From an uncultured Bacteroidia bacterium (GTDB lineage Bacteria > Bacteroidota > Bacteroidia > J057 > CALLMJ01): a stretch of 35,807 bases of DNA. Shown here one piece after another: positions 1 to 35,807 of this stretch. How positions within the stretch are numbered: position 1 is the first letter of the stretch; each line of letters starts with the position of its first letter. Both the position numbers and the translations under genes were made by a program. The stretch is taken from positions 1 to 35,807 of the forward strand of contig CALLMJ010000153.1 of assembly GCA_938006875.1 (NCBI GenBank). The letters run 5' to 3'. The notes beneath the pieces are model-generated. The model made no database searches and had not been told where the DNA came from. It worked only from the letters and a program-made list of their open reading frames with translations.

Positions 1-1
1 T

Positions 2-1039
2 TTACCCTTAACTATTCCCGGAGACGAAAGAAGAGAAACTTTAGAATCTTTATCATTAGCAGCTAAAGCTGGAGGTTTTACAGATATAATTTGCTTGCCT
101 ACTGCGTTATCTTCCATTGATACTCCTGAATCTTTGATTTCTTTAAAAGCATTAACCAAAAATTTACCTGTAAAATTTCATTTTGTTGCTGCTGCTACCC
201 AGTATTTGAATGGAAAGGATTTGACAGAAATGGGTTTATTGGCTCAAGCTGGAGCAATAGCATTTTCTAATGGTAATTATCCTATAACGGATGCCAATTT
301 ATTAATTCGTATTCTTCAGTACCTTCAACAATTTGATTTGCCTTTTATTATTAACCCACACTTGCCTTTTTTTAATGATGGTCAAGTTAATGATTCTGGT
401 ATTGCATTGCAGTTAGGTTTTAAGGGTATTCCCAAAATTTCTGAAACCCTTATCATTGTTCAAACCTTAGAAATTTTAAAATATATTCCTACAAAAATAC
501 ATTTTTCTCCAGTTACTACTCAAGAAGGTTGGGAATTAATTTTGCAAGCTCAAAACAATGGGTTTCCTGTAACCGCTGATATTGCAAGTAATTACTTTTT
601 TTTCAATGAATCTGCTTGTTTAAATTATAATGTTTTAGGTAAAGTTTTTCCACCTTATAGAGATGAACAAAACCAAAATCAAATTTTAAATTATATTCCT
701 AATTTGCAGGGTTTAGCTTCTTTACATTATCCTGTAATCACTGAAGATAAAAATTTAGAATTTGCTTTGTCAGAGCCTGGCATCATTAATTTACAAACTT
801 CTGTTCCTGTATTTTCTAAATTTACATCTTTAGAAAATGTAATTTTAACCCTAACCCAAAAACCTAGTTATTTATTTCCGCAACTAAAAAATGAAATAAA
901 AGTAGGAAATCCTGCACGATTTACTTTATTTAAAAAAGAAAATTGGCAATTCAAAAAAGAAAATAATTTGAGTTTATCCAATAATTCACCTTATTTTGAA
1001 CAAATTTTTGATTTAAAAGTTATTGATACCATCGTATGA
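2..1039 (+). CDS. Dihydroorotase-like protein (PyrC/amidohydrolase fold), 5' truncated by window edge
   Basis: The reading frame is open from base 2, so the N-terminus, including the usual HxH metal site, lies outside the window. The first visible residues (PGDERRETLESLSLAAKAGG) match the segment that follows the HxH motif in class I dihydroorotases (PGxExxETxxSGxxAAxxGG). The later order LGFKGIP, KIHFSPVTT, GFPVTADIA and EPGIINLQTSVP also follows that family. Several catalytic positions are changed: the metal-ligand region usually reading HxxH/HVST reads SPVTT (near 500-520), the PHH segment after the VTAE strand reads ASNYF (near 584-598), and the usual DHAPH reads SLHYP (near 720). I infer a non-catalytic dihydroorotase-like protein, comparable in kind to the inactive PyrC' partner of some aspartate transcarbamoylases. 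Its stop overlaps the next start (ATGA), so the two are likely co-translated. Confidence 0.8.
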   Translation, partial: LPLTIPGDERRETLESLSLAAKAGGFTDIICLPTALSSIDTPESLISLKALTKNLPVKFHFVAAATQYLNGKDLTEMGLLAQAGAIAFSNGNYPITDANLLIRILQYLQQFDLPFIINPHLPFFNDGQVNDSGIALQLGFKGIPKISETLIIVQTLEILKYIPTKIHFSPVTTQEGWELILQAQNNGFPVTADIASNYFFFNESACLNYNVLGKVFPPYRDEQNQNQILNYIPNLQGLASLHYPVITEDKNLEFALSEPGIINLQTSVPVFSKFTSLENVILTLTQKPSYLFPQLKNEIKVGNPARFTLFKKENWQFKKENNLSLSNNSPYFEQIFDLKVIDTIV

Positions 1040-1563
1040 ACGAAAATTTATTAGAAATTATAAAATATACTATTCCAGCTTTGGCGGCAATGGGTGCAAC
1101 TTATCTTATTCATTATTTACAAAATGAAAAATTAGAGAAAGAAACTTCTAATAAAATGAAGTTAAACCTTCAAGATAAAGTTATACCATTACGTTTACAA
1201 GCTTATGAACGTTGTGTTCTATTTTTAGAACGTATTCAACCTTATTCTATTTTTCCAAGGCTTAATCCTCATAATAGAACCTTAGCGAATTTCCATGAAT
1301 TAATGATTAAAGAAATCAATGAAGAATTTGAATATAACGTTGTTCAACAGCTTTATGTTTCACCAATTGCTTGGAAAATGCTAGTGAATACCAAAAATAC
1401 TTATATTAAATTGATTGATGATTTGGCTGCAAAATATACTCCTCAAGAACCTGCTTTAGAATTAGCAAATGCCATTTTATTAGCCTTGAAAGAAGAAAAT
1501 GCTCCTCCTTTTAAAACTACTATTGAATTTTTTAAAAAAGAATTGACAACCCTGTTTTTTTAG
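1036..1563 (+). CDS. Conserved hypothetical protein with one N-terminal membrane segment
   Basis: This 175-aa protein starts at an ATG overlapping the previous stop codon, which indicates an operon with the dihydroorotase-like gene. A hydrophobic stretch at about residues 9-28 (IKYTIPALAAMGATYLIHYL) predicts a single membrane anchor. The remainder is a charged, mostly helical soluble domain (LQDKVIPLRLQAYERCVLFLERI and onward, with no cysteine cluster or nucleotide-binding motif). It resembles a Bacteroidota-restricted family of small membrane-anchored unknowns (I think DUF7935, from memory). No function can be read from the sequence. Confidence 0.75.
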   Translation: MNENLLEIIKYTIPALAAMGATYLIHYLQNEKLEKETSNKMKLNLQDKVIPLRLQAYERCVLFLERIQPYSIFPRLNPHNRTLANFHELMIKEINEEFEYNVVQQLYVSPIAWKMLVNTKNTYIKLIDDLAAKYTPQEPALELANAILLALKEENAPPFKTTIEFFKKELTTLFF

Positions 1564-1577
1564 AACTTATTTTCTTG

Positions 1578-1585
1578 TAATTTTG
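1578..1585 (+). promoter_or_regulatory. Bacteroidota -7 box (TAATTTTG) for the Nfu gene
   Basis: Exact match to TAnnTTTG. With the box centred at -7, transcription would start near 1589, giving a leader of about 26 nt to the ATG at 1615. A T-rich run just upstream (1554-1560) lies at about the -33 position. Confidence 0.6.
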
Positions 1586-1614
1586 TAATGGCTTTCAAAT
1601 GACTTTGAACCATT

Positions 1615-2169
1615 ATGAATATTTATACAGAATTAACACCCAATCCTAGTAGTATTAAATTTATTACAGAAGATTATCAACAATCTTTTCCGACATATGA
1701 TTTTCCTAATGCAGAAAGTGCTGAAAAATCAGAATTAGCAAAAAATCTATTTTCTTTGAATTATGTTACTGGTGTAATGTTTTCTCGTGACAACTTTAAA
1801 AGAAATTTTGTTACTGTTTCTAAAACTGATGATGTAAAATGGGAAAATATTATTCCAGAAATCAAAAAAGTAATCCATGAATTTTTAGAAACATCTAAAC
1901 CATTAATTGAGGGTTATGAAGAAACTCAACAAACTTATGGTGATGATATAATTGATAAAATTAAATCCTTGATTGATAATGAGATACGCCCAGCCGTTGC
2001 TATGGATGGTGGGGATATTACATTTGAAAGTTTTGAAGATGGTGTAGTTAAATTACATTTGAAAGGCTCTTGTTCCGGTTGCCCTTCTTCATTAATTACT
2101 TTGAAACAAGGTATCCAAGCTTTACTAACCAGAATGGTTCCCGAAGTAAAGTCTGTAGAAGCTATTTAA
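1615..2169 (+). CDS. NifU family protein (Nfu-type Fe-S cluster scaffold/carrier)
   Basis: The 184-aa protein has the two-domain Nfu layout. Residues 1 to about 90 are the Nfu N-terminal domain, recognisable from the opening YTELTPNPSSIKFI. Residues 115-184 are the NifU C-terminal domain, with RPAVAMDGGDI and the CxxC motif at C153 and C156 (GSCSGCPSS). The CxxC from two subunits binds a [4Fe-4S] cluster for delivery to apo-proteins in the cytoplasm. Length and motif spacing are normal for the family. It has its own promoter-like box and ends before a hairpin. The exact Fe-S client proteins cannot be inferred here. Confidence 0.93.
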   Translation: MNIYTELTPNPSSIKFITEDYQQSFPTYDFPNAESAEKSELAKNLFSLNYVTGVMFSRDNFKRNFVTVSKTDDVKWENIIPEIKKVIHEFLETSKPLIEGYEETQQTYGDDIIDKIKSLIDNEIRPAVAMDGGDITFESFEDGVVKLHLKGSCSGCPSSLITLKQGIQALLTRMVPEVKSVEAI

Positions 2170-2243
2170 AATAATCAAAAAGTTATTCAAAATTTTTGTA
2201 CAACTTTTTTCTTTTGATACTTAAACTGTAATTAAAATAACAA

Positions 2244-2267
2244 GGCTACTTTAATAATAAAGTAGCC
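2244..2267. terminator. Hairpin between convergent genes
   Basis: A perfect 10-bp stem (GGCTACTTTA / TAAAGTAGCC) with a 4-nt loop lies between the ends of the Nfu gene and the convergent T9SS cargo gene. Neither side has a strong T-run, so it may act as a bidirectional or weak terminator. Confidence 0.6.
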
Positions 2268-2297
2268 TAAATAATACTATGCTCTCGGTTTTTTTTA

Positions 2298-4097
2298 TTA
2301 ATGATTCACAATGAGTTTTAGGAAATAGAATTCGCCATTTTTATCCAATATTTGAACAAAATAAATTCCTTGATTCCAATCGGAAACATTTATTTCCAAT
2401 TTTTCAGAAGGATTTTGAATGTTAAGTAATTGCCTTCCTGTGATGTCAATGAATTGAATTTGCTGAATATTTACTAAATTTTCTAAATAAACAGTATTTT
2501 GTGAAGGATTGGGATACATTTTAATGTCTGAATATAATGATTTGCTGTTGGAAGTTGGTGTAACTATTAAAGAATAACAAGAAGTGGTATCTAAACAATT
2601 GGTATTTTTATACTGATAAATATATGCATAAGAACCAGAAACTCCTGGATCAAAAACACCAGTAAAGGAATTTGCTTTAAAAGATTGTATAATTTGTTGT
2701 GTATTACAATTATAAACATGAACACTATCCAAAGCACCAGGGTGTGTATAAAATACAGAGACTGGAGAAACATATAAAGCACCATAACCACTATCGGTTA
2801 AAGAGTCTTTAAAATATTCAAAAGTACCAATATCTACAATTCCGTCATATTTTCTATCTCTTCCTTTGAAATCAATACTTTGGATATGATAAGAATTTGC
2901 AGCGATTAAAGAATCTAATACAGTATTGTTTCCTGCATTAATACAAGGAGAACAAGGTTGTAATTCTAATAAATAAGTATGAGGAAGGTTTAAAGTCATA
3001 AATTTAAACATAGGATTACCAACTAAATTATTTCCTCCATCTAGGTAACCTGTTAAAACTGTATCACTTAAACAATTTTCTAAAGTAGTTGATCCTAAAG
3101 AATTATGAACAACATTATTAGAAATCGTATTTTTATAAAAAATGGAGTTGATTATACGATGATGATTATTTGTAGCACTACTTATGATTGAACCGCCATC
3201 ATTCTGAATAAAATTACAATTGATTGCATGAATTTTCGAATAGTAAGTTTGAATAGCAGAACCAAAAAACGCAGAATTTGCGTAAAAAATTGAATTAATA
3301 AAATAAGCATTGGTTGCATAATCAACTTTAATAGCTCCTCCATAATCACCAGATGCAGTATTATTATAAAATCTACAATTCATTACAATTTGATTATCAC
3401 CATTAGTAAAATTAATTGCGCCTCCATATTGCCCTGCTGTATTGTCTAAAAAAGTGCAATTTTCAATAACTGAATTTCCATACATATATATAGCAGCGCC
3501 TCTACCAACAGTATTATTGTACTGAAATTCACAATTTTTAATTTTTACATTTTCTCTAAAACTATATAAACTAGAACCATAATTAAAGACTTCTCCATAG
3601 CAATTTTTAAATATAAAACCGTCTATGTGAATCCATGAAGTAGGATTAATAACAGCTTCAATTCTTAACATACGTTTAATATTATCTGTATTCACACCTG
3701 TAGTACCAATATCACCATTGAAAACAGTTTTTTGAAAGTTGCTATTAAGATTTCTTTGTGAGAGGTCTGTTTCAAAACCTCTAAATCCACCATATAAAAA
3801 CACGGTTTTTTGTGTAACTGGAATATTAAAAAAGCAATTTCTTTCATCATTGGCTATAAATCCAATAGAATCCGTTGGAATATAATCAATAGATGTAGTT
3901 TGTACCCAAATTTCCACAGAATCACCTGGTGCAAAAGGAATCTGGTCTAATGCTACTTGTAAATTAGTGTAGGCATGTTGCCAACTACTTCCGTTGTTAT
4001 TTCCGGTTGCTGTGTTACTTACGTAATGTCTTGTAATTTGAGCATTAGCACTAATAAAAAAGCTAAATGCAATCAATGTTAAAAAATATTTTTTCAT
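2298..4097 (-). CDS. Secreted right-handed beta-helix protein with T9SS type A C-terminal sorting domain
   Basis: This 599-aa protein begins with a Sec signal peptide (MKKYFLTLIAFSFFISANAQ, cleavage after A-N-A). About residues 22-50 have the YVSNTATGNNNGSSW opening typical of secreted parallel beta-helix proteins. Residues from about 140 to 350 are repeats rich in N-x-(C/S)-x-F and GGAI turns (for example ENCTFLDNTAGQYGGAI), the pectate-lyase-like helix. An Ig-like linker follows, then the last about 75 residues form a Por secretion (T9SS type A) domain: MYPNPSQNTVYLEN, GRQLLNIQ, GIYFVQIL. I infer export to the cell surface or medium by the type IX system. No catalytic acid residues of a known polysaccharide lyase stand out, so adhesin or enzyme is undecided. 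Single gene with its own promoter. Confidence 0.9.
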   Translation of the reverse strand: MKKYFLTLIAFSFFISANAQITRHYVSNTATGNNNGSSWQHAYTNLQVALDQIPFAPGDSVEIWVQTTSIDYIPTDSIGFIANDERNCFFNIPVTQKTVFLYGGFRGFETDLSQRNLNSNFQKTVFNGDIGTTGVNTDNIKRMLRIEAVINPTSWIHIDGFIFKNCYGEVFNYGSSLYSFRENVKIKNCEFQYNNTVGRGAAIYMYGNSVIENCTFLDNTAGQYGGAINFTNGDNQIVMNCRFYNNTASGDYGGAIKVDYATNAYFINSIFYANSAFFGSAIQTYYSKIHAINCNFIQNDGGSIISSATNNHHRIINSIFYKNTISNNVVHNSLGSTTLENCLSDTVLTGYLDGGNNLVGNPMFKFMTLNLPHTYLLELQPCSPCINAGNNTVLDSLIAANSYHIQSIDFKGRDRKYDGIVDIGTFEYFKDSLTDSGYGALYVSPVSVFYTHPGALDSVHVYNCNTQQIIQSFKANSFTGVFDPGVSGSYAYIYQYKNTNCLDTTSCYSLIVTPTSNSKSLYSDIKMYPNPSQNTVYLENLVNIQQIQFIDITGRQLLNIQNPSEKLEINVSDWNQGIYFVQILDKNGEFYFLKLIVNH

Positions 4098-4117
4098 TTT
4101 TTAATGATATTCAAGTA

Positions 4118-4125
4118 CAAATTTA
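4118..4125 (-). promoter_or_regulatory. Bacteroidota -7 box (TAAATTTG) for the T9SS cargo gene
   Basis: Exact TAnnTTTG match on the minus strand. The predicted start near 4114 leaves a leader of about 17 nt before the ATG at 4097. Confidence 0.6.
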
Positions 4126-4204
4126 ACCTAGTGTTTTATTCATAATTCAACGGTCTAGTGAATACGGGGTTTTAATTGGTGAATGTTGGATTATTTTTGG
4201 TGGA

Positions 4205-4942
4205 TTAAATTTTAAATTGATCAATAATTTTAAATAAAGCGTCTTTTTTATCTTGTGAAATAGGAATTTCTTTTTGGTCACTCATTATGACAATTGTTCT
4301 GTCAAATTTATATACTCGTTGAATATGGTTTATATTGATGATATAACTACGATGTACCCTCATAAAAAATCCTTTCTCTTCAAGTTTTATATAGTGGTTA
4401 AGAGTTTTAGAAACAGTAATTTTCTTATCCACCAAAAAAAATTGAGTATAAGCACCTTCCGCTTTTAGATAAATAATTTCGCTGGGTTCAATAAAATTAA
4501 TACCCTGATTGGTTTGTAAAGCAATCTTATCTAATATTAAAGGATTTTGTAATAAATCATTTTCATTCATTTTTTTTGCTTCTATTTTTTTTCTAACGCG
4601 TTCAATAGCTCTTTGTAATTTTTCTTTTCTAATAGGTTTAAGAAGATAATCAACAGCATCTAAATCGAAGGCTTCTAATCCAAATTCAGAATAAGCAGTT
4701 ACAAAAACTATTTCAAAGGAAATAGAAGATTTATCAAAAAAATCTAAAATTTCTAAACCTGTATAACTGGGCATTTCTATATCTAAAAAAACCAAATCAG
4801 GTTTATGCTCATGAATTTTTTTTACTGTATCAGGTATATTATCTGCTTCATCTAATATTTGGATACCTTCAAAGTATTCATTAATCATGCTTTTTAATAA
4901 AAGCCTTGCATTCATTTCATCATCAACAATAATTATTTTCAT
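4205..4942 (-). CDS. LytTR-family response regulator
   Basis: The 245-aa protein has an N-terminal receiver domain (residues 1-120) with the acidic pair D7/D8, phospho-acceptor D54 (VFLDIEMP), T82 (VTAY) and K102 (LLKPIRKEKL). A LytTR DNA-binding domain fills about residues 140-243 (IYLKAEGAYTQFF, FMRVHRSYIININHI). This is the AgrA/LytR/AlgR class, which binds direct-repeat sites next to promoters. Its start overlaps the end of the upstream histidine kinase by 4 bp, so the two are translationally coupled and almost certainly a cognate pair. Target genes are not visible; the adjacent T9SS cargo is only a positional candidate. Confidence 0.93.
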   Translation of the reverse strand: MKIIIVDDEMNARLLLKSMINEYFEGIQILDEADNIPDTVKKIHEHKPDLVFLDIEMPSYTGLEILDFFDKSSISFEIVFVTAYSEFGLEAFDLDAVDYLLKPIRKEKLQRAIERVRKKIEAKKMNENDLLQNPLILDKIALQTNQGINFIEPSEIIYLKAEGAYTQFFLVDKKITVSKTLNHYIKLEEKGFFMRVHRSYIININHIQRVYKFDRTIVIMSDQKEIPISQDKKDALFKIIDQFKI

Positions 4943-7752
4943 GTATATTTTTCTTCAATGGTTATTAAAACTTTAGTTCCTGAGGGTTGTTCATTATCGT
5001 ATAAATCAATAATTTTTAAGTGTATTTGTGCGTCACTTAACTCATTAAACAGTTCAATTCTTGAATAAATTGCTTGTGTTGAAAAAGATTTATGATTCTG
5101 TCTTTTAGAATTAATTTTTTCAGCATTTTTTCTTCCAATTCCATTATCAATTACTTCAATAAAAAGCGTTTTCTCCGTTTTTTGATAAATAAAAATTTTG
5201 AGTATTTTGCTACCTAATTTATGGTATAATCCATGTTTAATAGCATTTTCTACAAATGGCTGGATTATCATAGAAGGAATTTGAATTTTTAATAAATCTA
5301 AATTATTTTCTAATTCAATCAGATACTCCAAATCCTTCATTCTTAATTTTTCTACCTCTAAATAGGTTTTTAACATTTCAATTTCGTGGTGTAAAAGAAT
5401 GTATTGTTTTGAAGAGACTTCTAGTACTTTGCGCATCATATCTGAAAATAAACCTATGTATTCAGAAGCTTCTTCTTTTTTTCCACCATAAATGAGTCCT
5501 TGAATAGAATTTAGAATATTGTAAATAAAATGTGGATTCATTTGAGCTTTTAATGCAGTCAATTGGGAGAAAATAAGTTTTTCTTTCAGAAGTTGTTTTT
5601 TTCTTTGTCTATTTTGTTCAAATTTAACTATGAAATAAACTACGAAAGCAATAAAAATAATTGATAGGAAAATGAACCACTTTGATAGCCAAAAAGGTTC
5701 ATATATAGTAAAACTGTAAGAAAAAGAATAATTGGCTTCGGGTACTATGAATTCAAATTCGTATTCACCATAATTTAAAGAATTAAACCAAACTTCTCCA
5801 AGTTCAATATTAATTTTATGAAAAGTTGTATCGGGAAGTAATCTATAAAAAGCCATCAAAGAAGACCCTTTGCGAAAACTCAGAACATTCCAATTAAATT
5901 GAATATCATTTTTATTGTATTGAACTGTTTTATTGGGAAGGTTATTGAACCAAATTTTAGGTAAAATTTCATTGGAATAATACAAATCAGGCAAATACAA
6001 TAATCCACTTGAAGTAACTAAATACAAACCCTTTTGAGAGTAAATTCCATCTAACCAACTCAATTGTTCAATTCCTAAACTTCTGCTAAGATGGTGAATT
6101 TGAACATTCTCAATATGAATTTTATCAACTCCTTTTTCAGAGATTGAAAAAATAAATTCTCCTGAGGATATTAGTTTTTTAGTAAACTCTCCAGATAAAC
6201 CATTTTTTTGAGTGAAGTGAAAAATAGGAATAGTATCTTGAAAACATAAAATTCCATTTTGAATTGTTGAAACCCAAATTCTTCCTTTGCTATCTTTAGT
6301 GATAGAAGTACAATATAATGAATTATTGTCAAAGTCCTTGATAATGTATTCTTTTCCATTGGATTTTCTCAAAATTAAGTTAGTAGCATAACCAATCCAA
6401 AGTTCATTTTTGACGGTATCAAAATAGTTACAACGACTACGATCATTATGAAATATAAAATATTCAATGGAAGAAGTTACTTTTTTTAAATCATCAGTAA
6501 AAAAGTATGGATTTTCCTGTATTTTTTGAAACCCTGCCAAATTATGAATAGAAAAATAAAGATTCCCAAATTGGTCAAAATGTAAAGATTTACCGTAGTA
6601 AGTTTGTAAAAATTGATGGGGATTGCTTTTAAAAAATACACCTTGTGAACAATACAAGTTCCCATTGACAGAATCTAATTTTATAAACTCTATTTCATTT
6701 CTTACTTTTGTGTCCCATTCTCTAATTTTTCTACTTGAATATTCTAATTCGTAAATATATCCATCTTTAGTTCCCACAAATATTCCTCTAGGAGATTGAG
6801 CAATACAGGTAAATTGATTTTGCGTATTCCATTCAGAAACAAAACGAACTCGCCAATCTGCAATTCTATAAAGCCCATTATCTAAACTACTAATCCATGT
6901 ATTACCTTGAAAATCCTGAATTACATCAGAAATTCTTGCTTCTTTTAACACTATTTGCCAATTTTTACCATCAAAAAAATTTAAACCCGTGTTGGTATTA
7001 ATAAATAGGAAATCCTTCTGCGATGATACATTATTTACATAACTATTAATGCTTGAAGGTAAATCACAATATTTTTTTGGGGTTTTTCCCAAAATCCAAA
7101 TAAAGTTTTCTTTATGGTTTTTAGGAACTGCAAGTACTTTGTTTTGATAATTTGTTAAATGATATTTTCCATAAGGTAATTGGTATAATTTATTCAATTT
7201 TTGGGATTGGAGTTGATAAACGAATCCATTTGCATCAGTTAAAAATACAGAAGAATCATTTAAAACCATGAAACTTTCTAGTTCTGCAATTTGAGCTATT
7301 TGGTGAATAGTACGGGTAGTAACATAAAAAACTTGTTGAAAAGTCAAAATCAAAATACCCTCTTGGAAAGGTAAAATATCTAAGATGTTACCTTCTTTAA
7401 ATAAATGCTTTTCAAACGATTCAAAATAATACATGGTATCATTTTCTGTAAAGAAAATTTGATTAGAAAAATTTCTACACCAAATACGATTTGATTTATC
7501 AAAAACAATACTTGAAACTGCAAAAGAACGATGATTTTTAAAAGGTATTGGCTGAAATTGAATTCCATTAAATTGGTAAAGTCCTAGTTCTGTGCCTAAG
7601 TATAAAAAACCTGAACTGTCTTTAGCCATTTTATAGATTGTATTTGTGGGAAGTCCATGCCTAATATTCCAGTTAGTAGAAAATACTGTCTGTGATTGAC
7701 AAAAACTAAATAAAATCCAATATGTACTAAAATATAAGGATAATTTGAGCAT
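4939..7752 (-). CDS. Two-component propeller sensor histidine kinase (LytS/HisKA_7TM-less, His_kinase class)
   Basis: The 937-aa protein starts with a signal peptide (LYFSTYWILFSFCQSQ). The periplasmic region to about residue 620 carries two-component regulator propeller repeats (GLPTNTIYKMAKDSSGFLYL, GNTWISSLDNGLYRI, GRIWVSTIQNGILCF). A Y_Y_Y-like beta-sandwich follows, then one transmembrane helix near residues 690-712 (FIFLSIIFIAFVVYFIV). The cytoplasmic kinase has the phospho-accepting H741 in QMNPHFIYNILNSIQ, an N-box (PFVENAIKHG) and a G-box (DNGIG, 869-873). This architecture is common in Bacteroidota for sensing outside ligands such as glycans, without a phosphorelay receiver on the same chain. 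The ligand is unknown. A perfect -7 box ends only 6 nt before the ATG. Confidence 0.93.
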   Translation of the reverse strand: MLKLSLYFSTYWILFSFCQSQTVFSTNWNIRHGLPTNTIYKMAKDSSGFLYLGTELGLYQFNGIQFQPIPFKNHRSFAVSSIVFDKSNRIWCRNFSNQIFFTENDTMYYFESFEKHLFKEGNILDILPFQEGILILTFQQVFYVTTRTIHQIAQIAELESFMVLNDSSVFLTDANGFVYQLQSQKLNKLYQLPYGKYHLTNYQNKVLAVPKNHKENFIWILGKTPKKYCDLPSSINSYVNNVSSQKDFLFINTNTGLNFFDGKNWQIVLKEARISDVIQDFQGNTWISSLDNGLYRIADWRVRFVSEWNTQNQFTCIAQSPRGIFVGTKDGYIYELEYSSRKIREWDTKVRNEIEFIKLDSVNGNLYCSQGVFFKSNPHQFLQTYYGKSLHFDQFGNLYFSIHNLAGFQKIQENPYFFTDDLKKVTSSIEYFIFHNDRSRCNYFDTVKNELWIGYATNLILRKSNGKEYIIKDFDNNSLYCTSITKDSKGRIWVSTIQNGILCFQDTIPIFHFTQKNGLSGEFTKKLISSGEFIFSISEKGVDKIHIENVQIHHLSRSLGIEQLSWLDGIYSQKGLYLVTSSGLLYLPDLYYSNEILPKIWFNNLPNKTVQYNKNDIQFNWNVLSFRKGSSLMAFYRLLPDTTFHKINIELGEVWFNSLNYGEYEFEFIVPEANYSFSYSFTIYEPFWLSKWFIFLSIIFIAFVVYFIVKFEQNRQRKKQLLKEKLIFSQLTALKAQMNPHFIYNILNSIQGLIYGGKKEEASEYIGLFSDMMRKVLEVSSKQYILLHHEIEMLKTYLEVEKLRMKDLEYLIELENNLDLLKIQIPSMIIQPFVENAIKHGLYHKLGSKILKIFIYQKTEKTLFIEVIDNGIGRKNAEKINSKRQNHKSFSTQAIYSRIELFNELSDAQIHLKIIDLYDNEQPSGTKVLITIEEKYT

Positions 7753-7758
7753 TATTTA

Positions 7759-7766
7759 CAAAATTA
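7759..7766 (-). promoter_or_regulatory. -7 box (TAATTTTG) nearly abutting the histidine kinase start
   Basis: Exact TAnnTTTG on the minus strand, ending at 7759. The predicted start near 7755 leaves only about 3 nt before the ATG at 7752, so a nearly leaderless mRNA is predicted. Confidence 0.6.
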
Positions 7767-7898
7767 CGAATAATTGAATTTGTTTTTTTGTTATAAGTTG
7801 ATTCATTGCTTATTTAATTTTTTTTAGCTTTTTGGAAAATATCCCCCAAGGGGAACACCCAAAAAATTATCATACTTTTTATATATTCATAAATTGCC

Positions 7899-7906
7899 TA
7901 AATTTG
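7899..7906 (+). promoter_or_regulatory. -7 box (TAAATTTG) abutting the acyltransferase start
   Basis: Exact TAnnTTTG one base before ATGATG at 7908-7913. The predicted start near 7910 falls on the doubled ATG, which would make the second ATG (7911) a leaderless start. A T-run at 7876-7880 is at the -33 position. Confidence 0.6.
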
Positions 7907-7907
7907 C

Positions 7908-8555
7908 ATGATGGATAATTTAGTGGTTATAATTATAGGAATCAATGAAGCAGCCCAGACAGCAACCGAATATTTGTTAGAAAAACAGGCTGTTATTTAT
8001 GGTTATTTATCAGAAAAAGAGAATCCTGAGGTTTCTGAAATTTTAGATATACCCGTTTTAGGCTTTTATGAAGACAAAACTTATTTAGAGTTATTAAAAA
8101 AGCCAGATATTCAATATTTTATAGCAGTGAAAGATGCTTCAAAGAGGCTGGAGGTATCACAAAAAATATTTAAATCCTGTAAAAAACATCCCATTTCAGT
8201 AATTCACCCAACATCATATATTGCCAAATCAGCATCTTTAGCCAATGGTGTTATGATAGGTCCTTTTTGTAGTATTAGTGAAAATGTAAGTATTGAAGCA
8301 GATACTTTTATAGGAAGCCATGTTAGCATAGGGGCAAATACGCAAATCAACAGAAGTTGTGATATACAATCTGGAGTGATTATTGGGCAAAATGTGGTAA
8401 TGGATAAAAATGTTTATATTGGATATAATGCAACTATTCATCAAGGACTAAAAATGGAAGAAGGGGTTGTAGTGATGTCGGGTTCAGTAGTTTTACAATC
8501 TGTTAAAAAAGGTAATTCGGTGATGGGTAACCCAGCCCAAATTCTTAAAAACTAA
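7908..8555 (+). CDS. NeuD/PglD-like sugar O-/N-acyltransferase
   Basis: The 215-aa protein has an N-terminal Rossmann-like part (LVVIIIGINEAAQTATEYL, then VYG-type YGYLSE and IPVLG) that binds the sugar nucleotide in this family. From about residue 98 comes a left-handed parallel beta-helix of hexapeptide repeats (VMIGPF, SIEADTF, IGSHVS, IGANTQ, VIIGQN, VYIGYN), closing with GNSVMGNPAQIL. Such enzymes acetylate amino or hydroxy sugars from acetyl-CoA for cell-surface glycans. The EHD/EHE position that carries the catalytic histidine in PglD reads INRSCD by my alignment, and no other His stands there. The start is either ATG 7908 or ATG 7911, and promoter position favours 7911. It is followed 3 bp later by an ABC permease. 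Confidence 0.82.
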   Translation: MMDNLVVIIIGINEAAQTATEYLLEKQAVIYGYLSEKENPEVSEILDIPVLGFYEDKTYLELLKKPDIQYFIAVKDASKRLEVSQKIFKSCKKHPISVIHPTSYIAKSASLANGVMIGPFCSISENVSIEADTFIGSHVSIGANTQINRSCDIQSGVIIGQNVVMDKNVYIGYNATIHQGLKMEEGVVVMSGSVVLQSVKKGNSVMGNPAQILKN

Positions 8556-8558
8556 AAT

Positions 8559-9860
8559 ATGTTCAAAAATATTGGAATTGTTCTACAAAAAGAATATTTG
8601 ACAAGAGTTCGTCAAAAAACTTTTATTATTGCAACAATCTTAACGCCAATTGGTTTTATCTTATTGGGAGTTTTGCCTGCCCTTATTACAAGTTGGTCTA
8701 GTGATAGCGAGAAAATAACGGTATGGGTAATTGATGAAAAAAATCTTTTGGTTTCAAACCTTGAGTCTATGAATACTTCTGAAATTTATTATAAATCAGC
8801 AAATTACAGTTTAGCGGAAGGGAAAAATCAAATTAAAAATAAAGAGAATGAAGCGATATTGGTAATACCAGAATCATTTGACCCTAAAACATTGAATGTT
8901 ACACTTTACAGTTCAAAATCTTTATCGATTAGTTTGTTAGGCAAAATTAAGTCGCATTTAAAAAATCAAATTTCAGAATATAAATTAAATCAGGCTAATA
9001 TCTCAAAAGAACAAAAAGAACTTCTTAACTTTAATTTAGATGTCAATACAGTAAAAATTTTAGATGAAGGAGAAGAAAAAACATCAGCTATATTAGCAGT
9101 AGGTATTGGCTACATTATGGCAATTTTAATTTACATGTTTTTATTGATGTATGGCTCTATGGTAATGAGAGGAGTGGTGGAAGAAAAAAGCAATAGAATT
9201 ATGGAAATTATAGTTTCTACTGTAAAGCCCATTGAATTAATGATTGGTAAAATTGTGGGAATAGCATTAGTAGGTTTAACGCAATTTTCTATTTGGGTAA
9301 TTACCATTTTGTTATTTAATTTGATTCTGAGCTTTTTCATTAGTACAGAAGTAACCATTAATGAACAACAAGGGATTACAAAATCCGAAATGCAAAATAT
9401 CATGAATGAAGTATATTTTGCTATCAATAGTTTTAAAATCAGTTTGATTTTTCATTTTATTTTTTACTTTTTGGGTGGATATATTTTGTATGGAAGTTTA
9501 TTTGCCGCTATTGGAGCTATGATTGATAACGAGTCAGACGCTCAGCAATTATCTTTAATGGTGATTTTTCCGGTTTTAATACCTATTTTATTAATTGGTA
9601 ATTTTATTCAAAATCCCAATGGAAGCCTTGCTATTTTTATGTCAATATTTCCCTTATTTTCTTCTATAACCATGATGATAAGGCTTGCCGCTACTGATGT
9701 ACCTTGGTTTCAGTTAATTTTATCTCAAATATTATTAATTCTTGGTGTAATTGGATTAGGTTGGCTTTCTGCTAGAATTTTTAGAGTAGGAATCCTTCTT
9801 TATGGAAAAAAATATTCTTTTAAAGATGCCATAAAATGGGTATTTTATAAAAATGTATAA
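8559..9860 (+). CDS. ABC-2 type transporter permease (NatB-like)
   Basis: The 433-aa protein opens with EYLTRVRQKTFIIATILTPIGF, the usual start of NatB-like ABC-2 permeases: a cytoplasmic amphipathic segment then a first membrane helix. A periplasmic domain spans about residues 50-170. Further helices follow near 175-200, 225-255, 295-325, 335-360, 365-385 and 390-415. The conserved cytoplasmic segment VVEEKSNRIMEIIVSTVKPIELMIGKI lies between helices two and three. No ATPase (NatA-like) gene is in the window, so its partner must be elsewhere. It lies 3 bp after the acyltransferase gene and is probably cotranscribed. The substrate is unknown; Na+ efflux is the founding example of the family, not proof here. 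Confidence 0.85.
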   Translation: MFKNIGIVLQKEYLTRVRQKTFIIATILTPIGFILLGVLPALITSWSSDSEKITVWVIDEKNLLVSNLESMNTSEIYYKSANYSLAEGKNQIKNKENEAILVIPESFDPKTLNVTLYSSKSLSISLLGKIKSHLKNQISEYKLNQANISKEQKELLNFNLDVNTVKILDEGEEKTSAILAVGIGYIMAILIYMFLLMYGSMVMRGVVEEKSNRIMEIIVSTVKPIELMIGKIVGIALVGLTQFSIWVITILLFNLILSFFISTEVTINEQQGITKSEMQNIMNEVYFAINSFKISLIFHFIFYFLGGYILYGSLFAAIGAMIDNESDAQQLSLMVIFPVLIPILLIGNFIQNPNGSLAIFMSIFPLFSSITMMIRLAATDVPWFQLILSQILLILGVIGLGWLSARIFRVGILLYGKKYSFKDAIKWVFYKNV

Positions 9861-9919
9861 TTAAAATTTTGACTTTTCAAATTTTTATTGTATATTGCAA
9901 TAATTTTAAAGCAAAATTT

Positions 9920-10141
9920 ATGGCAACGATAAAACTCTTTTTAAAAAATTTGTTAATTTCCTTAATGACCGCCGGATTAATGTACCAAGTAGGAATTAAT
10001 GATTATATAGATTTCCCGAAAAATAATCCGAATGATTATATGATTTTCGCTTTATCCATTACATTTTGTGCATTCTTATTAACCTACAATCAACAAAACC
10101 AAGATAAAAAAATTCACCAAAGTGAAAAATTGGGTAGCTAA
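9920..10141 (+). CDS. Small two-helix membrane protein of unknown function
   Basis: The likely start is ATG 9920 (MATIKLFLKNLLISLMTAGL), giving 73 aa; a longer reading from a TTG at 9869 would add 17 non-typical residues. Two hydrophobic segments are seen, at about residues 8-24 and 42-58 (YMIFALSITFCAFLLTY), joined by a polar loop, with a short charged tail (QQNQDKKIHQSEKLGS). I do not recognise a family. It stands between the ABC permease and phoH, 59 bp after the former by this start, so it could be in either transcript. Confidence 0.55.
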   Translation: MATIKLFLKNLLISLMTAGLMYQVGINDYIDFPKNNPNDYMIFALSITFCAFLLTYNQQNQDKKIHQSEKLGS

Positions 10142-10221
10142 TTAAGCCTAAATGTAGAATAATAGTTGGAATATTTACTTCTTAATTAAGAATTCTATTA
10201 GCATTTATCAAATTTTTTTTA

Positions 10222-10229
10222 GATATTTG
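10222..10229 (+). promoter_or_regulatory. Probable -7 box (GATATTTG, 7 of 8) for phoH
   Basis: One mismatch to TAnnTTTG. The predicted start near 10233 gives a leader of about 11 nt to the GTG at 10244. It lies 37 bp after a perfect palindrome, TTCTTAATTAAGAA (10179-10192), of unknown role. Confidence 0.35.
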
Positions 10230-10243
10230 CCTCAAAAAACTGA

Positions 10244-11221
10244 GTGGAAGAAAAAAAAGATATTTTTGAACTGAACTATCAATTAGAAGAAATTAATCCT
10301 TTACACTTTTTTGGGCCCAATGATAGCTACCTGGATTTTTTAAGACAAACCTACCCAGATACCAAAATCATTGCAAGAGGTACTGAAATTAAAGTATTAG
10401 GGGAACCCGAAAAAATTCAAAAAATTTTACAAATCATTGAAAGTTTATATCAAGAAGTAAAAAAATATGGGCAACCCGAATTTATTAAAGTCAAACAAAT
10501 TATTTCTGGTAAAAAGGAATGGTCTGATGTAGATAAAGATTCTATAATTAAAGGATTTAACGATAAATGGATAAAACCTAAAACTCCTGGACAAAAGAAA
10601 TTAGTTGAAACTGTTGAAAATCATGATATTATATTTGCAGTGGGGCCAGCAGGTACAGGTAAAACTTACATTGCCGTTGCTTTAGCTGTAAAAGGTTTAA
10701 AAGAAAAAAAATATAAAAAAATTGTTTTAGTAAGACCTGCTGTTGAAGCAGGAGAAAGCCTTGGGTTTTTACCCGGTGATTTAAAAGAAAAAATTGACCC
10801 CTATCTCCGTCCTCTCTATGATTCTTTGGAAGATATGATTGGACCCGAAAAACTCAATGGTTACTTAGAAAAAAATATCATTGAAATTGTGCCTTTGGCT
10901 TATATGCGTGGTAGAACTTTAAATCAATCCATTATTATTATGGATGAAGCTCAAAATGCCACTGAAACACAAATGAAAATGTTTTTAACTCGTTTAGGTC
11001 AAGAATCAAAAATCATAGTTACCGGAGACCAGTCTCAAATTGATTTACCCAAATCTCAAAAATCAGGCCTTATACAAGCCGTTAAACTTTTAAAAAATGT
11101 AGAAGGAATTGGCTTTGTATTATTTAATACTCAAGATGTAGTTCGTCATCCCTTAGTTACCAAAATCATAAACGCTTACGAAAAAATTAATCACTCAACT
11201 GATAAAAATGAAAAATCTTAA
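10244..11221 (+). CDS. phoH: PhoH family protein (RNA-associated P-loop ATPase)
   Basis: The 325-aa protein has the PhoH/PhoL layout. An N-terminal KH-like segment (LHFFGPNDSYLDFL, IIARGTEIKVLG) covers residues 20-72. The C-terminal ATPase has a Walker A motif at 134-141 (GPAGTGKT), RPAVEAGESLGFLPGDLKEK, Walker B DEAQ at 234-237, and the sensor GDQSQIDLP. I chose the GTG at 10244 because it gives the normal family N-terminus (short acidic tail before LxFFGxND) and no ATG is in frame before that region. PhoH proteins are thought to act in RNA metabolism with YbeY-type partners. The gene overlaps the start of the next one by 14 bp, so the symporter is probably coupled to it. Confidence 0.92.
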   Translation: MEEKKDIFELNYQLEEINPLHFFGPNDSYLDFLRQTYPDTKIIARGTEIKVLGEPEKIQKILQIIESLYQEVKKYGQPEFIKVKQIISGKKEWSDVDKDSIIKGFNDKWIKPKTPGQKKLVETVENHDIIFAVGPAGTGKTYIAVALAVKGLKEKKYKKIVLVRPAVEAGESLGFLPGDLKEKIDPYLRPLYDSLEDMIGPEKLNGYLEKNIIEIVPLAYMRGRTLNQSIIIMDEAQNATETQMKMFLTRLGQESKIIVTGDQSQIDLPKSQKSGLIQAVKLLKNVEGIGFVLFNTQDVVRHPLVTKIINAYEKINHSTDKNEKS

Positions 11222-12650
11222 AATTGCTAATTTAGCCGTTATCATTGGCTCTCTCATAAACGCATTCCTAATTGTTTTAATTTATGGATTAGATATTCAA
11301 GTACCTAAAGTTGCTGAAATTTTTATTCGATGGGTGGGAGTATCTACATTTTTATATTACGGATTGGTAAAATCCTCCTTAACGGTTTGGGTTTTTATTA
11401 GTATGATTGTTGGGCTAGCCTTAGGAACAGACCTCCCAGAATTTTCTATTGAACTCAACGTGATTTCAAAAGTATTTTTAAAGCTCATTAAAACCGTTAT
11501 TGCTCCTTTACTTTTTGGTACCTTAGTGGTGGGAATTGCAGGGCATTCTGATATTAAACAAGTAGGAAGAATGGGTTGGAAATCTTTACTTTATTTTACT
11601 ATTGCAACCACTTTAGCTTTATTTATAGGATTGATTGCCATTAATTTTTCTAAAGCTGGTGCTGGAATACACAAACAAGATAAAAAAGAAAACCTTCAAT
11701 ATGACCCTAACCTTTTAAGTTTCAAAGTAGATACACTCTCCAAAGAATATACCTTACTATATGACCAAAAAGCTTTAAAAGAAGCTAAACCCAAACCCAA
11801 ACAAACTACTGAAGAAGTTATACTTCATATTTTCCCTGAAAATATAGCAAAAATGATTTATGAAGGACAAGTTCTACAAATTGTGGTATTTAGTATTTTA
11901 TTTGCTATGGGTTTGATGATGGTGAGTGAACCTCATAAAACACGAATGATTCATTTTGCTGAAGATTTATCGGAAGTGATGTTTAAATTTACTCATTTAA
12001 TTATGTATTTAGCACCTTTTGCGGTTGCGGCTGCTATTGCATATACGATTGGAAAAATGGGTTTCGGAATTTTAGTAAATTTAGGAATTTTATTAGCCAC
12101 ATTGTATTTAGCTCTTTTTGCATTTATTCTTTTGGTATTGACTCCTATCATGCTAATACTTAAAATCCCTATTCTTAAATTTTGGAAAGCAGTTATTGAC
12201 CCCGCCTCACTTGCATTTGCAACAGCAAGCTCTGAAGCCGCATTACCCAAAGCAATGACCGCAATGGAAGCCTTTGGAGTACCTAGAAAAATTGTTTCTT
12301 TTGTGATTCCAACTGGTTACAGCTTTAATTTAGATGGTACTACCTTATATTTAAGTTTAGCAACTATATTTGTAGCACAAGCCGCTGGAATTGATTTTTC
12401 TTGGAGCCAACAATTAGGAATTATGGCAACTTTATTACTCATGAGTAAAGGTGTTGCAGGAGTACCCAGAGCTTCTTTAGTGATTTTATCGGGTGCCGCT
12501 ACCATGTATGATTTACCTGAATGGCCTATTGCCGTTATTCTCGGTATTGATGCACTTATGGATATGGCAAGAACTTCCGTAAACTTAATTGGTAATTGCT
12601 TAGCAAGCGTTGTCATTGCAAAATGGGAAGGCGAATTCCCCTCAGAATAA
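11208..12650 (+). CDS. Dicarboxylate/amino acid:cation symporter (DAACS family)
   Basis: The 480-aa polytopic protein has the family's signature segments. These are VFLKLIKTVIAPLLFGTLVVG, the re-entrant hairpin 1 serine-rich motif ATASSEAALP, NLDGT in helix 7, the hairpin 2 motif MSKGVAGVPRASLV, and DALMDMARTSVNLIGN in helix 8, whose D, R and N contact substrate and cation. A long polar loop at about 150-205 is rich in K and E and sits where the family is variable. The protein imports C4-dicarboxylates or Glu/Asp with H+ or Na+; which one is not decidable by eye. An N-terminal extension with two extra hydrophobic segments precedes the canonical first helix. A strong terminator follows at 12837. 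Confidence 0.93.
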   Translation: MKNLKIANLAVIIGSLINAFLIVLIYGLDIQVPKVAEIFIRWVGVSTFLYYGLVKSSLTVWVFISMIVGLALGTDLPEFSIELNVISKVFLKLIKTVIAPLLFGTLVVGIAGHSDIKQVGRMGWKSLLYFTIATTLALFIGLIAINFSKAGAGIHKQDKKENLQYDPNLLSFKVDTLSKEYTLLYDQKALKEAKPKPKQTTEEVILHIFPENIAKMIYEGQVLQIVVFSILFAMGLMMVSEPHKTRMIHFAEDLSEVMFKFTHLIMYLAPFAVAAAIAYTIGKMGFGILVNLGILLATLYLALFAFILLVLTPIMLILKIPILKFWKAVIDPASLAFATASSEAALPKAMTAMEAFGVPRKIVSFVIPTGYSFNLDGTTLYLSLATIFVAQAAGIDFSWSQQLGIMATLLLMSKGVAGVPRASLVILSGAATMYDLPEWPIAVILGIDALMDMARTSVNLIGNCLASVVIAKWEGEFPSE

Positions 12651-12668
12651 CTTTTTAGTTTTTTATCA

Positions 12669-12730
12669 GGGCGTCTCCCTCACTTCGCTCGGGTCTAAGA
12701 CCGCTAACGATTCAGTATTTTGGCGCCCCC
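12669..12730. repeat. GC-rich intergenic element starting GGGCGT with inverted ends
   Basis: A 62-bp GC-rich island in otherwise AT-rich DNA opens with GGGCGTCTCCC and closes with GGCGCCCCC; the ends GGGCG and CGCCC are inverted. It contains ACCGCTAACGATTCAG. It shares the GGGCGT opening and a later CTAACGA with the element at 18521-18596. It resembles dispersed GGGCGT...CTAACG repeats I recall from other Bacteroidota genomes; that link is from memory. Confidence 0.45.
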
Positions 12731-12836
12731 AATGTATAATCCATTGACTGTTCATACTTCGTAACCAAAGGTAATGCAAAACCTTCACAAATCCTTCCAC
12801 TCGCAATTTTTGCATAATCCCAAATCTTCCTAATTG

Positions 12837-12876
12837 AAAAATTCTCTTTACTTTTTAATGTAAAGAGAATTTTTTT
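12837..12876. terminator. Rho-independent terminator between convergent genes
   Basis: An 11-bp stem (ATTCTCTTTAC / GTAAAGAGAAT) with an 8-nt loop is followed by a run of T on the plus strand and preceded by AAAA, so it can work in both directions. It ends the symporter transcript and the convergent DUF4476 gene. Confidence 0.85.
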
Positions 12877-12906
12877 ATGAGCTAAAACTATCTAAAATAT
12901 TGAACT

Positions 12907-13746
12907 TTACCTTCTCGAACGGATAAAACTATCTAATTCAGAAATGGATGATTCAAAATTAAAAGCTTGATTTACAATAAAATAATTGCCTATATCATAG
13001 GTATAACCATAAGCAAATTTAGCAAATTCTAATTTAGAACTTTCAAAACTAAATAAGTCCATTATTTCTTTGACATCTTTTGATAACAAGCAGTTAGTAC
13101 CAATTACTTGTTTTGCAACAGAAAGTTTTGTACTCTCAAAATTATTTCTTTGGATAGTTTGTTTAATTTCATTAAATGCTGCATCAGAAATAGGATAAGG
13201 GCAACCAATAGGTCCATTATAGCCGGGTAAAGGATTGGGGTTAGGATTATTTAAAACTGGATTACCTTGTGGCGTTGTGTTTTGATTACCACCAATATTA
13301 ATATTAATTTGAGGGTTGATAACCGTATTATTGTTTCCTGTTGGAATATTGGGTTGAGGTATAATTTGATTAGGAGGCGGTGTTCCAAAATTATTCACTG
13401 GAGGATTATAAGCTATTGGAACCATGTTGTACAACCTTAAAACGTATTCATTACGATTATTTTTTTTCAAATTATAATAAAATTCGCTTCCAGCTTCTAA
13501 AAATACATTAGACTTTACCATGATTGTAAAACCATTTTTCTGAACAACTTGAATAATTAATTTATGCAAACCAGGAGCTAAACCATCTACTCTCACTTGG
13601 GTCTGAGATGCCTGATTAATGGGTTCTCCATCAACAGTCAATAAAAATTGCTCCATGTTATCGCTACCAATAATTAAATTGGAGAATTGTGCCTCTAAAT
13701 TGCTGAACAAAAAAATTAAACTTATAAATAATGCTCTTGAAATCAT
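12907..13746 (-). CDS. DUF4476 domain-containing exported protein
   Basis: The 279-aa protein has a signal peptide (LFISLIFLFSNLEAQ). A PEGA-like beta domain follows (about residues 25-110: FLLTVDGEPINQASQTQVRV, LAPGLHKLIIQV). A low-complexity Asn/Pro/Gly linker lies at about 115-180. The C-terminal DUF4476 domain covers about 185-279 (ISDAAFNEIKQTI, SFESSKLEFAKFAY, NYFIVNQAFNFESSI). This arrangement is widespread in Bacteroidota, with the protein in the periplasm or on the outer membrane; the function is not known. Single gene with its own -7 box and a shared terminator. Confidence 0.88.
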   Translation of the reverse strand: MISRALFISLIFLFSNLEAQFSNLIIGSDNMEQFLLTVDGEPINQASQTQVRVDGLAPGLHKLIIQVVQKNGFTIMVKSNVFLEAGSEFYYNLKKNNRNEYVLRLYNMVPIAYNPPVNNFGTPPPNQIIPQPNIPTGNNNTVINPQININIGGNQNTTPQGNPVLNNPNPNPLPGYNGPIGCPYPISDAAFNEIKQTIQRNNFESTKLSVAKQVIGTNCLLSKDVKEIMDLFSFESSKLEFAKFAYGYTYDIGNYFIVNQAFNFESSISELDSFIRSRR

Positions 13747-13772
13747 ATCTTGATTACTTTCAAATCAAATGC

Positions 13773-13780
13773 CAAAATTA
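13773..13780 (-). promoter_or_regulatory. Bacteroidota -7 box (TAATTTTG) for the DUF4476 gene
   Basis: Exact TAnnTTTG match on the minus strand; predicted leader of about 23 nt to the ATG at 13746. Confidence 0.6.
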
Positions 13781-13814
13781 ATATTTTTTTGTGATAATTA
13801 AAAAAAATCAAATT

Positions 13815-14942
13815 TTACTTACTCAAAATTGAATTTTTATGCTCGTTAAATAAAGGTGCTTGTAACAAATCAGTTTCCAATGCAATACCTTTAAATGCTA
13901 TCGTCTTTAATCCTTTGGGTTTCCCTTGATGGTAAAAAATTAAATCTTTTGCATAATCTGATTCTAAAATGGTTTTTACATCATTCACGGGTGCACAAGG
14001 AATTTTTAATTCATTCCATATTATGATCCATTCTTTTTGACTTTTTTGAAGAATTTTATTTGCTAAAATAGGTTTTAAAACTTTTCTATTTTTTACTCTT
14101 TGAGGATTGTTATGAAACCTTTCTTCGGTGCATAAGTCTTCTGAATTTAAAGATTTACATAAATTTAAAAATTCTTTATCATTACCTACCGCTAGCATTA
14201 CAAATTTTTTATCAAGGGTTTCAAAGATTGCACCATAAGGAAAAATAGAGGGATGTTCAGATCCCAAAGGTTCTGGGTTTTGTCCTGAAACTAAGAATGC
14301 GGTTCCTTGATTTGCTAATGAAGCTATACCCGCTTCAATTAAAGAAACAGAAACTTTTTTTCCTTTATTAGTAAAAGTCCTTTCATACAAAGCAATTAAA
14401 ATGGCTTGTTTTAACTGATGAGAAGCCATTAAATCCATAAAAGCAACGGGCATTTTTTGAGGTAATCGTCCGGGTTCTCTATTCAAATACATAAAACCAG
14501 CTTCCGCTTGAATTACTGCATCATAACCCGTTCTATCAGAATTTTCTCCGTAACCTGTAATTTCTCCTATAATTAATCTTGGATTGAGTTTCAAAAGAAA
14601 TTCTGTTTCTAAACCTAATTTAGAAGCATCGCCTGGTTTTAAATTTATAATTAAAACATCAGAATTTTGAATAAACTCATAAACAATTTCTCGGTCATAT
14701 TCTTCCAATAAATCTAATGCAATAGAATATTTTCCAAGGTTCGCAGAAGTAAAATATGCTGATGGATTAGCAGTTTCTCCCTGAATAAGCCACTTACGTG
14801 TTACATCACCATGGGTTTTAGGGTTTTCAATTTTGATAACTTTTGCACCAAGCTCTGCAAAAAACTGACCTACTTGAGGTGCTGCTAATACCGTAGCGAT
14901 TTCTATAACTTTTAAATCTTTAAAAACGGGCGTATTTTCCAT
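13815..14942 (-). CDS. CaiB/BaiF-type CoA-transferase (family III)
   Basis: The 375-aa protein starts at ATG 14942 (MENTPVFKDLKVIEIATVLA). Family III markers are visible: LAAPQVGQFFAELGAKVIKIENP, IQNSDVLIINLKPG, and the segment VAFMDLMASHQLKQAILIAL with the catalytic aspartate in the MDL triplet. GKKVSVSLIEAGIASL and the C-terminal IPCAPVNDVKTIL also fit. These enzymes transfer CoA between carboxylic acids through an aspartyl-CoA thioester; the alpha-methylacyl-CoA racemases are a branch of the same fold. The specific acid is not deducible. The start codon overlaps the stop of the small lipoprotein reading frame upstream (TGATG), suggesting translational coupling. Confidence 0.9.
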   Translation of the reverse strand: MENTPVFKDLKVIEIATVLAAPQVGQFFAELGAKVIKIENPKTHGDVTRKWLIQGETANPSAYFTSANLGKYSIALDLLEEYDREIVYEFIQNSDVLIINLKPGDASKLGLETEFLLKLNPRLIIGEITGYGENSDRTGYDAVIQAEAGFMYLNREPGRLPQKMPVAFMDLMASHQLKQAILIALYERTFTNKGKKVSVSLIEAGIASLANQGTAFLVSGQNPEPLGSEHPSIFPYGAIFETLDKKFVMLAVGNDKEFLNLCKSLNSEDLCTEERFHNNPQRVKNRKVLKPILANKILQKSQKEWIIIWNELKIPCAPVNDVKTILESDYAKDLIFYHQGKPKGLKTIAFKGIALETDLLQAPLFNEHKNSILSK

Positions 14943-15164
14943 CAAGGTATAATAAAATTGATATTTACTGTGGTATTGAGTTGAGCTTTATTATCTAATG
15001 TAAAGTTGGTTGCAGTTGAATTCATCCAGTCTCCACTATTAATGGTTCCATTTTCGTCTTTATCCACCATCTCTAAAACATAATCTGTATTCATTTCGTT
15101 GTTCTTTTTTACAGGCTGATAAAAAAACTAAGATAAATAACCCGAAAAGAATGAAACGTTTCAT
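14942..15164 (-). pseudogene. Small EF-hand-like lipoprotein, frame broken at an A6 run
   Basis: From ATG 15164 the frame encodes a lipoprotein signal peptide, MKRFILFGLFILVFLSAC, with Cys as the lipidated residue. Directly after the Cys codon is a run of six A (T on the plus strand, 15105-15110). In the original frame a stop comes 16 residues later. Removing one A joins a frame that runs 50 more residues from the internal ATG at 15094 to the TGA at 14944-14942. That part contains DKDENGTINSGD, a perfect EF-hand loop pattern (D1, D3, N5, G6, I8, D12). I read this as one small lipoprotein of about 73 aa with a one-base insertion, by mutation, sequencing error or natural slippage. It is directly coupled to the CoA-transferase start. 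Confidence 0.65.
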
Positions 15165-15189
15165 TAAAATCATTTTTTTTGCGAAGTTA

Positions 15190-15197
15190 CAAATTAA
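15190..15197 (-). promoter_or_regulatory. Probable -7 box (TTAATTTG, 7 of 8) for the lipoprotein/CoA-transferase unit
   Basis: One mismatch to TAnnTTTG on the minus strand. The predicted start is near 15186, giving a leader of about 13-22 nt depending on which of two in-frame ATGs (15173 or 15164) is used. Confidence 0.4.
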
Positions 15198-15235
15198 TGT
15201 AATTGAACAAAAAATATTTATAATTACTAAAAAAC

Positions 15236-15268
15236 AAAAAAGCCACCTTATTATAAGGCGGCTTTTTT
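15236..15268 (-). terminator. Rho-independent terminator of the DUF2723 gene
   Basis: On the minus strand the stem GCCGCCTTA / TAAGGTGGC (one G-T wobble, 3-nt loop) is followed by TTTTTTG. It lies 15 bp after the stop codon at 15283. Confidence 0.85.
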
Positions 15269-15282
15269 AGGGGAAAGAAATC

Positions 15283-18200
15283 TTATTCCATTTCTTTTAA
15301 TGCAGAATCCACTAAAGCTTGGTTTCCTAAAAATTGTTTAACGTATTGTTCATATTGAGGGTCACCGGTTACTTGCGATAATTCAGTTGCGAAAGCTTTT
15401 AGTTTATCAAACTTTTTAGATTCTGTATATGCACGCATAATTAATTGGCAAGCATACATATCCAAACTTTCTGGGTCTATTCTTCCTTTGAAACGAATTT
15501 TATCATAAGTAAAGGAATCAAAAGCACGTTTTTTTGCAATTTGAATTAATTCATCTGCTGATTGATTTTCTCCGATTTTCAAATAAGCTCTAGCGTTAAT
15601 AGCTAAATTATAGGATTCCGTTGGAACAGCTTCATCTGTGATTACTTTACGAGCATGGTCTAAAACCTCTTTGGCTTCTTTTTTATTGTTTGTAATAATC
15701 TGTTCGATTTCTGCTTTTTTATTAGCGTCAAGTTTAGGGTTTTGAAGCTCTTTTTCTAAATTTTCATTTTCTTCTATATAACTCATCGCTAATCGGAAGA
15801 AATTACTTCTGAAATTACCAACCATCCTCTTAATATTAGCATCATTGAAAATTGATGGGTCATCTAAACCTCTAAAACGGAATTTTTTCATTAAGTTTTC
15901 TTTCATGATTTCTCTATCCGTTCTACCAAATGAATATTGAGAGCCTTTACTTTTTATGGGAACCACTCTATAAGCTAACCCTTCTAATTGGAAATAATCC
16001 ATTAAATTTACATAGCTACTTTGAGGAATGGTAATTGCAAAATAAATAGGGCGTTTCCAACCTTGTTTTGCGTTGGTCATAATCATATCCTTGATTAACA
16101 AGTCTTGTTTCAATAGATATTGATTATTACGAGATTTGATTTCCCATAACATTGGAGATTCAACTAAATCTAAATCCTTTTCTTTGACTACACCATTTTT
16201 CACTAAGTCTTCTTTATTAACAGGTACTTCAATAACTTGAGTGGGGAACATAGAAAAAGCATTTCTTTCACCGATGTATTGTTCAAGAGGTAAAGATATG
16301 GGAAGAGGTTCAGAATCATTAGATTTCAAGTTTTTTAATTGGTCAATATACCAATCCGTATTTAGTAAGGAAAGGTTAACAATTCTTACATCCGTTCTAA
16401 CTCCTTCAACTTCTTGTAAATACCAAAGAGGGAAGGTATCATTATCACCATTGGTAAACAAAATAGCGTTAGGAGCGCAAGAATTTAATAAGTTATAAGC
16501 GGAATCAGGAGCAACATAATTTCCAGCACGTGAATGGTCTTTCCAATTCACTGCGCCCATAATTCCGGGAACCAATATCAATGCTAAACCACCTTGAACA
16601 GCTACAGGAACTTTAATTTTATTTTGTTCAAAAATTTCTTTTAATCCTAAAACTCCCAAACCAATCCAAATACAAAAAGTTTGGAATGAACCTGCGTAGG
16701 AATAATCCCTTTCACGAGGTTGAGAAGGTGTTTGGTTCAAGTAGATAATAATAGCAAGACCAGTAAAGAAAAATAAAGTAGCAACCACTAAAAAGTCTTT
16801 TTTGGAACGTGAATAATGCCAGAATAATCCTAATAATCCTAAAATTAAAGGTAAAAAGTAGTAATGATTTTTGGTTTCATCTTTTTTATAAAAATCAGGG
16901 ACGTTGTTACCGGGTCTTTTAATTAAACCATCTTCCCAGTCTGCATCTTGAATATCATTTTCACGACCAACAAAATTCCATAAGAAATATCTCCAGTACA
17001 TGTGATAAACTTGGTATTTCCAAAAGAACTTCATGTTTTCTTGTCCAGTGGGCTGGTCATCGGTGGGGTCATTGGGGTCAGCACCTTTATTTTTAACGAA
17101 ATTTGAGTATCCAAAAAGACCTGAGTTATAATGAGAAGAGCTGTGCATTCTAGGAAAAAATCTTTGGGAACCTGCAGGATATTTTGGTTCTTTTCTGAAA
17201 CTTTCTAAGAAATATCTTGATTTACCAGGAACTTTGATATAAATAGGTTTACCTTTTTTGATTGGGTCTTCAGTAGGTCTAGCGTTATACATAGGACCAT
17301 AAAATAAAGGTCTGTCTCCATATTGTTCACGTTTTAAATAGCTCAACATAGACATAACGTCTTCAGGGTTGTTTTCATCTATTGGAGGGTTTGCTTGTGA
17401 ACGTATAAAAATCAAAGCGTAAGAAGAATAACCAATATAAATCATTAAAACAGAAACTAAAACCGCATTTAAAATAGGTTTTTGAGTTTTTTGAGAATAA
17501 TAAATTCCATATACTAAACCACCAATTAAAGTAGCTAGTCCTAAGGTCATACCTGTACCGAAAGGTAAACCTAAACCATGTTGAGCGCCTTGTTCAGTTT
17601 CATAACCCGTAAAGAAAATTTCTAAGGATTTAATAATATCAAAAGTAATTTGAATTACACCGTATTGAATTACTGCTAAAATGACAGCACCTATGAAAAG
17701 TGAAGTTAAAACTCCGAAGGTAGTAGGTTTTTCTGTTTTTTTGTAATAATAAATGAGTGCAAGTGAAGGAATGGTTAATAAGTTTAACAAGTGTGCACCA
17801 ATAGAAAGACCCATGAGATAAGCAATTAAAACAATCCATTTTAAATGATTGGGTTCATGAGACCTAGATTCCCATTTTAACATTAACCATACTACAATTG
17901 CTGTAAAAAATGAAGACATCGCATAAACTTCAGCTTCTACTGCATTAAACCAAAAAGAATCTAAAAATGTACAGGTTAATGCACCAACAGCTCCTGCAAA
18001 CATTAATGCTATGGTAGTATTTTTATCGGGATTTTCTATATTTGGAGCTACAATTTTTTTTCCAAGCATTGTGATAGTCCAGAAAATAAATAAAACTGTA
18101 AAAGATGAAGAAAACACAGAAACTAAGTTAATCATAAAAGCAACTGTTTCAGAGGTAGGTGCAAAAATCGCAAATAATCTACCAATTAATAAGAATAATG

Positions 18201-18360
18201 GAGCACCAGGAGGGTGTGGTACTTCTAATTCATTGGATACTGCTATAAATTCACCACAATCCCAAAAACTTGCAGTTGGGGCTACGGTTAAAAAGTAAAC
18301 AATCGTTGCTACTAAAAATACTCCCCAGCCTACATAATCGTTAATTTTTTTATATTCCAT
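15283..18360 (-). CDS. DUF2723 multi-pass membrane protein (GT-C-like glycosyltransferase)
   Basis: The 1025-aa protein starts at ATG 18360 (MEYKKINDYVGWGVFLVATI); a TTG 15 bp upstream is less likely. The N-terminal part has the DUF2723 signature TVAPTASFWDCGEFIAVSNE, with D34 and E37 in the first external loop, as in GT-C enzymes where an acidic loop is catalytic. The PHPPGAPLFLLIGRLFA segment follows. About a dozen membrane helices fill residues 10-360 and 505-610. A soluble C-terminal region (about 640-1025) has a helical, TPR-like tail. The family is nearly confined to Bacteroidota and is linked to protein or lipid glycosylation; CAZy may list it as GT117 (from memory). Its donor is presumably a lipid-linked sugar. 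Confidence 0.87.
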   Translation of the reverse strand: MEYKKINDYVGWGVFLVATIVYFLTVAPTASFWDCGEFIAVSNELEVPHPPGAPLFLLIGRLFAIFAPTSETVAFMINLVSVFSSSFTVLFIFWTITMLGKKIVAPNIENPDKNTTIALMFAGAVGALTCTFLDSFWFNAVEAEVYAMSSFFTAIVVWLMLKWESRSHEPNHLKWIVLIAYLMGLSIGAHLLNLLTIPSLALIYYYKKTEKPTTFGVLTSLFIGAVILAVIQYGVIQITFDIIKSLEIFFTGYETEQGAQHGLGLPFGTGMTLGLATLIGGLVYGIYYSQKTQKPILNAVLVSVLMIYIGYSSYALIFIRSQANPPIDENNPEDVMSMLSYLKREQYGDRPLFYGPMYNARPTEDPIKKGKPIYIKVPGKSRYFLESFRKEPKYPAGSQRFFPRMHSSSHYNSGLFGYSNFVKNKGADPNDPTDDQPTGQENMKFFWKYQVYHMYWRYFLWNFVGRENDIQDADWEDGLIKRPGNNVPDFYKKDETKNHYYFLPLILGLLGLFWHYSRSKKDFLVVATLFFFTGLAIIIYLNQTPSQPRERDYSYAGSFQTFCIWIGLGVLGLKEIFEQNKIKVPVAVQGGLALILVPGIMGAVNWKDHSRAGNYVAPDSAYNLLNSCAPNAILFTNGDNDTFPLWYLQEVEGVRTDVRIVNLSLLNTDWYIDQLKNLKSNDSEPLPISLPLEQYIGERNAFSMFPTQVIEVPVNKEDLVKNGVVKEKDLDLVESPMLWEIKSRNNQYLLKQDLLIKDMIMTNAKQGWKRPIYFAITIPQSSYVNLMDYFQLEGLAYRVVPIKSKGSQYSFGRTDREIMKENLMKKFRFRGLDDPSIFNDANIKRMVGNFRSNFFRLAMSYIEENENLEKELQNPKLDANKKAEIEQIITNNKKEAKEVLDHARKVITDEAVPTESYNLAINARAYLKIGENQSADELIQIAKKRAFDSFTYDKIRFKGRIDPESLDMYACQLIMRAYTESKKFDKLKAFATELSQVTGDPQYEQYVKQFLGNQALVDSALKEME

Positions 18361-18380
18361 TGACAATATTTTCAAGCCTG

Positions 18381-18388
18381 CGAAATTA
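18381..18388 (-). promoter_or_regulatory. Probable -7 box (TAATTTCG, 7 of 8) for the DUF2723 gene
   Basis: One mismatch to TAnnTTTG. The predicted start near 18377 lies upstream of ATG 18360 with a 17-nt leader, and only 2 nt before the alternative TTG at 18375. Confidence 0.35.
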
Positions 18389-18520
18389 GAAACTTTTTAG
18401 ATATAATTACAAATTTTGTTGTCTTCATTTTATAAACTTCCTTTTGTTTAACTTTTTATTATGTTTATAGAAATTCAATTTAGCATAATTGAGGGAAAAT
18501 AAAAGATTAATAGTTTTATT

Positions 18521-18596
18521 TGGGCGTACACCATGGCTGGACGCCCAGTCTCGGGCTGTTTCGTTTACATTGAGCCTAACGAAGTGGGCTTCGTTA
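18521..18596. repeat. Two-hairpin GC-rich intergenic element (GGGCGT family)
   Basis: TGGGCGT (18521-18527) pairs with ACGCCCA (18541-18547) around a 13-nt loop containing CCATGG. TAACGAA (18577-18583) pairs with TTCGTTA (18590-18596) around GTGGGC. The segment is markedly GC-richer than its flanks and shares GGGCGT...CTAACGA with the 12669 element. It lies about 40 bp before the tandem array in the 18376-19192 gene-free interval. Confidence 0.55.
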
Positions 18597-18636
18597 TCGC
18601 TTGGGCATTGCAATGAACTCACTTTGGAACGCTCTT

Positions 18637-19124
18637 CCCCGAAAAATGGTCATTTCGATACGGCTACGCCTATTCAATGACCAATCCTTATGTATATATA
18701 TGCGGTTGTTGAGTAGTGAGAGAAGCGAACGTACCGAAACGCCCGCTTTTCCACGCAAAATGGTCATTTCGGTACGGCTACGCCTACTCAATGATCAATC
18801 CTTATGTATATATATGCGGTCGTTGAGTAGTGAGAGAAGCGAACGTACCGAAACGACCGCTTCTCCCCGCAAAATGGTCATTTCGGTACGGCTACGCCTA
18901 CTCAATGCCCAATCCATATGCGGTCGTTGAGTAGTGAGAGAGGCGAACATACCGAAACAACCGATTTTCCACGAAAAATGGTCATTTCGGTACGGCTACG
19001 CCTACTCAATGCCCAATCCATATGCTGTCGTTGAGTAGTGAGAGAAGCGAACGTACCGAAACGCCCGCTTTTCCCCGAAACATATGCTGTCGTTGAGTAG
19101 TGAGAGAAGCGAACGTACCTAAAC
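18637..19124. repeat. Tandem array of 4.5 imperfect-palindromic repeats (104-114 bp units)
   Basis: Units run 18637-18750 (114 bp), 18751-18864 (114), 18865-18968 (104), 18969-19072 (104) and a 52-bp partial at 19073-19124. Each starts CC(C/A)CG(A/C)AAAATGGTCAT. Each contains a left arm TTTCGGTACGGCTACGCCTA-CTCAATG and a right arm CGTTGAGTAG...CGTACCGAAA. The arms pair over TTTCGGTACG/CGTACCGAAA and CTACTCAATG/CGTTGAGTAG, so every unit can fold as one long stem. Units 1-2 carry TTATGTATATATATGCGG in the loop; units 3-5 have the short CATATGCGG or CATATGCTG. Long open frames cross the array on both strands, but they only translate the repeat. Confidence 0.9.
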
Positions 19125-19147
19125 ATAATTCACCGATAAAAAATAAT

Positions 19148-19176
19148 TTTGTGAACTTGAAAAATTGCTAATTTTG
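19148..19176 (+). promoter_or_regulatory. Promoter of the 19193 gene (TTTG, 17 nt, TAATTTTG)
   Basis: A TTTG -33-like box (19148-19151) is separated by 17 nt from an exact -7 box TAATTTTG (19169-19176). The predicted start near 19180 gives a 13-nt leader to ATG 19193. The promoter sits 24 bp after the last repeat unit. Confidence 0.6.
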
Positions 19177-19192
19177 TGCACCCATAAATTTT

Positions 19193-19789
19193 ATGATAAA
19201 CATTCTCGTTTTCTTTTTTTTAGTATCAATTTTTTACACTAGTTATTCACAATTACAAATGGGTACTTATGTTTCAGACAAAACCAAAGAAATTTTGGTT
19301 ATTCATCATACTGATAGTTTGATACTTTTAAATCCAAAATCAAAAAAAATTTTTATTAAACAAGAACCTTTTTTTTATTTGAGTTCTGATAAAAAAGATA
19401 CATTAAAAATTTCAATAATTGGAGATAAAGAAAAAGATAACTATTTGGGGATTCGTGCTTCTGACAACCCCAAAAGAATGTTTGATTTTTTTGACTCTAA
19501 TACAAAAGCCGCTTATAACTACATGTACTTTCTCAAAGAAAATTTAAATGGTTCATTCACAAGTTTTGAAACTGGTCATAAAATTATTGTAGATGTATTT
19601 AAAAATACTTTCACTTTTAGGATTTCTCCCAAAAAAGAAACTATTTATAAAATTTATTCTATTGATTATCCTAATCATAAAATCATTATTTGGAATGAAA
19701 AAAAACAAAAAGAAGAAGTTATTTTTAAATTAGCTTACCAAAATCTGGTAATTGAATATAAAAACAAAAAATACCACCTTTCTGAATGA
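19193..19789 (+). CDS. Exported protein of unknown function
   Basis: The 198-aa protein begins with a signal peptide (MINILVFFFLVSIFYTSYSQ, cleavage probably after Y-S or S-Q). The mature part is beta-rich and Lys-rich (GTYVSDKTKEILVIHHTDSL, FTFRISPKKETIYKIYSI, HKIIIWNEKKQKEEVIFKLA) with no cysteine and no motif I recognise. It could be a lipocalin-like or other beta-barrel/sandwich periplasmic protein, but that is only a reading of strand pattern. Its last codons overlap the next start by 4 bp (ATGA), so it forms a two-gene unit with the following lipoprotein. Confidence 0.7.
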   Translation: MINILVFFFLVSIFYTSYSQLQMGTYVSDKTKEILVIHHTDSLILLNPKSKKIFIKQEPFFYLSSDKKDTLKISIIGDKEKDNYLGIRASDNPKRMFDFFDSNTKAAYNYMYFLKENLNGSFTSFETGHKIIVDVFKNTFTFRISPKKETIYKIYSIDYPNHKIIIWNEKKQKEEVIFKLAYQNLVIEYKNKKYHLSE

Positions 19790-20985
19790 AAATTTTTGAA
19801 CTTACCTTCAAAACTTTTTATGTTTTGCTGGTAGGAATTTTTCTTACAAATTGTAATACTAAAAAAAATCATTCAACTGAAATATTTCTTGAAAACTATA
19901 TTCGTTCATTACCCAAGCAAGAAAAAAGTGTTTTTCAAAATTATAGAAGGATTTGGATTTATTTAGTGAATACTTTTTCCAACGGAGATATACCTACCCA
20001 TCAAGATTTTAATTCTTTATTTCAATATAATTTAAATGAAGAAAAATTCTTATTAAGAGCTATGTTAGTAAAAGATTCTACTTGGAATCCTTATGCTATT
20101 CATTTTTTAGATACTTGTATTAAACTAAATTATCAAAAAAACAATTACCTGTCTAGTGGATTAAAATTAGATTATAATTATTCTGAAACCGACAGTGGGC
20201 ATAAATACATAAGTCGTTATAAAGGAATTACTCATTTTGCTAATACATCAAAGTATGTACAAAAAGAATTTTTCTCTAAATATGTACATGAAATTTATCC
20301 TTTACCATTAATGTTAGACTTTACTATGCCTAAAAAAGCGAAGTCTTATTTTTGTGTAGATTTTGATGAAGTTCAAGTAACAGATTCCCTTTATAATGAA
20401 TTTGCATTTCAAATTTTGCATCATATTCGTTGGTTTTCTGAACCATTAATTGATACTTTTCAACTAAAAAAGTTTATTCCTTTTCAAGAAAAAAGTATTT
20501 TTTTACAAGAATATTATAGAATTGTTAAACTTCAGCAAATGAGCGAGATGCCTGAAGAAGACTGGCAGCATCGTTCTGTAAGACCGGTAATAGATGCCTT
20601 GATTTTAATTTTATCCAAACAAAATTTTGAAAATCCCAATATTTGGAAAGAATCGGGTTTAAATCCAGAATTAATCCATTTAGGTTTAACTACACTTGCC
20701 AACCAATGGATGAATATGAGCCCTTGGCTTCATCATTATATTTCATCTTCATTACAAAGTATTTTTCATTTTTATCATCCGAATTCTCAAATTGTTTTAA
20801 AACTTCCTTCGGGAAAAAGCAGTATTAGAAGAAAACTCAACGCAGAACCCATTCTCATTTCTCCTATTAAGATTTTATATTCCCATCCTAATCAACCTGT
20901 TAAAGAATTTTGGATTTCTTTGCCTATTACTAAAAATCAATACCCTCAATTGAAAATTATCAAACAGAAAATAATAAGCAAATAA
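19786..20985 (+). CDS. Putative lipoprotein of unknown function
   Basis: The 399-aa protein has a lipoprotein signal peptide: hydrophobic FYVLLVGIFL followed by LTNC, with Cys23 as the predicted lipidation site. The mature part is mixed helix and strand, aromatic-rich, and includes LPLMLDFTMPKKAKSYFCVD, WFSEPLIDTF and EDWQHRSVRPVIDALILILS. No known domain is recognisable. It is translationally coupled to the upstream exported protein, which suggests a joint envelope role. It is convergent with the DUF3298 gene 35 bp away; no convincing terminator is seen between them. Confidence 0.7.
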   Translation: MKIFELTFKTFYVLLVGIFLTNCNTKKNHSTEIFLENYIRSLPKQEKSVFQNYRRIWIYLVNTFSNGDIPTHQDFNSLFQYNLNEEKFLLRAMLVKDSTWNPYAIHFLDTCIKLNYQKNNYLSSGLKLDYNYSETDSGHKYISRYKGITHFANTSKYVQKEFFSKYVHEIYPLPLMLDFTMPKKAKSYFCVDFDEVQVTDSLYNEFAFQILHHIRWFSEPLIDTFQLKKFIPFQEKSIFLQEYYRIVKLQQMSEMPEEDWQHRSVRPVIDALILILSKQNFENPNIWKESGLNPELIHLGLTTLANQWMNMSPWLHHYISSSLQSIFHFYHPNSQIVLKLPSGKSSIRRKLNAEPILISPIKILYSHPNQPVKEFWISLPITKNQYPQLKIIKQKIISK

Positions 20986-21019
20986 GGTTATTTTATTTGT
21001 TTTAAAATTTGAATAAAAC

Positions 21020-22084
21020 TTACTTAACCCAACTTAATGGGTGATTATTTGCTAAATAAGGTTTTAATTCCGAATAAGGGATAAAAACTTCTGGTGCACC
21101 CAGAGAATAGGGTCCGATTTCATAAGGATTATAATGAAAAATAATTCCTCCAAAACTTATCTGAATATTTTCAGGGACAAAAACTTCGTCTAAATTTACA
21201 GCATCTAAATTATTAGTTTTATATTTCTGTTTTAACTTGGTTTTCAATAGAGAAATTAAATTTTTTTCAGAATCATTTTTAAACAATGTTTCTAATGTAA
21301 TCATCTGACCATTCAAAGTGTTATAATTAGTATGCCAAGTTCCATAAGTACCATGGGCACCACCATTATAAGCATACATGCTATTTCTATAACTCAGAAT
21401 ATTATTTTGATTAAATACGGGGTAACCTAATTGAGAATTTTCCCAGATACAAGTAAAAGGTGCGTTATCACACATTTCTTTTTCATTTGCTATAAAACCT
21501 TCATAGTCACTTCTTAACCTCTCAAATTCTTTTTTAAATTCTGATTGAATAGAATTTTCATTCAAATCTTTAGTTTTGAGATTGATATCAGATAAAATAG
21601 AATCACAAATGGTTTTTAATATATTACTAGCTTTATTAGGATTCAAATTAGGAAAAGGAAAATATAAACATAAATAATTTTTTAGTCCATAATCCTTAGA
21701 AACTTGATATTCATCTTTCATTTCTACATTTTTGAGTTTTAAACCTGAATGATAATTTTCTGTTAAATTTACATTGAATTTTTTGGCTTGATGAAACCAA
21801 GTTCCAGTTAGTTGATTTCCAGATACTTTTATTTCCCAATTACCAGTTTCATTATTATTCAAGTCATATTCTTTAAGTTTCCAAACTCCATTTTCTTCTC
21901 TACCCGATAAATTCAAAGGTTGACCTTGTGAATAATAAAAATAAGACCCTCTTATATCCTCAGAAGTTTTAAGAATATCCATAGAAACTTTCATATCGGT
22001 ACCGATTGTCCCCTCAAAATGATAATACTGGGCAGATAACCACTGAAATAAACTGACCAAAAATAAAGTGTTATATTTTTTCAT
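21020..22084 (-). CDS. DUF3298 (RsiV-like) domain exported protein
   Basis: The 354-aa protein has a signal peptide (YNTLFLVSLFQWLSAQ). Residues 20-115 are a beta-rich N-terminal part with the repeated GxWxxxxxGNxLTGTW pattern. The C-terminal half is DUF3298/RsiV-like: YNGGAHGTYGTWHTNYNTLN, a helical LLKTKLKQKY segment, then FHYNPYEIGPYSLGAPEVFI and PYSELKPYL. In Bacillus RsiV this domain binds lysozyme, but in Bacteroidota it mostly appears in exported proteins of unknown role. There is no anti-sigma domain or adjacent ECF sigma gene here, so an anti-sigma role is not supported. The start overlaps the fmt stop by 4 bp, so it is translated from the fmt message. Confidence 0.82.
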   Translation of the reverse strand: MKKYNTLFLVSLFQWLSAQYYHFEGTIGTDMKVSMDILKTSEDIRGSYFYYSQGQPLNLSGREENGVWKLKEYDLNNNETGNWEIKVSGNQLTGTWFHQAKKFNVNLTENYHSGLKLKNVEMKDEYQVSKDYGLKNYLCLYFPFPNLNPNKASNILKTICDSILSDINLKTKDLNENSIQSEFKKEFERLRSDYEGFIANEKEMCDNAPFTCIWENSQLGYPVFNQNNILSYRNSMYAYNGGAHGTYGTWHTNYNTLNGQMITLETLFKNDSEKNLISLLKTKLKQKYKTNNLDAVNLDEVFVPENIQISFGGIIFHYNPYEIGPYSLGAPEVFIPYSELKPYLANNHPLSWVK

Positions 22085-23010
22085 AAATGATAAATATCGT
22101 TGTTTTTAAAATGACCATTGATAAAATCTGTAGCATGAACTTTGGATTTTCCTTCTAATTGTAATTCTTTTATTATCAAGAGTTTTTTATTACCACAAAC
22201 TATACAAAGTTTTTTATTTTGGACAAACATAGTGCCAGTTTCTAATTCCGAACTTATTTCTGATAACTCAGTTTGAAAAATTTTTAATTTTTTTTTAGAA
22301 AAAATAGTCCAAGCAGTGGGATAAGGAGAAAGACCTCTTACCAAATTATGAATTTGAATGTCTGATTGATTCCAAAAAATTTGCGTATTTTCATTATTTA
22401 ATTTGGGTGCATGATGTTTATAAAGTGATATATCTTGAGGATAAGGAACAATAGATTGGTTTTCAATTTTTTGTATTGTTTCTAATAAAAGTTCTGCACC
22501 CAGATACATAAGTTTATCGTGTAAAATTCCAGCATTCCAATTAGGTTGAATATCTATAGATTTTTGAAGTAAAATTTTTCCAGTATCAATTTCTTTTTCA
22601 ATAAAAAAAGTAGTTACGCCAGTTTGAGTTTCTCCATTAATGATTACCCAATTAATCGGAGCAGCACCTCTATAATCAGGTAATAAAGAAGCATGAACAT
22701 TTAAAGTTCCCAATTTTGGAAAAGACCATACTTTTTCAGGTAACATTCTAAATGCAACCACAACTATAATATCGGGATTATAATAATTTAATTGTTCATA
22801 AAATTCGTCGGATTTTAAATAAGTAGGTTGAAGAATAGGCAGTTCATACTTTGAAGCAAACTTTTTAACTTCTGACTCTGAAACTTTTAGTCCCCTACCC
22901 GTAGGCTTATCTGGAGCAGTAACAACTGCAACAACAGAATATGAATTATCTAATAAAATTTTTAAGCTAGGGATAGCGAAGCCGGGCGTCCCCATAAACA
23001 TTATTTTCAT
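22081..23010 (-). CDS. fmt: Methionyl-tRNA formyltransferase
   Basis: The 309-aa protein (MKIMFMGTPGFAIPSLKIL) has the family's formyl-tetrahydrofolate binding domain. It includes NVHASLLPDYRGAAPINWVI with the catalytic Asn and His, and EIDTGKILLQ with the catalytic Asp. A smaller C-terminal OB-like domain binds tRNA (LSPYPTAWTIF, KVHATDFINGHF). The enzyme formylates the Met of initiator tRNA. A longer frame starts 33 bp upstream (MRIKNLYFCSL), but it precedes the predicted transcription start, and the 23010 ATG gives the canonical N-terminus, so I use 23010. The DUF3298 gene is coupled downstream. Confidence 0.94.
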   Translation of the reverse strand: MKIMFMGTPGFAIPSLKILLDNSYSVVAVVTAPDKPTGRGLKVSESEVKKFASKYELPILQPTYLKSDEFYEQLNYYNPDIIVVVAFRMLPEKVWSFPKLGTLNVHASLLPDYRGAAPINWVIINGETQTGVTTFFIEKEIDTGKILLQKSIDIQPNWNAGILHDKLMYLGAELLLETIQKIENQSIVPYPQDISLYKHHAPKLNNENTQIFWNQSDIQIHNLVRGLSPYPTAWTIFSKKKLKIFQTELSEISSELETGTMFVQNKKLCIVCGNKKLLIIKELQLEGKSKVHATDFINGHFKNNDIYHL

Positions 23011-23017
23011 TAAGCTA

Positions 23018-23025
23018 CAAAAATA
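23018..23025 (-). promoter_or_regulatory. -7 box (TATTTTTG) nearly abutting fmt
   Basis: Exact TAnnTTTG on the minus strand, with TTTG 15 nt further upstream (23041-23044). The predicted start near 23014 leaves about 4 nt before ATG 23010 and excludes the longer fmt frame. Confidence 0.6.
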
Positions 23026-23156
23026 TAAGTTTTTTATTCTCAAAGAAACGAAGTTTTCAATTCTTTTAAATAAGAAACTTATAAATGAAGAGCTTTTAGA
23101 ATTAATTAAGAAAATACTTCTATATATTAGTTCAAAAGCTCTAAAATTCAGTAAAA

Positions 23157-23822
23157 TTAATTACAAGTGTCCTTGTAGATAAACAAATAATCATAAATGG
23201 ATTTTGCAGCCTCTTCTTTGAAATCTTTTTTTAATTTTCCGTTATCATAAGAAGTTTTGACGGTGTTAGCAATTTTGTATACATTACACCACAAATCCCT
23301 GTCATATAAATAAGTTTGGCAAGCAATAATGGCATAAACCAGATTAACCGCATAAGAAAAATCTTTTTCTTTTTCATTATTTTTCTCATAAGCCATGAAT
23401 GCTATGTCGTAAGCAGTAACAACATCAAAATAGTTATCCATTGCAAGGCAATAAGCGTAGATAATTAAATCATAAGAATTAGCTTTTGCTAGAAACTGTT
23501 CTTCATTATTTACTTTATATTTTGCGATGAATGTTTTCAACAAACCAGCAGCATTGCTTAACCCATCAATATTCCATCCATTTGCATTAATTAAAGACAA
23601 TCTTTCAGCAACAGGATTATTAGAATTTACCAAATAATCATATTCTTTTTGAGTAAATTTTTGATCGCCTGCTTTACTTTTTTTCAAAACTTCTGCTATA
23701 ATAGGAACATTTTTGTATGATTCAGCCCAGTAAGAAGAGGTAATAGGAGAATCTGCAAAAACTGAAACATTATTGAACAAAATAACTACTAATAAAATCA
23801 AATATAATCTGAAATTTTTCAT
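23157..23822 (-). CDS. Exported protein of unknown function, helical
   Basis: The 221-aa protein has a signal peptide (LYLILLVVILFNNVSVFA, cleavage before DSP). The mature part looks all-helical (FTQKEYDYLVNSNNPVAERL, YDLIIYAYCLAMDNYFDVVT, YAVNLVYAIIACQTYLYDRD) with four scattered cysteines that might form disulfides (C in YAYCLAM, IACQTY, DLWCNV and the C-terminal DTCN). I do not recognise a family. An inverted pair AGAGCTTTT / AAAAGCTCT (23089-23097, 23134-23142) lies beyond the stop codon, with a long loop, and is too weak to call a terminator. Confidence 0.65.
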   Translation of the reverse strand: MKNFRLYLILLVVILFNNVSVFADSPITSSYWAESYKNVPIIAEVLKKSKAGDQKFTQKEYDYLVNSNNPVAERLSLINANGWNIDGLSNAAGLLKTFIAKYKVNNEEQFLAKANSYDLIIYAYCLAMDNYFDVVTAYDIAFMAYEKNNEKEKDFSYAVNLVYAIIACQTYLYDRDLWCNVYKIANTVKTSYDNGKLKKDFKEEAAKSIYDYLFIYKDTCN

Positions 23823-23933
23823 AACATTACAAAAAAAATATTTTTTTTAATTTACAAAAAAACACCTAAATTACTTTAGCTACCGCATAAACAATAAAAC
23901 AATTAAATGTGCATTAAATAAACAATAAAAATC

Positions 23934-24182
23934 TTATTTTTTCTTGCCATAGCGAGAGAAAAATTTATCCACTCTACCAGCAGTATCCACAAATTTTTGT
24001 TTTCCGGTAAAAAATGGATGAGATTTACTGGATATATCCAATTTTATCAATGGATATTCATTACCATCTTCCCATACTATGGTTTCTTTGGTTTTTGCAC
24101 AAGACTTGCCTAAAAAAGCAAATTCACAAGATGTATCCTTGAAAACAACGAATCTATAATCAGGATGTATGTCTTTTTTCAT
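23934..24182 (-). CDS. rpmE2: 50S ribosomal protein L31 type B
   Basis: The 82-aa protein opens with [16 protein letters not shown] and has [20 protein letters not shown] near the C-terminus, the L31 signature. It is longer than L31 type A and has an insert ([20 protein letters not shown]). The zinc-binding CxxC of type A is absent; only isolated cysteines 19 and 28 occur. This is the type B, zinc-independent form that in many bacteria replaces the zinc form under zinc limitation. No Zur box is evident, and the window shows no type A partner, so it may be the sole L31. It has its own perfect -7 box. Confidence 0.95.
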
Positions 24183-24201
24183 TTTTCTTTTTTTAAGTTC
24201 G

Positions 24202-24209
24202 CAAAATTA
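24202..24209 (-). promoter_or_regulatory. Bacteroidota -7 box (TAATTTTG) for rpmE2
   Basis: Exact TAnnTTTG on the minus strand, with TTTG on the same strand at 24230-24233, 20 nt upstream. The predicted leader is 16 nt. Confidence 0.65.
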
Positions 24210-24358
24210 CTTATAAAAATTATAAATGCCAAATTTTTTTTAAAAAATTGTTCGTTGATTTAAAAATGCAAATGTTGAATATCAAAATTCCCACAACTCT
24301 TAAAATCTCATTGTGGTTTTGTGTATAAAATCTTAACTTTTGGCATTAAAATTGAAAT

Positions 24359-24366
24359 TAATTTTG
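24359..24366 (+). promoter_or_regulatory. Bacteroidota -7 box (TAATTTTG) for the WG-repeat gene
   Basis: Exact TAnnTTTG, with TTTG at 24339-24342, 16 nt upstream. The predicted start near 24370 gives a leader of about 13 nt to ATG 24383. It is divergent from the rpmE2 promoter in a 200-bp interval. Confidence 0.65.
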
Positions 24367-24382
24367 AAAAAAATTATTCAAT

Positions 24383-25498
24383 ATGATAAAACAATCGTTG
24401 TTAAGTTTCATTTTATTAGGGTTATTTTCTGTAATAAATGCACAAAATTCTAATGAAGACATATTAATCCCGTTTAGAAAAGGCACAAAATGGGGCTTTG
24501 TGGATAAAAATAAGAAAATAGTATTAGAGCCTAAATTTGAAAATTTATGGTATTTACAAGAAGGTTTAGCTAAAGCTCAAAAAGGTTTAAAATGGGGTTT
24601 TGTCGATAAATTTGGAAAAACAGTAATTAAATTTAAGTACGATGCTGCTGACAACTTTTATGAAGGCTTAGCTTTGGTAAAAAGTTCCGGTATAGATGAT
24701 GAAGATATGGAAGAGGAAGATGTTTCTGAAATGTGTGGTTTTGTAGATAAAACGGGTAAAGAAGTAATTTTATTAAAATATGAAGATGCAGTTAGATTTT
24801 ATGAAGGCTTTGCGGCTGTAAAATCAGGAGGAAAATGGGGGTTTATCGATAAAATGGGTAAAGAAATCGTACCCTGTAAATATACTTACGGATTTCAATT
24901 TAGTGATGGAATGGCAAGAGTAAAACAAGGAAAAAAATGGGGGTTTGTGGACGAAACTGGAAATGAAGTTATTGCTTGTAAATATGAAGATGCAGGGAAT
25001 TTTTCTAGTGGTTTAGCACCTGTGAAACTTAATGGAAAATGGAGTTTTATTGATAAATCAGGAAAAGAAATCATTCCACCACGCTATGAAGACGCAAGAT
25101 CTTTTAGTGAGGGTTTTGCTGGGGTTAAACTTAATGGGAAATGGGGGTTTATTGATAAATCAGGAAAGGATATTATTTTGTTTAAATATGAAGACGTTAA
25201 ACCTTTCAGTGAGGGCATGGCTGGATTTAAAGAAAACGGTAAATGGGGATTTTTTGATAAAACCGGCAAAAAATTAGTTCATCAAAAATATGATGATGTT
25301 GGGCAGTTTAGTGATGGAATGGCTTCTGTTGAATCCATTAAAGGCAAAGGAGTAGGTTTTATTGACAAAACTGGAAAAGAAGTAATTCCATTTCAATACG
25401 AAAGCCACACCCAATTTACAAATGGAATTGCTTTTGTGAAAAAGAACGATAAAGGTGGATATATCGATAAAAAAGGAACCACTTACTGGGAAGATTAA
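24383..25498 (+). CDS. WG-repeat protein, exported
   Basis: The 371-aa protein has a signal peptide (LLSFILLGLFSVINAQ). The rest is about nine to ten consecutive WG repeats of roughly 33-40 residues: (K/G)WGF(V/I)DKxGKEV(I/V)xxKYEDAxxFxEGxAxVK. One repeat is interrupted by an acidic insert (DDEDMEEEDVSEM, about residues 110-122). The motif builds a beta-propeller- or solenoid-like scaffold and in Bacteroidota is often found in secreted or periplasmic proteins of unknown role. The internal DNA repeats are diverged rather than identical, so recent expansion is not obvious. No catalytic residues are visible; a binding or structural role is inferred. Confidence 0.9.
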   Translation: MIKQSLLSFILLGLFSVINAQNSNEDILIPFRKGTKWGFVDKNKKIVLEPKFENLWYLQEGLAKAQKGLKWGFVDKFGKTVIKFKYDAADNFYEGLALVKSSGIDDEDMEEEDVSEMCGFVDKTGKEVILLKYEDAVRFYEGFAAVKSGGKWGFIDKMGKEIVPCKYTYGFQFSDGMARVKQGKKWGFVDETGNEVIACKYEDAGNFSSGLAPVKLNGKWSFIDKSGKEIIPPRYEDARSFSEGFAGVKLNGKWGFIDKSGKDIILFKYEDVKPFSEGMAGFKENGKWGFFDKTGKKLVHQKYDDVGQFSDGMASVESIKGKGVGFIDKTGKEVIPFQYESHTQFTNGIAFVKKNDKGGYIDKKGTTYWED

Positions 25499-25549
25499 AA
25501 TATTAATGTACAATTTTATATTTATTTTTTCCATTATCATTAATAGTTA

Positions 25550-25640
25550 GGATAAAATTTTTTTATCCCGTACCGATGGTCATTGAGTAGGCGTAGCCGT
25601 ACCAAAATGACTATGTTTCGAGAAAAAGCGGGCGTTTACT
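25550..25640. repeat. Hairpin plus diverged single copy of the palindromic repeat, opposite orientation
   Basis: GGATAAAA / TTTTATCC (25550-25557, 25561-25568) is an 8-bp stem with a 3-nt loop. The following bases (about 25569-25640), read on the minus strand, match the 18637-19124 unit: AACGCCCGCTTTTTCTCGAA, then TCATTTTGGTACGGCTACGC and CTACTCAATGACCAT. Only about half of the unit is present. It lies 40 bp upstream of the double-Ddl promoter. Confidence 0.75.
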
Positions 25641-25680
25641 AATCTTTTAGATATTTTTTTATTAAACCCAAAAAAGCCCG

Positions 25681-25688
25681 TAAATTTG
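25681..25688 (+). promoter_or_regulatory. -7 box (TAAATTTG) abutting the double-Ddl gene
   Basis: Exact TAnnTTTG, 4 nt before ATG 25693, with a T-run 20 nt upstream. The predicted transcription start (25692) is one base before the ATG, so a leaderless mRNA is predicted. Confidence 0.6.
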
Positions 25689-25692
25689 CAGA

Positions 25693-28338
25693 ATGAATTA
25701 TAAAATTCGTGTTGGAATTTTGATGGGGGGTTCTTCTCGTGAAAGAGAAATTTCTTTTGCCGGCGGTAGAACCGTTTATGATAACCTCAATCGGTCTATA
25801 TTTGAACCTGTTCCTATTTTTGTTGATAGCTTTGGAAATTTCTTTCTTTTAAACTGGCAATACCTCTATAAAGGTACCATTCGTGATTTTTTTCCACCCC
25901 ATCATTTGTATCCCAATTCTGATTTTCAATATTACCAAGAGCAAATACCTAACGCTCAAATTGTTGATTTTGAAGAAATTGGAAAATGGATTCCTTTCCA
26001 CGAACTAAAATACTTTATTGATTTTGCTTTTCTTACTTTGCATGGTTTAAAAGGGGAAGACGGTTCCATTCAAGGATTTTTAGAATGGTTAAATATTCCT
26101 TATTCGGGTACAGGAGTTTTGGGTTCTGCCATTGGAATTGATAAAGTGGTACAAAAAAAATTACAACAATCTATGGATTATAGGGTTTTGCCTTATATTC
26201 TATGGAACACCCAACAGCCTTTTCCGACTTTTGAAGTTCAAACTCAAATTGGATTTCCTTTTGTTTTGAAAAATCCTTTACAAGGTTCTAGCATTGGAAC
26301 GGTTGTTGTTCATTCTATTAATGATATTTCTGTTGCCATTCAAAAAGTGCTTCTGAATACAACAATCAAACTTAAAGAATGGAGAAGTTATACACAGGAA
26401 CAAAAAATCAAACTTTGCAATACTTGGAACGATTTAAAAAATTCGTTTCACTTTCCTTTGTTTGCTGAAAAACAAAAAGTTTATAGTCCTGATGAACTAC
26501 TTCAATTTTTAGATAATTATTCTGATGATTTTGTAGAAATTCAAGCATTAGATTCCCCTCAACAAATTCTCATTGAAAAATATATTGAAGGAACAGAATT
26601 TTCTGTAATTGTGATTCATGATGAAGAAGGAAACCCGATTGCTTTGCCACCAACAGAAATTCGTAAAAAAAACAATGTATTTGATTATGACAGTAAATAT
26701 TTACCCGGTAGAGCCAATAAAGTAACTCCAATAGATTTACCAATAGAAAAAATTTTGAAAATCACCTCAGAAGCAGAAAAATTAATGACGGATTTTCATT
26801 TTAATGTGTATGCACGAATTGATGGTTTTATTACTAATAAGGATACCATTTATTTTAATGACCCGAATACTACCAGCGGTATGTTGCCATCGTCTTTTTT
26901 CTTTCATCAAGCGGCAGAAATCGGTTTTAATCCTTCACAATTTTTGAGTTATATTATTTACATTTCTTTGATTACTCGTAAAAAAGAAGGTCGTTTTTAT
27001 GAATTAGATACTTATATTGAACGCTTAAAAAAAGGATTTTCTTATCAAACACAAGAGTTGAGTACTCAAGAACGTATCGCTGTGATTCTAGGGGGGTATT
27101 CTGCTGAAAGACATATATCCGTAGAAAGTGGACGAAATATTGTCGAAAAATTACAAGCCAGTGGCAAATATCAAGTAAATCCCTTATTTTTATTAAAATC
27201 CGAAAATTCTGTTTATGGTTTTGAATTGTATAGTATTCCTCCTCATTTGCTTTTTAAGGATAATGCTGATGATATTGCAATAGCCATTCAAAAGTATTTA
27301 CTCAATCCTACTCAACATCCTTATACGGAATACATACAAACAAGAATACAAAAATTACAAGATTTATTTCATTTGCAAAAAGTTGATATCCAATTATATC
27401 CCGTTGAGGAGCTAAAGAATCATTTTGATTCTGTTTTTATAGCGATTCATGGACGCCCTGGTGAAGATGGTCAGTTACAAAAAATTTTAGAATATCAAAA
27501 TATTCCTTATAACGGTTCTCAGCCCATTCCTGCTGAAATTGCTATGGATAAGTTTCAATGCAATGAATTATTACTTCAAAACGGTGTATTCGTTGCTAAT
27601 CATTTTTTGGTAAAAAAAGAAGATTTTGAAAAGAACTCCAACCAACTTATTGAGCAAATTGAACAGAAACTAGATTATCCCATGATAGCCAAGCCTAATG
27701 ATGAGGGTTGTTCTGCGGCAGTAAAAAAAATTACTAATCGTGAAAAATTATTAGCCTATTTAGAAGTTTCATTTTCTAAAAATTCTCATGTTCTTGAAAA
27801 ATATCGCGATTTACTTCAAATTTCACCTCTCGAGGAGTTCCCTCAAAAAGAAGAATGCTTGTTAGAAACCTTTATTGAAGAAAGTGATGAGTATAAGTTG
27901 ATGGAAATTACTGTGGGATTTTTGACCCATTGGAAAAATAACGAAATTTTTTACGAAGTTTTTTCTCCGTCAGAAACTATTAGGGCTAACGAAGTTTTAT
28001 CTCTGGAAGAGAAATTTTTAGCGGGGCAAGGAATGAATATTACACCAGCGAGGTTTTCCCAAAATTCAGAAGAAAACCAACGTATAGAAAATATTGTTAA
28101 GCAGGAAATTGAAAAAGCCGCAAAAATTATTGGACTAACAGGTTATGCAAGGATAGATGCTTTTGTTAAAATGTTTAAAAATAGCAAAGTAGAAGTTTGG
28201 GTTATTGAAGCCAATACATTACCCGGAATGACACCCTCAACTTGTATTTTTCATCAAGCCGCTATCAATGGTTATAATCCATTGCAATTCATAGAAAAAA
28301 TTTTAGAGTTTGGGAGAATGAGAGTTCAAATGATTTAA
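25693..28338 (+). CDS. Tandem fusion of two D-alanine--D-alanine ligase-like ATP-grasp units
   Basis: The 881-aa protein contains two Ddl-like units, about residues 1-450 and 458-881; single Ddl enzymes are about 300-370 aa. Unit 1 has GGSSREREIS (E17), TLHGLKGEDGSIQGFLEW, GSSIG (198-202), the omega loop FDYDSKYLPG (330-339), ARID (374-377) and NDPNTTSGMLPSS, with D390 where Ddl has the metal ligand Glu. Unit 2 has GGYSAERHIS (E472), AIHGRPGEDGQLQKILEY, EGCSAAV (671-677, GSSxG changed), no recognisable omega loop, YARID (818-822) and IEANTLPGMTPST, with E839 and N841 intact. Such proteins ligate D-Ala to D-Ala for peptidoglycan in the cytoplasm. Whether both units, one, or neither are active is unknown, and they may have split roles. 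The next gene, a permease, begins 6 bp downstream. Confidence 0.88.
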   Translation: MNYKIRVGILMGGSSREREISFAGGRTVYDNLNRSIFEPVPIFVDSFGNFFLLNWQYLYKGTIRDFFPPHHLYPNSDFQYYQEQIPNAQIVDFEEIGKWIPFHELKYFIDFAFLTLHGLKGEDGSIQGFLEWLNIPYSGTGVLGSAIGIDKVVQKKLQQSMDYRVLPYILWNTQQPFPTFEVQTQIGFPFVLKNPLQGSSIGTVVVHSINDISVAIQKVLLNTTIKLKEWRSYTQEQKIKLCNTWNDLKNSFHFPLFAEKQKVYSPDELLQFLDNYSDDFVEIQALDSPQQILIEKYIEGTEFSVIVIHDEEGNPIALPPTEIRKKNNVFDYDSKYLPGRANKVTPIDLPIEKILKITSEAEKLMTDFHFNVYARIDGFITNKDTIYFNDPNTTSGMLPSSFFFHQAAEIGFNPSQFLSYIIYISLITRKKEGRFYELDTYIERLKKGFSYQTQELSTQERIAVILGGYSAERHISVESGRNIVEKLQASGKYQVNPLFLLKSENSVYGFELYSIPPHLLFKDNADDIAIAIQKYLLNPTQHPYTEYIQTRIQKLQDLFHLQKVDIQLYPVEELKNHFDSVFIAIHGRPGEDGQLQKILEYQNIPYNGSQPIPAEIAMDKFQCNELLLQNGVFVANHFLVKKEDFEKNSNQLIEQIEQKLDYPMIAKPNDEGCSAAVKKITNREKLLAYLEVSFSKNSHVLEKYRDLLQISPLEEFPQKEECLLETFIEESDEYKLMEITVGFLTHWKNNEIFYEVFSPSETIRANEVLSLEEKFLAGQGMNITPARFSQNSEENQRIENIVKQEIEKAAKIIGLTGYARIDAFVKMFKNSKVEVWVIEANTLPGMTPSTCIFHQAAINGYNPLQFIEKILEFGRMRVQMI

Positions 28339-28344
28339 GAAGTT

Positions 28345-29580
28345 ATGAAATTACCTTTTTACATAGCCAAAAAATACCTTTTTTCCAAGAATTTACCTAA
28401 AGCCATTAATTTGATTTCTGGTATTGCTTCTATTGGTATCATGTTTGGCTGTATTGCACTAATTTTGGTCTTATCTGTTTTTAACGGTTTTTATGCTTTA
28501 ATTCATGATTTATTTCACCAATTTGACCCACACATCAAAGTTACTGCAATAAAAGGAAAATTCTTTCAACCTCCAGATTATTTTTCTGATTGGGTAAAAA
28601 ATGAAACTGAAATTCAAGATTTTGCATATACTTTGGAAGGTAAAGCCATGCTGAAATACTTTGATAAACAAACCGTTGTTATGGTAAAAGGTGTAGATCA
28701 TAAATTTTTGAAGGTTTCACAAGCCAATCAAATGGTGAAATATGGGGAATATCGTTTAAGAGGAAACCAAAATGAAAATTTAATAGTTCTCGGAATGGGT
28801 GTAGCTTATTATACCAATGCTAATCTAAAAGATGAACTCAATGCTATGCAACTTTATTCTATTTCCAATCAACATGATTTATTAACCGAAACAGAATCTG
28901 CGGTGATTATGCAAAATGTATTTCCTTCGGGAATTTTTAGTATCCAAAAAGATTATGATGATAAATTGGTAATTGTTCACAAAAATGTAGCAAAAAAATT
29001 ATTTGAAGTTGAAAATGAAATTTCCGCTATTGAAATTAAGTTAAAAAATTTGAATGATTTACAAAAAATTAAACAAAAATTACAAGAAAAATTAGGAAAA
29101 GATTTTAAGGTTCAAACATTTTATGAACAACATGAAACACTTTTCAAAGTAATGGAAAATGAAAAAAAGTTTAGTTACATCGTTTTAGCTTTGTTATTAC
29201 TGATAGCATCTATCAATATTGTAGGTTCTTTATCTTTGATTGTAGTACACAAAAAAAGAGACATTGGTGTAATGCTTACTATGGGTTTTCGTCCCAAACA
29301 AATTCAACAAATATTTTTATTAAATGGGTTGATTACAGGTTTTTTAGGATTAATTCCTGGAATTTTTTTGGGTAGTTTCATAGCTTGGTTACAAAGTGAA
29401 TACGGCTTTATTAAACTTCAAGGTGCAGAAAGTTTTATTATTGACCACTATCCCATGAAACTCCATTTAAATGATGTTTTGATTACAGCAATAACAGTTA
29501 TTTTCTGGGTTATTTTAGCATCATGGTATCCTGCCTATCAAGCTACAAAAACAACCGTTGTGGATAACTTAAAGTTGTAG
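28345..29580 (+). CDS. FtsX/LolC-LolE-like ABC transporter permease
   Basis: The 411-aa protein opens with YIAKKYLFSKNLPKAINLIS, the typical start of the LolC/E family, followed by a first helix (GIASIGIMFGCIALILVLSV). A large periplasmic domain spans about residues 45-270. Three C-terminal helices of the FtsX type follow (YIVLALLLLIASINIVGSLS; LLNGLITGFLGLIPGIFLGS; DVLITAITVIFWVILASWYP), with the conserved KKRDIGVMLTMGFRPKQI between the first two. In proteobacteria LolCDE releases outer-membrane lipoproteins. No LolD-like ATPase is in the window. It lies 6 bp after the double-Ddl gene and is likely co-transcribed. Its stop codon directly abuts the stop of the convergent glycosyltransferase. 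Confidence 0.9.
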   Translation: MKLPFYIAKKYLFSKNLPKAINLISGIASIGIMFGCIALILVLSVFNGFYALIHDLFHQFDPHIKVTAIKGKFFQPPDYFSDWVKNETEIQDFAYTLEGKAMLKYFDKQTVVMVKGVDHKFLKVSQANQMVKYGEYRLRGNQNENLIVLGMGVAYYTNANLKDELNAMQLYSISNQHDLLTETESAVIMQNVFPSGIFSIQKDYDDKLVIVHKNVAKKLFEVENEISAIEIKLKNLNDLQKIKQKLQEKLGKDFKVQTFYEQHETLFKVMENEKKFSYIVLALLLLIASINIVGSLSLIVVHKKRDIGVMLTMGFRPKQIQQIFLLNGLITGFLGLIPGIFLGSFIAWLQSEYGFIKLQGAESFIIDHYPMKLHLNDVLITAITVIFWVILASWYPAYQATKTTVVDNLKL

Positions 29581-30699
29581 TTAAAAATATAACAAGCTTT
29601 TTTGTATCACTTCTGTTGCTTTTTTCCATGAATAATTTTTTAGTCTTTCTTTGCCTTTTTCTATCATTAATTGAGAGAGGTTATTATTCGTCATGACTTT
29701 AAAAATTGCATTTTTTATTTCGTCAATATCGTAAGGATTTACTAGCAATGCTGCATCACCTGCAACTTCTGGCATAGAACTTACATTGGAAGTGATTACA
29801 GGAATATGGCTAGCAAAAGCTTCTAAAATAGGAATTCCAAATCCCTCAAACAAAGAAATATAACATAATACACTAGCAGAACCATAAATTTCTGACAGTT
29901 CATTATCGCTTATAGAACCTGTAAAATGAACTTCATTTTTAAATTCCATATCATGAAAAAAATTAAATATTTCATGAAAATTCCATGCTTTTCTTCCACA
30001 AATTAATAATTGTAAATGGGTTGGGTTTTCTTTTTTTAGTTTTTCAAAAGCCATTAAAAGTCTACCTAGATTTTTTCTGGGGTGGATAGAACCTACATAC
30101 AAAATATAAGGTTTTCCATTTGTATATTTTTGACGTACAATAATTTGATTATCAATATTTAAAGGTTTAAAAATTTCTGATACACCATTACAAGTAACTG
30201 AAATTTTTTTTTCAGCAATTTTGTAAGTTTTGATAATATCTTGTTTGGTGAATTCAGACACTGCCAGTAAATGTTTAGCTTTTTGAGCAAATTTAGGCAT
30301 ATATCTTTTGTAATACCAAGCACCTATTTTACTAACTCCCTCAGGAAAATGTTCAAAAGCTAAATCATGAAATACAGCAATTTGAGGAATTTCAGTGTTC
30401 AAAGATAAAAAACCATCAGGACTATAAAAACCATCAATTTTATCTTTTTTAAAATGATAGGGGAGTGCCCATTCTAACCAAAACCAATACAAAAAAGGAT
30501 GCCTTGCAGGCGGAGGAACAATTTTCGCTTTTACATTTGAGCTATCAATAAAACTTTCATGGAAGGGTCTATCAAAATAAAAAATAAATTCATCATTAGG
30601 CATCCATTTTACTAAGCGAGATAAAGTCTCGTGCATAAATCTGCCAATTCCTTCTAATTTTCCATATTGCAATAAACGGGTATTAACTCCTATTCGCAC
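29581..30699 (-). CDS. Glycosyltransferase family 4-like (GT-B fold)
   Basis: The 372-aa protein starts with GTG at 30699 (MRIGVNTRLLQYGKLEGIGR), which gives the normal GT4 N-terminus; no ATG is available before this motif. The C-terminal donor-binding half contains ILYVGSIHPRKNLGRLLMAF, VHFTGSISDNELSEIYGSAS and the E-x7-E motif (EGFGIPILEAFASHIPVITSN). It transfers a sugar from a nucleotide donor to a surface glycan or lipid precursor; the donor cannot be inferred. It is the last gene of the unit GT2 - NuoJ - GT4, starting 14 nt after the NuoJ stop, and ends back-to-back with the convergent permease gene with no base between the stop codons. Confidence 0.9.
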   Translation of the reverse strand: MRIGVNTRLLQYGKLEGIGRFMHETLSRLVKWMPNDEFIFYFDRPFHESFIDSSNVKAKIVPPPARHPFLYWFWLEWALPYHFKKDKIDGFYSPDGFLSLNTEIPQIAVFHDLAFEHFPEGVSKIGAWYYKRYMPKFAQKAKHLLAVSEFTKQDIIKTYKIAEKKISVTCNGVSEIFKPLNIDNQIIVRQKYTNGKPYILYVGSIHPRKNLGRLLMAFEKLKKENPTHLQLLICGRKAWNFHEIFNFFHDMEFKNEVHFTGSISDNELSEIYGSASVLCYISLFEGFGIPILEAFASHIPVITSNVSSMPEVAGDAALLVNPYDIDEIKNAIFKVMTNNNLSQLMIEKGKERLKNYSWKKATEVIQKSLLYF

Positions 30700-30712
30700 T
30701 TAATCAATGAAT

Positions 30713-31192
30713 TTATGATTTTCTAACTATAGAACTCGCTCCAATTAAAGCAATTAATAGTAAAATAGAAAGAAGTTCAAAAGCAATTAAGTGTTCAGTA
30801 AGCAACTGAAAACCTATCACTTTTAAATCTAAAAATTTTAAATTTTGAGGTAATTCATACCATTCCTTTGGAATTTCATGGATAATTATATAGCCTAAAA
30901 TAATAACAATCAAAAGAGTAGGAAAAATATTATACCATTCTGTTTTAGGAAAACTAAAGTTATAATTTTGAGTGAGCATAATACCGAAAAGTAAAACTAT
31001 TAAAATTCCACCGATGCCAATCATTACCTGAATTAAACCCAAATAATCTGAACCATTTAAAACAAAAAGACCCGCTGTACTAAAAAGTATTAAAAAAAAG
31101 GAAAAAGTTGCACGAACCAGATTTTTGATAAATATCAAAAATAAGCAACCCAATAAAATAAAAAAACCGAAAATTCCGAAAATGTAAATCAT
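30713..31192 (-). CDS. nuoJ: NADH-quinone oxidoreductase subunit J (orphan NuoJ)
   Basis: The 159-aa protein has five predicted membrane helices: MIYIFGIFGFFILLGCLFLI, NLVRATFSFFLILFSTAGLF, IQVMIGIGGILIVLLFGIML, IFPTLLIVIILGYIII and ELLSILLLIALIGASSIV. The NuoJ pattern is clear: an Asn-Pro-less helix 2 with the LNGSDYLGLIQVMIGIGGILIVLLFGIML segment, and the C-terminal HLIAFELLSILLLIALIGASSIVRK. In complex I it is part of the membrane proton-pumping arm. No other nuo gene occurs in the window, which is unusual, since nuoJ normally stands with nuoK and nuoI. It overlaps the upstream GT2 gene by 4 bp. Confidence 0.88.
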   Translation of the reverse strand: MIYIFGIFGFFILLGCLFLIFIKNLVRATFSFFLILFSTAGLFVLNGSDYLGLIQVMIGIGGILIVLLFGIMLTQNYNFSFPKTEWYNIFPTLLIVIILGYIIIHEIPKEWYELPQNLKFLDLKVIGFQLLTEHLIAFELLSILLLIALIGASSIVRKS

Positions 31193-31962
31193 AAATTTAC
31201 AGATAATCTTTTTCCGCTTTGGAAATCAAAAATTTTAGATTTATAAATTCCCCATTTTGCTAAACGAAAAAGTATAGATACTTTTAATACACCCAAACCA
31301 TAAATCATTGAACGCTTAAAATTGATAGAGGAAGCCTCTTTGAAATATTTTGTTGGGCAGGTTACTTCACCAATATCGTAATCTAAATATGCAATTTGAG
31401 CTAATATTTGGTTATCAAAAATAAAATCATCAGAATTTTCTTCTAAGGGGCATTTTAATAAAATTTCTTTAGAGAATGCTCTATAACCTGTATGGTACTC
31501 AGCCAATTTTTGGTTCATCAAAAGATTTTGGAAAAATGTTAAAAATCGATTGGCAATATATTTATAGAAAGGCATACCTCCTTTTAAGGCTCCTTTCCCT
31601 AAAATTCTTGAACCCAACATAACAGGAAATAAACCATTTGCAATGGGGTAAGCCATCGCTTCAATTAACAAAGGAGTGTATTGATAGTCAGGATGAACCA
31701 TAATCACAATGTCTGCACCCGATTTTAAAGCTTCTGCATAACAAGTTTTTTGATTCCCACCGTATCCACGATTTTTTTCATGACGTATTACTTTATGGAT
31801 ACCTAAAGATTTCGCTAATTCAGAAGTATTATCTTTGCTGTTATCATCAACCAAAATCACTTCGTCAACAATATCTATGGGGATTTCTGCATAAGTTTTT
31901 TCAAGAGTTTTTTCTGAATTGTAAGCTGGCATCACAACGATAACCTTTTTCCCTTTTATCAT
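31189..31962 (-). CDS. Glycosyltransferase family 2, polyprenyl-phosphate sugar transferase-like
   Basis: The 257-aa protein begins at ATG 31962 (MIKGKKVIVVMPAYNSEKTL). An earlier in-frame start (32022) is upstream of the predicted promoter and gives an atypical N-terminus, so I reject it. GT-A motifs are the N-terminal VVMPAYNSE, EVILVDDNSKDNT, IRHEKNRGYGGNQKTCYAEA and the metal-binding MVHPDYQYTPLLIE (DxD-like HPDYQ). The family includes dolichol- and undecaprenyl-phosphate mannose/glucose synthases. The enzyme is soluble or peripheral on the inner membrane. It is the first gene of a GT2 - NuoJ - GT4 unit. Confidence 0.9.
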   Translation of the reverse strand: MIKGKKVIVVMPAYNSEKTLEKTYAEIPIDIVDEVILVDDNSKDNTSELAKSLGIHKVIRHEKNRGYGGNQKTCYAEALKSGADIVIMVHPDYQYTPLLIEAMAYPIANGLFPVMLGSRILGKGALKGGMPFYKYIANRFLTFFQNLLMNQKLAEYHTGYRAFSKEILLKCPLEENSDDFIFDNQILAQIAYLDYDIGEVTCPTKYFKEASSINFKRSMIYGLGVLKVSILFRLAKWGIYKSKIFDFQSGKRLSVNL

Positions 31963-31967
31963 GATGG

Positions 31968-31975
31968 CAAAAATA
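31968..31975 (-). promoter_or_regulatory. -7 box (TATTTTTG) nearly abutting the GT2 gene
   Basis: Exact TAnnTTTG on the minus strand. The predicted start near 31964 leaves about 2 nt before ATG 31962; it supports this ATG over the one at 32022. Confidence 0.6.
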
Positions 31976-32050
31976 CATATTTTTTTATAAATGAAATTAC
32001 CAAATTCTCCCAGTGTTAACATAGGGAAAAAACAAAAATATATTTTAATC

Positions 32051-33316
32051 TTAATTTTTTTGTAATTGGATTCCTAACAAAAGTCTTCTTAAATTTTCTA
32101 AAGCAATTGCAATTACTCTATCAATAAAAATTTCTCGTGGATTATTCCCTAATTGATAAGTTTTTACAAATTCAAAATTTTGTGTTACTAACGCAATACA
32201 AACTGTTCCGACGGGTTTTTGTTCTGAACCTCCATCAGGACCCGCAATTCCTGTAGTAGAAATCGCTATATCTGATTGAAATAATTTGCGAATTTCTTTT
32301 GCCATTTCTAAAGCACAAGGCTCAGAAACCGCACCATGATTAGATAAAATTTTTTCAGAAACTTTTAATAGTTGGGTTTTTATTTGATTACTATAAGCAA
32401 CAATACCTCCTTTTAAAACCTGTGAAATTCCACTAATTTTTACTAAACTTCCAACCAAATTCCCACCCGTGCAAGATTCTGCAATTGCTAAAGTTTTATT
32501 CTTTTCCTTTAATAAACGGCTTACCACTTGTTCCAAAGTTTCTTGGTCATAAGAAATGATATAATCTTTTAAAAGATCTGCCATTTCTTGGCATTTAGTT
32601 TTGAAGAACTGAATAGCTTCTTGATTTTCATTATTAACGTTTAAATCTAAACGCATACGGAGTAATTTATAGCTTGGTAGGTAAGCAATAGAAATATAGT
32701 CGGGTAAAGAATTTTCAAAATCTGATAAAAGAGCTGTAGCTTGTGATTCTGTAATTCCTGTCAAATATAAATGAAAATGTTCTGTATGACGTTCGGATAA
32801 TTTTTTGAGTTTATCAAACACATAAGTTTCAAAAAGAGCTTTCATTTCATTAGGAACACCTGGAAAACAAAATAAGTATTTGTTATTGGGTAAAGGAATC
32901 ATCATTCCCGGAGAAGCACCAACCGGATTTACGAAACCTTCCGAACCTTCAACAATTAATGCCATTTTCAAAACCAATTCATTCACTTCACGATTACGCT
33001 TTTTATAAAACGAATGCAAATGTTCAACGGAGGGTTCATGATAAACTAAATTTTTATTGAGCCATTTAGCAATAGAGTTTTTGGTTATATCATCTTTTGT
33101 TAAACCAAGCCCGCCCGTAGTAATAATAATATCATTTTCTTCAAATGCTTTTTGTAAAGTACTGATAATCAGTTCAGGTGTATCTACAATAGAAGTTTTA
33201 CGATTGATATTTAGACCTGCTATTTGTAATTTTTCTCCTAACCAAGCACTGTTAGTATCAATCACTTGTCCTATAAGAACTTCTGTTCCTATGGTGATAA
33301 TTTCAACATTTTTCAT
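32051..33316 (-). CDS. cinA: CinA-like protein (NMN deamidase / competence-damage family)
   Basis: The 421-aa protein has the normal two-part CinA layout. The N-terminal COG1058 domain (about residues 1-170) carries ITIGTEVLIGQVIDTNSAW, ITTGGLGLTKDDITKNSIA and PGVPNEMKALFE, a molybdopterin-binding-like ADP-ribose pyrophosphatase fold. The C-terminal PncC amidase domain (about 255-415) has the AESCTGGNLVGSLVKISGIS serine motif, GGIVAYSNQIKTQLLKV and TTGIAGPDGGSEQKPVGTV. The enzyme recycles nicotinamide mononucleotide to nicotinate mononucleotide. It stands alone, with its own promoter. Confidence 0.95.
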   Translation of the reverse strand: MKNVEIITIGTEVLIGQVIDTNSAWLGEKLQIAGLNINRKTSIVDTPELIISTLQKAFEENDIIITTGGLGLTKDDITKNSIAKWLNKNLVYHEPSVEHLHSFYKKRNREVNELVLKMALIVEGSEGFVNPVGASPGMMIPLPNNKYLFCFPGVPNEMKALFETYVFDKLKKLSERHTEHFHLYLTGITESQATALLSDFENSLPDYISIAYLPSYKLLRMRLDLNVNNENQEAIQFFKTKCQEMADLLKDYIISYDQETLEQVVSRLLKEKNKTLAIAESCTGGNLVGSLVKISGISQVLKGGIVAYSNQIKTQLLKVSEKILSNHGAVSEPCALEMAKEIRKLFQSDIAISTTGIAGPDGGSEQKPVGTVCIALVTQNFEFVKTYQLGNNPREIFIDRVIAIALENLRRLLLGIQLQKN

Positions 33317-33333
33317 TGAAAAATAAAATTTTT

Positions 33334-33341
33334 CAAATTTA
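33334..33341 (-). promoter_or_regulatory. Bacteroidota -7 box (TAAATTTG) for cinA
   Basis: Exact TAnnTTTG on the minus strand; TTG at 33360-33362 is 18 nt upstream. The leader is about 14 nt. Confidence 0.65.
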
Positions 33342-33358
33342 GTAATAATTTTTTACTT

Positions 33359-34897
33359 TCAACTTTTCCAGTAGCTTCTATCTAAGTTTCTGTAATGAAT
33401 AGCTTCTGCAACATGTTCTACTTTAATATTTTCGCTTCCTGCTAAATCTGCAATGGTTCTAGAAACTTTCAAAATTCTATCATAAGCTCTTGCAGATAAA
33501 TCCAATTTTTCCATAGCTGTTTTTAAGAGTTTTTCACTCACGGAGTCCAATTGGCAATATTCATGAATTAATTTTCCGGATAGCATAGCATTTGAATAAA
33601 TTTCTTTCAAGTCTTTATATCTTTCAATTTGTTTATTTCGTGCATCAATAACTCTTTTCCGAATTACTTCGCTACTTTCTATTTTTCTTTTTGTAGATAA
33701 TTCTTCAAAATTGACAGGCGTAACTTCAAGATGGATATCAATTCTATCCATCAAGGGACCCGAAATTTTATTGAGGTATTTTTCTACGATTGGAGGTGTA
33801 CAACTACAAGATTTGGTTGGATGATTATAAAAACCACAAGGACAAGGGTTCATGCTAGCAATTAACATAAAATTACAAGGATATTCTACTGTAAATTTAG
33901 CCCTAGAAATGGTAATTATTCTATCTTCGAGGGGTTGCCTCATAACTTCTAATACTTGCCTTTTAAATTCAGGGAGTTCATCTAAAAACAGAACACCATT
34001 ATGAGCCAAAGATATTTCACCGGGCTGAGGATGATTTCCACCACCTACAAGAGCAACATCAGAAATTGTATGATGAGGAGAGCGAAAAGGTCTTTGAGCG
34101 ATGAGCCCTTTTTGTGTTTTTAATTTTCCTGCAACAGAATGAATTTTAGTAGTTTCTAAGGCTTCTTGAAGTGTTAATGGAGGTAAAATTGTAGCAAAAC
34201 GCCTTGCTAACATGGTTTTACCAGAACCCGGAGGTCCAATCATAATTAAATTATGCCCACCTGCTGCTGCTACTTCTAAGCCTCTTTTAATATTTTCTTG
34301 ACCTTTTACTTCTGAAAAATCCACTTCTAAATGTTCTTGATGATAAGAAAACAACTCACGAGTATCTAAATAATACGGTTCTATTTTTAAATGACCATTT
34401 AAAAAATCAGCAGCTTGTCTTAAATTTTCTACGGGTATAACATCTAAATGATTTACAATACCAGCTTCATTTGCATTTTGAGCAGGCAAAATAAAACCTT
34501 TGTAACCTTTTTTACGAGCTTCAATAGCAATAGGTAATGCACCTTTAATTGGTTGTAAAGAACCATCTAAAGAAAGTTCGCCAAGAATCAAATAATCTTC
34601 TAACTTGTCGGAAGCCATTTGTCTACTTGCTGCTAAAATCCCGATGGCAATAGTCAAATCAAATGCAGAACCTTCTTTTCTTACATCTGCTGGTGCTAAA
34701 TTGATAGTAATTTTTCCTCTGGGAAATTCGTATCCGTTGTTACGAATAGCAGTTTCTACTCTTTCTTTGCTTTCTTTTACTGCGTTATCGGGTAATCCTA
34801 CCATTGCATACCCAAAACTACCACCTATATTCACTTCAACAAATATAGGAATAGCGTTTACTCCTACTATGGAACATCCATGAGTTTTTACTAACAT
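33359..34897 (-). CDS. YifB/ComM-family Mg-chelatase-like AAA+ ATPase
   Basis: The 512-aa protein starts at ATG 34897 (MLVKTHGCSIVGVNAIPIFV), the family N-terminus; a TTG 30 bp upstream lies before the probable promoter start. The N-terminal part is the Lon-substrate-like ChlI-type domain (VGLPDNAVKESKERVETAIR, PADVRKEGSAFDLTIAIGIL). The AAA+ core has Walker A at 221-228 (GPPGSGKT), HHTISDVALVGGG, Walker B LFLDELPEF (about 303-311), and the cysteine-rich MNPCPCGFYN...CSC. A C-terminal Mg_chelatase segment closes it (LSARAYDRILKVSRTIADLA). ComM promotes branch migration during natural transformation in Vibrio; a role in DNA uptake here is inference. Confidence 0.93.
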   Translation of the reverse strand: MLVKTHGCSIVGVNAIPIFVEVNIGGSFGYAMVGLPDNAVKESKERVETAIRNNGYEFPRGKITINLAPADVRKEGSAFDLTIAIGILAASRQMASDKLEDYLILGELSLDGSLQPIKGALPIAIEARKKGYKGFILPAQNANEAGIVNHLDVIPVENLRQAADFLNGHLKIEPYYLDTRELFSYHQEHLEVDFSEVKGQENIKRGLEVAAAGGHNLIMIGPPGSGKTMLARRFATILPPLTLQEALETTKIHSVAGKLKTQKGLIAQRPFRSPHHTISDVALVGGGNHPQPGEISLAHNGVLFLDELPEFKRQVLEVMRQPLEDRIITISRAKFTVEYPCNFMLIASMNPCPCGFYNHPTKSCSCTPPIVEKYLNKISGPLMDRIDIHLEVTPVNFEELSTKRKIESSEVIRKRVIDARNKQIERYKDLKEIYSNAMLSGKLIHEYCQLDSVSEKLLKTAMEKLDLSARAYDRILKVSRTIADLAGSENIKVEHVAEAIHYRNLDRSYWKS

Positions 34898-34914
34898 ATT
34901 TCTATTATTTATTA

Positions 34915-34923
34915 CAAAAATTA
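34915..34923 (-). promoter_or_regulatory. Variant -7 box (TAATTTTTG, one extra base) for the YifB-like gene
   Basis: TA and TTTG are separated by three rather than two bases. The predicted start near 34911 gives a leader of about 14 nt to ATG 34897. Confidence 0.3.
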
Positions 34924-35012
34924 TCAATGCATGCCCTTTGTTTCATTTTATTTCGCTACGGGTTGGGCTACTACGTCTTTTACTTCGTTTCAGCATTTGG
35001 GAAATTCAATAA

Positions 35013-35807
35013 TCACAATCCTTCAATTTCGTGTTGAGACAAACCTGTAATATTGATTATTGTTTGAATATCATAATTATGATATTTTAGAAACTTTGCA
35101 GTTTCTAATAGTTTCAAACGATTTTCTTCTAACAATTTTTCTTTCTCCTCAGCTCGTTTTCTTTCTTCTTCGGCTTTTTTCTTTTCTTCTTCGGCTTTTT
35201 TCTTTTCTTCTTCGGCTCTTTTCTTTTCTTCTTCGGCTCTTTTCTTTTCTTCTTCGGCTCTTTTCTTTTCTTCTTCTAGTAATTTTTCTTTCTCCTCCAA
35301 TTTCATTTGTAATTCTTCATGAGTTTCCTCTCTTATCCTTAACTCGTCTAAAAAATCATCTTCCACATCCATTTGTTTTTGGGTTTCTACATCTTTGGAT
35401 ATATAAATCAAACGTTTCAAGATACTGTAATGACTTACAGGAAATTCACTTTCTTCAAATTCTACAAAACGCATCATGGCTACATCAAATACACTCAAAA
35501 CCTTCTCTAAGTCCGTTTTTTTACCTTTCTTTTTCTTAATGGCAGGAATTTGAATGACAATTGCATCATGGCTTATTCCTTCAATAAAAGGTTCTTTTTC
35601 TTTCAATACCTCTTCTGTACCATGAACTAAATATTGACGTTTAACTCTTATAATCGGCACATCGTCATGAACTTGCAAATGGTGTCCCAGAATGTATATG
35701 GTGATAATGGGAATTGCATCATTGCCTTTCATGTTGTCTTTGTTGGCGTATTGATTGCCGATGTATCTTCTAAACCGAAACGTTTGATTAAAAAACTTGA
35801 TTTTTTG
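35013..35807 (-). CDS. PD-(D/E)XK nuclease family transposase-like protein, C-terminal part (continues beyond window)
   Basis: The frame is open to the window edge, so only the last 264 residues are seen. They begin FFNQTFRFRRYIGNQYANKD and continue with ALPIITIYILGHHL-like AIPIITIYILGHHL, EPFIEGISHDAIVIQIPAI and KKTDLEKVLSVFDV. This order is typical of the middle of Rpn/PDDEXK-family transposase-like proteins common in Bacteroidota; the nuclease residues themselves would lie upstream. A coiled coil of charged heptads (EEEKKRA x about six) spans about residues 176-229 of the fragment, then a C-terminal helix-turn-helix-like tail (YDIQTIINITGLSQHEI). Family members may promote recombination; whether this copy is mobile cannot be judged. 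Confidence 0.78.
   Translation of the reverse strand, partial: QKIKFFNQTFRFRRYIGNQYANKDNMKGNDAIPIITIYILGHHLQVHDDVPIIRVKRQYLVHGTEEVLKEKEPFIEGISHDAIVIQIPAIKKKKGKKTDLEKVLSVFDVAMMRFVEFEESEFPVSHYSILKRLIYISKDVETQKQMDVEDDFLDELRIREETHEELQMKLEEKEKLLEEEKKRAEEEKKRAEEEKKRAEEEKKKAEEEKKKAEEERKRAEEKEKLLEENRLKLLETAKFLKYHNYDIQTIINITGLSQHEIEGL
35171..35275. repeat. 21-bp tandem repeat (5 in-phase units) encoding the EEEKKRA heptad
   Basis: Units of CGGCTCTTTTCTTTTCTTCTT (first ones with TTTTTT) recur every 21 bp at 35171, 35192, 35213, 35234 and 35255. On the coding (minus) strand each unit is one heptad EEEKK(R/K)A of the coiled coil, so gain or loss of units changes coiled-coil length without a frameshift. 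Confidence 0.85.

Follow-up and report, generated by a model that had tools for sequence, protein, structure and literature searches.

Ddl, the D-Ala-D-Ala ligase, is an essential enzyme that is targeted by the drug D-cycloserine and has been studied as a single-unit homodimer. Carbamoyl phosphate synthetase CarB consists of tandem ATP-grasp halves that catalyze different reactions. Position F261 of LmDdl2 is presumably equivalent to Y216 of DdlB. In the Ddl of Leuconostoc and Lactobacillus, a Tyr/Phe residue sets dipeptide versus depsipeptide activity (PMC5996685). Ddl enzymes dimerize recurrently, with a longer C-terminal helix extending to the partner subunit (PMC6899670). The plastid DDL of plants is a fusion of two DDL genes (PMC9954125), and the moss Ddl was reported to be closest to homologs from the Fibrobacteres-Chlorobi-Bacteroidetes group (PMC9434261). 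Literature searches, whose coverage lacked most subscription journals, returned no description of a tandem Ddl in bacteria.

The locus described here lies in a 35,807-nucleotide contig of an uncultured Bacteroidia bacterium (the window). Two Ddl-like units were fused in a single open reading frame of 881 aa with an ATG start (25693-28338, + strand). As an earlier note on this DNA had proposed, both units belonged to one protein: the Pfam models PF01820 (Ddl N-domain, E 1.4e-45) and PF07478 (C-domain, E 6.2e-53) each matched the reading frame in two places. Each half matched DdlA/DdlB (PF01820 plus PF07478, TIGR01205) in fold and in the order of its domains, as well as in nearly all residues that bind ATP and D-Ala, and the pathway role was likely to be the same. 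Unlike DdlA/DdlB, the fusion contained two diverged units per chain, with E270D and P275S in unit 1 and S150C, Y216F, and S281T in unit 2. It was thus a tandem-unit form of a known enzyme family, and tandem DDLs were already known in plants. The tandem architecture of the plant and moss DDL resembled that of the Bacteroidota fusion, but the plant and moss proteins are eukaryotic and mostly plastid targeted. The Phe-type depsipeptide Ddl of Leuconostoc and Lactobacillus has, like unit 2, a Phe where dipeptide ligases have Tyr216; however, it is a single-unit enzyme, and unit 2 differed from it in the remaining omega loop, C150, and T281. CarB likewise has two specialized ATP-grasp units in one chain, but its family, its reactions, and its tunnel are different, and the likeness is an analogy only.

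The features of the locus are listed in Table 1. All of the residues named in the earlier note were correctly placed, namely E17, GSSIG (198-202), DYDSKYLPG (331-339), D390, EGCSAA (671-676), E839, and N841. The N-module motif FKDNADDI of unit 2 (27253-27276) was nearly invariant among the fusions and had no counterpart in DdlB.

Table 1. Features of the tandem Ddl gene in the window (residues in parentheses follow E. coli DdlB numbering)
Feature	Position	Strand	Description
Tandem Ddl fusion gene	25693..28338	+	881 aa; sole Ddl of the genome
Unit 1, aa 1-432	25693..26988	+	Ddl N-domain and ATP-grasp core
Unit 1 key residues			E17, H117, K151, K193, GSSIG 198-202, K335-Y336, R375, D377, D390 (= E270), N392, S395 (= P275), S401
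Unit 1 GSSIG loop	26284..26298	+	Canonical; translation and DdlB alignment
Unit 1 omega loop DYDSKYLPG, aa 331-339	26683..26709	+	Canonical K215, Y216
Unit 1 DPNTTS, aa 390-395	26860..26877	+	E270D and P275S, invariant in full fusions
Linker helix, aa 433-458	26989..27066	+	Sequence variable, mean pairwise identity 0.20
Unit 2, aa 459-881	27067..28335	+	Ddl N-module and ATP-grasp core
Unit 2 key residues			E472, H586, K620, K667, C673 (= S150), S674, K774, F775 (= Y216), R820, D822, E839 (= E270), N841, P844, T850 (= S281)
Unit 2 FKDNADDI, aa 521-528	27253..27276	+	Near-invariant, fusion-specific N-module motif
Unit 2 GCSAA, aa 672-676	27706..27720	+	Replaces GSSVG; C150 invariant
Unit 2 altered omega loop EEKFLAG, aa 772-778	28006..28026	+	K215 retained, Y216F
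Unit 2 EANTLP, aa 839-844	28207..28224	+	Canonical E270, N272, P275

An AlphaFold2 model of the fusion, built on an alignment of 26 fusions, had a pLDDT of 88 and a pTM of 0.88, with no segment below 50, and its closest folds in the PDB were Ddl enzymes. The whole protein scored 370 bits against the NCBIfam Ddl model (cut-off, 245.65), a value that is the sum of the two units; either half alone missed the cut-off (204 bits for unit 1 and 163 bits for unit 2). Models of Van-type D-Ala-D-Lac and D-Ala-D-Ser ligases remained far below their cut-offs with the whole protein and with each half.

Among 55 long fusion loci, 41 were immediately followed on the same strand by a gene of one cluster, whose representative had a PASTA domain. 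The window differed, as a gene for an FtsX-like permease (28345-29580) started 6 bases downstream of the fusion; a gene for a WG-repeat protein (24383-25498) was located upstream.

In the genome that carries the window (97% complete), a profile search with PF01820 matched the two N-domains of the fusion and nothing else. Further PF07478 matches, considered as candidates for a second Ddl elsewhere in the genome, fell outside the Ddl N-domain set and were presumably other ATP-grasp enzymes. Within the set formed by this genome and its sampled relatives, the full-length fusion was found in 26 genomes and a contig-split copy in one more; each of these genomes had exactly two PF01820 N-domains, both belonging to the fusion. 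Almost all of the other sampled relatives had one single Ddl of about 310 to 430 aa, and the PF01820 search found the fusion together with an ordinary Ddl in none of the set. Likewise, no Ddl besides the fusion was present in 27 genomes that were checked from mostly named loci (Hymenobacter, Pontibacter, Rufibacter, Adhaeribacter, Flammeovirga, Marinoscillum, Rhodocytophaga, Shiella, and metagenome-assembled genomes). Thus, the fusion takes the place of the ordinary Ddl in every genome with an intact fusion that we checked. The full fusions were about 900 aa long and 41 to 73% identical, and they occurred across many Bacteroidota families, including those of Hymenobacter, Pontibacter, Rufibacter, and Flammeovirga, which answered positively whether other Bacteroidota share the architecture.

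The peptidoglycan pathway was otherwise present, with seven Mur-ligase domains in the genome of the window, so D-Ala-D-Ala synthesis is needed. Because the fusion was the sole Ddl in this genome, it presumably holds the essential peptidoglycan role that the earlier note had assigned to it if no other Ddl existed. Reading of the sequence placed one of the Mur-ligase domains in a fusion of MurF and alanine racemase; as these two share one reading frame, a pair of fusion proteins serves the D-Ala branch in this genome.

Three further observations concern the distribution of the gene. One family in the order of the window had a single Ddl of about 360 to 430 aa in place of the fusion, which suggests that the fusion was replaced by another type of Ddl. 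One fusion homolog (65967-68429 of its own contig) had nine in-frame stops across the match, and its genome had no better intact match in the same search; this homolog was apparently a pseudogene or a frame-shifted copy. A mobile or phage origin was also considered and rejected: searches of plasmids and phages yielded only distant single-unit Ddls among the matches listed, except for a Bernardetia replicon that carried a truncated form of 623 aa.

We aligned 39 fusions and 20 single Ddls of the same class to E. coli DdlB, whose numbering is used below, and scanned 80 fusion loci that overlapped the 39 aligned fusions. In both units, all ATP-binding residues were retained, and K97, K144, E180, E187, K215, R255, D257, and N272 were invariant (39/39 in each case). 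E15, S150, and Y216 form the D-Ala-binding triad. Unit 1 retained this triad in all 39 fusions and had D270, S275, and F282 fixed; unit 2 had E, C, and F at the triad sites, retained E270 and P275, and had C150, F216, and T281 fixed, again in 39 of 39. All 20 single Ddls contained S150, Y216, E270, P275, and S281. The second scan found D270 and S275 in unit 1 and the GCS motif in unit 2 at 80 of 80 loci. Given this recurrence in both data sets, the residue pattern is far beyond chance.

The earlier note had read these differences as complementary losses. The halves did diverge at complementary sites throughout the clade, but the changes were fixed substitutions (39/39 and 80/80) rather than losses. 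The GSSxG signature was indeed absent from unit 2, but a conserved motif of the GCSSA type, with S151 kept, stood in its place. The omega loop of unit 2, which had been called lost, was replaced by the equally conserved LSLEEKFLAGxGxNxTP, in which the catalytic Lys was kept (K215 = K774) and Phe occupied the Y216 position. Complete retention of catalytic residues in each half, the finding named as contrary to complementary loss, applied to the ATP-binding residues of both halves but not to the substrate-triad and metal residues.

Estimates of dN/dS from close Hymenobacter and Pontibacter pairs were about 0.02 to 0.11 for both ATP-grasp cores, and the mean pairwise identity across all fusions was 0.49 for the core of unit 1 and 0.54 for the core of unit 2. 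Both halves are under equally strong purifying selection. The low dN/dS and the core identity of 0.54 indicate that unit 2 is not a decaying remnant, and together with the residue conservation, the dN/dS values ruled out a decaying pseudo-enzyme.

A search of 241 genomes from the order of Flammeovirga revealed many proteins of about 560 to 650 aa, and in 32 of these genomes this truncated form, with one recognizable N-domain, was the only Ddl. The truncated protein consisted of unit 1 and a tail homologous to the N-module of unit 2 (hhalign, 99.7%, E 2e-26); the match of the same tail to the N-module of unit 1 was weaker (E 4.9e-6). The tail was predicted to be a folded module (block pLDDT, 86-96; pTM, 0.90). 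In trees, including trees with the loop columns removed, the truncated forms were one clade nested inside the full fusions, and the unit 1 sequences of the full fusions were grouped as one in 0 of 200 bootstrap trees; forcing them together gave an AU p value of 0.098 and was formally not rejected. The direction from full fusion to truncated form is therefore well supported by these sequences but not proven. An open frame of about 713 to 718 aa, a possible intermediate, was explained by a broken frame or by the end of a contig.

Asp replaced E270 in unit 1 of all 39 fusions and of all 32 truncated forms. Unit 1 of the truncated lineage otherwise had P275 (32/32) and G191 (31/32), both canonical, and L282 (25/32), so that D270 was the exception in a loop of canonical type. 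Read plainly, these residues mean that Ddl function tolerates D270 and that the acceptor loop of unit 1 went back to its usual form when the core of unit 2 was lost; the link between an intact unit 2 and a noncanonical unit 1 loop comes from essentially one loss event. A disabling effect of D390 is at odds with 32 genomes whose only Ddl is a derivative of unit 1 with the same Asp, and the truncated sole-Ddl lineage made it unlikely that D390 renders unit 1 inactive.

The two units were unlinked in two small genomes. One of them, of 1.8 Mb, carried whole genes for unit 1 (475 aa) and unit 2 (about 420 to 438 aa) on different contigs. The other, of 0.7 Mb, also encoded the units in two separate genes, and the frame of unit 1 contained one TAG inside the matched stretch. 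The unit pairs of the two genomes clustered together in the tree (99% for unit 2), so the separation may have been one event. The position of P275 in the separate unit 1 was A in the 1.8-Mb genome and S in the 0.7-Mb genome. The separate unit 2 of the 0.7-Mb genome had a canonical GSSVG, not GCSSA. That genomes this small have kept both units suggests that each is required and that they can act in trans.

On balance, we think it probable, with moderate confidence, that this sole Ddl is an obligate pseudo-heterodimer in which unit 1 forms D-Ala-D-Ala and unit 2 is an ATP-using partner of altered specificity. The two Ddl units are covalently joined and have differentiated, and each would depend on the other. 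Unit 1, which is of the Tyr type with an intact D-Ala1 triad, would most likely carry out D-Ala-D-Ala formation. Unit 2 would provide a second site that still binds ATP but whose substrate pocket is altered (C150/F216/T281), and as an obligate partner it may use a related substrate or run an ATP cycle of its own that is coupled to unit 1. The two units might pack within the fusion as in a dimer, and Ddl dimers with a C-terminal helix that reaches the partner (PMC6899670) fit the linker helix predicted in the fusion. Among the options raised in the earlier note, one active half and one partner half of different specificity was the best, if unproven. The simplest competing view is that both units are ordinary D-Ala-D-Ala ligases, that the fusion just ties the usual homodimer together, and that the differences are tolerated drift. 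The ATP-binding residues and R255, D257, and N272 retained in both units agree with that view, as do the recurrent dimerization and the partner-reaching helix (PMC6899670), but S150, Y216, E270, P275, and S281 differ in opposite directions, fixed in 39 of 39 fusions and invariant in 20 of 20 ordinary Ddls, and we consider it unlikely.

A similarly low probability applies to the proposal that unit 2 is a Phe-type, depsipeptide-like ligase for D-Ala-D-Lac or another D-Ala-X, which would place two specificities on each polypeptide. F at Y216 in 39 of 39 second units matches the Tyr/Phe switch of lactic acid bacteria, but the match is a lead only because the surrounding loop differs: in the remaining omega loop and at C150 and T281, unit 2 is unlike both Ddl and Van ligases. 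In addition, no Van model passes its cut-off, and we know of no D-Lac stem peptide from these bacteria. The unit 1 sequences of full fusions had several noncanonical residues in the acceptor and metal loops, and unit 1 could be the weaker half. In another reading, unit 2 might be catalytic in full fusions and unit 1 regulatory or structural, its canonical residues having been regained after the loss of the unit 2 core. E270, P275, and G191 are canonical in unit 2 and not in the unit 1 of full fusions, and in the truncated lineage unit 1 again has the canonical P275 and G191. However, unit 1 retains the full D-Ala1 triad and the omega loop and is the unit left in the truncated lineage, and unit 2 lacks S150 and Y216, which makes this reversal of roles quite unlikely. 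A composite active site across the two halves, another of the earlier options, would account for the complementary substitution pattern but is very improbable: each half has a complete ATP site, unit 1 works without the unit 2 core in 32 genomes, the halves are separately encoded in two small genomes, and to our knowledge Ddl active sites lie inside one subunit. A more far-reaching version of the pseudo-heterodimer reading, in which unit 1 makes D-Ala-D-Ala, unit 2 makes a different D-Ala product or is an ATP-driven obligate regulator, and the plastid tandem DDL of plants descended from the Bacteroidota fusion, is speculative and rather doubtful as a whole.

A large bacterial group that includes cultured genera relies on a two-unit Ddl with specialized halves, and three natural experiments are on hand, namely the fusion, the separate genes, and unit 1 with a remnant. 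With them it becomes possible to test for a different function of a second Ddl active site, the path from an obligate homodimer to a heterodimer, and the origin of the plant tandem DDL.
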